A stretch of DNA of 43,008 nt, from positions 1 through 43,008 of the forward strand of contig JALXBI010000098.1 of NCBI GenBank assembly GCA_026991555.1, written 5' to 3'. Of the stretch, positions 1 through 43,008 are shown in pieces (position 1 is the first letter of the stretch; each line of letters opens with the position of its first letter). Under the pieces are notes generated by a model. It was not told the DNA's origin, ran no database searches, and was given only the letters and a program-made list of their open reading frames with translations. The stretch comes from Candidatus Aminicenantota bacterium. Its GTDB lineage: Bacteria; Acidobacteriota; Aminicenantia; S016-38. Both the position numbers and the translations under genes were made by a program.

Positions 1-127
1 TGTCAGGAAATTTCTTATGCAATACCTTGGTTATGGCCGCTGTAAGCGTGGTCTTGCCGTGGTCAACATGACCTATGGTGCCCACATTCAGATGGGGCTT
101 CGTCCTTTCAAATTTTGGCTTAGCCAT
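1..127 (-). CDS. tuf: Elongation factor Tu, N-terminal part (truncated by window edge)
   Basis: Only the first 42 codons are present; the rest lies before position 1. The reading begins [20 protein letters not shown] and continues into the G1/P-loop GHVDHGKTT (about residues 19-27), which binds the GTP phosphates and is diagnostic of EF-Tu. The start has an ideal ribosome binding site (AAGGAGG, 7 nt upstream). EF-Tu delivers aminoacyl-tRNA to the ribosome. It lies directly downstream of four co-oriented tRNA genes, the conserved tufB arrangement, so it is probably cotranscribed with them. Confidence 0.96.
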
Positions 128-186
128 ATCCTAACCTCCTTAATTTTTCTTATTTATGTTTATCAAAAAAATTCACCCTATTTAAG

Positions 187-259
187 AGCCCACGGCCAGA
201 TTTGAACTGGCGACCCCGTCCTTACCAAGGACGTGCTCTGCCGACTGAGCTACGTGGGC
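187..259 (-). tRNA. tRNA-Thr (anticodon GGT)
   Basis: A 73-nt cloverleaf on the minus strand with a 7-bp acceptor stem GCCCACG/CGTGGGC, T-loop GTTCAAATC, and anticodon stem CGTCC/GGACG holding loop TTGGTAA, so the anticodon is GGT. The 3' CCA is not encoded. It is the last tRNA before tuf, the position of thrT in E. coli. Confidence 0.97.
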
Positions 260-270
260 CCGGTAATTGG

Positions 271-343
271 AGCGGGAGACGGGACTCGAACCCGCAACCA
301 TCGGCTTGGAAGGCCGATGCTCTTCCAGTTGAGCTACTCCCGC
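271..343 (-). tRNA. tRNA-Gly (anticodon TCC)
   Basis: A 73-nt cloverleaf with acceptor stem GCGGGAG/CTCCCGC, T-loop GTTCGAGTC and anticodon stem TCGGC/GCCGA around loop CTTCCAA (anticodon TCC). CCA is not encoded. It is separated from its neighbours by 8-11 nt, as expected for one multi-tRNA transcript. Confidence 0.97.
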
Positions 344-351
344 TCCCATGG

Positions 352-434
352 TGGGCAGGGATGGATTCGAACCACCGAAGCCTTGCGGCAGCGGGTTTAC
401 AGCCCGCCCCATTTGGCCACTCTGGAACCTGCCC
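352..434 (-). tRNA. tRNA-Tyr (anticodon GTA), class II with long variable arm
   Basis: An 83-nt tRNA with acceptor GGGCAGG/CCTGCCC, anticodon stem GCGGG/CCCGC around loop CTGTAAA (anticodon GTA), and an extended variable arm (TGCCGCAAGGCTTC) typical of bacterial tRNA-Tyr. The T-loop GTTCGAATC is intact. Confidence 0.97.
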
Positions 435-444
435 ATCCATAATT

Positions 445-517
445 AGCTAGCGGAGGGACTCGAACCCCCGACCAGCTGATTACAAATCAGCCGCTCTGCC
501 TGCTGAGCTACGCTAGC
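445..517 (-). tRNA. tRNA-Thr (anticodon TGT)
   Basis: A 73-nt cloverleaf with acceptor GCTAGCG/CGCTAGC, anticodon stem GCTGA/TCAGC around loop TTTGTAA (anticodon TGT), and T-loop GTTCGAGTC. It is the first gene of the tRNA-tuf transcript, starting about 13 nt downstream of the -10 element. Confidence 0.97.
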
Positions 518-529
518 GTTCAAATTTGC

Positions 530-559
530 ATTTTATCACAAAATACTTCCCCCTGTCAA
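530..559 (-). promoter_or_regulatory. Sigma70-type promoter of the tRNA-tuf operon
   Basis: On the minus strand a perfect -35 TTGACA (554-559) is followed after 18 nt by -10 TAAAAT (530-535). Transcription would start near 523, a few bases before tRNA-Thr(TGT) at 517. This is the best -35/-10 pair upstream of the cluster. Confidence 0.75.
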
Positions 560-577
560 TACAAAGACCAGGGGAAG
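546..577 (-). terminator. Hairpin after the PflX-like gene, possible terminator overlapping the tRNA promoter
   Basis: Six bases past the stop codon of the 583-1530 gene the minus strand can fold CTTCCCCTG against CAGGGGGAAG (one bulged G) around a 13-nt loop, followed by TATTTTGTG. The T-tract is weak, so termination efficiency is uncertain. The loop and 3' arm contain the -35 of the tRNA promoter. Confidence 0.4.
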
Positions 578-582
578 CATTA

Positions 583-1530
583 TTATAGCAAATAATATTC
601 CTGAATCCAACCCCTTTTCATGCCAAGTTTGTCCATTATCCTCAGGACCTTCTCGTATTCCTCAGGAAGGATTGGTCTCGAGAGTTCCTCTATGCTTCGT
701 GCCCTGTAAGCCGGGAAATACTGGCTCATAAGGCTTATGTGAACATCCGGGGAGAGCTCCTTGGCAATGAATTTCAGGCTTTCCTCGGAGCCGGCTATGT
801 CATTGGGCAGAACCAGGTGTCTTATAAGAAGACCCCTTACTGCCACCCCTTCCCTGTTGAGTTTTAAAAATCCCACCTGACGAAACATTTCCTTGAGGGC
901 CCGGCGATTGTATTTAACATAATCCTTTGCCCTGGAGTATTTTTTTGCCATCAGGTCCGAAGAATATTTTATGTCAGGAAGGTATATGTCCACTATACCG
1001 TCAAGAAGCCTAAGGGTCTCCACCTTCTCGTATCCCGAAGTATTGTAAACCAGGGGAAGGCGAAAACCCTTCTCCACGGCAATACTCAGGGCCAAAAGGA
1101 TGGAGGGGACGAAATGGGTGGGGGTTACAAAATTTATATTGTGGGCCCCCCTTTGCTGAAGGTAAAGCATCATCCCGGCCAGCTCCTGGTGGGTATAGAC
1201 TTTACCTGCCCCCAGCTGGCTTATGGGAAAATTCTGACAATAAACACAGCGCAGGGTGCAGTTGGTGAAAAAGATGGTCCCGGAGCCCCTTTTCCCGCTT
1301 ATAGGGGGTTCTTCTCCGAAATGAAGGTTGTAACTGGAGACCATGGGAGAGGCTCCGCTTCGACAAACCCCTTTCTTTTTCCCCGAGAACCTGTCCACGC
1401 TGCAGTTCCAGGGACATATTTTGCAATTTCTATAACCCTCGTAGGCCTCCTCTGCCCTCTGGCGAAGCTGATTAAGGGAAAAATTATAATAGGAAGGTTT
1501 ATCCCAGGAAACGCCTTCTAACTTCCTCAT
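583..1530 (-). CDS. Radical SAM protein, PflX-like (pyruvate formate-lyase activase-related)
   Basis: A 315-aa cytoplasmic protein. The radical SAM cluster motif CTLRCVYC (Cys 91, 95, 98) follows the phrase FTNCTLRCVYCQNFPIS typical of the PflX/COG1313 family, whose members resemble glycyl-radical-enzyme activases but have no established substrate. An N-terminal Cys set (CKICPWNC plus a fourth Cys, about residues 36-56) is also a family trait and probably binds metal. I chose the ATG at 1530 because GGAGG and AGGGA lie upstream; a GTG at 1557 would add nine residues. It overlaps lptB by about 30 nt and is the last gene of the 11-gene run. Substrate unknown. Confidence 0.88.
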   Translation of the reverse strand: MRKLEGVSWDKPSYYNFSLNQLRQRAEEAYEGYRNCKICPWNCSVDRFSGKKKGVCRSGASPMVSSYNLHFGEEPPISGKRGSGTIFFTNCTLRCVYCQNFPISQLGAGKVYTHQELAGMMLYLQQRGAHNINFVTPTHFVPSILLALSIAVEKGFRLPLVYNTSGYEKVETLRLLDGIVDIYLPDIKYSSDLMAKKYSRAKDYVKYNRRALKEMFRQVGFLKLNREGVAVRGLLIRHLVLPNDIAGSEESLKFIAKELSPDVHISLMSQYFPAYRARSIEELSRPILPEEYEKVLRIMDKLGMKRGWIQEYYLL

Positions 1531-2194
1531 TTTCCCTGAGCGCCTCCGGAGGGCCACTGGCTATAACCCTGCCCTCGTCTATTATGTAAGCCCTTTCTGC
1601 CACGGAAAAAACATCCTCAACATTATGATCAGTTATTATTATACCCAGACCTCCCCTGGCTAAGTCCCTTATTAATTTTTTAAGGCTTTCCACGGTGATG
1701 GGGTCAACTCCGCTGAAGGGCTCATCCAGAAAAAGGAACTTCGGAGAAAGGAGAAGGGCCCTGGCAATCTCCAGTCTTCTCATCTCACCTCCCGAAAGGG
1801 TATCCGCCCTCTGGTCTTTCAGGTGATAAATTCCCATGCGCTTGAGAATCCCGTCCACTGAGATGGAGATGCGGTTTTCCTTAGCCACCATGAGCAGGTT
1901 TTCCCTTACAGTGGCCCTGCGAAAAACGGAATTTTCCTGGGGAAGATAAACTAAACCCATGGCAGCCTTTTTATGGGTGGGAACTAAGGTTATGTCCTCA
2001 CCATCAAGAAATATCCTACCCCCGTCTGGGGCAAGAAGGCCCACCAAGCAATGGAAGGTTGTGGTTTTCCCTGCCCCGTTTTTCCCCAGAAGTCCGGTAA
2101 TCTCCCCGGAGAAAACCTCAAGGTTTATTCCTCTAAGGACCTGAAAATCTCCATAATATTTAACGAGGCCCTTGACTTCAATTTTACTTAGCAT
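1499..2194 (-). CDS. lptB: LPS export ABC transporter ATP-binding protein LptB
   Basis: A 231-aa ABC ATPase. Walker A GKNGAGKTT (37-45), signature LSGGE (133-137), Walker B FLFLDEP (153-159) and switch His190 in ITDHNV are all present, so it should be active. Length and sequence (YGDFQVLRGINLEV, YLPQENSVFRRATVRENL) match LptB, which powers lipopolysaccharide extraction from the inner membrane together with LptF/LptG and LptC. None of these partners is in the window. It overlaps the end of the upstream sulfatase-like gene by 11 nt, suggesting translational coupling. A related branched-chain transporter ATPase (LivF/G) is the main alternative but fits less well. Confidence 0.88.
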   Translation of the reverse strand: MLSKIEVKGLVKYYGDFQVLRGINLEVFSGEITGLLGKNGAGKTTTFHCLVGLLAPDGGRIFLDGEDITLVPTHKKAAMGLVYLPQENSVFRRATVRENLLMVAKENRISISVDGILKRMGIYHLKDQRADTLSGGEMRRLEIARALLLSPKFLFLDEPFSGVDPITVESLKKLIRDLARGGLGIIITDHNVEDVFSVAERAYIIDEGRVIASGPPEALRENEEVRRRFLG

Positions 2195-4235
2195 ATCCCA
2201 GGGTCCTGAGTTTTCTCAGCTCTTCTCTGGTAGGCTTGTAACCCGGTCCTTCTAAATAAAGCCTTTCCAGGGGGGTTATCAACCTCGTCAGGGTGATCCC
2301 TTCCCTCTTCGCACCATAAAGGTTGTTTCTTTCCCGGGGATCCTTTTGAAGGTCGTAAAGCTCAACCTTAGGAAGGGAAGGGGCTCTACGGAAGAATTTC
2401 CGCTCAATGGAAATGTTGTGTATGAGCTTGAAGTTATCCTTGATAATTCCAGTTTTGCGAGGGAAATAAAGGGGAGGGGAGGACTTAGGGGTGGCGAGGA
2501 ATACGAAATCCCTCTTGGGCTTCCAGGTTTGGGAAGCTTTTCCTCCGGTTATCTTGAGAACCAATTCCCAGAGGGAAATCAGGGAGATGGGTTTGTTGTC
2601 CCTCCCCTTCTTGAACTTTGAAGAATGGACAACTAAGGGAACATGGACCTCCTCGTCATAAAGGGAATATCCGTGTTCCCAGCTCCCGTGTTCGTAGAAC
2701 TGTTCCCCGTGGTCGGCAAAAATTATTATGTGAGCTCTCTTCCATAGGCCGTTTTTTCTTAAAAAATCAAGAAATGGGCCTAAAAATTCCCGGTCAATTA
2801 TGGATATTTCGTCCTCATACAATCTTTTGGCCAGTGCTGCTTCTGCTGGAGGAAGGGGAGAGAAAATGCCGGTAAGCCCACCCACCCTGGCCACTATGTC
2901 AAATCTTTTACCCTCTGCCAGATAAGGGCTGTGGGCCTGGTAGGTATGAAGAAATAAAAAAATCGGCCTATCGGACTTATCTTCGATAAAACTTACCGCC
3001 TGTTTGAGAAGCCTCTGGGAGGAATGGCGATCGAAAATATCATAGGGCCTCTGGGCATATAGGAGAAAACCCCTGGCAAATCCAAGATTCGCAGCTACCA
3101 GGCCTCCCCCGGTGAAGGCGGCGGTGTAAAACCCCTGGTTCTGAACCACCTCAGCCAATGCCCTGCGCGGGCTCTCCCAGGGATATTTTGAAAAAAGGGC
3201 TGCCATGTGCCCATCGTAAGTCCAGGGAACAGGGGTATAGGCCTTAGTAAAGAGCAGGGACTCCCTGACCAGGGCGTTTAAATTCGGGGTATTGGCCCCT
3301 CCTCCCCAGGGAGCTAAGCTGGCGGCCCTCACCGTATCCATGGAAAGGAGAACCACTATGGGAGCCCTGGAAGAGGGGGTATAGAAATAGGGATTGGTAA
3401 CGAAGGCGAGATTTCCAAACTCCCTCCCTTCGGCCCTTATCTCTATTCTTTTAGCCCAGGAAGGCAGGCGATAGTTTTTCAGGAGAACACCTTTCTTCTG
3501 GTGGTACTTGTCTATAACGGCCTTTTTTTCCCCACCTACAGCCACGATTTTAAAATCGAAGCCCGGGGCAGGAAATACCTGTCCTACAGGTGGAGGAAGG
3601 GGCATTACCATGGAATAGAACTCCACCCTCCTTTCTCCCTTAGTAAAGAAACTGACGAAGTTCTGGGGAAAAAGTGGAACCACCTGATAGACCCTGTTTA
3701 TACCCAGGTAGGAGACAGAGGAATATTCCTCTCTTATTTTTTCCCATTCTTCCTGAGTCAAAAGCTGAGCCAGGACAATATCCTTCCCGGGAAGTTTAAA
3801 TTTCCCTCTGAAGGGAAACAGGGTAAAACTATAAGTACCGGAGCTTTTTTTCCCCAACAAGTAAATACCTTCAAACAGGATGGCGTATTGACGGTCTCCT
3901 TCTCCTCCCTTCCCCTCGAAAATAATTTTTCTATCCGGCAGGAGAATTACCCTGCATCCAGAAGCAGGAAAATTGACCTCTTCTCCTGGCAACTGCCTTA
4001 TCCCCTGCCCTGGGGTCAGTATTATTTCCTCGCCGTTCTTTTTAACCGGACACCTTTGCAAACTTACGAAATATCCAGAAAAAGAGGGCACATGGCCGGA
4101 GATGCGTTTTACGGTTTTCCCCTGCCATTCCAGATAGGACCACTTAACCCGTTGTCTTCCCCAGATCCCCGGGGTTTCCCTTCCACAGCTCCAGAAAAAG
4201 AAGACCAGTATAACCCAAAAAACGGATTTCCTCAT
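2184..4235 (-). CDS. Sulfatase-like alkaline-phosphatase-superfamily lipoprotein
   Basis: 683 aa. The N-terminus MRKSVFWVILVFFFWSCGRE is a lipoprotein signal with the acylated Cys at residue 17, so the protein is probably periplasmic and membrane anchored. Residues of about 300-610 carry the sulfatase fold: LLSMDTVRA...TPNLNALVRES (metal site), HTYQAHSPY, and FADHGEQFYEHG (second metal site). It ends with a typical YDLQKDPRERNNL region and EELRKLRTLGYAK. The formylglycine signature C/SxPxR is absent; the equivalent segment reads YTPVPWTYDGHMAALF, so a Thr nucleophile and phospho- or phosphoethanolamine-type chemistry are possible. The first ~290 residues are of unknown function. It lies directly before lptB, consistent with an envelope role. 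Substrate unknown. Confidence 0.82.
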   Translation of the reverse strand: MRKSVFWVILVFFFWSCGRETPGIWGRQRVKWSYLEWQGKTVKRISGHVPSFSGYFVSLQRCPVKKNGEEIILTPGQGIRQLPGEEVNFPASGCRVILLPDRKIIFEGKGGEGDRQYAILFEGIYLLGKKSSGTYSFTLFPFRGKFKLPGKDIVLAQLLTQEEWEKIREEYSSVSYLGINRVYQVVPLFPQNFVSFFTKGERRVEFYSMVMPLPPPVGQVFPAPGFDFKIVAVGGEKKAVIDKYHQKKGVLLKNYRLPSWAKRIEIRAEGREFGNLAFVTNPYFYTPSSRAPIVVLLSMDTVRAASLAPWGGGANTPNLNALVRESLLFTKAYTPVPWTYDGHMAALFSKYPWESPRRALAEVVQNQGFYTAAFTGGGLVAANLGFARGFLLYAQRPYDIFDRHSSQRLLKQAVSFIEDKSDRPIFLFLHTYQAHSPYLAEGKRFDIVARVGGLTGIFSPLPPAEAALAKRLYEDEISIIDREFLGPFLDFLRKNGLWKRAHIIIFADHGEQFYEHGSWEHGYSLYDEEVHVPLVVHSSKFKKGRDNKPISLISLWELVLKITGGKASQTWKPKRDFVFLATPKSSPPLYFPRKTGIIKDNFKLIHNISIERKFFRRAPSLPKVELYDLQKDPRERNNLYGAKREGITLTRLITPLERLYLEGPGYKPTREELRKLRTLGYAK

Positions 4236-4256
4236 CCTGGAAATTTTAGCATTCCT

Positions 4257-5633
4257 TTATCCCTGCTCAAAAATCCTGTAAATGGGCGAAGGGTCAATTC
4301 CCTGTTCCCTGGCAAGGGTTAGAAGGAGGGAAGCGGCCCTTTCCACCTCTCCCCGCCTCAGATTCCCTACGAATTCCCCGGCAGAGATCCAGGGAATCAA
4401 GGTTCTTTCCGGATTCAAAAAGTGAAAGAGAACTTCGTCGGCAGGCCTCTCTAGCAATACCAGAGGATATTCAATTCCTGCTCTGCGGAGAATTTTCCGG
4501 TAAATTACCCTTTCCGGGCATAGTCTAAGGGCCCTTTTAAAGGCAGGGGTGTAGGGATAGGGAATAAGAAAAGGGGCATTGGGAAGGAGATGGAAATTTT
4601 TATATTTCAAAAGAAGTCTCCCCACGAAGGAAAACTCCTCTGCGAATTCCTCCAGCGTGGACTGACAATCGGTTAAAATCCAGTAGTGATAATTCTTTAT
4701 CCCCTCCTCCTCAAACCTTTCCACCGCCCTCAAGATATCCTCCTGCCGGCTCCTTTTGGCCAGCCTCTTTGCCCTGCGGTCCAAAAAAGCGTCGGTCCCA
4801 ATCCACAAAACTGGCCCTGCAACGAAGGGAGCTTCCCTCAAAGCTTCCATGGCCTTCAGGGAACGAAGGCTATCCATGGAGGTCTGGATTCCCCATATCC
4901 TTAGACCCTCTTCCTTTATTATCCTGAAAACCTCCCTGGCATAATCGGGTTCCAGAAGGATGTCATCGTCGGCTAAGTTGACCCTTTCCCCGCCCTTCTT
5001 CCTGAATTCCCTCATCCACTTCTTTACAGAGGAAAGGGGGGTCCTTCTCTGATGCCTTCCATGGGGGTGGGTGCAGAAAATGCACGAGCGGGGACATCCC
5101 CTGGTTAAGACGATCTCCAGTTCTTCCCCAGAAAGGGAAAGGTCCGGGAAAACATGGGAAAGTTCCTCCCTTATTGGAAGGGGCTGGGGAGGTTTTTCCT
5201 TTCCACTTAATCTAACGCCCCAGGGGCCCCGGGGTATTTTCCCGTCCCTCAGGGATGCCAAAACCTTCCCAAAGGCTTTGTCCCCTTCTCCTGGAAAAAC
5301 CACATTCGCCTTGGGAAAAAGGTAGAAAACCTCCACGGGAGCCATGGTGGGGGTTATTCCGCCAAGGAGGACCAAGGGGCCAGGCGGGATTCTCCTTACA
5401 AACTCCGCCTCCTGGAGGAAAAAATCGTCAAAAAGGGTTATCCCAATGGCAAAATAACTGCTAAGCTCCCTTGGAGGGGAAAGGGTAAGGGATTGAACCT
5501 CAAGGAAGGAAAAATCCACTTCAAATCCCTTTTCCTTAAGCCCGGCGGAAAGGAAAAGAACCGAGGGGGGGGCCACGATACCCTTCCACCTTTCCATACC
5601 CTCCTTAGGAAAGACTAAAAGAACCCTCTCCAT
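4257..5633 (-). CDS. B12-binding-type radical SAM protein
   Basis: 458 aa. Residues 1-150 look like the Rossmann cobalamin-binding domain found in this class (MERVLLVFPKEG, LLGGITPTMAPV, FPGEGDKAF), though the His-ligand motif DxHxxG is not evident. The radical SAM motif CPRSCIFC (Cys 180, 184, 187) follows in VLTRGCPRSCIFCTHP. The strand-loop GERVNLADDDILLEPDYA is typical of the barrel. Such proteins include methylases and lipid- or hopanoid-modifying enzymes; nothing in the sequence identifies the substrate. It sits between polX and the sulfatase-like gene on the same strand with gaps of 3 and 21 nt. Confidence 0.83.
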   Translation of the reverse strand: MERVLLVFPKEGMERWKGIVAPPSVLFLSAGLKEKGFEVDFSFLEVQSLTLSPPRELSSYFAIGITLFDDFFLQEAEFVRRIPPGPLVLLGGITPTMAPVEVFYLFPKANVVFPGEGDKAFGKVLASLRDGKIPRGPWGVRLSGKEKPPQPLPIREELSHVFPDLSLSGEELEIVLTRGCPRSCIFCTHPHGRHQRRTPLSSVKKWMREFRKKGGERVNLADDDILLEPDYAREVFRIIKEEGLRIWGIQTSMDSLRSLKAMEALREAPFVAGPVLWIGTDAFLDRRAKRLAKRSRQEDILRAVERFEEEGIKNYHYWILTDCQSTLEEFAEEFSFVGRLLLKYKNFHLLPNAPFLIPYPYTPAFKRALRLCPERVIYRKILRRAGIEYPLVLLERPADEVLFHFLNPERTLIPWISAGEFVGNLRRGEVERAASLLLTLAREQGIDPSPIYRIFEQG

Positions 5634-5636
5634 AAA

Positions 5637-7268
5637 CTAAGCCCCGGGTTTGAGGAAACCGATAAGCCTTTCAGCCTCCCAGGTATTTATTATCCTCTCC
5701 GGGGGAAGGGCAGCCTTCCTGGCCACCTTTATTCCGTATTTCCTTAGCCTTTCCAGGTTCACTGTGGAATGGGCATCGGTGTTTATGGCAAAGTAAACCC
5801 CGTAGCCAAGGGCCTTTTCTGCAAGATGATAGGGAAGGTCCAGCCTCTGGGGCTGGGAATTTATCTCTATGGCAACCCCCCTCTGGGCCGCCTTTTTGAA
5901 AATCTCATCCCAGTCGGCTTCAGCAGGAGGCCTTTTTCCCAGGAGCCTTCCTGTAGGATGGCCTAAAATTTTAACGTAGGGATTGTCTAAAGCACGAAGA
6001 AGCCTCCTTGTCATCTCCTCCTTTCCCATGTCCAGTTTCAGATGGGGGGAAGCCACCACATAGTCCAGCTTAGAAAGAACTAAATCCGGATAATCCAGCC
6101 TCCCATCCTCCAATATGTCCACCTCTGCAGAAGCAAAAACCCTTATGGGAAAATTCCCCTTTCTTATTATCTCCACCTGCTCTAAGAGACGTTCAGCAGG
6201 GAGGCCACCGGCAATCTTTGAGGAAACCGAATGGTCGCTTATTCCTAAGTAATGGTATCCCATCTGATAAGCTTTATTTATCATTTCCTCCAAGGTGCTT
6301 TTCCCATCGGTCCAATCGGTATGAACATGAAGGTCTCCTTTCAGGAGGTTTTCCTCCACTAAGGGAGGAATACTTTCCAGATTAAGGTGACGGATTTCAG
6401 GGGGGGGCCATTCCAGTCCTAAGGCGTGGTAAATTTCATCCTCAGAGGAATGCAGAACCCGGTTTTTAAGAAAAAGCCCATCCTCGTTTAACTTGAACCC
6501 CTTCTCCTTTGCCCTTTGCTTGAGCCAATCCCAGTGGGTGCGGGGACCGGTAAGTATTATTTTCCAGACCCCTCTCCTTGCCCTGTCAAAGAAATCCACA
6601 GGGATTCCCGAGGGAAAATAAAACCTGACCTTTCCCTCAAGCTCCTTCTTGGGCCAGGGGAACTTCAGGGGTTTTGCGAAGTAGAGAATGTCAAGGTCGT
6701 CAAAGATTTCGTCAAACCTCCTGAAACTTCCCACGGCTTCAGCCCCCTCGACGCTTTCCAGCACGAGGTCAAGGGCTTCCTCCGCCTCCTCTATGGTGAA
6801 TTTCCCCAAATAGATTTCCACCCTCTCCAAGGAGCGAAGAATTTTCTCTATTTTCTTGGGCCCGAACTTGGGAATTTCCTTGGCCCTTTCGCTTTTGAGG
6901 AAATTCTTAAGTTCCTCTACAGTCTTTATTCCGTAGGAGGTGTAAAGTAGCCCCACGGTCTTGGGACCCATTCCAGGAACCCTCAAAAGGGAAAGCAAGG
7001 AATAGGGCATTTCCGCAAGAAGTCTCCGGTGCAAATTACAATCCCCGGTCTGGATTATTTCCATTATTTTCTTTTCTATGGCCTCCCCTATGCCCTCTAT
7101 CTTCCTCAGGTCCCCTCCTTCCTTAACATAGTCCTCAAGCCTCTGGGGGAAAGCCCTGATAACCTCGGCCACCTTCCTGTAGGACCTTATTTTGAAGGGA
7201 TTTTCCCCCTTTATCTCAAGAAAATCAGCAATCTCGTCAAAAATACGGGCAATAACCCTGTTTTCCAT
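5637..7268 (-). CDS. polX: Family X DNA polymerase with C-terminal PHP exonuclease domain (PolX)
   Basis: 543 aa, close to the usual 570. An N-terminal 8-kDa-like helix-hairpin-helix region (IEGIGEAIEKKI, 57-68; RVPGMGPKTVGLLY, 96-109) precedes the polymerase palm with GSFRRFDEIFDDLDIL (180-195, metal-binding Asp191/Asp193) and VDFF (224-227) for the third Asp. The PHP domain begins LHVHTDWTDGKS (HxH at 314/316), then ISDHS (344-348) and a late NTDAHS. Bacterial PolX enzymes fill gaps and trim 3' ends in base-excision repair. The usual Gly after GSxRR is Phe here. The gene abuts nadB with no spacer; no functional link with nadB is apparent beyond shared transcription. Confidence 0.92.
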   Translation of the reverse strand: MENRVIARIFDEIADFLEIKGENPFKIRSYRKVAEVIRAFPQRLEDYVKEGGDLRKIEGIGEAIEKKIMEIIQTGDCNLHRRLLAEMPYSLLSLLRVPGMGPKTVGLLYTSYGIKTVEELKNFLKSERAKEIPKFGPKKIEKILRSLERVEIYLGKFTIEEAEEALDLVLESVEGAEAVGSFRRFDEIFDDLDILYFAKPLKFPWPKKELEGKVRFYFPSGIPVDFFDRARRGVWKIILTGPRTHWDWLKQRAKEKGFKLNEDGLFLKNRVLHSSEDEIYHALGLEWPPPEIRHLNLESIPPLVEENLLKGDLHVHTDWTDGKSTLEEMINKAYQMGYHYLGISDHSVSSKIAGGLPAERLLEQVEIIRKGNFPIRVFASAEVDILEDGRLDYPDLVLSKLDYVVASPHLKLDMGKEEMTRRLLRALDNPYVKILGHPTGRLLGKRPPAEADWDEIFKKAAQRGVAIEINSQPQRLDLPYHLAEKALGYGVYFAINTDAHSTVNLERLRKYGIKVARKAALPPERIINTWEAERLIGFLKPGA

Positions 7269-8840
7269 TTAAATCTCCCCGTTTTCCTCCCTCAAATAAT
7301 GGGCTCCTATGCTCCTTCGGTTCATAAGGGCCGCTCTTACAACCTCCTGGGCAACTATAATCCCATTTCTCAGACCTATTATGGCATCGTTGACCCTGGC
7401 GGTCCTGTAGAAACTTTCTATTCTATGATAAAGATATCTAAGATCGGATATGGCCCTCTGGAGCCTCCTCTCCGTCCTTATTATCCCCGCGTAATTCCAC
7501 ATGGTGTGTTTTATAAATACCCAGTCCTGAACTATAAGGGCCGGGTCAACTTCCATCTCGTTTTTGGGCCTTTTCCAGGGAGGGATTTTATGAAACGGAA
7601 GCTCCCCAACTTCCCTTTTTGCCATATCTTCGGCAGCCCTCCATCCCCAGGTAAGTCCCTCTAAAAGGGAAGTGGAAGCCAGACGATTGGCCCCGTGAAC
7701 CCCTGTGCAACTTACCTCCCCCACCGCATAAAGCCCATCCAAGGAGGTTCTTCCCCAGGTATCCACAAGAACTCCCCCGATGCTGTAATGGGCAGCGGGG
7801 ACCACGGGGATGGGCTGGCGGGTAATGTCTATTCCCAATTCCCTGCACTTTCTATAAATTTCGGGAAACCTCTCGGGAATGTTAATCTTAAGGGAGGAAA
7901 GGTCCAGCAAAACATAATTATCCCCCCTCCTGTGGAGCTCTTCGTATATGGCCCTTGCCACCACATCCCTGGGGGCAAGCTCCCCCTGGGGCGTGTATTT
8001 GTGGAGGAAGGGCTGGCCGTCTTTGGTAAGGAGCTTAGCTCCTTCCCCCCTTACTGCTTCTGAGATAAGGAAACCATCGGCATCCCTGTGGAAAAGGGAA
8101 GTGGGGTGAAACTGGATAAATTCCATGTGAAGCAGCCTGGCCCCTGCCCTGGAAGCCATGGCATACCCGTCTCCCCTGGCCCCTTCCGGATTGGTGGTGT
8201 GAAGGTAAATTCTCCCAAGGCCACCTGTTGCTAAGGCGGTGAATTTTGCGAAAAATCTCCTTATCTCCCCGGAATCATTGTTCAGCACATAGGCTCCCAG
8301 GCACCGGGGTCTCTTGTATGCCTCCAAGGGGTCTTCGGCATGATGGGTATTTGTTATAAGGTCCACTGCAGTGTGATGGGTGAAAATATCTATGTTGGGG
8401 GATGCATCTAAGGCCTTCCATAAGGCTTCCATTATGGCCTTTCCGGTCCTGTCCCCCACAAAGAGGATTCTTCTTCTGGAATGGGCCGCTTCCCTCCCGT
8501 AGAGGAATTTTCCGCCTTTTCTGGCAAAGGGAACCTTCAGGGTCTTTACGAGAAACTCCTCCACAATTTTTGGTCCTTCGCTGGAAATCACCTGGACCGC
8601 CTCAGGATTATTTATCCCGGCCCCGGCTCTTACTATGTCCTGGTAAAGAAGCTCCGGACTGTCATCCTCTCCTAAGGCCACAATACCTCCCTGGGCATGG
8701 TATGTGTTGTTTTCCCGCTCCCCTCTCCCTTTGGTTACTAAGGCCACCTTAAATCCCAGCTGTGCCGCCCTCCAGGCCAAAGTTCCCCCGGCAATTCCAG
8801 AACCGATTACGAGGACATCGTAATAAAGGGCATCGCTCAT
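7269..8840 (-). CDS. nadB: L-aspartate oxidase
   Basis: 523-aa flavoprotein that oxidises L-aspartate to iminoaspartate, the first step of de novo NAD synthesis. The FAD dinucleotide motif VIGSGIAGGTLAW is at residues 11-23, followed by NNTYHAQGGIVA. The catalytic region has TNPEGARGDGYAMASRAGA and AHYSIGGVLVDTWGRTSLDG; HGANRLASTSLLEG is the second FAD contact. These distinguish it from fumarate reductase/SdhA. The C-terminal helical domain is complete. It overlaps nadC by 4 nt. Quinolinate synthase (nadA), the next enzyme, is not in the window. Confidence 0.96.
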   Translation of the reverse strand: MSDALYYDVLVIGSGIAGGTLAWRAAQLGFKVALVTKGRGERENNTYHAQGGIVALGEDDSPELLYQDIVRAGAGINNPEAVQVISSEGPKIVEEFLVKTLKVPFARKGGKFLYGREAAHSRRRILFVGDRTGKAIMEALWKALDASPNIDIFTHHTAVDLITNTHHAEDPLEAYKRPRCLGAYVLNNDSGEIRRFFAKFTALATGGLGRIYLHTTNPEGARGDGYAMASRAGARLLHMEFIQFHPTSLFHRDADGFLISEAVRGEGAKLLTKDGQPFLHKYTPQGELAPRDVVARAIYEELHRRGDNYVLLDLSSLKINIPERFPEIYRKCRELGIDITRQPIPVVPAAHYSIGGVLVDTWGRTSLDGLYAVGEVSCTGVHGANRLASTSLLEGLTWGWRAAEDMAKREVGELPFHKIPPWKRPKNEMEVDPALIVQDWVFIKHTMWNYAGIIRTERRLQRAISDLRYLYHRIESFYRTARVNDAIIGLRNGIIVAQEVVRAALMNRRSIGAHYLREENGEI

Positions 8841-9658
8841 AGGACCTCCAGAAGAAGGCTTATATCCGAGGAACGGAAGGAATGGGTGAGGCTGCCAATG
8901 GAAATCATATCAACCCCTGTGGCAGCCACTTCCCTTACATTCTCCAAGGTTATACCTCCGGAGGCCTCAAGTTCCACCTTTCCCTTAGCCAAGGAAACCG
9001 CCTTCCTCATCTCCTCTACCGGGAAATTATCAAGCATTATCCTATCGGCACCTGCCTCAAGGGCCTCCTGGAATTCCTTAAGGTTTTTCACTTCCACCTC
9101 AACGAATTTTCCGCTCCTCCTTGCCCTTTTTATTGCCTCGGATACCGAACCTGCTATTTCTATGTGATTCTCCTTAATAAGGACCATTTCCCTGAGGTCA
9201 AACCTGTGATTCTCCCCTCCACCCATCTTCACCGCATATTTTTCAAGAAGCCTCAAAAGCGGAGTGGTTTTCCTTGTATCCATAATTTTTACCCCGAAAT
9301 CCTTCACGGCTTCCACGAATTTCCGGGTGGTGGTGGCTATACCGCAAAGCCGCTGGAGGAAGTTAAGGGCCACCCTCTCTCCCCTCAAAATGGAGGAAGC
9401 TTCCCCCTCCACTGTAAAAAGAACCTCCCCAGGGGAAAAATCCTGGCCCTCTTCCTTCCTCTGGGTGAAAATCAGGGAGGGGTCCAGGACCTTAAAGACC
9501 TTTTCAGACACCCATCCCCCTGCCATAATACCCGGGGATTTGGCCACAGCCCTGGCTCTTGCCCTCACCCCCCTTCCCACCACATATTGAGTGGTTACAT
9601 CCTCAAAGGCCCTGTCCTCTTCCAGGGCGTATTTCACCAGCTCGTCTAAACTGAGCAT
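8837..9658 (-). CDS. nadC: Nicotinate-nucleotide pyrophosphorylase (carboxylating)
   Basis: 273 aa, normal length. It converts quinolinate and PRPP to nicotinate mononucleotide. Diagnostic segments are ALEEDRAFEDVTTQ near the N-terminus, LNFLQRLCGIATTTRKFV, the quinolinate-binding MDTRKTTPLLRLLEKYAV, HRFDLREMVLIKENH, and LDNFPVEEM...LEASGGITLENV at the PRPP site. It is translationally coupled to nadB (4-nt overlap), and its start overlaps the stop of the upstream membrane-protein gene by one base. Confidence 0.96.
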   Translation of the reverse strand: MLSLDELVKYALEEDRAFEDVTTQYVVGRGVRARARAVAKSPGIMAGGWVSEKVFKVLDPSLIFTQRKEEGQDFSPGEVLFTVEGEASSILRGERVALNFLQRLCGIATTTRKFVEAVKDFGVKIMDTRKTTPLLRLLEKYAVKMGGGENHRFDLREMVLIKENHIEIAGSVSEAIKRARRSGKFVEVEVKNLKEFQEALEAGADRIMLDNFPVEEMRKAVSLAKGKVELEASGGITLENVREVAATGVDMISIGSLTHSFRSSDISLLLEVL

Positions 9659-10455
9659 CAGAATTCTATCCCGAATTTTTTGTGAACCGGAAGCACCATG
9701 ACCATGACCAAAAGAAGGTACCAGAGAAGCCAGTGTGCTCTTATACCGAGAAAGGAAATCAGCCTGGAGGGGTAATCAACGCTTATCCACGAAGCACAGG
9801 AGGAATTCATGGGGGGTTCCCAGGGATAAAGGAGCATTTCCCACTGGGGTTTTGAAAACCTTTTAGGAACCACATACTCGTTTCGAAGGCCGCTTACCAG
9901 CCTCTTACTTATCTTTTCCCCGTCGCAGGTGAAATAAATTTTCCCCTTACCCTTGCTAATAACCCTGAGCCTGAAGTCCACTTCTTCTAAGGCCTTCACC
10001 CTTACCCGAAGCTCTCCTTTATAAAGGGTAGAAGGAAGAAGATGAACATCTCCCTGGGATTTAACCTTTATCATGGCCACCTCTCCGGGATTAAAAGGTC
10101 TTGCTCCGTATCTCCACTCCATCTGAACGAACATGAAGAAAAGTATGGGGAAAAGCACGAAGAGGGGAACGAGGTTGAAGGCAAAATACCTCAAAACATT
10201 GGCCATAGCAGAGAAAAAGGACTTGGTTATAACCCACGGATGGTCCTTGTAAATTCTTATGGCTAAGATGTGGGCCTTTATGGCGTCCTTGGCCCTTCTT
10301 ACCTGGGAAGGAAAGGAAATCCAGCGGTAAACCAGAAGGACCAGAATAGAGGTTAAAAAACTGAACCAGAGAACTCCCCAGAAGGGGGAGAGATTCCTGA
10401 AGGGGTAAAGCAAAAAATCCGCCCCCCAGGTGGTGAGCTTGACCAGGGAGGACAT
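9658..10455 (-). CDS. DUF106/EMC3-like integral membrane protein, uncharacterised
   Basis: 265 aa. Predicted layout: a membrane segment at about 23-46, a charged helical stretch (SQVRRAKDAIKAHILAIRIY, 50-69), a second segment at 89-112 (NVLRYFAFNLVPLFVLFPIL), an extracytoplasmic beta-rich part (about 118-235) and a final segment near 240-257. One TM, a long cytosolic helical arm and a TM pair is the plan of the YidC/DUF106/EMC3 insertase group, and VPLFVLFPILFFMFVQMEW resembles family members; this is a by-eye match. It overlaps the small upstream gene by one base (TGATG) and sits between the phosphatase-superfamily genes and nadC. It may help insert or assemble the neighbouring membrane enzymes. 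Function not established. Confidence 0.68.
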   Translation of the reverse strand: MSSLVKLTTWGADFLLYPFRNLSPFWGVLWFSFLTSILVLLVYRWISFPSQVRRAKDAIKAHILAIRIYKDHPWVITKSFFSAMANVLRYFAFNLVPLFVLFPILFFMFVQMEWRYGARPFNPGEVAMIKVKSQGDVHLLPSTLYKGELRVRVKALEEVDFRLRVISKGKGKIYFTCDGEKISKRLVSGLRNEYVVPKRFSKPQWEMLLYPWEPPMNSSCASWISVDYPSRLISFLGIRAHWLLWYLLLVMVMVLPVHKKFGIEF

Positions 10456-10634
10456 CAGGAAATGTATCCCAGTCCCTTAAGTCTTTCCTCCTCGCCTCCG
10501 CCTTCTCCTTCCTCGGTGTATTCCCTGTTTATAAGGTGTTCCACCAGCTCTTCTACCGAGGAATACCCCTTCTTTTCCACAAGTTCCTTGGCCTTTTCAT
10601 AGGCTTCCTCGCTTATTTTCACCTTTTTTGCCAT
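10455..10634 (-). CDS. Small ribbon-helix-helix-like protein with C-terminal LGY motif
   Basis: A 59-aa gene in the gap between the membrane protein and the Tat-exported enzyme. It begins MAKKVKISEEAYEKAKELVE, continues KKGYSSVEELVEHLINREY, and ends in an acidic/glycine linker and EEERLKGLGYIS. Residues 1-38 have the strand-helix-helix pattern of CopG/RHH proteins, including the GYSSVEELVEHLI helix-2 phrase. A perfect AGGAGG lies 4-5 nt before the ATG, and it is coupled to both neighbours (8-nt gap and 1-nt overlap), so it is a real gene. The C-terminal LKGLGY recalls the LRTLGYAK end of the sulfatase-like protein in the same run. It could be a DNA-binding regulator or an adaptor; neither is proven. 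Confidence 0.78.
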   Translation of the reverse strand: MAKKVKISEEAYEKAKELVEKKGYSSVEELVEHLINREYTEEGEGGGEEERLKGLGYIS

Positions 10635-10642
10635 GGCTCCTC

Positions 10643-12610
10643 CTATATAAGTGGTTTTCCTTTAAAATCCGGAGGTGTTTCTACCCCGAAAAGTTTAAGA
10701 ATGGTAGCCGGAACATCCCACATGTGAGGCTTTCCCTTAATTTTGAAATTGCTCATAAAGGTGGCAAGAACCTGATTGGGATCTATACAATGGTCCCCGC
10801 TCCACCAGTCAAGGTTGTCGTGCACCGCCTCCTTGGTAATTCCTCCTATGGCCGAGGAATTGTCCATGCGATATCCCCTGTGAAACCCTATTATGAGATC
10901 CGGGGCCCTGCTTATATAATCCTTGGAGAAAATGTCTTCGGAAATGAAAACCGCTGAGACAGGATGTTCCCCTGTTTTAGGATCCCTGAGGTCAAGAAGT
11001 TTTGCTTTTATCTCCTCCATAATAGACCTTTTCTCCGAGGGAGAAACTATACCCTCTCCTTCTCTTCCCTTCAGATTTATGTAAAGGCCGTTCAGACCTA
11101 TGGAATAGGCAACGGAGTTTCCCCAGTCGGCCACCTCAACTATGTTGGAATCCGCATAATCGGAAACTGATGGTTTAAGATAACCGTTGTCAATTAGCCA
11201 CTTGTTTATGTTCACCCCCCGGCGGAAGGGGGCAAATCCGTGATCGGAAATCACCATGAACGGGACATTCTTGGGAAGTTTCCTCAGGGTATATCCCACC
11301 ACCTTGTCAAACCTTATATAAAGGTCCTCTATCATATTTCCGTATTTCCTGCTTTCGTCTGGATGGTAATAGGGATGCTTGGGGTCTGAAAGGGCCCAGA
11401 ACATGTGCTGGCCCTGGTCAAGGGAGGAATAATAGAAGAAAAGAAATCCCTTCCTCAGGGAAAGGAACCTCTCCAGTTCATACTCATATATCCTGTTGCT
11501 CTCGTCTAAGATGGACATGGACTGGGTAATGAAGTTCCCCACAGAGAAGGTGAGATTGCTCAGGGCCTTGGTATCCGCGGGAAGCCCTAAGGTATGGAAA
11601 AGCCCCAGCTTTTCTGCCAGTTCCTTTGAATAATCCTTGGGGGTAGAAAGGGGAAGGGCAGGGTCCTTGGGATCAACGCAGAGGGGGGAGATATAAAGCC
11701 GGAATTTTTCCCCTGCATCCAGAAGAAGAAACCTGACCATGGCCGTTATATGTTGAATTCCCTCCACCACTTCAAACTTCAGTTCCACCCATGGACTGAG
11801 CTCGCCCTCTTTGAGGAGTATCTCGTTCCCCTGAATGTCAATCCTGGCGGCCCTTGAACCCCGATCCAAGTAAACCTTAAAGGGTATGGTAAGGGGCTCC
11901 TCTTCCTCCTTCAGGGGATTTTGCGGTCCCTCTATCTCGGTTTCCATCTCGTCGTAATCGTTGAAATAAGCGTAATAAACCTTAGCTCCCGGAAGGTCCG
12001 CCTGAGCTTCCTTTTCGTCGCTGGTATAAAGGAAATAGGTCCCGTAGGTCCCTAAAAGGTCAGGGGTTCCCATACCTGCCAGGGTTCTTGCCTTGCTTTT
12101 CTCAGGAGGATAATTGGAGGGGACCTTGAAAACCGTTGAATCTATGTCGGCTTCCTCTAAATAATTCCAGAAGGCCTTTCCTCCCCGGTTAAGGACAACC
12201 TTTCCCCCTTTAAGGGGTATCCTCCAGCTGCCCAACTTCACAAAGTGGCTGGCGGGTATGGTATCGGACTGGGAAAACTTGGGCATGTAGGTCTTGGGGT
12301 CCCTGTGGATGAAATCGTAAATTCCGTAACCTCCAGGGTCCTTTCCGGTGATAAAACTTCCCCAGGCCACAGGACTCTGGGGAGGAGGGGTGGTGAACAT
12401 TTTGTGTATATAGCCGTTTTCGAGAAATTTCTTTATGTTGGGGAGCTTACCTTCCTTTACCATTTTCATGACCCTGTTGGGGTCCATACCGTCAAATCCC
12501 AGAACCAGAACCTTCCTCCAGGAATTCTCAGAAGCGAAAAGAGCCCTGGAGAAAAAATACGGAGCCGCAAACCCGGCCCCCATAAGTTTGAGAAATTCCC
12601 TTCTCTTCAT
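10643..12610 (-). CDS. Tat-exported alkaline-phosphatase-superfamily phosphohydrolase/phosphomutase-like protein
   Basis: 655 aa of the COG3379 type. The N-terminus MKRREFLKLMGAGFAAPYFF has a twin-arginine signal, so it is exported folded. Metal and nucleophile positions of the superfamily are visible: LGFDGMD (37-43), TPPPQSPVAWGSF with the likely nucleophile Ser79, VISDHGFAPFRRGVN, and WWSGDHCIDP near the C-terminus. Tandem with a paralogue (4-nt overlap) that shares the GFDGMD, SPVAW, DHGF-PFRRGVNIN and WSGDH motifs. Relatives range from phosphodiesterases to phosphoglycerol and phosphoethanolamine transferases; the substrate cannot be read from sequence. Confidence 0.85.
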   Translation of the reverse strand: MKRREFLKLMGAGFAAPYFFSRALFASENSWRKVLVLGFDGMDPNRVMKMVKEGKLPNIKKFLENGYIHKMFTTPPPQSPVAWGSFITGKDPGGYGIYDFIHRDPKTYMPKFSQSDTIPASHFVKLGSWRIPLKGGKVVLNRGGKAFWNYLEEADIDSTVFKVPSNYPPEKSKARTLAGMGTPDLLGTYGTYFLYTSDEKEAQADLPGAKVYYAYFNDYDEMETEIEGPQNPLKEEEEPLTIPFKVYLDRGSRAARIDIQGNEILLKEGELSPWVELKFEVVEGIQHITAMVRFLLLDAGEKFRLYISPLCVDPKDPALPLSTPKDYSKELAEKLGLFHTLGLPADTKALSNLTFSVGNFITQSMSILDESNRIYEYELERFLSLRKGFLFFYYSSLDQGQHMFWALSDPKHPYYHPDESRKYGNMIEDLYIRFDKVVGYTLRKLPKNVPFMVISDHGFAPFRRGVNINKWLIDNGYLKPSVSDYADSNIVEVADWGNSVAYSIGLNGLYINLKGREGEGIVSPSEKRSIMEEIKAKLLDLRDPKTGEHPVSAVFISEDIFSKDYISRAPDLIIGFHRGYRMDNSSAIGGITKEAVHDNLDWWSGDHCIDPNQVLATFMSNFKIKGKPHMWDVPATILKLFGVETPPDFKGKPLI

Positions 12611-14685
12611 AGTTTCACCCCCAGATTTTTCCCCTCCACGAAGGCGGGAGGGGCAACTCCCAGAAGGTCATAAACCGTGGGCGCTATGTCCATGAGGCTG
12701 GCAGATTGGGAGGAGAGCTTTTTGTTAGAGAAAAATATTCCTGGAATCTGCTCTGAAGTGAATCCGTGGTCCCCGCTCCAGCGTCTTGTATTGTCAACTA
12801 TTATGGGATAAGCCACCTTGCCCACGGCACTTTCCCAAGAAACCCTGTATCCCAGTTTATAGCCCACTATGATATCAGGGGCGTTTTTAACATAAGGCCC
12901 CCGGTATATTTCCTCCCTGAGGAAGGCAGAAGCTACAGGATGCTCACCCTTTTCCTCATCATAAAGCTTTAGAAGTTTTTCCCTTATCTCCTTTTTAAGG
13001 GCTTCGGCTTCCTTTGGAGGAACTATCCCCTCTTTTTCTCTTCCCTTCATGTTTATGTATATGCCGGAAAGACCGAAACCGTAAGCCACGGTTCTGGACC
13101 AGTCCACATCGGCGAACCATTTCCCGCTGCCGTCCCTTCCTTCCTTGAGGTGGAGATATCCCTCCTGCTGGAGCCATCCATTAATGTTTACCCCCCTCCT
13201 GAAGGGACCGAAACCGTGGTCCGAAACGATAAAGAGAACATCCCCCTTCCTAAGCCTTTTCAGGGTCTCACCCACTATCCTGTCCGCATCCTGATAAACC
13301 CTGTATATGGCCTCAACCACTTCCTTCTTCCTGCTATCCTTAGGGGCAGGGGATTGGGGGTCTATGTATCTCCAGAACATGTGCTGAATCCTGTCCGGAT
13401 ATTCAAAAACCGAAATCAGAAGTCCTTCCTTGGCCTTGGGCAGGGCGTCGAAGAATATCCTTTCCCTTTCCCTGTTGGCATTGTAAACCTGCTGGATATA
13501 GCCCTCCTCGTCTAAAACCCCCTCGTTCAGGGCCCAGGTATCCTCTGCCATGCCTAAGGTGGCGAAGGGACCATTCTTTTTGGCAAGATAAACCGCAAAG
13601 ATAGAAGGATGGGAAAGGGGCATGGCGGGCTTTTCCGGATTGAGGTTTATGGGGGAAAGGTAGAGCCTCAGGGGGGAAGTGGAATGGAGATACCACTGGG
13701 CAATCCCGGAGACCTTCACCAATCCTGCCTTGAAATCCATCCTGAACCAGGGGGAAAGTTTCCCCTTCTTAATTTCCATCTCCCCGTCCTCGGTCTTGAT
13801 CCTTACCGAATCCTCGCTTAAGGGAATTATTTTGAATTCCTTATAGAGTACCTCTCCCTTTTTAAAGGGATGGGGTGGCCCTGGAATTTTGCCCTGGTAA
13901 TAACCGTTATTCTTATGCAGTTTAAGGAAAAGGCCCTCGGAAAGCTCAAAATCCCCGGGCTTTTCTTCCTCGGAAAAATAGGTGAAGGTCCCCTGGGTTC
14001 CCCGAAGGTCAGGGGTTCCGAGACCCGCAAGCTGCAGGCCATAGAACTTCTCCGGGGGAAAGGTAAAGGGAACCCTGAGCACCTGAGCATAAACACCGCT
14101 TGAGCCAAGGACCTTCCACATGGCCCTGCTCTTTCTGAGGAGCTCTATTTTAGGCTTGCTTACGGGAATCTCCCATTTGCCTATTTTTATGTATTTTTTA
14201 GGGGGAAGAATTTCGGAGGCGGAAAGTTTGGGGAGATAGGTTTTAGGGTCCCTGGCCAGAAAGTCAAATATATTGTGCTTTCCCGGATTTACTCCAGTGG
14301 AAAAGGTGGACCAGGCCACCGGGGAAAGGGGTGGCTCTGTGCTTCTAAGGGGGAGAAAACTTCCCTCCTCCGCTAACTTGCGGAAATTGGGGAGTTTCCC
14401 CTCGTCCATGAGCTTTGAGGTTAGCCTGTAGTCCATCCCATCAAATCCCAGAATGACCACCCTCTTGACCTTGGCCTTTTTCAGGGCCCTGGCCCTTTTG
14501 ATGGCCCTTATTATCACCCTTATAGGCAGGGTGAGAAGGTTAAATATAGCCACGAAAAAGGCCAGAAAAACGAAGAGAAACGAGCCCAAGAAGGCAAAAC
14601 CTGCCCCGGGGCCCACATAGGCCAGGAGGGGAAGGGGGATGAGCCCCACAAAAATTATCAACCAAATCTTTTTTCTCATGCCCAA
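12607..14685 (-). CDS. Membrane-anchored alkaline-phosphatase-superfamily protein (paralogue of the next gene)
   Basis: 692 aa, first gene of the 11-gene run. Two N-terminal hydrophobic stretches (about 5-22 and 28-58), with AYVGPGAGFAFLG between and into the second, anchor it before a basic RAIKRARALKKAKVKR segment. The catalytic domain then starts VVILGFDGMD (76-85), with likely nucleophile Ser121 in PPLSPVAWSTF, VSDHGFGPFRRGVN and RRWSGDHGF. Because the basic stretch precedes the domain, topology is not certain. The gene is preceded by a sigma70-like promoter and palindromic operator. Role unknown; a lipid head-group or surface glycan phosphotransferase/hydrolase is a reasonable guess. Confidence 0.85.
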   Translation of the reverse strand: MGMRKKIWLIIFVGLIPLPLLAYVGPGAGFAFLGSFLFVFLAFFVAIFNLLTLPIRVIIRAIKRARALKKAKVKRVVILGFDGMDYRLTSKLMDEGKLPNFRKLAEEGSFLPLRSTEPPLSPVAWSTFSTGVNPGKHNIFDFLARDPKTYLPKLSASEILPPKKYIKIGKWEIPVSKPKIELLRKSRAMWKVLGSSGVYAQVLRVPFTFPPEKFYGLQLAGLGTPDLRGTQGTFTYFSEEEKPGDFELSEGLFLKLHKNNGYYQGKIPGPPHPFKKGEVLYKEFKIIPLSEDSVRIKTEDGEMEIKKGKLSPWFRMDFKAGLVKVSGIAQWYLHSTSPLRLYLSPINLNPEKPAMPLSHPSIFAVYLAKKNGPFATLGMAEDTWALNEGVLDEEGYIQQVYNANRERERIFFDALPKAKEGLLISVFEYPDRIQHMFWRYIDPQSPAPKDSRKKEVVEAIYRVYQDADRIVGETLKRLRKGDVLFIVSDHGFGPFRRGVNINGWLQQEGYLHLKEGRDGSGKWFADVDWSRTVAYGFGLSGIYINMKGREKEGIVPPKEAEALKKEIREKLLKLYDEEKGEHPVASAFLREEIYRGPYVKNAPDIIVGYKLGYRVSWESAVGKVAYPIIVDNTRRWSGDHGFTSEQIPGIFFSNKKLSSQSASLMDIAPTVYDLLGVAPPAFVEGKNLGVKL

Positions 14686-14760
14686 CTTTTTATTATACCT
14701 CCTTTTTAATCTTTAGGGAAACCCAATCCAAAAAGGCCTCCCCCGGATTATTACAAGTTT

Positions 14761-14783
14761 AATTTTAGAATAATTCTAAAATT
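14761..14783. promoter_or_regulatory. Perfect 23-bp palindrome, probable operator
   Basis: Arms AATTTTAGAAT and ATTCTAAAATT are exact inverted repeats around one A. The core TTAGAAT-A-ATTCTAA has the 7-1-7 layout of Fur-family boxes and differs from the PerR consensus TTATAAT-N-ATTATAA at one position per half. It lies between the -35 and -10 of the minus-strand promoter, so a bound protein would block RNA polymerase. The binding protein is unknown. Confidence 0.7.
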
Positions 14784-14789
14784 TGTCAA
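14762..14789 (-). promoter_or_regulatory. Promoter of the 11-gene minus-strand run
   Basis: Minus strand: perfect -35 TTGACA (14784-14789), 16-nt spacer, -10 TAAAAT (14762-14767; 5 of 6 to consensus). The first gene begins at 14685, leaving a leader of about 70 nt. The spacer is filled by a perfect palindrome. Confidence 0.7.
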
Positions 14790-14811
14790 GCCCCTCCTGA
14801 AAACTTTTTGG

Positions 14812-14840
14812 TTGATTCTTCGTAATGTTTAGTGTAGAAT
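14812..14840 (+). promoter_or_regulatory. Promoter of the tetR-efflux operon
   Basis: -35 TTGATT (14812-14817), 17-nt spacer, -10 TAGAAT (14835-14840). Predicted start near 14847, inside the adjacent inverted repeat. Back-to-back with the minus-strand promoter, with about 22 bp between the two -35 elements. Confidence 0.72.
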
Positions 14841-14858
14841 TTAAACTAAATAGTTTAA
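14841..14858. promoter_or_regulatory. Perfect inverted repeat, probable TetR autoregulatory operator
   Basis: TTAAACTA-AA-TAGTTTAA: 8-bp arms with a 2-bp spacer, directly after the -10 and over the predicted transcription start, 12 bp before the tetR start codon. Position and symmetry are those of a TetR-family operator. Confidence 0.72.
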
Positions 14859-14870
14859 GAAGGAGGGAAA

Positions 14871-15488
14871 ATGTCGGAAACCTGGAAGGACATAGCAAAA
14901 AAGGCCCAGGAAAGGGCAGTTATAGGCGCTGCCACAGAGCTTATCGGGGAAAAGGGATTCGTCCTTACCACCATGGACGAGATAGCAGAAAGGGCAGGGA
15001 TTTCCAAGGCCACCATATACAAGCTCTTCCCTTCCAAGGAAGCCCTTCTTGTAAGGGTTATGGAATCCATTAACGAGGAAATAGTGGGAGAGATAAAGGA
15101 GCTTAAACCTGGGGAATTCCCCGAAGTTTTCCCCAGGTTACTGGACCTATTCCTTTCTCAGGTGGAGCGAAGGCAAAATTTCGTCAGGCTCCTCACCACA
15201 GAGGCTTTTTCCCACGGACCCTTTCTAAAGGAAGGAAGAAAAGCCCTTTATCGCAAGATTATAGAGAACAGGAAGTTTTACAGGCAAACCATTGAAAAAC
15301 TGGTGGAACAGGGGAAAAAATCCGGTTATATAAAGGACCCACCCAAAATGGTCTCTGGTTTCATACTTGCCACCCTCAAGGGGGTGGTTTCCGAAACCCC
15401 CTTTTATCAGGGGGAGGAATTCAGGGAATTTCTGAATTTCATTAAGAAAAAAATACTCACCATGGTGGGTCTGGGAGGTGAAAAATGA
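14871..15488 (+). CDS. TetR/AcrR-family transcriptional regulator of the efflux operon
   Basis: 205 aa. The N-terminal helix-turn-helix domain reads AATELIGEKGFVLTTMDEIA (about 21-40) and ERAGISKATIYKLFPSKEAL, the standard TetR signature; the remaining ~150 residues are the divergent ligand-binding/dimer domain. SD AGGAGGG is 4-5 nt before the ATG. It is the first gene of a four-gene operon with tolC-, adaptor- and RND-type genes, each overlapping the next by 4 nt, so it most likely represses its own operon through the inverted repeat at 14841-14858 and is released by a pump substrate. Ligand unknown. Confidence 0.93.
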   Translation: MSETWKDIAKKAQERAVIGAATELIGEKGFVLTTMDEIAERAGISKATIYKLFPSKEALLVRVMESINEEIVGEIKELKPGEFPEVFPRLLDLFLSQVERRQNFVRLLTTEAFSHGPFLKEGRKALYRKIIENRKFYRQTIEKLVEQGKKSGYIKDPPKMVSGFILATLKGVVSETPFYQGEEFREFLNFIKKKILTMVGLGGEK

Positions 15489-16792
15489 AGAAAGCGGTGG
15501 TTCTTTTCCTGTTTTTGCCCGCCCTGGTATGGGGAAAGGTTAAATTTGACCTTCAGGGGGCCATCTCTTACGCCTTAGAGCATTCCCCAACATATCTTCA
15601 GGCGAAAAAACAGCTGGAAGCAGCGGAGGCAAGGGCAAGAAAATCCACTTCCCTTTTCCTTCCCCAGGTAAAACTCCAGGGACAGGACATTCTTAAAAAG
15701 AAGGTCTTCACTGTGGAAATACCCCCATTCTTTCCGGGAGACAAACCCAAGAAGGTGAAGATGGACTTCACCAGAAAATACCAATTCGGTCTGAATTTTA
15801 CACAGCCACTTTTTACCAGCGGAAAACTTTCAGCTTCCCACAAGATAGCTCAGCTCCAGGCCGAGGCAGCCCGGTGGGACCTCCTTCAGAAAAAACTTGA
15901 CCTGACTTTCCAGGTGAAGAAAGCCTTTTATTCCCTGCTTCTCGCTCAAAAAATGCTGGAAATCCAGAAGGAATCCTCTAAAATAGCCTACGAGCACTAT
16001 CGACAGACCAAGGCCCTTTATGAGGCAGGGGCTGCCACCAGGTTTGAACTTCTTCAGGCCAAGGTCAACTGGCAGAACACCAAACCCGAACTTTTGAAAG
16101 CCCAAAATGCAGTAAAACTCGCCAGGCTTTCCTTGGGAAATCTGCTGGGAATAGAGGATGATTTTGATATAGAGGGAAGTCTCGCTTTTTCCCCTTTAGA
16201 AATAAGCCTTTCAGCCCTGGAGGAGTTCACAATTTCCCATTCTCCCACCCTTAGGGCCATGGCTGCAAGGAGGAAAGCCGCCTTACAGAGCATAAACATG
16301 GCCCGTTCACAATTCGGTCCCACGGTGGCCCTTTCCTTTGACTACAATTTCAGGGCAGAAAACTTCAACTTTAATGCCAATAACTGGGAAGATTATTACA
16401 CCTTAGCGGTGGTGGTTTCCCTCCCCATTTTCTCGGGATTTTCCAGGATTGAGGACATAAGGGAAGCTACCAGCCAGTATTACTCGGCAAAATACGGGGA
16501 AGAGGCTTTAAGGCAGGGAATTCTTCTTCGGCTCAGGTCAGCGTATAAAAGGGCCTTAGAGGCAAAGGCAAGTTATCTTTCGGCAAAGGAAACGGTGAAG
16601 GAGGCAAGGGAGGGACTTCGTCTTGCCAAATTAAATTACAGGGAAGGGCTCATAAATACCCTTCAGGTGGACCAGGCCCGCCTTTCCCTGAAAATGGCCG
16701 AGATAAACATGTTTAATGCCCTTTATCAATATAATGTCTCCCTGGCAGAAATAGAAAGCATTTCCGGATACCAATTTGGAGGTGAAAAATGA
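15485..16792 (+). CDS. TolC-like outer-membrane efflux protein
   Basis: 435 aa with signal peptide MKKAVVLFLFLPALVWG. Two internally similar halves rich in long helices (AISYALEHSPTYLQAKKQLE; LAKLNYREGLINTLQVDQAR) match the outer-membrane efflux protein repeat, in which each half supplies helices for the trimeric periplasmic tunnel. The motif EAGAATRFELLQAKVNW is characteristic. It is translationally coupled to tetR (ATGA) and to the adaptor gene, so it supplies the outer-membrane channel of this tripartite pump. Confidence 0.92.
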   Translation: MKKAVVLFLFLPALVWGKVKFDLQGAISYALEHSPTYLQAKKQLEAAEARARKSTSLFLPQVKLQGQDILKKKVFTVEIPPFFPGDKPKKVKMDFTRKYQFGLNFTQPLFTSGKLSASHKIAQLQAEAARWDLLQKKLDLTFQVKKAFYSLLLAQKMLEIQKESSKIAYEHYRQTKALYEAGAATRFELLQAKVNWQNTKPELLKAQNAVKLARLSLGNLLGIEDDFDIEGSLAFSPLEISLSALEEFTISHSPTLRAMAARRKAALQSINMARSQFGPTVALSFDYNFRAENFNFNANNWEDYYTLAVVVSLPIFSGFSRIEDIREATSQYYSAKYGEEALRQGILLRLRSAYKRALEAKASYLSAKETVKEAREGLRLAKLNYREGLINTLQVDQARLSLKMAEINMFNALYQYNVSLAEIESISGYQFGGEK

Positions 16793-17865
16793 AAAAGGGA
16801 TTGGTTCTAATAATACCCTTGGTTTTCGCCCTTTCCTTTTGCGGGAAGGGGGAAGGAAGGGCCGACGCCAAAGGAGAAACCCAGGTCAGCTTTACGGTAA
16901 AGACCTTTCCGGCCCAAATATTAACCATCCGCAAGTCCCTGAGCTTCACAGGGATTGTGGAAGCCAGTAAAAAGGCAAACATCGTTCCCAAAATAAGCGG
17001 AAAGATAAAGAGAATATATGTGGAAGAAGGGGAAAGGGTAAAGAAAGGTCAGCTCCTGGTGGAGCTTGATTCGGAGCAGGCCCAAATCCAGCTCCAGCAG
17101 GCTAAAGGGGCCCTCTTAGCAGCCCAGGCCAATTTCCGTAATGCCAAAAAGAACTTCCTGAGAGCCAAAAGACTACTTTCCGAGCATGCCATTTCCCAGC
17201 AACAATATGAGAAGGCCCAGCTCGCCTTTCAGGCCGCCAAGGGACAGCTGGAACAGGCAAAGGCAGCGGTGAAGCTTGCGGAATTCCTGATAAAATCCTC
17301 CAAATTAAGGGCCCCGTTTTCCGGGATAATAACCAATAAACTCAAGGAAGAAGGGGATTTCGTGAATCCGGCCATGGGAGGATTCGGTTCAGGCCCGGGC
17401 ATACTGGTTCTTATGGATTTTTCCAGGGTAAAGGTCTATGTGGATGTTCCCTCATCCAGCATCAATTTAATCCATAAAGGCTCCCCGGCGGAGATAATAG
17501 GAAAGGACCTTACTCTCCGGGGAAAGGTGTTTTCCGTAAGCGAAGCAGCAGACCCCACCTCCAAAACCTTTCGGGTAGGGGTGATGGCGGAAAACCCGGG
17601 CCTCAGGTTAAAACCGGGAACAGATGTTTCTGTCAGGATAATTTATTCCCAGAAGCAGGCCTTAGCTATACCGATTAAGGCAGTGGTGGAAGGAAACTAC
17701 GCCTTCGTGGTGAAGGAGGGTGTGGCCAGAAAGAGGAGGCTCAGACTGGGTCTTAAAGGGGACCAGTTTGTGGAGGTTCTGAGCGGAATTAACCCAGGAG
17801 AAAAAGTTGTTGTGGAGGGAATTTTCGGGCTTTACGACGGAGCAAAGGTGGAGGAGGAAAAATGA
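16789..17865 (+). CDS. RND efflux periplasmic adaptor (membrane fusion protein)
   Basis: 358 aa. The N-terminus has a lipoprotein-like signal (FALSFCGKG, Cys18; the lipobox is weak). The first lipoyl half-motif KKANIVPKISGKIKRIYVEE is followed by a coiled-coil hairpin (about 90-155: QIQLQQAKGALLAAQANFRN...QLEQAKAAVK) and the second lipoyl half with LRAPFSGIITNKLKEEGDFV, then beta-barrel and membrane-proximal domains. It joins the inner-membrane RND pump to the TolC-like channel; both partner genes overlap it by 4 nt. Confidence 0.93.
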   Translation: MKKGLVLIIPLVFALSFCGKGEGRADAKGETQVSFTVKTFPAQILTIRKSLSFTGIVEASKKANIVPKISGKIKRIYVEEGERVKKGQLLVELDSEQAQIQLQQAKGALLAAQANFRNAKKNFLRAKRLLSEHAISQQQYEKAQLAFQAAKGQLEQAKAAVKLAEFLIKSSKLRAPFSGIITNKLKEEGDFVNPAMGGFGSGPGILVLMDFSRVKVYVDVPSSSINLIHKGSPAEIIGKDLTLRGKVFSVSEAADPTSKTFRVGVMAENPGLRLKPGTDVSVRIIYSQKQALAIPIKAVVEGNYAFVVKEGVARKRRLRLGLKGDQFVEVLSGINPGEKVVVEGIFGLYDGAKVEEEK

Positions 17866-20800
17866 GTATACCTTCCTTTTCCGTAAAAAGAAAAGTAACC
17901 ATAACCATGCTCATTCTTATAATCGTGGTGGTGGGAGCCATAGCGTATACAAAATTGGGCCTTGACCTCATGCCCAGCATCGAATATCCCACCTTAACCA
18001 TAATCACCTCCTACCAGGGCGCCTCCCCAGAGGATGTGGAACAATTGGTTACCAAACCCTTGGAGGAGATAGTCTCTTCTGTCACTAAGGTCAAGGACGT
18101 AAAGTCCGTATCCCAGGAGGGACTATCCCTTATTACCGTGGAATTCGAATGGGGAACCAATATGGACGCCGCTGCCCAGGACATAAGGGACAGGATTTCC
18201 CGTTTCCGCTACCTGATTCCCGACGAGGCCGACGACCCGGTGGTTTACAAATTCAACATTTCGGACTTCCCCATCCTTTATTACGGGGTAAGCAGTAAAA
18301 CCCTGACCCAATCTCAATTAAAAAGGGTTCTGGACGATCAGGTGGTGGAAAAACTTTCCAGGCTTGACGGGGTGGCAGCGGTTCAGGTTCTTTCCCCAAG
18401 GAAAAGGGAAATTCTCATAACACCAAGCCTGGAGAAACTGGCCTCCTACAAGATAGGGGTGGATAGGATAATTCAGGCCCTGAGGATGGAGAATGTAAAT
18501 CAGCCCGCAGGATACATCCTTACCTCCCACAGGGAGGAGGACATAAGGGTAAGGGGACAGTTTGATAGCTTAGAGGACATCAAAAAAATTGTGGTGGGCG
18601 TCAGCAAGGACGGCAAGGTGGTTCATTTGGGAGATGTGGCTCAGGTCAGGTTCGGGGATTTTCAGTATAGAGCAACTACCGACATAAACGGCGAACCTGC
18701 CGTGGTCATGCTGGTAACCAAGACCTCCAGTGCCAACACCGTTGTGGTGGCAAGGAGGGTAAAGAAAACCCTTAAGCAGCTCAGGAAGAACCTTCCTCGG
18801 GATGTTGATTTCCACCTGGTTTTTGACCAGGAAAAACCCATAACCCTTATGGCAAAAAGGACCGTGGGGAACATACTCGCAGGGGGTCTTCTTGCCATAA
18901 TCGTTCTTTTCCTTTTCTTAGGAAACTGGAGGCCTACCTTAGTTATATCCCTTTCCATTCCCCTTTCCATAATTTCCACCTTTATCGCCTTTTATTTAGC
19001 CGGATACACATTGAACCTCCTCACCTTAGGAGGTCTGGCCTTAGGGGTGGGAATGCTGGTGGACAATGCAGTGGTGGTAATAGAAAACACCTACAGGCAT
19101 TTTGAGGAGAAGGGACTTTCGCCAGACAGGGCTTCTGTGGTGGGAACCGAAGAGGTGGCCATGGCAATAACCGCCTCCACCCTTACAACCATAGCAGTGT
19201 TTTTCCCCATGGTATTTGCCTCCGGAATAACTGGAAAACTTTCCCGGGCCTTGGCCCTTTCCATATCCTTCTCCCTCCTCTCCTCCCTTTTCGTGGCCCT
19301 GACCATAACCCCCATGCTCACATCGGTGCTTTATCGGGAGGAAAAACCAGGAGGGCTTTACAAAAAACTCCGGGCCTTTTCCGATTCCTTCGTAAAGGGA
19401 AAGATGAGAAGGGTCTACGAAGGGGCCCTGCGTTGGACCCTCCACCACAGGGCTGGGGTCCTGGGAGTTGTTTTTCTCCTCTTCGTCCTCTCCTTCGGGG
19501 TGATAAAGGTAGTGGGAACGGAGTTCATGCCCAAGGTGGATAGGGCTATAGTCATGATGAAAATAAAAACTCCGGTGGGAACACCCTTGGAAGTAACCGA
19601 TAAAATAGCAAGGAGGGATGCGAAAATTCTGGCTTCCTTCCCGGAAACCATCTCGGTCCTTACCAGCGTAGGGGTAACCCAGGAGGGAGGAATAGGAAGC
19701 GCCTCCTTTGAATTCTCCCCTTCCGGCCCCCACGAAGCCATGTTATGGGCCAAACTCAAATACAAGGAGGAAAGGAAAAGGTCTATTGACGAAATTCTGG
19801 AGGATTTCCGGGGGAGAATACCTAAATACAGGGGCGTGGAAAATCAGGTTCTTGACTTAGGAAGGATGATGACCGGAGGAAGCCTTTATCCCGTGGAAAT
19901 AGAGGTCTACGGAAAGGACCTGAATTCCATCTATACCGTGGCCAGGAGAGTGGCCAAGGTTCTGAAGTCGGTCAGGGGAATTCGCGATGTTAATATGACC
20001 TATCAGGCTGGAAAACCTGAGACTGTGCTCATACCAAGGAGGGATGTAATTTCCAGACTGGGCCTGAGCACAGCTTACATAGGAACACTTATAAACTCCG
20101 CCACCACCGGAGAACTGGCAACCCGCATAAGTTACAAGGGAGATAACTACGATGTGAGGGTGCAAATTCCCCGCAGGGAAAGGGAAAAACTGGATGAACT
20201 TCTGAAATTTCCCATAATCACCCCCTTGGGAACCAGGGTTTACTTAGGGGACTTGGTGGAAGTAAGGAAGGGGACAGGGCCGGTGAGGATATATCGCTCC
20301 TCAAAACAAAGGGTTATAACCGTAAGGGCCAATATAGTGGGAAGGAGTCTTGGTCAGACCGTAGCAGAAGCCAAAAGGAAACTTCGGCCCATTGAGGAAA
20401 ACCTGCCCATGGGCTACTCGGTGGAAGTTGCTGGCCAGTATAAGGACATGATAGATGCCATAAAAACCATGATTCAGGTTTTCCTGCTGGCTGCCCTTCT
20501 CACCTACATGATTATGGCGGCGGAATTTGAGCACCTTTCCCATCCCTTCGTGATAATGTTTACAGTTCCCTTAGCCCTTATGGGAGTTCTCTGGGCACTT
20601 CTCATTGCCGGAAAGCCCCTCTCCCTTCCTGCCATGATGGGAATTGTCATGCTGGCGGGAATAGCGGTAAACAACGGAATAGTCATGGTGGATTACATTA
20701 ACCAGCTGATAAGGGCAGGAAAGGACCGTTACGAAGCGGTGGTTGAAGGAGCAGTTACCAGGCTCAGGCCGGTTCTCATAACCGCCCTCACTACGGTTTT

Positions 20801-20960
20801 CGGAACCCTTCCCATGGCGATTTCAAAAAGCACGGGTTCGGAAATGAGGGCTCCCATGGGACTGGCCATTGTGGGTGGGCTCACCGTGGCTACCTTCCTT
20901 ACCCTTTTCGTGGTTCCCATAATTTACACCTACATGAACAGAATAAAGCCTAAGGCTTGA
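17862..20960 (+). CDS. RND-family efflux pump inner-membrane subunit (AcrB/HAE1 type)
   Basis: 1032 aa, the usual length for this trimeric proton-driven pump. Twelve membrane segments are visible, with TM1 following MSIPSFSVKRKVTITMLI. The TM4 motif LGVGMLVDNAVVVIENTYRH contains the conserved relay Asp in VDN (AcrB has two Asp), and TM10 reads AGIAVNNGIVMVDYINQL, with Asn where AcrB has its relay Lys. The first porter loop has the typical YQGASPEDVEQLVTKPLEE. These point to the hydrophobe/amphiphile (HAE1) branch rather than the heavy-metal CzcA branch. The last 11 bp overlap the convergent SdpI-like gene. Confidence 0.94.
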   Translation: MSIPSFSVKRKVTITMLILIIVVVGAIAYTKLGLDLMPSIEYPTLTIITSYQGASPEDVEQLVTKPLEEIVSSVTKVKDVKSVSQEGLSLITVEFEWGTNMDAAAQDIRDRISRFRYLIPDEADDPVVYKFNISDFPILYYGVSSKTLTQSQLKRVLDDQVVEKLSRLDGVAAVQVLSPRKREILITPSLEKLASYKIGVDRIIQALRMENVNQPAGYILTSHREEDIRVRGQFDSLEDIKKIVVGVSKDGKVVHLGDVAQVRFGDFQYRATTDINGEPAVVMLVTKTSSANTVVVARRVKKTLKQLRKNLPRDVDFHLVFDQEKPITLMAKRTVGNILAGGLLAIIVLFLFLGNWRPTLVISLSIPLSIISTFIAFYLAGYTLNLLTLGGLALGVGMLVDNAVVVIENTYRHFEEKGLSPDRASVVGTEEVAMAITASTLTTIAVFFPMVFASGITGKLSRALALSISFSLLSSLFVALTITPMLTSVLYREEKPGGLYKKLRAFSDSFVKGKMRRVYEGALRWTLHHRAGVLGVVFLLFVLSFGVIKVVGTEFMPKVDRAIVMMKIKTPVGTPLEVTDKIARRDAKILASFPETISVLTSVGVTQEGGIGSASFEFSPSGPHEAMLWAKLKYKEERKRSIDEILEDFRGRIPKYRGVENQVLDLGRMMTGGSLYPVEIEVYGKDLNSIYTVARRVAKVLKSVRGIRDVNMTYQAGKPETVLIPRRDVISRLGLSTAYIGTLINSATTGELATRISYKGDNYDVRVQIPRREREKLDELLKFPIITPLGTRVYLGDLVEVRKGTGPVRIYRSSKQRVITVRANIVGRSLGQTVAEAKRKLRPIEENLPMGYSVEVAGQYKDMIDAIKTMIQVFLLAALLTYMIMAAEFEHLSHPFVIMFTVPLALMGVLWALLIAGKPLSLPAMMGIVMLAGIAVNNGIVMVDYINQLIRAGKDRYEAVVEGAVTRLRPVLITALTTVFGTLPMAISKSTGSEMRAPMGLAIVGGLTVATFLTLFVVPIIYTYMNRIKPKA

Positions 20961-21570
20961 TTTCCCTTTTCCAGAGGAGATAGGAATAGATTATCAAAAA
21001 CACTATCAGGGCGGATAGGCCCACCAGGAAAACAGCAAGGGCCATCTTGGGGAAAAGGATGGCTAAGGGCAGGGTGATTATCCCCAGCAGGACAAAACCC
21101 CAGCCTCCCACCCGGTGGGTCCTCCGCCACACCCTCTCATCCTCTAAGGTCCAGGGAGTCCTTATCCCTACGAAGTAATTGGGCTTTATGCTCGGAAGGT
21201 AATTCCCCATTATCACAAGGAGCAGGGAAAGAAAAACCACAACGGCACTGGTTACCGGAAACCTGTGCAGGTAAAAATAGGGAAGAAAAGGGAAGAAGAT
21301 GGGTATCAAAAACATGGCGGAAAAAAGGAGGTGGTATCCCCTGGAGGTCCACAGGGATTTCCTCTTTGGGTCTATTCGGGGAACCAGGAAATAGACCAGG
21401 AGCAAAACCACCAGTATGCCCATTCCTGTAAAAAACAACTCACCTTTGCTCCCCCAGCGGTCAGGGTTTCCCGAAAGCTCAAAATGCAGGGGAACCCTTC
21501 GGGGCAGGCTGAAGAAAGCGTAAAGGTTGGCGAGGAGGCCTGCTCCGGCCAGGGCAAGATTAATCCTCAT
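20950..21570 (-). CDS. SdpI-like integral membrane protein (DUF1648)
   Basis: 206 aa. An N-terminal DUF1648 module (FFSLPRRVPLHFELSGNPDRWGSK, given in part) is followed by about five further membrane segments and the SdpI family phrase NYLPSIKPNYFVGIRTPWTL...VWRRTHRVGGW. In Bacillus, SdpI is the immunity protein against the SdpC toxin and works with the SdpR repressor. Here the ArsR-type regulator gene lies immediately upstream with an 11-nt overlap, so the SdpR-SdpI pair is kept, but no SdpC-like toxin gene is visible. It may serve as a general membrane-stress sensor or immunity protein. Confidence 0.87.
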   Translation of the reverse strand: MRINLALAGAGLLANLYAFFSLPRRVPLHFELSGNPDRWGSKGELFFTGMGILVVLLLVYFLVPRIDPKRKSLWTSRGYHLLFSAMFLIPIFFPFLPYFYLHRFPVTSAVVVFLSLLLVIMGNYLPSIKPNYFVGIRTPWTLEDERVWRRTHRVGGWGFVLLGIITLPLAILFPKMALAVFLVGLSALIVFLIIYSYLLWKREIKP

Positions 21571-21844
21571 TTTCCCCTCCCTTTTTCCTTAAAAATCTTG
21601 CAGCAAACTCAAGAATTTCCTGAAAAACGGTTTCCTCCAAGGAACAGATGACCTCCTTCCCCTGTTTTGTGCAGTTCACCACCCCGGCGTTCCTCATGAG
21701 GTTTAAGTGATGGGTAATGGTGGGACGGGAAAGGCCCAGTTCCTCTGCCAGCTGAGAAGGGGTCCAGTCCCTTTCCTTTAAAAGCTCAACTATCTTGAGC
21801 CTTACCGGGTCCGAAAAAACATTGAAGAGTTCCCTTACACCCAT
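21560..21844 (-). CDS. ArsR-family regulator, SdpR-like
   Basis: 94 aa from the ATG at 21844. The winged helix-turn-helix reads FNVFSDPVRLKIVELLKERD, then TPSQLAEELGLSRPTITHHL, and the wing GVVNCTKQGKEVICSLEE. It lacks the CxC metal site of ArsR/SmtB sensors, as in SdpR. A longer frame opens at 21937-21940, but a TATAAT box at 21869-21874 lies inside that extension and the extension is partly made of a RAYT-type repeat, so I take the shorter start even though it has no strong SD. Expected to repress its own gene and the sdpI-like gene. Confidence 0.85.
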   Translation of the reverse strand: MGVRELFNVFSDPVRLKIVELLKERDWTPSQLAEELGLSRPTITHHLNLMRNAGVVNCTKQGKEVICSLEETVFQEILEFAARFLRKKGGENED

Positions 21845-21868
21845 AACGATTTCACAATCTTCAAATTG

Positions 21869-21874
21869 ATTATA
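21869..21874 (-). promoter_or_regulatory. -10 element of the sdpR-sdpI-like operon
   Basis: A consensus TATAAT on the minus strand, 24 nt upstream of the chosen start codon at 21844. No good -35 is seen at 16-18 nt, so the promoter may need an activator. Confidence 0.5.
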
Positions 21875-21895
21875 ACACTTCGGGAAATACCCCTG

Positions 21896-21916
21896 AAAAA
21901 GGGTCTGTCCCTTTTT
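21896..21916. repeat. Isolated copy of the RAYT-associated repeat
   Basis: AAAAAGGG-TCTGT-CCCTTTTT, a perfect 8-bp inverted repeat with a 5-nt loop. Its core GGGTCTGTCCC is the reverse complement of the GGGACAGACCC that bounds the transposase unit at 33931-35129. It sits between the divergent promoters of the sdpR-like and cytochrome genes. Confidence 0.8.
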
Positions 21917-21923
21917 TGAGAAT

Positions 21924-21951
21924 TTGAAAATCTTCATCAAAGTCCTAATAT
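21924..21951 (+). promoter_or_regulatory. Promoter of the cytochrome operon
   Basis: -35 TTGAAA (21924-21929), 16-nt spacer, -10 TAATAT (21946-21951). Predicted start near 21958, just before the SD AGGAGG, giving a very short leader. Confidence 0.55.
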
Positions 21952-21967
21952 AGTTTTAGGAGGAAAA

Positions 21968-23302
21968 ATGAAGAAGGTCTTTGTTTTCTCGACTTTACTT
22001 CTGGCTTTCCTCTTTCTGGGTTTCAAAGCCGGAAAAAGCCAGAAAAAAGCCAAGTATAGTGATTTTGAAACCCCGCAGAGTTGCGGACAATGCCACAAGG
22101 AAATCTACACCGAATGGAAACAAACCATGATGGCCCAGGCATATACCCATCACTGGGATGAAATAGAATACTTCAAGCTGGCTGTTCCTCACTCGGAAAG
22201 GGATGAATTCTTCAAAGAGGCAGTAGAGGGGTGCAACGGATGCCACACTCCTATAGCTTACTTCGTGGGGGACAGGAACCCGAAGCCCCCTTCCTCTGGG
22301 ACCAGAGCCAACGAATCCGTATCCTGCGAGGTATGCCATACCATTTCCGGTTTCCAGGGAAAGGAACCCTTTAATTTCAACTACATTCTCAACCCGGGAA
22401 GGATCAAGTATGGACCCAGGGAAGGGGTAAAATCCCCTTACCACGACACCGTGAAAAGCGACTTCATCCAGAAACCGGAATTCTGTGCTACCTGCCACAA
22501 CGAGAAAAATCCATTTGGAACCTGGGTGAAAACCACCTATTTTGAGTGGAAAGAGGGCCCTTATTCCAAGGAAGGGGTAAGGTGTCAGGATTGTCATATG
22601 TGGAAAGGTCGGGGCATCCCTGCAGTCATGAGCAAGGAAGTTGCGGACATGAGGCACCACAGTTTTCCAGGCGGCCATGTTATGGCGAAAATAAGAGGGG
22701 CCATTGAGTTAAAGGTTTACTCGGATAGACCAGAATACGAGCCCGGAGATGAGGCAAAAATCACCGTTCTCCTTTACAACGCCAAGGCAGGCCATAAACT
22801 TCCTACGGGGTCAGTGGAGGACAGGCAGCTTTGGGTTGAGGTTCACGCTATTGATTCCTCAGGAAAAAGATACATACTTCCCGTGGACAGGAAGGGCTTC
22901 AAAGGGGAGGAATACACCATAACCTCCAACGAACTGGCTTATCAGGACTTAGGGGAAATGCTGGGGATAAAGGACTTCAAAGGCCTCCCCAGGGATGACC
23001 TTGAAGAAGGGCACAGGATTTACCGAATAGCCTTCCTGGACCCCAAGGGTAGAATGACCATAGCCCAATGGAATACCAAAACTCTTGGGGTGGACTACAG
23101 GATAGGCCCCAGGGAAACGAAGGTGGAAACCTATACCTGGAAAATTCCTGACGACATAGCCCCGGGAAAAGTAAGGATTGAGGTCAGGGTTCTTTACCGG
23201 TTGCTGGTGAGCTCTGTGGCCAAATTTTTAAAGGTCCCGGAGGACGAATATAAAACCAGGGAAATAAATTCGGCCACGGCAACCTTTGAAATCATCGAAT
23301 AA
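21968..23302 (+). CDS. Pentaheme c-type cytochrome with C-terminal beta domain
   Basis: 444 aa. Signal peptide at about 1-23 (MKKVFVFSTLLLAFLFLGFK). Five CxxCH heme sites at Cys 39, 89, 120, 173 and 206 lie in the first half, with spare His residues (61-62, 75, 158, 230, 236) available as distal ligands, as in cytochrome c554-like proteins. From about 245 a beta-sandwich-like region follows (DRPEYEPGDEAKITVLLYNA, GHKLPTGSVEDRQLWVEVHA). It is presumably periplasmic or surface exposed and transfers electrons. SD AGGAGGAAAA precedes the ATG. It is followed after 11 nt by a heme-bearing outer-membrane protein, suggesting that they act together. Confidence 0.9.
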   Translation: MKKVFVFSTLLLAFLFLGFKAGKSQKKAKYSDFETPQSCGQCHKEIYTEWKQTMMAQAYTHHWDEIEYFKLAVPHSERDEFFKEAVEGCNGCHTPIAYFVGDRNPKPPSSGTRANESVSCEVCHTISGFQGKEPFNFNYILNPGRIKYGPREGVKSPYHDTVKSDFIQKPEFCATCHNEKNPFGTWVKTTYFEWKEGPYSKEGVRCQDCHMWKGRGIPAVMSKEVADMRHHSFPGGHVMAKIRGAIELKVYSDRPEYEPGDEAKITVLLYNAKAGHKLPTGSVEDRQLWVEVHAIDSSGKRYILPVDRKGFKGEEYTITSNELAYQDLGEMLGIKDFKGLPRDDLEEGHRIYRIAFLDPKGRMTIAQWNTKTLGVDYRIGPRETKVETYTWKIPDDIAPGKVRIEVRVLYRLLVSSVAKFLKVPEDEYKTREINSATATFEIIE

Positions 23303-23313
23303 GGGGGTCGAAA

Positions 23314-24450
23314 ATGAAAAAGATAATCCTTTCCATTATTTTAAGTCTTTTTGCCAGTTATTACCTCGCGGCAATACCGGCCTTTGCCCGTAAATACGGG
23401 TTCTCGTGTTCGGTATGCCACGCTCCCTTTCCTCACCTTAAAGATTTCGGAGAAGAATTCGCAGCCAATGGATTTACCATAGAAAACGAACCCAAAAGGG
23501 CGGAGAAAAAGACCGGAGACACCATCCTGCACTTACAAAGAGAGCTTCCCATAGCTATAAGGATGGACCTTTTCATCACAGGAGAAAGCGGAGCCGAATC
23601 CAACCCCGACATAAAGGCTCCCTATGTGCTTAAGTTCTTATCCGGTGGAAACATATCCAAGAACATTTCCTACTATATGTACTTCCTTCTCACCGAGGAA
23701 GGAAAAATTGAGGGATTGGAGGATGCCTACCTATCCTTCAACAATATTATGGGCGCCCCCCTCAGCATAGTTCTCGGACAGTTCAGGGTTTCAGACCCCA
23801 TAAAGCCTTCCGAACTGAGACTCACCTTTGAAAATTACAGGATTTACAAGTTCACCGTGGGACTATCCAGAATCCGACTTTCCTACGAAAGGGGCGCAAT
23901 GCTCCTTTATAGCACAAAGTTCGGAACCGATTTAAGTTTTGAGGTGCTTAATGGAAACGGATTTCAGCACGGAGTATTTGATACTGATAAATACAAAACC
24001 TTTGCCGGAAGACTGGCCCAATCCTACAGGAACATAACCCTGGGAATTCTCGGATACTGGGGCAAGGAAGGCACAGAATATGTCAACGAGGTAACCTACA
24101 TTGGTCCTGACATTACCCTGAGATTGGGCAAATTTCAATTTTTCTTCGAATACCTGCGACGAAGGGACTCTAACCCTCTATTCACTCCAGAACCCGTATC
24201 AGTGACTACCGATGCTTACATGGGGGAGGTGATTTTCTCTCCCCAGGGGGAAAACGGAAGGTGGTTTATAACCCTGCTTTACAACAGGGTGAATTCCGAA
24301 TACGAACCTGCCGAATACAATACCCTTACATTCAACCTTAACTATCTTATCCGAAGAAACCTCAAGTTAATCCTGGAATATACAAGAGCCTTAGGAGATA
24401 CTGCCCTACCTGCCAATCGCTTTGTGGCGGGTTTTATAACAGCGTTCTAA
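23314..24450 (+). CDS. Outer-membrane beta-barrel protein with N-terminal c-type heme site
   Basis: 378 aa. Signal peptide at about 1-25 (ending AIPAFA), then RKYGFSCSVCHAPFPHLKDF with one CxxCH (Cys 32/35, His 36). From about residue 70 the sequence is alternating amphipathic strands rich in Tyr/Phe/Gly, ending NRFVAGFITAF with a C-terminal Phe, as required for BAM-mediated insertion. This resembles a monoheme porin-like protein. With the preceding pentaheme cytochrome it could move electrons across the outer membrane, though a single heme at the barrel entry is unlike the known multiheme-in-porin conduits. Substrate and partner unproven. Confidence 0.82.
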   Translation: MKKIILSIILSLFASYYLAAIPAFARKYGFSCSVCHAPFPHLKDFGEEFAANGFTIENEPKRAEKKTGDTILHLQRELPIAIRMDLFITGESGAESNPDIKAPYVLKFLSGGNISKNISYYMYFLLTEEGKIEGLEDAYLSFNNIMGAPLSIVLGQFRVSDPIKPSELRLTFENYRIYKFTVGLSRIRLSYERGAMLLYSTKFGTDLSFEVLNGNGFQHGVFDTDKYKTFAGRLAQSYRNITLGILGYWGKEGTEYVNEVTYIGPDITLRLGKFQFFFEYLRRRDSNPLFTPEPVSVTTDAYMGEVIFSPQGENGRWFITLLYNRVNSEYEPAEYNTLTFNLNYLIRRNLKLILEYTRALGDTALPANRFVAGFITAF

Positions 24451-24489
24451 TCTGAAGAGAAGATACAAACTTCGTGATAAAATTCTTGC

Positions 24490-25149
24490 ATGCAGGGGTT
24501 GCGTAGAGGTGCATTTTTAACTATGGTATGGGCCCTGCCCGCAGCCGAAGAAGGGGTAGAAAAGGCCCTGGAAGTCTGGAGTCTCATGAGCTTTTTCCAG
24601 CTCTCCCTCCTGCTCCTGCTCATAGGCCTTCTCCTACACTTTGCCGGAAGATATTACCAGAGAATACTTAACAGCTTCAGGATAAGGCTAAGCGGTGAAA
24701 ATTTCGGGATAATCTTCGTGCTGGTCAGGGACCTATCCCTATTCGCCGCCTTCGGTATAGGGGCCATGCTCATAAATCCGGACATATTCGGCGACATTAA
24801 ACTGGCCCTCCCCTTCGTCCCCTTGGGCACTGTATTTCTCGGCCTTGCCTTAGTGGTCAAGTTATCCAAGGACATTGAAAAGGACCGAAGGGCCAACAAA
24901 TTATTTTCCTATCTGTTGCTTACAGCTGCCTTTCTCCAGTATTTCGGGTTTGTCTTCGTCATGGAAGCGGCTCCTGAGGAATGGGTTTCCTCGGGAAAGG
25001 CCGGGGCCTTCTGGCTCTTTTTAAGGAGCCTCCGTTCCAATCTCAACCCATCCCTTTCCATGTGCACCTTTTACCTAACCTTTCCCCTAATAGTCCTTGT
25101 CTTTATACTCATTCTTTTGAAGGGAATCTCTCATTCCTCCCAGGGATAA
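24490..25149 (+). CDS. Membrane protein of unknown function in the cytochrome operon
   Basis: 219 aa with about five hydrophobic segments (near 35-52, 77-98, 105-123, 137-155, 195-212); no Cys-rich or heme motif and no family I recognise. The start is uncertain: the ATG at 24490 has TAAAAT exactly 6 nt upstream, which suits a leaderless transcript, whereas the ATG at 24523 has AGAGGTG about 12 nt upstream and would remove 11 residues. It is on the same strand 39 nt after the heme beta-barrel gene, so a membrane anchor or quinone-interacting role in the same electron path is possible. Its end overlaps the convergent ferredoxin gene by 19 bp. Confidence 0.7.
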   Translation: MQGLRRGAFLTMVWALPAAEEGVEKALEVWSLMSFFQLSLLLLLIGLLLHFAGRYYQRILNSFRIRLSGENFGIIFVLVRDLSLFAAFGIGAMLINPDIFGDIKLALPFVPLGTVFLGLALVVKLSKDIEKDRRANKLFSYLLLTAAFLQYFGFVFVMEAAPEEWVSSGKAGAFWLFLRSLRSNLNPSLSMCTFYLTFPLIVLVFILILLKGISHSSQG

Positions 25150-26564
25150 ACTCTGATGGCCTTGGGGGATTGGGGACATTTGTTCTCGCAAATACCACAT
25201 CCAATACAGAGGTCGTCCTTTACCACAGGGGCTTTTATCTTAAACCTCTTTCCGTCCGGGGTTATGGTATCCACATCAATCAGTTTTATGGCCTTAGAGG
25301 GAACCGGGCAGTGTTCCTCGCAAACTATACACTCCTTGCCGTAGGCAAAGGGAAGGCAGATGGAACGGTCCACCCTGGCAACGCCCATTTTCTTGGTCTT
25401 CGGGGTGAATTTACCTATGGCCCCGGTGGGGCACAAATACTGGCAGAGAAGGCAATCGTATTCGCAATAACTCAGCTCCGTGGCCAGCCTCGGGGTCCCG
25501 TAATTTTCAAATCCCCATAAAATCCCCATGGGCTGGAGAACGGAGGTGGGACATCCCTTCATGCATTCTCCGCATCTTATACAGCGGGAGGTAAAATCCT
25601 TCACCGCGCCAGGAGGCCTGAGAACCTTCCTCTCTGCCCTGACTAAGGGAAGGGTAAGGAGGGATGCGGCGGCCGCAAGAAGAACCTCCCTTCTTTTTAG
25701 ATTTACCGGGGCAGGTTTTTGTTGGAGGGAAAGGGAGGGACTGGTGTATATGGCATCCTCCGGGCATACGCTGTGGCAGCGAAAACACTGGTAACACTCG
25801 CCGGGTTTCCATCCGGTAAAGGGAGTGGCGGATGCAGGACATACAGCATCGCATATTCCGCATCGGGTGCAACGGTCCCAGTCTATTTTCAGCTTTAAGG
25901 TATTGCCCTTAGAAAAAAGGGAAAGCAGAGCGCCGTAGGGACAGATGTATTTGCACCAGAACCTCTCCTCCACAAGATTAAGGAGAAGGATGGCCAGAAG
26001 GAGGGAACCCCAGGTTAAAGCCCCGTAAAAACCGTGGGGTTCCACTAAGGTGTAGTTACCAAGAAAGGGGAGGAATTTGCTCATTTTCTCCAGAATGTAA
26101 TTTCCCGAGGGATGGACCGCCAGCGCCATGGCTTTAAACAGTATAGAAAGGGGGTCTAAAATTCCCCCGAAACCCAGCCCGTAAAGCCCCCCCACGAAAA
26201 TAACCAGAAGGAGAAGGTATTTATATTTCAGGGGAGGTTTTTTGTATCTTCTCTTTTTAACCCTGAAAACATAGGAAAAAAGGGCATTCAGGGTTCCCAA
26301 GGGACAGACCCACCCGCAGAAAAACCTTCCGAAAATAAGGGTAAGGGCCAGCATTGCCAGGAAGAAAAGGGAAAGGACCTGGAGGGTCCTTGAGGCTAAG
26401 GCAGAAAGGGAGATGGCGTAAAGGTCAGTCCTGAAGAAAAGGGAAAGCCAGGGGGAGACCCGGTCGGTGCCAAAAAAACCGGTTTTCAAAAAAAGATAGA
26501 CGAAGAGGCCCAGGAAGAATATCTGCGAGGCTCTTCTTAACCAGCGGAGAAGCCTATACTTCAT
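25131..26564 (-). CDS. NapH/NapG-like fusion: membrane polyferredoxin with internal Tat-like segment
   Basis: 477 aa. Residues 1-215 form a NapH/CcoG-type membrane domain with several TM segments and the two CxxxCP motifs FFCGWVCPLG (83-87) and WCKYICPYG. Ferredoxin motifs follow: CTRCGICDAVCP and CYQCFRCHSVCP. At 289-310 there is KRREVLLAAAASLLTLPLVR, which looks like a twin-arginine/TM segment, and then NapG-like clusters CIRCGECMKGCP, CEYDCLLCQYLCP, CIVCEEHCP and CIGCGICENKCP. That is NapH followed by NapG in one chain, with potential for about six [4Fe-4S] clusters. It likely moves electrons from quinol or cytoplasmic ferredoxin to the periplasmic side. Coupled to the DUF362 gene by a 4-nt overlap. 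Confidence 0.85.
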   Translation of the reverse strand: MKYRLLRWLRRASQIFFLGLFVYLFLKTGFFGTDRVSPWLSLFFRTDLYAISLSALASRTLQVLSLFFLAMLALTLIFGRFFCGWVCPLGTLNALFSYVFRVKKRRYKKPPLKYKYLLLLVIFVGGLYGLGFGGILDPLSILFKAMALAVHPSGNYILEKMSKFLPFLGNYTLVEPHGFYGALTWGSLLLAILLLNLVEERFWCKYICPYGALLSLFSKGNTLKLKIDWDRCTRCGICDAVCPASATPFTGWKPGECYQCFRCHSVCPEDAIYTSPSLSLQQKPAPVNLKRREVLLAAAASLLTLPLVRAERKVLRPPGAVKDFTSRCIRCGECMKGCPTSVLQPMGILWGFENYGTPRLATELSYCEYDCLLCQYLCPTGAIGKFTPKTKKMGVARVDRSICLPFAYGKECIVCEEHCPVPSKAIKLIDVDTITPDGKRFKIKAPVVKDDLCIGCGICENKCPQSPKAIRVYPWEE

Positions 26565-27403
26565 ATCCGAAGTATTTTAATGTCCTTCCTTCCCAATCCC
26601 CTTTCCTGACCTATTTTCACCCAGGGAGGTTCAGCAAGACCAAGGAGTTTAGCCCCCCAGTAATCGGCCCCCACAGGGTCGGAGGTTACCAGGACCCTTT
26701 TCTTAAGGGCAACATCCGCCAGATTTCCCCCCACCGGGCCGTGGGCTTTTAATACCCTATAGGCATCCACCACATAAAGGGTGGGCCTGAAAAACTGGGT
26801 AAGGTCCACTATGGCCGTGTGAATCTGTCTGTGGAGGTATCCCCTCCTTCCCCCTATCAACCCCATAAGGTTCTTCATGGAAATGGTTGCCCCGGCTAAG
26901 GAATGGTGTTTTACTATGGGAACATCTATTATCCTGTCCACTTCCAGGGCCTGTCTGTAAACCTCCCATTCCTTTAAGAATTCTCCCCCTATTTTCTTCT
27001 TTACCAGATCCCCTTCCCTGAGGAAAAGGACCTCTGCCCCTGCTCTTTTAGCAGCCCTGGCAATACCTGAGCGGTAATAGGTCCTTTTGGCGGGATTGCA
27101 GGGGTTGTCCAGAACGAGAACCTTTTTTGCCCCTGCCTCATAGGCTGCCTCCACCACAGCCCTTACCACCTCAGGATTGGTATCCGCTGCCTGCTCCGGC
27201 CTTCTATCCCATCCGATATTGGGCTTAACCAGAACCACATCCCCCCTGCAGGCCAGTTTTTTTATCCCGTAAGCTTTAAGGGCCCTTCTGGTTATCTCGT
27301 AGGGGTCATCCCCGTAAGCCTCCACCCCCTGGTAGTTTTCCCCGGAAACTAAGGGAAATACAAGGGAAGCCGCCAGAGCCTTTAAAAACTCCCTCCTTTT
27401 CAT
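26561..27403 (-). CDS. Tat-exported DUF362 protein
   Basis: 280 aa. MKRREFLKALAASLVFPLVS is a twin-arginine signal, so the protein is probably exported with a folded cofactor or partner. The DUF362 core is clear: VVLVKPNIGWDRRPEQAADT, NPEVVRAVVEAAYEAGAKKV, and KHHSLAGATISMKNLMGLIG. DUF362 proteins are often next to ferredoxin genes and their activity is unknown. Here the 4-nt overlap with the NapH/NapG-like gene supports a joint redox function. No Cys cluster is present apart from isolated Cys residues. Confidence 0.87.
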   Translation of the reverse strand: MKRREFLKALAASLVFPLVSGENYQGVEAYGDDPYEITRRALKAYGIKKLACRGDVVLVKPNIGWDRRPEQAADTNPEVVRAVVEAAYEAGAKKVLVLDNPCNPAKRTYYRSGIARAAKRAGAEVLFLREGDLVKKKIGGEFLKEWEVYRQALEVDRIIDVPIVKHHSLAGATISMKNLMGLIGGRRGYLHRQIHTAIVDLTQFFRPTLYVVDAYRVLKAHGPVGGNLADVALKKRVLVTSDPVGADYWGAKLLGLAEPPWVKIGQERGLGRKDIKILRI

Positions 27404-28482
27404 TTTCCCTCAACCTCCTTTATAAATTCCTCTATTCCCCTGTAAATTCCGTAAGCCACCCTGGCCCGGTAAAGCGGGTCCTTTAATCTTTCGGCCTCCT
27501 GGGGGTTGGACAGAAAGGAGACCTCCACCAGCACCGATGGCATTTCTGCTCCCATAAGGACGAAAAACGGAGCACCCCTTACCCCAAGGTCCTTCACATC
27601 CGGATAAAATTTCCTGAGATTTCCAACCAGGGCCCTCTGGATTCTTCTGGCCATGAGCTTGGATTCCCGGATTTTCTCGTTCATGATAATTTTCTTGAGG
27701 AGTTCCTTCATCTGCGAGAGGCTCTTTCCCGAGTATTCATTTTCCTTGGCAGCCACCCTTTCCGCTTCAGGGTCAGCAGCAAGGTTAAGGTAAAAAGTTT
27801 CAATTCCCCGGGCGGAAGGGTTCTCTGCCCAGTTTATGTGGAGGGAGATGAAAAGGTCGGCCCCGCTATTGTTGGCCATGGCGGTTCTCCTGGCTAAGGG
27901 TATGAACCTGTCCTCCTCCCTGGTCAAAATTACCTCGTAGCCGTCAGCCTCAAGAAGGGATTTAAGGGTAAGGGAAATGTCAAGAACTATGTGTTTCTCC
28001 TCAAGGCTTAATTTCCTGTTAACGCATCCGGAGTCCTTTCCTCCGTGGCCAGGGTCAATGACTATTTTCTTTATCCTCAGCCCCAGTTGCCGGGAAAGGG
28101 TTAGCTCTCCCTGCTCCGGGAATATGTCCACCACCCACCTGGGGGGAGATGGGAGGAAAAACACCCGATACTTTCCCAACCGGGAGAGGTAAATTACAGC
28201 CCGGAGTCTGCGGCGGTCCTTTCTGGAGATTCTTATCATTTTCACGGGAGAGGAACTGTAATAATAACGGCTCCTTATCCTTCCTGGAAAGGTTCCGTAA
28301 AAGTCAATGTAAAGCAAAACCTTATCCCTGTATCTTATTTTGCCGGTTTTGACCTTGGCTCTGGAGGAGAGGGTAAAGATTACCCTGGTGTAAGAGGGAC
28401 CGGCCTCAAGGGAGACCTTCCTCAGGGTGGCAGGGAAAAGCAGGGTAAGAACAAAGGCGAAGGCAAAAACTCTTCTTAGCAC
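27400..28482 (-). CDS. N-acetylmuramoyl-L-alanine amidase (AMIN + Amidase_3)
   Basis: 360 aa from a GTG at 28482 that begins LRRVFAFAFVLTLLFPATL, a good signal peptide; a TTG at 28524 would add 14 unlikely residues. An AMIN-like beta domain (about 25-130; GPSYTRVIFTLSSRAKVKTG) targets the protein to peptidoglycan or the divisome. The zinc amidase domain follows with VIDPGHGGKDSG (first His), LEEKHIVLDI (Glu), DLFISLHINWAE (second His) and catalytic Glu in VLVEVSFLSNPQEA. It cleaves stem peptides from glycan strands in the periplasm. 4-nt overlap with the DUF362 gene. Confidence 0.92.
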   Translation of the reverse strand: MLRRVFAFAFVLTLLFPATLRKVSLEAGPSYTRVIFTLSSRAKVKTGKIRYRDKVLLYIDFYGTFPGRIRSRYYYSSSPVKMIRISRKDRRRLRAVIYLSRLGKYRVFFLPSPPRWVVDIFPEQGELTLSRQLGLRIKKIVIDPGHGGKDSGCVNRKLSLEEKHIVLDISLTLKSLLEADGYEVILTREEDRFIPLARRTAMANNSGADLFISLHINWAENPSARGIETFYLNLAADPEAERVAAKENEYSGKSLSQMKELLKKIIMNEKIRESKLMARRIQRALVGNLRKFYPDVKDLGVRGAPFFVLMGAEMPSVLVEVSFLSNPQEAERLKDPLYRARVAYGIYRGIEEFIKEVEGK

Positions 28483-28513
28483 GGAAATATGATAAATCCC
28501 GCCCTGAGGCAGG

Positions 28514-31096
28514 TCAAGGCCCAATCCTGAGCCTGTACCAGGTGGCCCTGCTCAGGTTATAGAACACCAGTATTCCCTTCCTGGGAACCTTAAGGTTCTC
28601 CGAAACAGGACCGTAGTCCAGGGCCACGAAGGGCTCACCCCGGGAGAATCTGGCAAATTCAGAGGGGGAAAGGACTATGTAAACGAGTTTTCCCCGGGAG
28701 GGTATTTTGTATTCGTCCCCGGTTATGTAGTGATAGGGAGCCGGATAATTGAGGGGCACCCTTGCCCTTTCAAAGGAGAGGAAGAAAAGTTTAAGGGTTC
28801 GCTCTGGCTTTGCGCCTTCATTCCTTTGAGGAAGCTTTACCTTAGTGCTTTCCAGGGATGGGAACTTAATTTCCAGTTGGTAGTTTTTCCCTTCGAGTAT
28901 GTGACCGTTTCTCCCCTTAGGGTCGGAAAGTTCTAATTTTTTGACGCCAAGTCCCGGAGCAGAAATTACGAATTCGTAACGGTCTTCCCCGAGGTTAAAG
29001 GAAACCCTGCCATCCTCATCGGTTACTCCCCAGATGGAAAGAAGGGGAACCTTGTCGTATTTCTTTTCAACGGCCCACCGGGAAAGCACTATTACCATGG
29101 CCCCTGCCACCGGCTCTTTGCCGGCAAGAACCCTCAAATCCACCTTAGATGTGGCGGTATAGCGGGAACTTATGGGATAAATCATATCGTCTCCTCTTAT
29201 ACTCCAGATGGTGGACACGAATTTCTTCCATTCCTTCTCGTAAACTTCGGGATAATCAAGGGCTTTGGAGGTTTTGAAGTTGAGGTCCCAGCGGTGCCAT
29301 TTTCCTTCGGAATAGAACTCGTTCCAGACATGGTCCTCCCCCCAGTCGTTGGCAAGGCGGGTGGGTATTAGAAGGCTTCTCCCTAAGGCCACCCCGTATA
29401 TGCTCCACTCCCCGCAGGAGCCATAATTGGCATAGTAAGGCTCCTCGGGCATTTTGTCGTGGCTTTCCTCCCCCCACTCCACGAATTTTCTGGACCACCT
29501 ATGGAGGCCCTTAACGGCATCGTAAACATTATCGTATTTTTTGGCCACCTCAAGGGCCGATTCCCCGTATTTCCTGTCATTGGGGATGGTCTTCCGCCAG
29601 AATTTACCTAAGTAAAAGGATGGGGCCTCAAAGCGGAGTCTGGGATGGACCACATACCAGTAATAAAGTTCAAAGGGAAGTTGACGCCATTTCCCGTCCC
29701 GGAATCTGAGTCTAAGGGTGGTTTTATGGCCCTTTTCCACCAATTCAGCATAGGGAAGAAGTTTAGCCATCCTGTAAATCCCCAGGGCATTTTCCCTGAA
29801 AACCTCCGGGGAATAATTTATTCCTTCCTTGTCAGGGGGAGCATCTACAATGGCCCTGAGGACCTTCGTAGCCGTGTTGGATACCGAGAAGGCCACTTCA
29901 TCAAGTATTTTCTTCTCAACCCTTAAAATGAGACGGGCATAAACTGTGGCGTAGTATGGGTCAAAAACCTTAATTCTGGTTATTGGGGTTGTCCCTCCGT
30001 GGATCAGGTCATAACCCCCCAGCCACTGGCTACCTGCAGAAAGAGGCCCACCCTCTGTCTCTCTTCTCAGTATTTTTTCTCCAGCATTCAGTATCAAATG
30101 GACTCTGCCCGATGAAGTCCCCATAAGAAGCTCATCCCTTCCGTCCCCGTTGATATCCGCTGCATGGGGAATCAGGAGTCCCTTTTCCGGGGGCCATATC
30201 CAGGAGGGTTTCACTCCTTTTAAAATTAATTTCCAGGCTCCGGAGAGGTTTTCAAGGACCGAATACTCCCCTCTGGAATTAAAAACAAGGAGAACCTTCT
30301 CATCTTTCCCTTTAATCCTGCAGGAACAGAGGGCAGGGGCTGTTCTTTTGCCGAAATCAAAATCCTTGAAAAGGGGAAGTTCCTTCCAGAATATCCTTCC
30401 CTTTTCCTCTGCCATGTGGAAATAGTGAAGCCTTCCGTCCCCTGCTCCCACCAGCAATTCCCTTTTACCGTCCCCATCAAAATCGTAAAGAACAGGGACT
30501 GAATAGGTGCCCACATCCAGAATTTTAAATTTCCCCTTTTCTTTAACCACGAAGAAATCCTGCCTTTCCCTGAAGGCAACCCGGGAGCCTCTTAGCCCCT
30601 GGTTCTCGTAAAGGATAACCTGGCCCCGATTGTTTCCCATAACCAGGTCCATATCCCCGTCGCCGTCCACGTCGCAGGGAAAGGGAACGGCATTGTCCAC
30701 CGCGTCTATTTCCCGGGGAGTGTAAACCTTCTCACCTGAAAAAACCGGATGATGCTTAGAACCGATGTTGGGATAAAAGCGCAGGAGGCCATCGGCTGTT
30801 CCCACAACCAGGTCGCTAAGTCCGTCCTGGTTGATGTCAAAGAGAGCCGCAGAGGTTTGTCCGTTTAACCTTAATTCCTTAAGGTAAAGTTCCCTCATTT
30901 TCCAGTAAAGGGAATCCCTGAGCCAGGAGGGTGTTCTCTTTAAGGCGAGATTAACCACTGGAGACATCTCCGGTAGTGTTTCGTCCAGAGCCCTCCAATC
31001 CCCCGGAGGAATCTCCAGATACCGTGGTCTTCCGGCTAAAAGGAGAGAAAAACCCAGGGAAAAAAGAAAAACAAAACTCCTGATTTTTCTTCCCAT
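28514..31096 (-). CDS. Exported FG-GAP/VCBS-repeat protein with transglutaminase-like domain
   Basis: 860 aa from the ATG at 31096, chosen because AAGGAGG lies 5 nt upstream and the resulting N-terminus MGRKIRSFVFLFSLGFSLLL is a signal peptide; an ATG at 31114 overlaps the previous gene. Residues of about 85-330 contain FG-GAP-type calcium loops (FDINQDGLSDLVVG, DVDGDGDMDLVMG, YDFDGDGKRELLVG, DINGDGRDELLMG), probably a beta-propeller. A transglutaminase-like domain has a complete triad: Cys561 in NYGSCGEWS, His589 in EDHVWNEF and Asp604 in HRWDLN. The last ~250 residues look like beta domains (Ig/carboxypeptidase-regulatory type). Likely a surface protease, peptidase or cross-linking enzyme; substrate unknown. 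Confidence 0.85.
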   Translation of the reverse strand: MGRKIRSFVFLFSLGFSLLLAGRPRYLEIPPGDWRALDETLPEMSPVVNLALKRTPSWLRDSLYWKMRELYLKELRLNGQTSAALFDINQDGLSDLVVGTADGLLRFYPNIGSKHHPVFSGEKVYTPREIDAVDNAVPFPCDVDGDGDMDLVMGNNRGQVILYENQGLRGSRVAFRERQDFFVVKEKGKFKILDVGTYSVPVLYDFDGDGKRELLVGAGDGRLHYFHMAEEKGRIFWKELPLFKDFDFGKRTAPALCSCRIKGKDEKVLLVFNSRGEYSVLENLSGAWKLILKGVKPSWIWPPEKGLLIPHAADINGDGRDELLMGTSSGRVHLILNAGEKILRRETEGGPLSAGSQWLGGYDLIHGGTTPITRIKVFDPYYATVYARLILRVEKKILDEVAFSVSNTATKVLRAIVDAPPDKEGINYSPEVFRENALGIYRMAKLLPYAELVEKGHKTTLRLRFRDGKWRQLPFELYYWYVVHPRLRFEAPSFYLGKFWRKTIPNDRKYGESALEVAKKYDNVYDAVKGLHRWSRKFVEWGEESHDKMPEEPYYANYGSCGEWSIYGVALGRSLLIPTRLANDWGEDHVWNEFYSEGKWHRWDLNFKTSKALDYPEVYEKEWKKFVSTIWSIRGDDMIYPISSRYTATSKVDLRVLAGKEPVAGAMVIVLSRWAVEKKYDKVPLLSIWGVTDEDGRVSFNLGEDRYEFVISAPGLGVKKLELSDPKGRNGHILEGKNYQLEIKFPSLESTKVKLPQRNEGAKPERTLKLFFLSFERARVPLNYPAPYHYITGDEYKIPSRGKLVYIVLSPSEFARFSRGEPFVALDYGPVSENLKVPRKGILVFYNLSRATWYRLRIGP

Positions 31097-31110
31097 AGTC
31101 GCCTCCTTGC

Positions 31111-32007
31111 TCATTTTTCAGAAAGGACCCGGCGAATGCCAGCCCTGTTCCCTACGATAAGTATGTTTATTCCGATGATTATCAATATACCGCCCATAAT
31201 CTGGGATGTTCTGAGTCCCTGATGGAGAAACCAGTAACTGAGAAGAAAAACCATGAAGGGCTGAACACTTTTAATTATTGAAACATTGGCGGCCTTAAGG
31301 TATTTCAAGGCTACGAATAAAAAAATGGTGGCCAGCACCGGACCGAAGAGGGAGCCAGCAACTATGTTGGCCAGGGCAAAGGGGGAGGGAATTTTTATCT
31401 GACCGGTGGAGAAGAGGAAAAGGGCGTAAAGAAGGAAAAGGACATAAACCCTGAACACCGCAATGTGGACAGGGGAGATATCCTTCACCTTCATGCGAAC
31501 CAGCACCGTATTAAAGGAATAAATTCCCACCATGAGAAAAAGAAGCAAAAGGAAAACCCCGGTTACATCCGGTTCTGCATAGGTCAAAATAACCGTTCCC
31601 CCTATTGCCAGGGCTCCCCCAATTCCCTCGTAAAAATTCAGTTTTTCGGAAAGAATAAGGTATCCCCAGAAAATCACGAAAAGGGGCTGAAGATTGACGA
31701 TAAAGGATATGAAGGAGGGGTTCATTTTCTTCACAAGATAAAAGAACAGGAAGGTGGCAAAGGCCTCGGAAAACCCGAAATAGGCGAAAAACCAGGGATG
31801 GGCTTTAATTTTATTCACTAACTGGCTGAATCCCTTTTTCATGGAAAAGAGCAGGACCAGACTCCAGAGGGAGGCGAAAAAGAACCACCAGAAGAGGAAA
31901 ACCCTGGTCTCAACCTCCCGCTGGGCCAGTTTGGCGAAAATGTAAACTAAGGAATATCCGGTGGCTGAGGCCAGAGCGGCAAAAACCCCTTTTATTTTCG
32001 GATTCAA
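31111..32007 (-). CDS. EamA/DMT-family transporter
   Basis: 298 aa, ten predicted membrane helices in two EamA repeats (first from about residue 5, second from about 150). Family phrases include SATGYSLVYIFAKLAQREVE, LQPLFVIFWGYLILSEKLNF and NVSIIKSVQPFMVFLLSYWF. Drug/metabolite transporters of this type export amino acids, nucleotides or sugars; the substrate cannot be inferred. 4-nt overlap with the upstream epimerase. Confidence 0.88.
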   Translation of the reverse strand: MNPKIKGVFAALASATGYSLVYIFAKLAQREVETRVFLFWWFFFASLWSLVLLFSMKKGFSQLVNKIKAHPWFFAYFGFSEAFATFLFFYLVKKMNPSFISFIVNLQPLFVIFWGYLILSEKLNFYEGIGGALAIGGTVILTYAEPDVTGVFLLLLFLMVGIYSFNTVLVRMKVKDISPVHIAVFRVYVLFLLYALFLFSTGQIKIPSPFALANIVAGSLFGPVLATIFLFVALKYLKAANVSIIKSVQPFMVFLLSYWFLHQGLRTSQIMGGILIIIGINILIVGNRAGIRRVLSEK

Positions 32008-32939
32008 CGCCCGGACTCCGCCCTGAAAAATTCAAAGGTGCACCGCAGGCCCTTCTCCAAGGAGGTAAGGGGACGCCATCCCAGAACCTCCCTTGCCTTT
32101 TCCGGGGAAAGCACCGAATACCTTATGTCCCCGGGCCTGGGAGGGGCCATTTCGTAATCGACCCTGAGGCCCGAGACCTCCATTAATTTCTCCAGAAGTT
32201 CAAGGGTGGTGGTGGGTCTCCCTGTGGATATGTTAACCAGGACATTATCCTCGCCCTGGGAAGCGAGAACATTGGCCCTGGCCACATCCTTCACATAAAC
32301 ATAATCCCTTACCATTCCCCTTTCCATCTCAGGATAGGTATATATTCTCACGGGCTTTCCCTCAAGGAGGGCAATGGAGAAAATCGCCACAACCCCTGCC
32401 TCTCCGTGGGGAATTTGCCTGGGACCGTAAACATTGGAATATCTTAAAATTGCAAAGGAAAACCTGCCCTTACTGAGGAGTTTTATGTAACCCTCTGCCC
32501 CTAACTTGGACTGGGCATAGGGGCTTTCTGGATTGGGGGGAAGCTCTTCACTGGCCACCCTTCCTGAGGTATCCCCGTAAATGGCACCACCGGTGGAGGC
32601 GAAAACGAACCTTTTCACCCCGGCCTCTGCAGCGGCTTCAAGAAGGTTTATGGTTCCGAGAACATTAACCTTAGCGTCAAACACAGGGTCCTGCACCGAC
32701 AGGGGAACGGAAATCTGGGCAGCCTGATGATTTATAATGTCCGGCTTCTCAAGACTCACCAGCTTCCTTACTTCCTGGGAATTAATGTCCAGGAGGTAAA
32801 AACGGACCCCTGAAGGCAGGTTTTCCGCCCTGCCTGTGGAGAGGTTGTCCACCACGATAACCTCGTGTCCCTCTTCCAGATAAGCCTCTGCCACATGGGA
32901 GCCTATAAAACCTGCGCCTCCGGTTAAAAGGACCTTCAT
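32004..32939 (-). CDS. NAD-dependent sugar-nucleotide epimerase (UDP-glucose 4-epimerase-like)
   Basis: 311 aa, extended short-chain dehydrogenase family. The NAD motif GGAGFIGSHV is at residues 7-16, with acidic VVDNLSTGRAENL after it. The catalytic YxxxK occurs in PESPYAQSKLGAE, with the Ser/Thr in FASTGGAIYGD. VYGPRQIPHGEAGVVAIF and RDYVYVKDVARANVLA are typical of UDP-glucose/galactose 4-epimerases and related enzymes. It likely supplies a sugar nucleotide for surface polysaccharide. Coupled to rmuC and the EamA gene by 4-nt overlaps. Confidence 0.9.
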   Translation of the reverse strand: MKVLLTGGAGFIGSHVAEAYLEEGHEVIVVDNLSTGRAENLPSGVRFYLLDINSQEVRKLVSLEKPDIINHQAAQISVPLSVQDPVFDAKVNVLGTINLLEAAAEAGVKRFVFASTGGAIYGDTSGRVASEELPPNPESPYAQSKLGAEGYIKLLSKGRFSFAILRYSNVYGPRQIPHGEAGVVAIFSIALLEGKPVRIYTYPEMERGMVRDYVYVKDVARANVLASQGEDNVLVNISTGRPTTTLELLEKLMEVSGLRVDYEMAPPRPGDIRYSVLSPEKAREVLGWRPLTSLEKGLRCTFEFFRAESGR

Positions 32940-33877
32940 TTTTCCTCCTTTAGGGTTTTTTCAAGGCTTCCCCTGACCCCGTTTACCTCCCTCTCAATGG
33001 AGGGGATGACCTTAACCGCATTGTTTAAGTGTTTAGAAAGGAGATTTACCCCCTCGTCAATCCTGTCAAGGTGGGAAAGGGCGGATTTTATGTAGCCCTT
33101 AAGCCTGTCCACATTTTCCAGCATGGCATAGGCTTCGGAAAAGGAAAGGGCTATGGAAAGGATGGCCAGAATGGAGTATGGGCCTGCCAGGATAACCCTC
33201 CTGTAATGGGCATAGTCCCAGAGGTCGTTCTTTTCACCGAAGGGGTCCTTAGGGGAGGCAACAGTGGAGAACATGCTTTCCGAGGGAAGGAAAAGGACGG
33301 CAAAATCAGTGGTTAAGTCCTGTTTTATGTATTTGGAGGAGATTTTGTCAATTTCCTCCTTTAACCTTCTCTTAATCTCCTTCCAATCCTCCTTGCTGCC
33401 GGTTTCCTGAAACCTTTTCCAGGCTTCCCTGGGAAATTTGGAATCTATGGGCAAAAACTTCTTCCCCACCTTCACCACGAAGTCCACCCTTTCCTGGGAG
33501 CTCCCTAAGTTTTTCTGCTTTTCCCAGAGTTTATGGTCAAGGGTCTGGGCCAAAATGGCCTCCAAGAGGAATTCCCCCATCTGTCCCCTTTCCCTGGAGG
33601 AGAGGAAAATATCCTTCATGCTTTCGGTGAGCTCCACTGCCCTGCGGGTCAGAAGGGAAAGGTTTTCTAAGGTAAGAAGGGCCTGGGTGGTGTTTTCCCG
33701 CAAAACGCTGAGGCCCTCTCCCAAGCGCAGGTCCGAGGACCTTAGGCCCTCCCGCAGGGGAAGGATTTCCCGGAGAAACTCCTCCTTTAACTTGCTCTGC
33801 CTGGAGGTCCAGAGGAAAATCATCACCAGGAGAAGCAGAATAATCACCACCAGCAGGCCAATAACCACATACAACAT
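32936..33877 (-). CDS. rmuC: RmuC-family DNA recombination-limiting protein
   Basis: 313 aa from the ATG at 33877, which places the single N-terminal membrane helix (MLYVVIGLLVVIILLLLVMI) at the start as in other RmuC proteins; the frame extends to an ATG at 33928, adding 17 residues and nearly touching the RAYT-type repeat. Neither start has a convincing SD. The helical region is followed by the RmuC core: GQMGEFLLEAILAQTLDHKL, RVDFVVKVGKKFLPIDSKFP, DFAVLFLPSESMFSTVASPK and YRRVILAGPYSILAILSIAL. RmuC limits inversions at short inverted repeats and has a nuclease-like core. First gene of the seven-gene operon. Confidence 0.88.
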   Translation of the reverse strand: MLYVVIGLLVVIILLLLVMIFLWTSRQSKLKEEFLREILPLREGLRSSDLRLGEGLSVLRENTTQALLTLENLSLLTRRAVELTESMKDIFLSSRERGQMGEFLLEAILAQTLDHKLWEKQKNLGSSQERVDFVVKVGKKFLPIDSKFPREAWKRFQETGSKEDWKEIKRRLKEEIDKISSKYIKQDLTTDFAVLFLPSESMFSTVASPKDPFGEKNDLWDYAHYRRVILAGPYSILAILSIALSFSEAYAMLENVDRLKGYIKSALSHLDRIDEGVNLLSKHLNNAVKVIPSIEREVNGVRGSLEKTLKEEK

Positions 33878-33930
33878 CAGGAAAATTCTACCCCAAAACC
33901 CTCCCTCCTCCAATCTCCTCTCTTCCATTC

Positions 33931-33949
33931 TTAGGGACAGACCCTTTTT
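33931..33949 (+). repeat. RAYT-associated repeat, left copy 1
   Basis: TTAGGGACAGACCCTTTTT; identical to the reverse complement of the right copy at 35111-35129. It lies 3 nt from the longest possible rmuC start codon. Confidence 0.85.
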
Positions 33950-33952
33950 ATT

Positions 33953-33981
33953 GGGCTAAACCTCACGTGACTAAATAGCCC
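33953..33981. repeat. 29-nt hairpin between the two left repeats
   Basis: GGGCTA (33953-33958) pairs with TAGCCC (33976-33981), and the interior contains the self-complementary octamer TCACGTGA (33963-33970). It sits between two direct copies of GGGACAGACCC, giving a composite layout like a BIME. Confidence 0.6.
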
Positions 33982-34000
33982 AGGAAAAGATTCAGCATTT

Positions 34001-34015
34001 TTAGGGACAGACCCT
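34001..34015 (+). repeat. RAYT-associated repeat, left copy 2
   Basis: TTAGGGACAGACCCT in direct orientation relative to the copy 70 bp upstream, followed by ATTTTTT. Confidence 0.8.
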
Positions 34016-34325
34016 ATTTTTTCCTGCTCCATTATCTGCTACTCAGCAGTAATATTCTGCTTGTTCTTTTTTACTGGGAATAAAGCCTTTCTACTTTCGG
34101 CTTTCTCCCCTCTCCCGCTTCCCCTCACCTAATGGATGCCTATCTTCTTTGCTTAAGGGCAAAGGAATTGACAGACAAAAGCCTGGGACTTACCCTCATA
34201 GACAAAGATGGCAGAATTCACCTGTAATTCCCCTTGCCTTTTTACCGTGATCAGAGAAGCAAACAGAATTACCTCTCTGCCTCGGAGTCGTTCCTGCATG
34301 CAAAGACCCTCTGCCTAAAACCCTC

Positions 34326-35096
34326 TTACCCTATGGCCTCATCTTCCCTTGTCTTTATCCTTCGTCTGAAGGGAAGAGCCTCAAGCCTTTTCCTTACGAA
34401 CGCCTCACTGCCATAGAAATATCCCCTCCCTCTGTAAAACCACAACTGCTGCGACAACTCGTGCTGGCGAACCTTCTCCTCAAAACTGCGAAGAAAATCT
34501 CGGTAATACCCACTCTCCAGACCCAGAGCTTCCTCAATACCCAAAAGCCAACCCCCGGCCCGGTGCCTCAGGCTGCTCCAGGGATAGTCTCCCAGCTTCT
34601 TCTCAAGGCCTGCCTTAAGAGGATTCAGTTCCACATAGGCGCTCACTACAGCAGCATGAACTCCCTCCTCAACCACAACACTGCGAAACCGGTCAAAATA
34701 AACCTTACCCCTGGTCTTTTCCTGGCGGTTATACCACTGGGCAAAACGCTGGTTGAGCTCCTTCATAAAACGGGAAATGTCCAGAAGGGCTTGCCTCCAG
34801 TAAGAGCCAGGGCGGGAAAAAACAACCCCGGCAGGGTAAAGCCGAAGAGCACGGCTTTGGGCCTCAGCCTCACTCAAAGAAGCAGGGCAGGGAACGTAAA
34901 CCAGAAGGTGAATGTGGTTGTCCATGATGGCGAAGGAGATAATCTTTATGGCAAAAACAGAAGCTAAGCGTTGTAGAAGGGAAAGTAGATACTCCTTGTG
35001 GTGAGGGCGCAGATAGGCAAGAGCAGGATGAAGATGAGCCATAAGATGGTAGTAGGCGGGACAGTGGCCTTTCTGGTAAAGGCGGGCTAATCTCAT
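34326..35096 (-). CDS. REP-associated tyrosine transposase (Y1_Tnp / IS200-like HUH)
   Basis: 256 aa. The HUH metal motif is in AIMDNHIHLLVYVP; the usual downstream helix with the nucleophilic Tyr is RFAQWYNRQEKTRG, followed by YFDRFRSVVVE, the typical RAYT replacement of IS200 TnpA sequence. AYVELNPLKAGL and YPWSSLRHRAGG are family hallmarks. RAYTs cut and join single-stranded REP-like sequences and are usually single-copy, domesticated genes. Only this gene lies between the flanking repeats. Upstream the sequence reads TATAAT, six bases, then ATG, with no SD, which suggests leaderless expression. Intact, with no frameshift. Confidence 0.9.
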   Translation of the reverse strand: MRLARLYQKGHCPAYYHLMAHLHPALAYLRPHHKEYLLSLLQRLASVFAIKIISFAIMDNHIHLLVYVPCPASLSEAEAQSRALRLYPAGVVFSRPGSYWRQALLDISRFMKELNQRFAQWYNRQEKTRGKVYFDRFRSVVVEEGVHAAVVSAYVELNPLKAGLEKKLGDYPWSSLRHRAGGWLLGIEEALGLESGYYRDFLRSFEEKVRQHELSQQLWFYRGRGYFYGSEAFVRKRLEALPFRRRIKTREDEAIG

Positions 35097-35102
35097 GGGG
35101 GA

Positions 35103-35108
35103 ATTATA
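35103..35108 (-). promoter_or_regulatory. -10 element of the RAYT gene (leaderless type)
   Basis: Consensus TATAAT on the minus strand with exactly 6 nt to the ATG at 35096. No recognisable -35 at 16-18 nt; that region is occupied by the right repeat. Confidence 0.5.
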
Positions 35109-35110
35109 GC

Positions 35111-35129
35111 AAAAAGGGTCTGTCCCTAA
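35111..35129 (-). repeat. RAYT-associated repeat, right (inverted) copy
   Basis: AAAAAGGGTCTGTCCCTAA, exact reverse complement of the left copy at 33931-33949. It lies just upstream of the transposase -10 element. Confidence 0.85.
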
Positions 35130-35141
35130 AAGTGGGGGGAT

Positions 35142-35171
35142 AAAAAAATGCCCGCCCCAGCCGGGGCGGGC
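35142..35171 (-). terminator. Rho-independent terminator of the TonB-dependent receptor gene
   Basis: Minus strand: perfect 9-bp stem GCCCGCCCC/GGGGCGGGC with a 4-nt loop (GGCT), followed by A and seven T. It starts 20 nt after the receptor stop codon. This is the clearest terminator in the window. Confidence 0.93.
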
Positions 35172-35190
35172 GGAATTTATATGCGGGGGC

Positions 35191-38019
35191 TTAGAACTCG
35201 AACCTTATACCGAACTCGAAGACGGTGGGGTTGAGAATCTTTTGGACCTCCATGTAGTTGGAAGCGTTCATCCTGGGCTCCTTCTTCAGAGCCATGTTGT
35301 TGTTGGTGATGTTGAATCCGTCGATGGAGAAGTAGAGCCTTCCCATGTTGGCAATTTCCCACTTCTTCTCGAGCCTGAGGTTGAGAATCCAGAAGGTGGG
35401 CAGCCTGGTGTCTCCGAACTTTCCGTAATAAACCTTCACGCTTCCAAGGCCCATGCCCCTGTCAGCGACGTACCAGTACCTGGGAATTACATATCCCTCA
35501 CGGGCAACCAGGGTGAAGGAGATGTTGAAGTCATAGGGAAGCTGATAGAGACCGGAGGCCTTGAACATCCAGCGGGAGTTCACATATATTCCCCGAACTC
35601 CGGAGCCCCTGGACTCAGGAGCCACCACTCCACCGTCAAAGAAATCCTTGTTGGTGGGGTCAAAGTATTCGTCTTCCCAGTGCTGCCTCCAGTCGTCGTA
35701 GGTGAAGGAAGCATTGAGCATCCACCTGTTGGAGAGCCTCTTGTTGATGATGAACTGTATGGCTTTATAGTCGGTGTGATACTTATCGTGATTGGTTCTG
35801 TATCTTGCAGCGGGTTTGTAATAGGAGAGGGTGTAGTAATACTTATCAATCTCAGGGATATATCCGGCAACAACCCAGTCGTCCTTGGACTCAAGAACCA
35901 GAGGGTTCTTGCTCTTTATGTACATATCCCAGGTCTGGTTGACAACCCTTCTGTAAATTGCCTGGACGGAAACCGCCAGGTTGGGCATTAATTCCCTTTC
36001 TATGGAGGCTATGGCCTCGTATGTGTACGGGCTGTGATAATTGGGGTCAAACATGTTGGGGCTTTCGGTGGCAGTGGGATTGGCTGGGTCAAAGCCTCCA
36101 TACCATATAGCCCAGCTCAGATTGGGATAGCCGAGAAGTTCGTCCTCAGTTACCACACCGTCTCCGTTGGCATCAATCCAGATGTAGGCGATATACCTAA
36201 TATTTATGGGGTTTACGAAGTAGGCCCTGTTGATTCCGCCCTGGGAACCATACCTGGCAAGGGCCAGTTTGAACAGGGTTTTGGAATCGCCGGTTATGTC
36301 ATATACGAGGTTGAGCCTGGGGGAGAACATCTTCCAGTCAGGTTTCACATCTGCGCCGGCGAAGTCCAGATCAGGAATGTAATCCCTCATAATCTCGGCG
36401 CCCTTGACGGTTCCGGGATTAAGTTTGTTGGTTTCAATGTCGTAACGGAGACCCAGGTTGATGGTGAGCCTTCCGTAGTTCATTATGTCCTGAATATAGG
36501 CGGAATATCTGTCATATTTGGCTTCAATGTAACCAACGGAGTTGGCCTCTGCAACCCAGAAGTCCGGACCGAACTTGTAGAGAATGGTTCCGCCGTGTGG
36601 CCAGGTGGTGGTAGTGGTGATTATGGCATCTAAGTATTCAATTCCGAACTTGAATTCGTGGTCACCGCCCAGGAAGGATTCCTTGAAGTAGTCTCCCCTG
36701 AGCACTATGTTCCACTGGTTCCTGTCGGTTTTGTAATCAAGGAAGGAACCCCTCACATAGAATTTGGGATAGAACTCAAAGATGGTATAAGGTTCAAGCC
36801 CAGCCTTGGGAGCCAGGTGGAACCCTCCGTTGGTAAAGATAGCCTTGAAGTTGAGCATGAGGTTGCCGAAGAAGTGCTCACTTTCAGCCTTCCATATGTA
36901 TCCGGGTCCGGTCTGATTCCAGGTGGTCTCCGGAGCCTGCTGGGTTGCACCGTAGGCGGTCCTTCCCCATTTCTTCTTGTTGTCGTATTCCACGAAGAAC
37001 TCAGCCCTATGCTTGGAGCCCAGCTGGAAGTTTATCTTTCCGTATCCGCTCTCAAGCCAGGTGTCATCGGAGGTTCCGGCCATTGTATAGGTCCCGATGT
37101 CCTGAACACCCCAGCTTACATAGAACCAGAGCCTGTCCTTAATTATTGGGCCACCGAAGTTAGCACCGTAGTGGTAGATGGTCCTGACTTTGTTTCCCTT
37201 ATAACCTTTGGCTTTCAGGTCATCGGGGACATTGTCCCTCTGCCACCTTTCGTCCTCACCGAAGAGGTAGAAGAGTCCACTCATTTTGTTTCCGCCGCGG
37301 CGGGTTATGAAGTTCAGGTGGATTCCTCCAGTCATATACTCAATGTCAGCAGCGCCGATGGTGACATTGAATTCCTCGTAGCCCATCATGTTCAGGTAAG
37401 CAGGAGCAGCACCGATGGCAGCGGGGTCGGTGATGTTAGCACCGTCAACGTTCCAGGTGGACTGGCCCTGTCCAACACCGTGTCCGGTGTAGGAAGACTG
37501 CTGTCCACCCTCATTTCCTCCTACGTCTTCACGGTCTACCAGGACTCCAGGGGCCAGTTCTAAGAAGACCCAGGGGTTCCTGGAGGTGGGGAGTTCTTCC
37601 AGGGATTCCTTGGTTATGTTAACTCCTACCTGAGCTTTCCTGGTGTCCACCACAGGAGCTGCAGCGGTGACGGTAACCTCTTCCTTGATGGTTCCTTCTT
37701 GCATTTTGAGGACGATGTTCACATCAGCACCGGCTACTACCCTTATTCCCTTCCTCACCACGGTCTTAAATCCCTGGAGCTCTGCTTTAATGGTGTAGGT
37801 TCCAGGGGGAAGGGAGAGGAACCTGAAGTTACCCTCGGCAGAGGAGATAGCCGTAATGGGAGCTATCTTCTCTCCGGTGAGGGTAATAGCCACTCCGGGA
37901 AGGGGCTGTCCGCTGGTGGCGTCCAATACCTTCCCGTAGATGTTTCCGGTCCTCACCTGACCCATGACCGGTAAGGCCACAAGGGTCAAAAGTGCGACCA
38001 GAATCACAAATTTTCGCAT
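35191..38019 (-). CDS. Oar-like TonB-dependent receptor with N-terminal carboxypeptidase-regulatory domain
   Basis: 942 aa from the ATG at 38019, set by SD AGGAGG 5 nt upstream. Signal peptide at about 1-20 (ending LPVMGQ). Residues of about 25-110 form a carboxypeptidase-regulatory beta domain (GNIYGKVLDATSGQPLPGVA, LPPGTYTIKAELQGFKTVV), then a plug domain (GVNITKESLEELPTSRNPWV, WNVDGANITD) and a large aromatic-rich barrel ending FEFGIRFEF with a terminal Phe for BAM recognition. This OmpA/Oar-type architecture is strongly expanded in Acidobacteriota and relatives. It probably takes up large substrates or acts in adhesion; ligand unknown. Monocistronic, with its own terminator. Confidence 0.93.
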   Translation of the reverse strand: MRKFVILVALLTLVALPVMGQVRTGNIYGKVLDATSGQPLPGVAITLTGEKIAPITAISSAEGNFRFLSLPPGTYTIKAELQGFKTVVRKGIRVVAGADVNIVLKMQEGTIKEEVTVTAAAPVVDTRKAQVGVNITKESLEELPTSRNPWVFLELAPGVLVDREDVGGNEGGQQSSYTGHGVGQGQSTWNVDGANITDPAAIGAAPAYLNMMGYEEFNVTIGAADIEYMTGGIHLNFITRRGGNKMSGLFYLFGEDERWQRDNVPDDLKAKGYKGNKVRTIYHYGANFGGPIIKDRLWFYVSWGVQDIGTYTMAGTSDDTWLESGYGKINFQLGSKHRAEFFVEYDNKKKWGRTAYGATQQAPETTWNQTGPGYIWKAESEHFFGNLMLNFKAIFTNGGFHLAPKAGLEPYTIFEFYPKFYVRGSFLDYKTDRNQWNIVLRGDYFKESFLGGDHEFKFGIEYLDAIITTTTTWPHGGTILYKFGPDFWVAEANSVGYIEAKYDRYSAYIQDIMNYGRLTINLGLRYDIETNKLNPGTVKGAEIMRDYIPDLDFAGADVKPDWKMFSPRLNLVYDITGDSKTLFKLALARYGSQGGINRAYFVNPINIRYIAYIWIDANGDGVVTEDELLGYPNLSWAIWYGGFDPANPTATESPNMFDPNYHSPYTYEAIASIERELMPNLAVSVQAIYRRVVNQTWDMYIKSKNPLVLESKDDWVVAGYIPEIDKYYYTLSYYKPAARYRTNHDKYHTDYKAIQFIINKRLSNRWMLNASFTYDDWRQHWEDEYFDPTNKDFFDGGVVAPESRGSGVRGIYVNSRWMFKASGLYQLPYDFNISFTLVAREGYVIPRYWYVADRGMGLGSVKVYYGKFGDTRLPTFWILNLRLEKKWEIANMGRLYFSIDGFNITNNNMALKKEPRMNASNYMEVQKILNPTVFEFGIRFEF

Positions 38020-38140
38020 ACTCACCTCCTAACAAGGTTTTTTCATTAAGGAAGAAGCAAAATTTATGCCATTTTCCTGGTCCGGATGCTCCTTATAATA
38101 AGCCAGGCATTTCGTAAAGGAGGTCATTCTTAATTTCTTA

Positions 38141-38167
38141 ATTCAAAATTTTGAATCAAGAACTTGA
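38141..38167. promoter_or_regulatory. Two adjoining inverted repeats between the receptor and hyp genes
   Basis: ATTCAAAATTTTGAAT (38141-38156) is a perfect 16-bp palindrome. It shares its last base with TCAAG-AA-CTTGA (38156-38167). They lie 14-52 bp upstream of the hypF -10 element in the 173-bp divergent intergenic region, so they may control either side. Confidence 0.5.
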
Positions 38168-38180
38168 ATTTTCCCCGTGT

Positions 38181-38186
38181 TAAAAT
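38181..38186 (+). promoter_or_regulatory. -10 element of the hyp operon (leaderless type)
   Basis: TAAAAT followed by exactly 6 nt and the ATG at 38193, so the predicted transcript start coincides with the start codon. No clear -35 at 16-18 nt; the upstream inverted repeats may recruit an activator. Confidence 0.5.
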
Positions 38187-38192
38187 AGGGTC

Positions 38193-39278
38193 ATGGACAG
38201 AGCGGAAATTGAGGTTCCCTGGAAGCTGCTTCCTTCACTGGCTCTGGGAGCGGACATGAAGAGGAGTTTTGCCTTAGGAGGGGACAATAAAACCCTCCTT
38301 TTCTTCTCAAGGGTTCCCCTTTCCTCCTTGGAGGATTCCCGGGATTACAGGGAATTTATAATCCAGCAGATGAAGGAGAGGAATTTCGTCCCAGAAAGGA
38401 TAATCGCAGACCTTCATCCCCTATATTTTTCCTCCTCCTTAGCCGAAGAATTTGAAGGTCAAATTGTGAAGGTGCAGCACCACAAGGCCCACATAGGGGC
38501 AGTATTGGGAGAGTATGGGTTAAGCGAGGGTGTCATCGGGGTTTCCATGGACGGGACCGGTTACGGGGAGGATGGGGCAATATGGGGAGGGGAATTTTTC
38601 ACGGGAAATTACAGGGGGCTGGAAAGGACAGGGCACATAAGGTATTTTTTCCTTCAGGGGGGGAACTCCTCGGCTAAGGAGACCTGGAGACCTGCCCTGA
38701 GCATTCTCCGTCTTTTTTCAGAGCGCAAGGCTGTGGAGGTGGCAGAGAGGCTCGGGCCTAAGGCTATGCTTGTTTTAAAGGCCATAAGGGCAGGGGTGGG
38801 CATTGCCAGGACCTCCAGTGCAGGGAGGCTTTTTGACGCAGCCTCCTTTCTCATTCTGGGGATAAGGGAGAATACCTACGAGGCGGAGGGTCCCATTTCC
38901 TTAGAGAAGGCTGCAAGTAAGCGCAAGGAAGGCAGAGCCTATCCCTTTGAGGTGAGGGAGGAGGAAGGGGAATTGCTTCTGGACCCTGTGCCTGCTTTTT
39001 CGGCCATGGTGGAAGAGGAGGCCCCGCCTGAGGAGAAGGCCTTTTCCTTCCATTTGGGGTTTGCCTTAGGGATTGTGGATATGGTAAAAGCTCTTTCTTC
39101 AAGGACCGGGATAAAGAAGGTGGCCCTGAGCGGAGGGGTTTTCCAGAACAGGCTGCTTCTGGGACTTCTTCTGGGAAGACTCAGGGAAGAAGGGTTTGAG
39201 GCGCTGGTTCCCAGGAGGGTTCCTTCCCACGACGGGGGGATTGCCCTGGGACAGATTGTTCTGGGAGGTCTGAGTTGA
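38193..39278 (+). CDS. hypF: HypF C-terminal (Kae1-like carbamoyltransferase) domain as a separate protein
   Basis: 361 aa, about half of normal HypF (around 750). It begins with PWKLLPSLALGADMKRSFAL, the entry of the Kae1-like domain, and has the metal-binding VQHHKAHIGAVLGEYGL, nucleotide-binding GVSMDGTGYGEDGAIWGGEF, and ALSGGVFQNRLLL...HDGGIALGQ. The acylphosphatase, zinc-finger and YrdC domains are absent, and the upstream DNA is a normal intergenic region rather than a broken gene. HypF makes the carbamoyl group for the CN ligands of [NiFe]-hydrogenase by transferring it to HypE. The missing steps would have to be done by a separate protein elsewhere. 4-nt overlap with hypD. Confidence 0.87.
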   Translation: MDRAEIEVPWKLLPSLALGADMKRSFALGGDNKTLLFFSRVPLSSLEDSRDYREFIIQQMKERNFVPERIIADLHPLYFSSSLAEEFEGQIVKVQHHKAHIGAVLGEYGLSEGVIGVSMDGTGYGEDGAIWGGEFFTGNYRGLERTGHIRYFFLQGGNSSAKETWRPALSILRLFSERKAVEVAERLGPKAMLVLKAIRAGVGIARTSSAGRLFDAASFLILGIRENTYEAEGPISLEKAASKRKEGRAYPFEVREEEGELLLDPVPAFSAMVEEEAPPEEKAFSFHLGFALGIVDMVKALSSRTGIKKVALSGGVFQNRLLLGLLLGRLREEGFEALVPRRVPSHDGGIALGQIVLGGLS

Positions 39279-40351
39279 CGGATTTTTTAAAGGACTTTAG
39301 GTCTGCAGGGCTTTTAAACGAACTCAGGGAAAGGCTCAGGGGGATGAAATTTAAAAAAGAAATCAAAATTATGGAGGTTTGCGGGACCCACACCATGCAA
39401 ATTCACCGCTTCGGTATCCACCAGATGCTCCCAGAGGGAGTAAAGCTCATTTCAGGGCCTGGATGTCCTGTTTGCGTAACCCCCAACGAATACATAGATT
39501 TTGCTGTGGAACTGGCCAGGGCAGGATATACCGTGGCCACCTTCGGGGACATGATAAGGGTCCCGGGGAGTTATTCCAGCCTTGAAAAGGTGAGGGCAGA
39601 GGGAGGGGATGTGAGGGTTGTCTATTCTCCCATGGATGCCTACGAAATGGCGAAGGAGGGTGGAAAAACTGTGGTATTTCTGGCCATAGGTTTTGAAACC
39701 ACCGCCCCTTCCATTGCCGCAACCCTTTTAAGGGCGGAGGCCGAAGGGGTGAAGAATTTTTATGTGCTTCCCGGGGGAAAACTGGTTCCCCCTGCCCTTC
39801 GGGCCCTCTCGGCGGACCCGGAGCTTAGAATTTCCGGATATCTACTTCCCGGACATGTGAGCGTCATCCTGGGAAGGAAGGACTATCTTTTCCTTAAGGA
39901 GCTGGGAATTCCCGGGGTTATTTCGGGATTTGAGCCTGTGGACATTCTCCAGTCCATCATCCTTCTTCTCGGTCTTATTAAAGAAGAGAAGGCCGAGGTG
40001 GTGAACAATTATCCCAGGGCAGTCAGGGAGGAAGGAAATCCTAAGGCCAAGGGGATGATGTGGGAGGTTTTCAGGGAAGGGGACAGCCGATGGAGGGGGC
40101 TTGACCTTATTCCGAAAAGCGGGTTATTTTTAAGGGAAAAATACATGGGAAGGGACGGTTTCAAGGCATTTGACATAAGCCCGCCGGAGCCAAAAGAAAA
40201 TCCGGCGTGCCGGTGTGGGGATGTTCTAAAGGGACTTATAAATCCTCCGGAATGTCCCCTTTTCCGGACGGTTTGCACCCCGGAAAATCCCATAGGTCCC
40301 TGCATGGTATCATCGGAGGGAAGCTGCAGTGCGTGGTACAAATTCGGATAA
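39275..40351 (+). CDS. hypD: Hydrogenase maturation protein HypD
   Basis: 358 aa. It starts at a TTG with GGAGG 6 nt upstream, giving the family-typical DFLKDFRSAGLLNEL; the first ATG is far inside. Conserved motifs: MEVCGTHTMQIHRFGIH (Cys36), ISGPGCPVCVTPNEYID (Cys64, Cys67), TTAPSIAATL, and the C-terminal [4Fe-4S] Cys set beginning CRCGDVLKG and including PECPLF and GPCMVSSEGSC. HypD with HypC carries the Fe(CN)2CO unit for [NiFe]-hydrogenase. No hypC lies between hypF and hypD here, since they overlap by 4 nt. Confidence 0.96.
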   Translation: MTDFLKDFRSAGLLNELRERLRGMKFKKEIKIMEVCGTHTMQIHRFGIHQMLPEGVKLISGPGCPVCVTPNEYIDFAVELARAGYTVATFGDMIRVPGSYSSLEKVRAEGGDVRVVYSPMDAYEMAKEGGKTVVFLAIGFETTAPSIAATLLRAEAEGVKNFYVLPGGKLVPPALRALSADPELRISGYLLPGHVSVILGRKDYLFLKELGIPGVISGFEPVDILQSIILLLGLIKEEKAEVVNNYPRAVREEGNPKAKGMMWEVFREGDSRWRGLDLIPKSGLFLREKYMGRDGFKAFDISPPEPKENPACRCGDVLKGLINPPECPLFRTVCTPENPIGPCMVSSEGSCSAWYKFG

Positions 40352-41333
40352 GATAACCCTTGCCCACGGGGGCGGGGGGGCAAAAACCGAAAGGCTCATA
40401 AGGGAGGTCTTTCAGAATTATCTGAAAGACCCTGTGCTTTCGGAAATGGACGACGGGGCATTGGTGGAGGACGGCCTTGTCCTTTCCACGGACAGTTTCG
40501 TAGTAAACCCCCTTTTCTTTCCAGGGGGAGACATAGGAAGGCTTGCGGTTAGCGGAACAATAAACGACATAGCCGTTATGGGAGCCAGGCCCCTTTACCT
40601 TACCTTGGGTTTTATCTTAGAGGAGGGGTTATCCTTGGATGTTCTGGAGAGGGTGGTAAAGAGCATTTCTGCTACTGCAGAGGAGGCCGGAGTAAGGATA
40701 GTGGCCGGGGATACCAAGGTGGTGGAGAGGGGGAAGGGGGACGGGATTTACATAAACTCCTCGGGGCTTGGAAGGCTGGAGATTTCCCCCCCTCCCAGAA
40801 GGGAGAGGATAAAGCCAGGGGACTTGGTTATAATAAACGGGCCGGTGGGGCTTCACGGTATGGCCATTCTGCTTTCCCGGGGGGAGCTTGGGCTTGAAGC
40901 GGAGATAAAAAGCGATGTGGCCCCCCTCTGGGGACTAATAAAGGAGGTTCTCTCGCCGGAGATTAAATTCATGAGGGACCCTACCAGGGGAGGGCTGGCT
41001 GCGGTTTTAAACGAAACCGTGGAGGGGATGGAATTCGGGGTAAGGCTCTGGGAGGAAAATATTCCACTGACAGAGGAGGTTGAGGGGATATGCGAGGTTC
41101 TGGGTTTTGACCCGCTTCAGCTTCCCAACGAGGGAAAGGTCCTGGTTTTCGTAGAAAGGGAAAGGGCAGAGGAGGTTCTTGAGAAAATGAGAACCCATCC
41201 CTTAGGAAGAGCATCTGCCATAATAGGGGAGGCTACGGAGGAATATCCCGGAAAGGCGGTTTTAAAGACCCGGGCGGGAACCCACAGGATAATAGAGCCT
41301 CCCATGGGCGAACTACTGCCGAGGATATGCTGA
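40329..41333 (+). CDS. hypE: Hydrogenase maturation protein HypE
   Basis: 334 aa from a GTG with GGAGGG 8 nt upstream, overlapping hypD by 23 nt. It shows ITLAHGGGGAKTERLIREVF, the ATP-binding DGALVEDGLVLSTDSFVVNP, GTINDIAVMGARPLYLTLGF and FMRDPTRGGLAAVLNE. It ends GELLPRIC: the C-terminal Cys is the residue that HypF carbamoylates and HypE dehydrates to thiocyanate. Complete and presumably functional. The next gene is darT, starting 7 nt before the hypE stop. Confidence 0.97.
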   Translation: MRGTNSDKITLAHGGGGAKTERLIREVFQNYLKDPVLSEMDDGALVEDGLVLSTDSFVVNPLFFPGGDIGRLAVSGTINDIAVMGARPLYLTLGFILEEGLSLDVLERVVKSISATAEEAGVRIVAGDTKVVERGKGDGIYINSSGLGRLEISPPPRRERIKPGDLVIINGPVGLHGMAILLSRGELGLEAEIKSDVAPLWGLIKEVLSPEIKFMRDPTRGGLAAVLNETVEGMEFGVRLWEENIPLTEEVEGICEVLGFDPLQLPNEGKVLVFVERERAEEVLEKMRTHPLGRASAIIGEATEEYPGKAVLKTRAGTHRIIEPPMGELLPRIC

Positions 41334-41983
41334 AAATGGGAGGGGAAAATCCCAAAGGTAAATGGATTGAATTTCTAAGAAGAAAAACAGAGTTTCTTTA
41401 TCACATAACCCATGTGGATAATCTTGAAAGGATTCTGAAGGAAGGCTTATTTTCTAGAAACGAAGCCATTGAAAGGGGAATTTCCTTCAGGGACATTTCC
41501 ATGAAAGAGGTTCAGGATAGGCGAAAGGGCAAGGAAATTTTCGGCAGGACAATTCACGATTATGTGGCCCTTTATTTCAACCCAAGGAATCCAATGATGT
41601 ATGTGGAGATAAACAGGAAGGAGAAAATAGCGGTGATAGCTGTAAGCCTGGAGGTGATTTTGAAAGAGGGGGTTATTTTTTCCGATGGAAATGCGGCTTC
41701 GGACAAAACGGAATTTTATAATGAATTTGACGCCCTGGAAAAACTGGATTGGCGCTCTATTTTGGCAGAATATTGGACCGATGGGTGGGGACTTCCAGAT
41801 TATGAAAAAAAGAGAAAGATATGCGCGGAGGTCCTGGTTCCCCAGATGGTGGAGGTGGAATATTTTGAAAAATTGTTTTTTCCTAATGAAACCCTGAAAA
41901 ATGAGATGGAAGAAAAGCTGGGGTATTTGTTGGAGAACTTAGGAATATCCGTGGAAATTGTCCCGGCCATTTTTTTCGCTTAA
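41327..41983 (+). CDS. darT: DarT-type DNA ADP-ribosyltransferase toxin
   Basis: 218 aa. The family architecture (DUF4433) is clear: FLYHITHVDNLERILKEGL (His26, His29 near the NAD site), QDRRKGKEI (Arg65/66), IHDYVALYFNPRNPMMYVEI, DWRSILAEYW and KICAEVLVPQ, where Glu168 aligns with the catalytic Glu of DarT. DarT uses NAD+ to ADP-ribosylate thymidine bases in single-stranded DNA and is toxic without DarG. The coding DNA looks more A/T-rich than the hyp genes, suggesting acquisition. A second ATG at 41336 is possible. It overlaps hypE and lies next to darG. Confidence 0.92.
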   Translation: MLKMGGENPKGKWIEFLRRKTEFLYHITHVDNLERILKEGLFSRNEAIERGISFRDISMKEVQDRRKGKEIFGRTIHDYVALYFNPRNPMMYVEINRKEKIAVIAVSLEVILKEGVIFSDGNAASDKTEFYNEFDALEKLDWRSILAEYWTDGWGLPDYEKKRKICAEVLVPQMVEVEYFEKLFFPNETLKNEMEEKLGYLLENLGISVEIVPAIFFA

Positions 41984-41986
41984 AAT
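41958..41986 (+). promoter_or_regulatory. Probable darG promoter inside the end of darT
   Basis: -35 TTGTCC (4 of 6), 17-nt spacer, -10 TAAAAT (41981-41986), which contains the darT stop codon TAA; then 6 nt and the darG ATG. It would give the antitoxin a separate, leaderless transcript. Confidence 0.55.
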
Positions 41987-41992
41987 ATAAAT

Positions 41993-42676
41993 ATGATTCA
42001 TTATGTAAACTACAGTGTTTTTGACGCTCCAGCCCAAACCATAGTTAACACAGTAAATACTAAGGGGGTGATGGGAGCAGGACTTGCCTTAGAGTTCAGG
42101 CTAAGGTATCCGGATATGTTTGAGGATTATAAATTGAGATGCAAGCGGGGAGAGGTAAAGCCAGGGGAACCTTATATTTTCAGGGAAACCAGACCCTGGA
42201 TTTTGAATTTTCCCACTAAGGATCACTGGAAATATCCTTCCAGACTGGAGTGGATAAAGAAAGGGCTAGAAATTTTCGTTGAAAAATACAAATGGTGGGG
42301 GGTTCAATCCATAGCTTTCCCATTGCTGGGGACAAGAAACGGAAAACTGAGAAAGGAAGAGGTCCTGAGGATTATGCAGGATAAATTGTCCCAGCTGGAA
42401 ATACCGGTTTATATATGTTTTGATGAAAAGCCCAAGGAGGGCGGGGTGGAATGGAGAATGTTAGAACTTTTAAGGAAAATCTCTCCCCGGGCGCTTCACA
42501 AAGAGGCCCATGTGCCTTTATCTCTTGCCAAGCGTATAAAACAGGAGGATATTTCTCGGTTTCGTCATCTCCGCAGGTTGGAAGGGATAGGGCCCAGGAC
42601 ATACGAAAAAATTTTTATGTTTTTTTATACCAAAGCGTTGGGAGCCGAAAGCAGACAGCCTTCTCTTTTCCCTTAA
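41993..42676 (+). CDS. darG: DarG-type macrodomain antitoxin (DNA ADP-ribosylglycohydrolase)
   Basis: 227 aa. The macrodomain occupies about 1-150: IVNTVNTKGVMGAGLALEFR binds ADP-ribose, and WILNFPTKDHWKYPSRLEWI contains Lys76, which corresponds to the catalytic Lys of DarG; AFPLLGTRNGKL completes the site. It removes ADP-ribose from thymidine and thereby reverses DarT. The C-terminal part is short (about 75 residues versus about 200 in longer DarG proteins) and contains a helix-hairpin-helix-like LEGIGPRTYEKI (196-207). It starts 10 nt after darT and is followed 1 nt later by hypA. Confidence 0.92.
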   Translation: MIHYVNYSVFDAPAQTIVNTVNTKGVMGAGLALEFRLRYPDMFEDYKLRCKRGEVKPGEPYIFRETRPWILNFPTKDHWKYPSRLEWIKKGLEIFVEKYKWWGVQSIAFPLLGTRNGKLRKEEVLRIMQDKLSQLEIPVYICFDEKPKEGGVEWRMLELLRKISPRALHKEAHVPLSLAKRIKQEDISRFRHLRRLEGIGPRTYEKIFMFFYTKALGAESRQPSLFP

Positions 42677-42677
42677 T

Positions 42678-43008
42678 ATGCACGAGGGAAGTTTTGCCAG
42701 GGCCATTATTCTCACCGCCAGCAAGGAAGCGGAGAAGGCCGGAATAAGGGAGATAAAGAGAATAAAGGTGGCTATCGGAGAAATCCACGCGGTGGTGGAG
42801 GATTTCCTTATTACAGTATTTGACATGATGAAGGGGGAATACGGGCTGGAAGGAGCCTCCCTTGAGGTGGAAAAGGTTCCCCTGAAGGTCAGATGCGCCT
42901 CCTGTGGAAGGGTTTACTCCCCGGAGGAGCCGGTTTTCCTCTGTCCCTATTGCGGGGCTGTGGGGGGAGAGGTGCTCCAGGGGGAAGAACTTCACATAAT
43001 TTCCATAG
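42678..43008 (+). CDS. hypA: Hydrogenase nickel-insertion protein HypA (3' end outside window)
   Basis: 110 codons are present; the frame is open at the edge and only a few residues should be missing. It begins MHEGSFARAI, with the N-terminal Met-His-Glu nickel site (His2, Glu3), followed by RIKVAIGEIHAVVEDFL. The structural zinc site CASC...CPYC (Cys 73, 76, 89, 92) is intact. HypA delivers Ni to the hydrogenase large subunit with HypB. The ATG lies 1 nt after the darG stop (TAATATG) without its own SD, so translation probably depends on darG. Confidence 0.95.
   Translation, partial: MHEGSFARAIILTASKEAEKAGIREIKRIKVAIGEIHAVVEDFLITVFDMMKGEYGLEGASLEVEKVPLKVRCASCGRVYSPEEPVFLCPYCGAVGGEVLQGEELHIISI

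What the first reader, a model, noticed from the sequence alone, without database searches (positions are those of the whole stretch)
21968..25149. Pentaheme cytochrome followed by a heme-headed beta-barrel: possible outer-membrane electron conduit
The first protein has five CxxCH sites, and the second is an outer-membrane barrel (terminal Phe) with a single CxxCH right after its signal peptide. A membrane protein follows. Known porin-cytochrome conduits use a separate multiheme cytochrome inside a heme-free barrel; a barrel with its own heme is unusual and could dock the pentaheme protein.
Basis: partly seen in the sequence, partly recalled or inferred. Interest (0 to 1): 0.55.

Follow-up and report, generated by a model that had tools for sequence, protein, structure and literature searches.

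The report
Cyc2-type heme barrel with pentaheme partner
Two neighbouring bacterial genes code for an outer-membrane barrel with one heme, of the known Cyc2 (iron-oxidising) type, and a five-heme protein encoded beside it in most related genomes examined, probably to pass electrons across the outer membrane; the barrel type is known and the pairing is a variant.

Summary
A 444-aa protein with five CXXCH (21968-23302) is followed 11 nt later by a 378-aa barrel with one CXXCH (23314-24450). The barrel is not a new design: it has the published Cyc2 signature (AIPAFARKY...CSVCH...PHL), 16 predicted strands and an OprO/OprP-like fold, so it is a fused cytochrome-porin. The pentaheme protein is related to pentaheme cytochrome c552 and, below NCBI's cut-off, to ExtKL. 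The two form a conserved module: in 72 of the 80 best named loci the barrel lies directly downstream (Aminicenantes, Ignavibacteria, Calditrichota, KSB1 and others), and 5 of the 8 exceptions end at a contig edge. No other neighbour is widely shared; the third gene is not part. The cytochrome also occurs without this barrel in 17 other genomes of the phylum. A 16-strand barrel should be too small to sheath the cytochrome, so docking at its periplasmic mouth is likelier (inferred). Direction is unproven. In 25 pair-bearing Aminicenantia genomes a heme-copper oxidase search found only NorB-like proteins and one other, which mildly favours outward flow there; Melioribacter roseus, however, has cytochrome oxidases. 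My searches found no paper on this pairing. New variant of a known kind.

The parts
21968..23302 (+). pentaheme c-type cytochrome, 444 aa; signal-like N-terminus without a lipobox Cys (by eye), heme region (about 30-240) and C-terminal beta region (about 246-444)
   Evidence: 5 CXXCH; Pfam Cytochrome_C7 and Cytochrome_C554 above cut-off; 5ze8 pentaheme c552 by sequence and first in Foldseek; five non-motif His conserved in at least 95% of 72 pairs
23314..24450 (+). Cyc2-type fused cytochrome-porin, 378 aa: N-terminal monoheme region (about aa 20-60) and 16-strand barrel (aa 81-376)
   Evidence: AIPAFARKY-GFS-CSVCH-APF-PHL; AF2 16 strands, mean pLDDT 72; OprO/OprP among the top of the VIA list; 74 of 74 collected barrels (picked by a looser form of the motif) have the relaxed motif and PXL
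23371..23439 (+). coding stretch of the Cyc2 signature AIPAFARKYGFSCSVCHAPFPHL (aa 20-42)
   Evidence: published motif in PMC8406198 section 12

Best explanation
The pair is a two-gene outer-membrane electron-transfer module. The barrel is a Cyc2-type fused cytochrome-porin: a 16-strand porin whose N-terminal heme c domain plugs the periplasmic mouth. A small dissolved redox partner (Fe2+/Fe3+ or chelates, or a similar solute) reaches that heme through the pore. The pentaheme cytochrome, secreted to the periplasm, docks at the periplasmic face and connects the plug heme to the periplasmic chain. In this host (an Aminicenantes; cytochrome bd and a NorB-type protein, no cytochrome c oxidase found by the PF00115 search) I think net flow is more likely outward, from quinol through periplasmic cytochromes to an external acceptor. 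Shown by computation: genes, motifs, predicted barrel, conserved linkage, co-divergence. Inferred: localisation, heme loading, docking, pore substrate, direction.
For: Cyc2 signature and PXL; 16 strands and OprO/OprP match, as published for Cyc2. Barrel directly downstream of the cytochrome in 72 of 80 named loci. In 347 phylum genomes all 23 with a close barrel (E <= 1e-80) have the close cytochrome. Distances of 72 cytochromes and their barrels correlate, r 0.83, 0 of 5000 permutations. No other neighbour is widely shared: the next family is in 11 of 81 loci. Five conserved extra His for five hemes suit an electron wire (inference). Of 25 pair-bearing Aminicenantia genomes, own included, 4 have a PF00115 match over cut-off; three are NorB-like (the own protein carries the NorB domain; the other two are 85-87% identical to it) and one, G037, is not.
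Against: No heme, localisation, complex or activity was measured. The AF2 model of the cytochrome is poor (pLDDT 53), the barrel's heme region has low confidence, and no complex was predicted. The cytochrome family occurs without a Cyc2-type barrel nearby in 17 other genomes of the phylum, so it has some barrel-independent role. Tested Cyc2 proteins are Fe(II) oxidases, the opposite direction. Melioribacter roseus, whose named MAG carries the pair (L140), has two heme-copper oxidases (PMC5492636 passages), so lack of oxidases is not a rule outside Aminicenantia. Shared ancestry alone raises the distance correlation. Three of 80 loci with some flank lack an adjacent barrel (L066, L093, L080).
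Confidence: 0.55

Rival explanations
1. Inward flow: the barrel is an Fe(II) oxidase like Cyc2 of Mariprofundus, and the pentaheme cytochrome takes the electrons into the periplasm for respiration or Fe(II) detoxification.
For: Three Cyc2 representatives have biochemical evidence for Fe(II) oxidation (PMC8406198 section 13). FeGenie lists Ca. Aminicenantes as having iron-oxidation potential through cyc2 or sulfocyanin homologues (PMC7005843 passages). Melioribacter roseus has heme-copper oxidases (PMC5492636 passages).
Against: The own genome (99.29% complete) shows no PF00115 protein other than a NorB-type one, plus cytochrome bd; 21 of 25 pair genomes have no PF00115 match over cut-off, some of them incomplete. 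FeGenie files cluster 3 Cyc2 under 'probable iron oxidation and possible iron reduction' and finds it in iron reducers; the cluster of this barrel is not known.
Confidence: 0.27
2. The pentaheme protein is an enzyme, for example an oxyanion reductase as suggested around ExtKL and ExtI, and the barrel is mainly its substrate channel with a relay heme.
For: Weak relationship to the ExtKL model (79.1 bits, cut-off 250) and to the selenoprotein cytochrome MccSep (E 3e-5); loss of ExtI lowers selenite and tellurite reduction (PMC5877670 abstract and passages); the cytochrome also occurs without the barrel.
Against: Five conserved non-motif His could give every heme two His ligands and leave no open site (inference without a structure).
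Confidence: 0.12
3. The genes are merely co-regulated: the barrel is a porin whose heme is structural, and the cytochrome works elsewhere in the periplasm.
For: Barrel-free cytochromes in 17 genomes.
Against: Linkage kept across many phyla while other neighbours change; the close barrel was never found without the cytochrome in 23 of 23 phylum genomes; 9 of the 15 invariant columns of the 29-sequence barrel alignment lie at aa 26-53, the heme region.
Confidence: 0.06

Closest known systems
Cyc2 family (fused monoheme cytochrome-porin; Acidithiobacillus, Mariprofundus, Leptospirillum Cyt572)
   Same: Signal-like start, single CXXCH, AXPXFAR[Q/K][T/Y] and PXL motifs, length over 365 aa, 16 strands, OprO/OprP-like barrel
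   Different: Upstream partner is a pentaheme cytochrome; published neighbours seen in passages are cyc1, cup, cox and rus in Acidithiobacillus (PMC10654088) and HiPIP with three periplasmic cytochromes in Bradyrhizobium (PMC5566968); cluster and Fe(II) activity untested
MtrAB / MtoAB / PioAB porin-cytochrome complexes
   Same: Outer-membrane barrel that works with a periplasmic multiheme cytochrome
   Different: There a 26-strand barrel takes in a decaheme cytochrome (PMC8406198 section 11); here 16 predicted strands with its own heme and a five-heme partner
ExtHIJKL of Geobacter
   Same: Outer-membrane protein plus a pentaheme cytochrome, ExtKL (PMC6148476 section 6), distantly related to this one
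   Different: ExtI has no heme motif (PMC5877670 passages); score to the ExtKL model is far below its cut-off; no rhodanese domain among the neighbours scanned with Pfam; selenocysteine was not looked for
Pentaheme cytochrome c552 of Thermochromatium tepidum (PDB 5ze8)
   Same: Best profile and Foldseek match of the cytochrome
   Different: 22% identity, TM-score about 0.3 and rmsd 11.4 over that Foldseek alignment, with a poor model; its gene neighbours were not examined

Membership tests
Cyc2 fused cytochrome-porin | single CXXCH with AXPXFAR[Q/K][T/Y] upstream and PXL downstream | tested here: met
   AIPAFARKYGFSCSVCHAPFPHL against the motif of PMC8406198 section 12. The motif ends 3 residues before the first Cys, whereas the paper says 5 upstream, counted in a way I could not check; P40 is 4 after H36 as printed. 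Over collected homologues the strict first motif holds in 49 of 74, the relaxed form and PXL in 74 of 74, but these were picked by a looser form of the motif
Cyc2 fused cytochrome-porin | length of at least 365 aa | tested here: met
   378 aa
Cyc2 fused cytochrome-porin | 16-strand porin domain similar to OprO/OprP | tested here: met
   16 strands in the AF2 model (pLDDT 72); OprO 4rjw Z 24.6, OprP 2o4v Z 24.5, rmsd 2.8, 291 aligned, tied within 1 with Omp32 and an OmpC; Foldseek ranks Omp32 first and OprO mutant 4rjx ninth
Cyc2 fused cytochrome-porin | placement in one of the three Cyc2 clusters by FeGenie HMM or tree | not testable with these tools
   HMMs and reference sequences not held
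Cyc2 fused cytochrome-porin | covalent heme, outer-membrane location, Fe(II) oxidation | not testable with these tools
   needs bench work
MtrAB-type porin-cytochrome complex | barrel of about 26 strands that takes in a multiheme cytochrome | tested here: not met
   16 predicted strands and an own CXXCH; 26 strands from PMC8406198 section 11
ExtKL multiheme cytochrome (NF040886) | score above NCBIfam cut-off | tested here: not met
   79.1 bits, cut-off 250
Cytochrome_C554 / Cytochrome_C7 (Pfam) | score above gathering cut-off | tested here: met
   36.5 over 20.8 and 35.7 over 24.8 bits

The most novel reading that the evidence does not exclude
A reductive branch of Cyc2: a fused cytochrome-porin driven by a dedicated pentaheme cytochrome, letting anaerobes without cytochrome c oxidase deliver electrons to dissolved external acceptors, so that Cyc2-type genes would not always mean iron oxidation.
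Probability: 0.3. Interest if true: 0.65.

Novelty: new variant of a known kind. Interest (0 to 1): 0.42.

Why it matters
Keffer et al. (PMC8406198, section 13) leave open what Cyc2 homologues do in organisms not known to oxidise iron. A clean two-gene module found in many phyla, including Aminicenantia genomes with no cytochrome c oxidase found, makes that testable. The pair also occurs in MAGs named Melioribacter (L113, L140), a genus said to reduce Fe(III) (PMC6137239 passage). If flow is outward, cyc2-like genes in metagenomes should not all be read as iron oxidation.

Tried and rejected
Rejected: that a heme-bearing barrel is undescribed (Cyc2 is in print). Rejected: MtrAB-like sheath (16 predicted strands). 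Rejected: third gene 24490-25149 as a component; relatives occur in 11 of 60 genomes (own included), 8 of them without the pair, and in G003 and G006 on another contig than the pair. Set aside: the divergent ArsR-type regulator as the pair's own regulator, because it sits with an SdpI-family gene (the SdpR/SdpI arrangement is recalled). Left open: the NapGH-like fused protein 25131-26564 as quinol feeder; convergent, below the NapG and NapH cut-offs, and not among the shared neighbour families printed.

Led nowhere: PHROGs (no match in 3 proteins); PDB sequence searches with the barrel (weak hits only, one to a redoxin-domain protein); plasmid tblastn (3 records, heme region only); promoter and terminator scan (at shuffle level); Foldseek with the poor cytochrome model beyond rank 1; NCBIfam gave no family for the NorB-type protein.

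Literature: ten searches in an open-access library without preprints; I found no description of a pentaheme cytochrome beside a Cyc2-type barrel. Most listed papers were seen only as listings. Seen further: PMC8406198 (sections 4 part 1, 11, 12, 13 and passages), PMC6148476 (outline, section 6), PMC5566968 (passages and section 18, on other multiheme cytochromes followed by an inner-membrane protein), passages of PMC11475568, PMC10654088, PMC5317091, PMC7399161, PMC6137239, PMC7005843, PMC5877670 and PMC5492636; PMC12442345 held none of my six terms. PMC5492636 has no 'multiheme', 'porin', 'barrel', 'outer membrane' or 'pentaheme'.

Limits: one search returned 80 of 389 relatives; 309 were not examined. 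Rows dropped: of 60 relatives, 4 of 30 barrel genomes and 2 of 28 cytochrome genomes with only distant matches; of 347 phylum genomes, 15 of 55 cytochrome genomes (kept: E <= 2e-50) and 64 of 87 barrel genomes (kept: E <= 1e-80), many of these matching only the heme region. The 72 full pairs include the window and L080 (barrel 3.1 kb away) and leave out L094 and L101, whose barrels are cut by contig ends. Oxidases were checked in the 60 relatives only, by PF00115 alone; cytochrome bd only in the own genome.
Full report
What is there. The first, 21968-23302, codes for 444 aa with CXXCH at 39, 89, 120, 173 and 206. The second, 23314-24450, begins 11 nt after the first ends, codes for 378 aa, has one CXXCH at 32 and ends in Phe. 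The third, 24490-25149, is a 219-aa protein that looks membrane-bound. None of 20,000 residue shuffles of the first protein gave five CXXCH, and 2 of 20,000 shuffles of the second gave one.

What the barrel is. No Pfam, NCBIfam or PHROGs family matched it at the limits used. Its N-terminus reads AIPAFARKYGFSCSVCHAPFPHL. Keffer et al. 2021 (PMC8406198; sections 4 part 1, 11, 12 and 13 read) describe Cyc2-like proteins by AXPXFAR[Q/K][T/Y] before the CXXCH, PXL after it, at least 365 aa and a 16-strand OprO/OprP-like porin, and state that the first motif is unique to Cyc2. AlphaFold2 on 29 aligned sequences gave 16 strands between aa 81 and 376, mean pLDDT 72. VIA-align put OprO first (Z 24.6, rmsd 2.8, 291 aligned) and OprP at 24.5, tied with Omp32 and within 1 of an OmpC; Foldseek alone ranked Omp32 first. 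The heme region has low confidence; the prediction holds no heme. So the heme-headed barrel is a Cyc2-type fused cytochrome-porin; its cluster could not be tested.

What the cytochrome is. Pfam Cytochrome_C554 and Cytochrome_C7 are above cut-off. The ExtKL model matches at 2.4e-22 but with 79.1 bits against a cut-off of 250. Among solved structures a single-sequence search finds pentaheme c552, 5ze8 (1.2e-7), and the selenoprotein cytochrome MccSep (3e-5 and 5e-5); a profile search up to 0.01 finds only 5ze8 (2.8e-9). 5ze8 is also first in Foldseek, although the model is poor (pLDDT 53) outside the C-terminal beta region. Beside the motif His, five His (61, 159, 231, 237, 276) are conserved in at least 95% of 72 paired sequences, enough for two His per heme; that is an inference. 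In 49 of 81 cytochromes one motif is CX3CH instead of CXXCH, at heme 1 in the alignment.

Linkage. In the 60 nearest genomes (own included) 26 have the close cytochrome and 26 a close barrel, 25 both; the two exceptions, G046 and G044, lie at contig ends. A scan of named genomes found 389 relatives of the cytochrome, of which the best 80 were returned. In 72 of 80 the Cyc2-type barrel is directly downstream on the same strand, within about 330 nt, two of them cut by the contig end. Of the other eight, five end within 200 nt of the gene, L080 has the barrel 3.1 kb away behind another gene, and L066 and L093 show none in 1.9 and 1.3 kb by frames and motif. Record titles of paired loci name Aminicenantes and other Acidobacteriota, Ignavibacteria including Melioribacter, Calditrichota, KSB1, Chlorobiota, Bacteroidetes, Kapaibacterium, Kryptoniota, Krumholzibacteriia, Deltaproteobacteria and one Clostridiales MAG. 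No other gene family is widely shared near the pair: the next one occurs in 11 of 81 loci. Cytochrome and barrel distances correlate (r 0.83, 0 of 5000 permutations reach it), which shared ancestry also produces.

Limits of the linkage. Over 347 genomes of the phylum all 23 with a close barrel have the cytochrome, but 17 genomes have a close cytochrome without a close barrel. I fetched those 17 with flanks, plus one paired genome as a positive control: tblastn finds the barrel in the control and in none of the 17, two of which are cut at the contig end. Three of the 17 (G062, G274, G337) have a distant barrel match on another contig. One, L141, has a heme-free Porin_5 protein directly upstream; its sister L142 does not. 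On a quick tree of 101 cytochromes, rooted at the midpoint, the paired label needs 3 changes against 17.5 in shuffles; 11 of 19 barrel-free rows fall outside the 90-row group that holds the paired ones, and 8 inside it, seven of them in one subgroup beside a paired row. The cytochrome therefore has some barrel-independent use, whereas the close barrel was not found without it apart from the contig-end fragment in G044.

How it may work. A 16-strand barrel should not hold a five-heme protein; MtrB, which holds the decaheme MtrA, has 26 strands (PMC8406198). Published modelling puts the Cyc2 heme as a plug at the periplasmic mouth, with dissolved iron entering the pore. I propose that the pentaheme protein docks on that mouth and connects the plug heme to periplasmic carriers. 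On direction: the own genome's only PF00115 protein carries a NorB domain, it has cytochrome bd, and its only other dense CXXCH cluster is an octaheme frame next to a cytochrome b561-type gene. Of 25 pair-bearing genomes in the set, own included, 4 have a PF00115 match over cut-off; three are NorB-like and one (G037) is not. The classic Cyc2 chain to a cytochrome c oxidase is thus not found in 24 of these 25, some of them incomplete. This favours outward flow in Aminicenantia. Against a general rule, Melioribacter roseus has two heme-copper oxidases (PMC5492636 passages), and other phyla were not surveyed. A quinone or nitrogen-oxide sink for inward electrons is not excluded either.

Known or new. 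Cyc2-type barrels are known, and FeGenie already lists Ca. Aminicenantes among candidates with cyc2 or sulfocyanin homologues (PMC7005843 passages). It files cluster 3 Cyc2 under probable iron oxidation and possible iron reduction, and finds it in iron reducers. I found no description of the pentaheme pairing in the searches listed under Tried and rejected. I therefore call it a new variant of a known kind with moderate interest.

Noticed in passing
cytochromes of L061-L140 and window 22082-22096: Heme 1 of the pentaheme cytochrome is CXXCH in 32 of 81 sequences (window included) and CX3CH (for example CGTSCH) in 49 of 81, a switch within one family.
   Followed up: partly
25131-26564 and 26561-27403, - strand: Convergent neighbour is a fused NapH-NapG-like Fe-S membrane protein (below both cut-offs) followed by a DUF362 protein with a Tat-like start; could be a quinol dehydrogenase.
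   Followed up: partly
L160 (own genome contig C79) 1916-4870, - strand: The only other dense CXXCH cluster of the genome: a frame with eight CXXCH, weakly like the octaheme tetrathionate reductase family, next to a cytochrome b561-type gene.
   Followed up: partly
L141, about 3112-5817, - strand: A cytochrome of the family without a Cyc2-type barrel lies directly downstream of a heme-free Porin_5 protein; not repeated in the sister genome L142.
   Followed up: partly
L027, L028, L029: More distant fused cytochrome-porins have other frames with two or four CXXCH beside them, so pairing with different cytochromes may be general.
   Followed up: no
20950-21940, - strand: SdpI-family membrane protein and ArsR-type regulator, divergent from the cytochrome gene.
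   Followed up: partly
34326-35096, - strand: IS200-like (Y1) transposase gene about 10 kb from the pair.
   Followed up: no
genomes G001 and G002 (same genus), G004 and G005 (same family): The pair is patchy: not found in these near relatives but present in G003 and G006, suggesting loss or transfer.
   Followed up: no
L119: A MAG labelled Clostridiales carries the pair and groups with two Aminicenantes sequences in the tree; probably mislabelled or misbinned.
   Followed up: no

Follow-up and report, generated by a model that had tools for sequence, protein, structure and literature searches.

A DarT/DarG-family gene pair inserted between hypE and hypA in the hydrogenase-maturation operon of a Candidatus Aminicenantota bacterium

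The window analysed here, a stretch of 43,008 nt, derives from contig C98 of a 1.9 Mb genome (G000; 125 contigs, 99% complete), and at its 3' end the plus strand carries the gene order hypF-hypD-hypE-darT-darG-hypA. The hypF gene (38193..39278, +) encodes only the Kae1-like carbamoyltransferase half of the protein (361 aa; Pfam HypF_C and HypF_C_2), its match in a profile search covering positions 392-738 of the 741 in TIGR00143. It is followed by hypD (39275..40351, +; PF01924, E 5.6e-140) and hypE (40329..41333, +; TIGR02124, E 1.8e-131), the latter ending in a TGA stop codon at 41331-41333 that directly precedes the inserted DNA and encoding a protein with 95% identity to the HypE of genome G001. 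To the right of the insert lies hypA (42678..43008, +; PF01155, E 1.8e-26), which is cut by the contig end. The HypE domains, HypD and HypA each score over their Pfam cut-offs. This hypA was the sole hypA match found in the genome, which also encodes a NiFe hydrogenase large subunit and HypB. The minimal, Kae1-like form of HypF recurs family-wide (G000-G006) alongside hypD, hypE and NiFe hydrogenase; the zf-HYPF domain (PF07503) was found neither in G000 nor in any of six further same-family genomes, and occurs in G008-G011, of the same class, within ORFs of 763-979 aa.

Global alignment against G001 revealed a single gap running exactly from the hypE stop to the hypA start, corresponding to an insertion of 1,344 nt (41334..42677, +) that consists essentially of the darT and darG reading frames and little else. 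Because G001, the closest relative, shares approximately 89% DNA identity with the window on either side of this gap, the insertion can be located with single-base precision: in G001, a member of the same genus, GAGGATATGTTGA directly abuts ATGCACGAGGG from hypE stop to hypA start, and in the window GAGGATATGCTGA is followed by the 1,344 nt of extra DNA and then by ATGCACGAGGG. The hypE and hypA genes overlap (TGATG) in G002 and G003 with no module between them, and G005, a further genome of the same family, has a short hypE-hypA gap, likewise with no module. The junction is thus empty in all three same-genus relatives (G001-G003) and in G005, and the insertion is therefore specific to this lineage. 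Furthermore, DarT had no match in any of the six same-family genomes (G001-G006), and in a search of 100 genomes it was matched in just two relatives besides G000, HypE being matched in most. A first-pass annotation of this DNA had proposed a DarT/DarG pair inserted within the hyp operon. This is borne out, with boundaries now fixed by the G001 alignment; the outcome that would have spoken against it, a native darTG at the hypE-hypA junction of relatives, was not what the comparison returned. A search around the insert for target-site duplications, terminal inverted repeats and recombinase remnants gave nothing convincing; the motif ATATGC is common to both sides, but the ancestral junction is not rebuilt from it.

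The first gene of the insert, darT (41327..41983, +, from the first ATG), encodes a protein that matches Pfam PF14487 across the full profile (positions 1-201; E 2.1e-46; 158.6 bits, cut-off 22.5) and the PADLOC DarT profile with an E value of 1.6e-48. Its score against the NCBIfam equivalog NF048013 was 139.8 bits, with 150 needed, and for so divergent a sequence we accordingly speak of a DarT-family protein and not of an equivalog of a characterised DarT. In an alignment of 28 DarT proteins the sole invariant glutamate was Glu168, at the position of the known catalytic residue (E160 in T. aquaticus). The AlphaFold model of DarT (pLDDT 94, with residues 1-4 disordered) found its best PDB matches in the DarT structures 7omu and 7omv, and both DarT and DarG were also matched by sequence to solved structures of their respective families. 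The gene is thus an apparently intact one for a predicted DarT-family toxin.

The partner gene, darG (41993..42676, +), encodes a protein of 227 aa comprising a macrodomain (approximately aa 1-142) and a helix-hairpin-helix (HhH)-like C-terminal domain (approximately aa 150-220). The macrodomain is clear from both Pfam Macro (E 1.5e-12, above the cut-off) and PADLOC, aligns to 5m31 over aa 1-140 and, in a model with pLDDT 95, has the T. aquaticus DarG macrodomain as its best PDB match (Foldseek TMt 0.90 to 5m3e). Lys76 is invariant in an alignment of 38 DarGs and lines up with FPTKKHW in T. aquaticus DarG, the segment in which the catalytic Lys80 lies (PMC5179494). The description of the pair as intact by DarT Glu168 and DarG Lys76 was therefore well founded, both frames appearing intact and both residues being invariant. 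NF048014 matches DarG over aa 3-141 only, ending at position 145 of the 338 in the profile, and the score of 164.9 bits falls short of the equivalog cut-off of 250. The canonical C-terminal DarT-binding domain was not detected, and the HhH-like domain stands in its place, with five helices and a conserved GxG hairpin motif in model and alignment and a weak match to the ComEA profile (E 0.027). Nearly all of 37 aligned DarG relatives, which were chosen for layout, share the macrodomain plus HhH-like arrangement. A macrodomain alone is reported to suffice as antitoxin (PMC5179494), so that the missing canonical DarT-binding domain need not leave the pair unworkable. The antitoxin is a macrodomain protein, and not the NADAR/YbiA antitoxin that beside DarT would mark a DarTG1 system.

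The two genes differ in composition from their surroundings. GC content is 41.0% in darT and 43.8% in darG, against 50.1 +/- 2.2% (minimum 45.2%) in the 31 other genes of the window, which alone, and not the whole genome, served as background; GC3 is 0.47 in both genes, about 3 SD below the value of 0.58 +/- 0.04 for the others. The earlier impression that the pair is more A/T-rich than its flanks is confirmed, since darT and darG are the two most A/T-rich of all 33 window genes. Foreign composition and absence in relatives together support a recent horizontal gain. Searches identified no donor, the closest DarGs over most of the length, from cyanobacteria, Candidatus Syntrophoarchaeum, Hydrothermarchaeum and Desulfonema, being only 43-50% identical. 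Viral contigs searched with DarT alone gave no relative, and searched with a two-sequence DarG alignment gave 43 loci; among plasmid and phage records the best DarT match reached 36%.

Comparing the junctions of G001, G002 and G003 with that of the window reveals a GAGG motif (41321..41324, +) in the last codons of hypE; in the same-genus relatives it lies 8-9 nt before the hypA ATG. In the window two in-frame ATGs follow the motif, one only 2 nt away (41327), from which darT would overlap hypE by 7 nt, and one at a distance of 11 nt (41336). Given that the model leaves residues 1-4 disordered, ATG 41336 is the likelier start of darT. Counted from the first ATG, the junctions of the hypE-darT-darG-hypA series are as tight as had been described, with a 7-nt overlap followed by gaps of 9 nt and 1 nt. 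Neither darG, which starts 9 nt past the darT stop, nor hypA, which starts 1 nt past the darG stop, has a Shine-Dalgarno site, and translation by coupling or reinitiation would therefore be the likeliest route for both. That hypA has no such site of its own, as first remarked, is true; yet the condition is not rare, a 4-nt site being missing from roughly 14 of 32 window ORFs when the most upstream starts are taken. A promoter upstream of darT would not fit into the insert, and counts of promoter and terminator patterns across the region were not above those in shuffled sequences. As the module sits exactly between hypE and hypA, it probably rides on transcription and translation of the hyp operon.

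Taken together, these observations define darTG as a recent, lineage-specific gain within a hydrogenase-maturation operon, and we consider it probable that this is a promoterless module of the DarTG2 type that is expressed from the operon, is translationally coupled and acts like other DarTG systems. A complete darT-darG module of this thymidine-type class would have landed exactly between the hypE stop and the hypA start and would be expressed as one unit with the hyp genes. In that arrangement the Shine-Dalgarno site at the 3' end of hypE, used for hypA in relatives, would direct translation of darT, and ribosomes would reach darG and then hypA through coupling or reinitiation at the stop codon of the gene before. 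DarTG2 carries out reversible ADP-ribosylation of thymidine in single-stranded DNA (PMC5179494, PMC7003065), and by family the pair should act in the same way: DarT would modify thymidines of single-stranded DNA using NAD+, and DarG would remove the ADP-ribose mark and restrain DarT. Loss of this restraint, for example in phage infection, would stop replication; phage protection is among the roles reported for DarTG (PMC11543638). Co-transcription, coupling, catalytic activity and a defence function are thus what we infer from sequence and family membership.

It is pertinent to ask whether the arrangement could be false or old. The assembly is fragmented into its 125 contigs, and contig C98 ends 331 nt after the insert, in the last codons of hypA, as might be expected had unrelated DNA been joined into the hyp operon during assembly or binning. 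However, the DNA on either side comes from one and the same lineage (89% identity), the gap comprises exactly two reading frames from stop to start, and the gene order of the relatives' operon resumes on another contig of the same genome, C72, which begins inside the next gene (97% identity to G001). A chimera would not be joined so exactly and, as the flanks and the following contig fit, we rejected an artefact as very improbable. At least as improbable is that darTG was ancestral in the operon and was lost in relatives. Nothing was found in favour of this, losses would be needed in G001, G002, G003 and G005, and the foreign composition disagrees with it; the empty junctions of the relatives led us to reject this also.

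The explanations that remain, namely an operon-borne defence module, an addiction and a neutral passenger, overlap with one another. It is possible, although we would not expect it, that the module simply landed without breaking a gene, was tolerated and will decay, with the linkage benefiting neither partner. Its presence in a single genome and its foreign composition would suit such a history, and survivable insertion points are in any case those between genes; but both frames are intact, the catalytic residues are conserved, and the start-to-stop fit would need luck or trimming of the flanks. The first-pass annotation had instead suggested addiction by operon capture, in which losing the pair could silence hypA. 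Of this proposal, a foreign and apparently intact darTG within the operon stands. The silencing is not supported in that form, for exact removal of the module would recreate the junction of G001, hypE-TGA-ATG-hypA with GAGG at a distance of 9 nt, and loss as such therefore need not silence hypA. Only frame-disrupting or partial losses of darTG would be expected to be polar on hypA. A narrower version holds that frameshift or nonsense mutations in darTG, being polar on hypA, would cost hydrogenase activity, and that selection keeps the arrangement for this reason. The separation of hypA from its ancestral Shine-Dalgarno site by an insert whose darG stops 1 nt before it speaks for this version, as do the single hypA copy and the presence of the hydrogenase and HypB. 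Nevertheless, we regard it as unlikely, considering not only the clean deletion but also the restriction of the module to one genome and the frequency of starts without a Shine-Dalgarno site in the window; moreover, since the insertion is recent, intactness says little about selection.

It is tempting to speculate further that promoterless DarTG cassettes land at coupled junctions of metabolic operons, appropriate the Shine-Dalgarno site that served the next gene and render its translation dependent on their own, a generalization that we offer as a long shot. If true, inactivation of toxin or antitoxin would be punished via the metabolic pathway, and the pyrK of Candidatus Syntrophoarchaeum would be a second, operon-terminal case. 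At that locus (L062, 3491-5812), the nearest parallel to the hyp-operon darTG, darT and the end of a pyrK-like gene share 10 nt. The pyrK-like gene closes its operon in a relative; darTG is missing from the site in a relative that encodes a 79% identical PyrK. After darG, the contig end of L062 holds an 86% identical repeat of PyrK-like aa 166-202, which may have arisen by duplication during insertion or may reflect a break in the assembly graph. In Desulfonema (L065, 2110-5726) an apparent pyrB-pyrC pair, identified by eye and not by profile, ends 74 nt before darTG, so that two HhH-type DarTGs have been seen beside pyrimidine genes.

These two loci, together with those of Hydrothermarchaeum (L066) and a Klebsiella plasmid (L058), encode DarGs that likewise combine a macrodomain with an HhH-like C-terminal domain (225-241 aa, 37-50% identity to DarG here) beside DarT, but their gene neighbours are different, and in none of the four was the pair seen flanked on both sides by genes of a metabolic operon. 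This points to a widespread DarG type in which an HhH-like domain replaces the described DarT-binding domain, and of which we found no description in the open-access literature searched. An Oscillatoriales genome (L063, 3750-4991) encodes a DarT with an N-terminal cold-shock domain, and a genome of the same phylum (L040, 1492-2667) a DarT-DarG macrodomain fusion in one protein of 391 aa, like PDB 7omu. With a simple ORF caller 38 other DarTG pairs were listed, most of them with looser flanks; only one, L134, which lies in an apparent restriction-modification operon, shared the tight same-strand junctions (10 nt or less) found here on both sides of darTG. L134, L072 and L131 have restriction-modification-like neighbours, named by eye without a profile search. 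The DarT calls in L074, L077, L116 and L135 were distrusted, being long ORFs with weak matches.

The pair resembles the DarTG2 systems of T. aquaticus, M. tuberculosis and EPEC (PMC5179494, PMC7003065) in the order of darT before darG and in catalytic domains, folds and catalytic residues, and differs from them in its DarG, which at 227 aa is without the C-terminal part of the equivalog model and has the HhH-like domain instead. DarTG has been described within type I restriction-modification operons, with a proposed role as locus stabiliser (PMC5179494), and in M. tuberculosis darT-darG is co-transcribed with dnaB (PMC12170906). No description of DarTG in a hydrogenase- or cofactor-maturation operon was found in the open-access literature searched, and the same is true of the HhH-type DarG; the restriction-modification and dnaB settings are those already known. 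The M. tuberculosis pair is transcribed together with a housekeeping gene, as the present one probably is with the hyp genes, yet it is ubiquitous in the M. tuberculosis complex and linked to replication, whereas the insertion described here is confined to one lineage and lies in a metabolic operon. As the states before and after insertion can be read to the base, the idea that such a module stabilises itself through the dependence of a neighbour becomes directly testable. Like the DarTG of restriction-modification operons, the pair is embedded in a host operon, but the host operon here is one for synthesis of the NiFe cofactor, which places DarTG in a metabolic rather than a defence operon.
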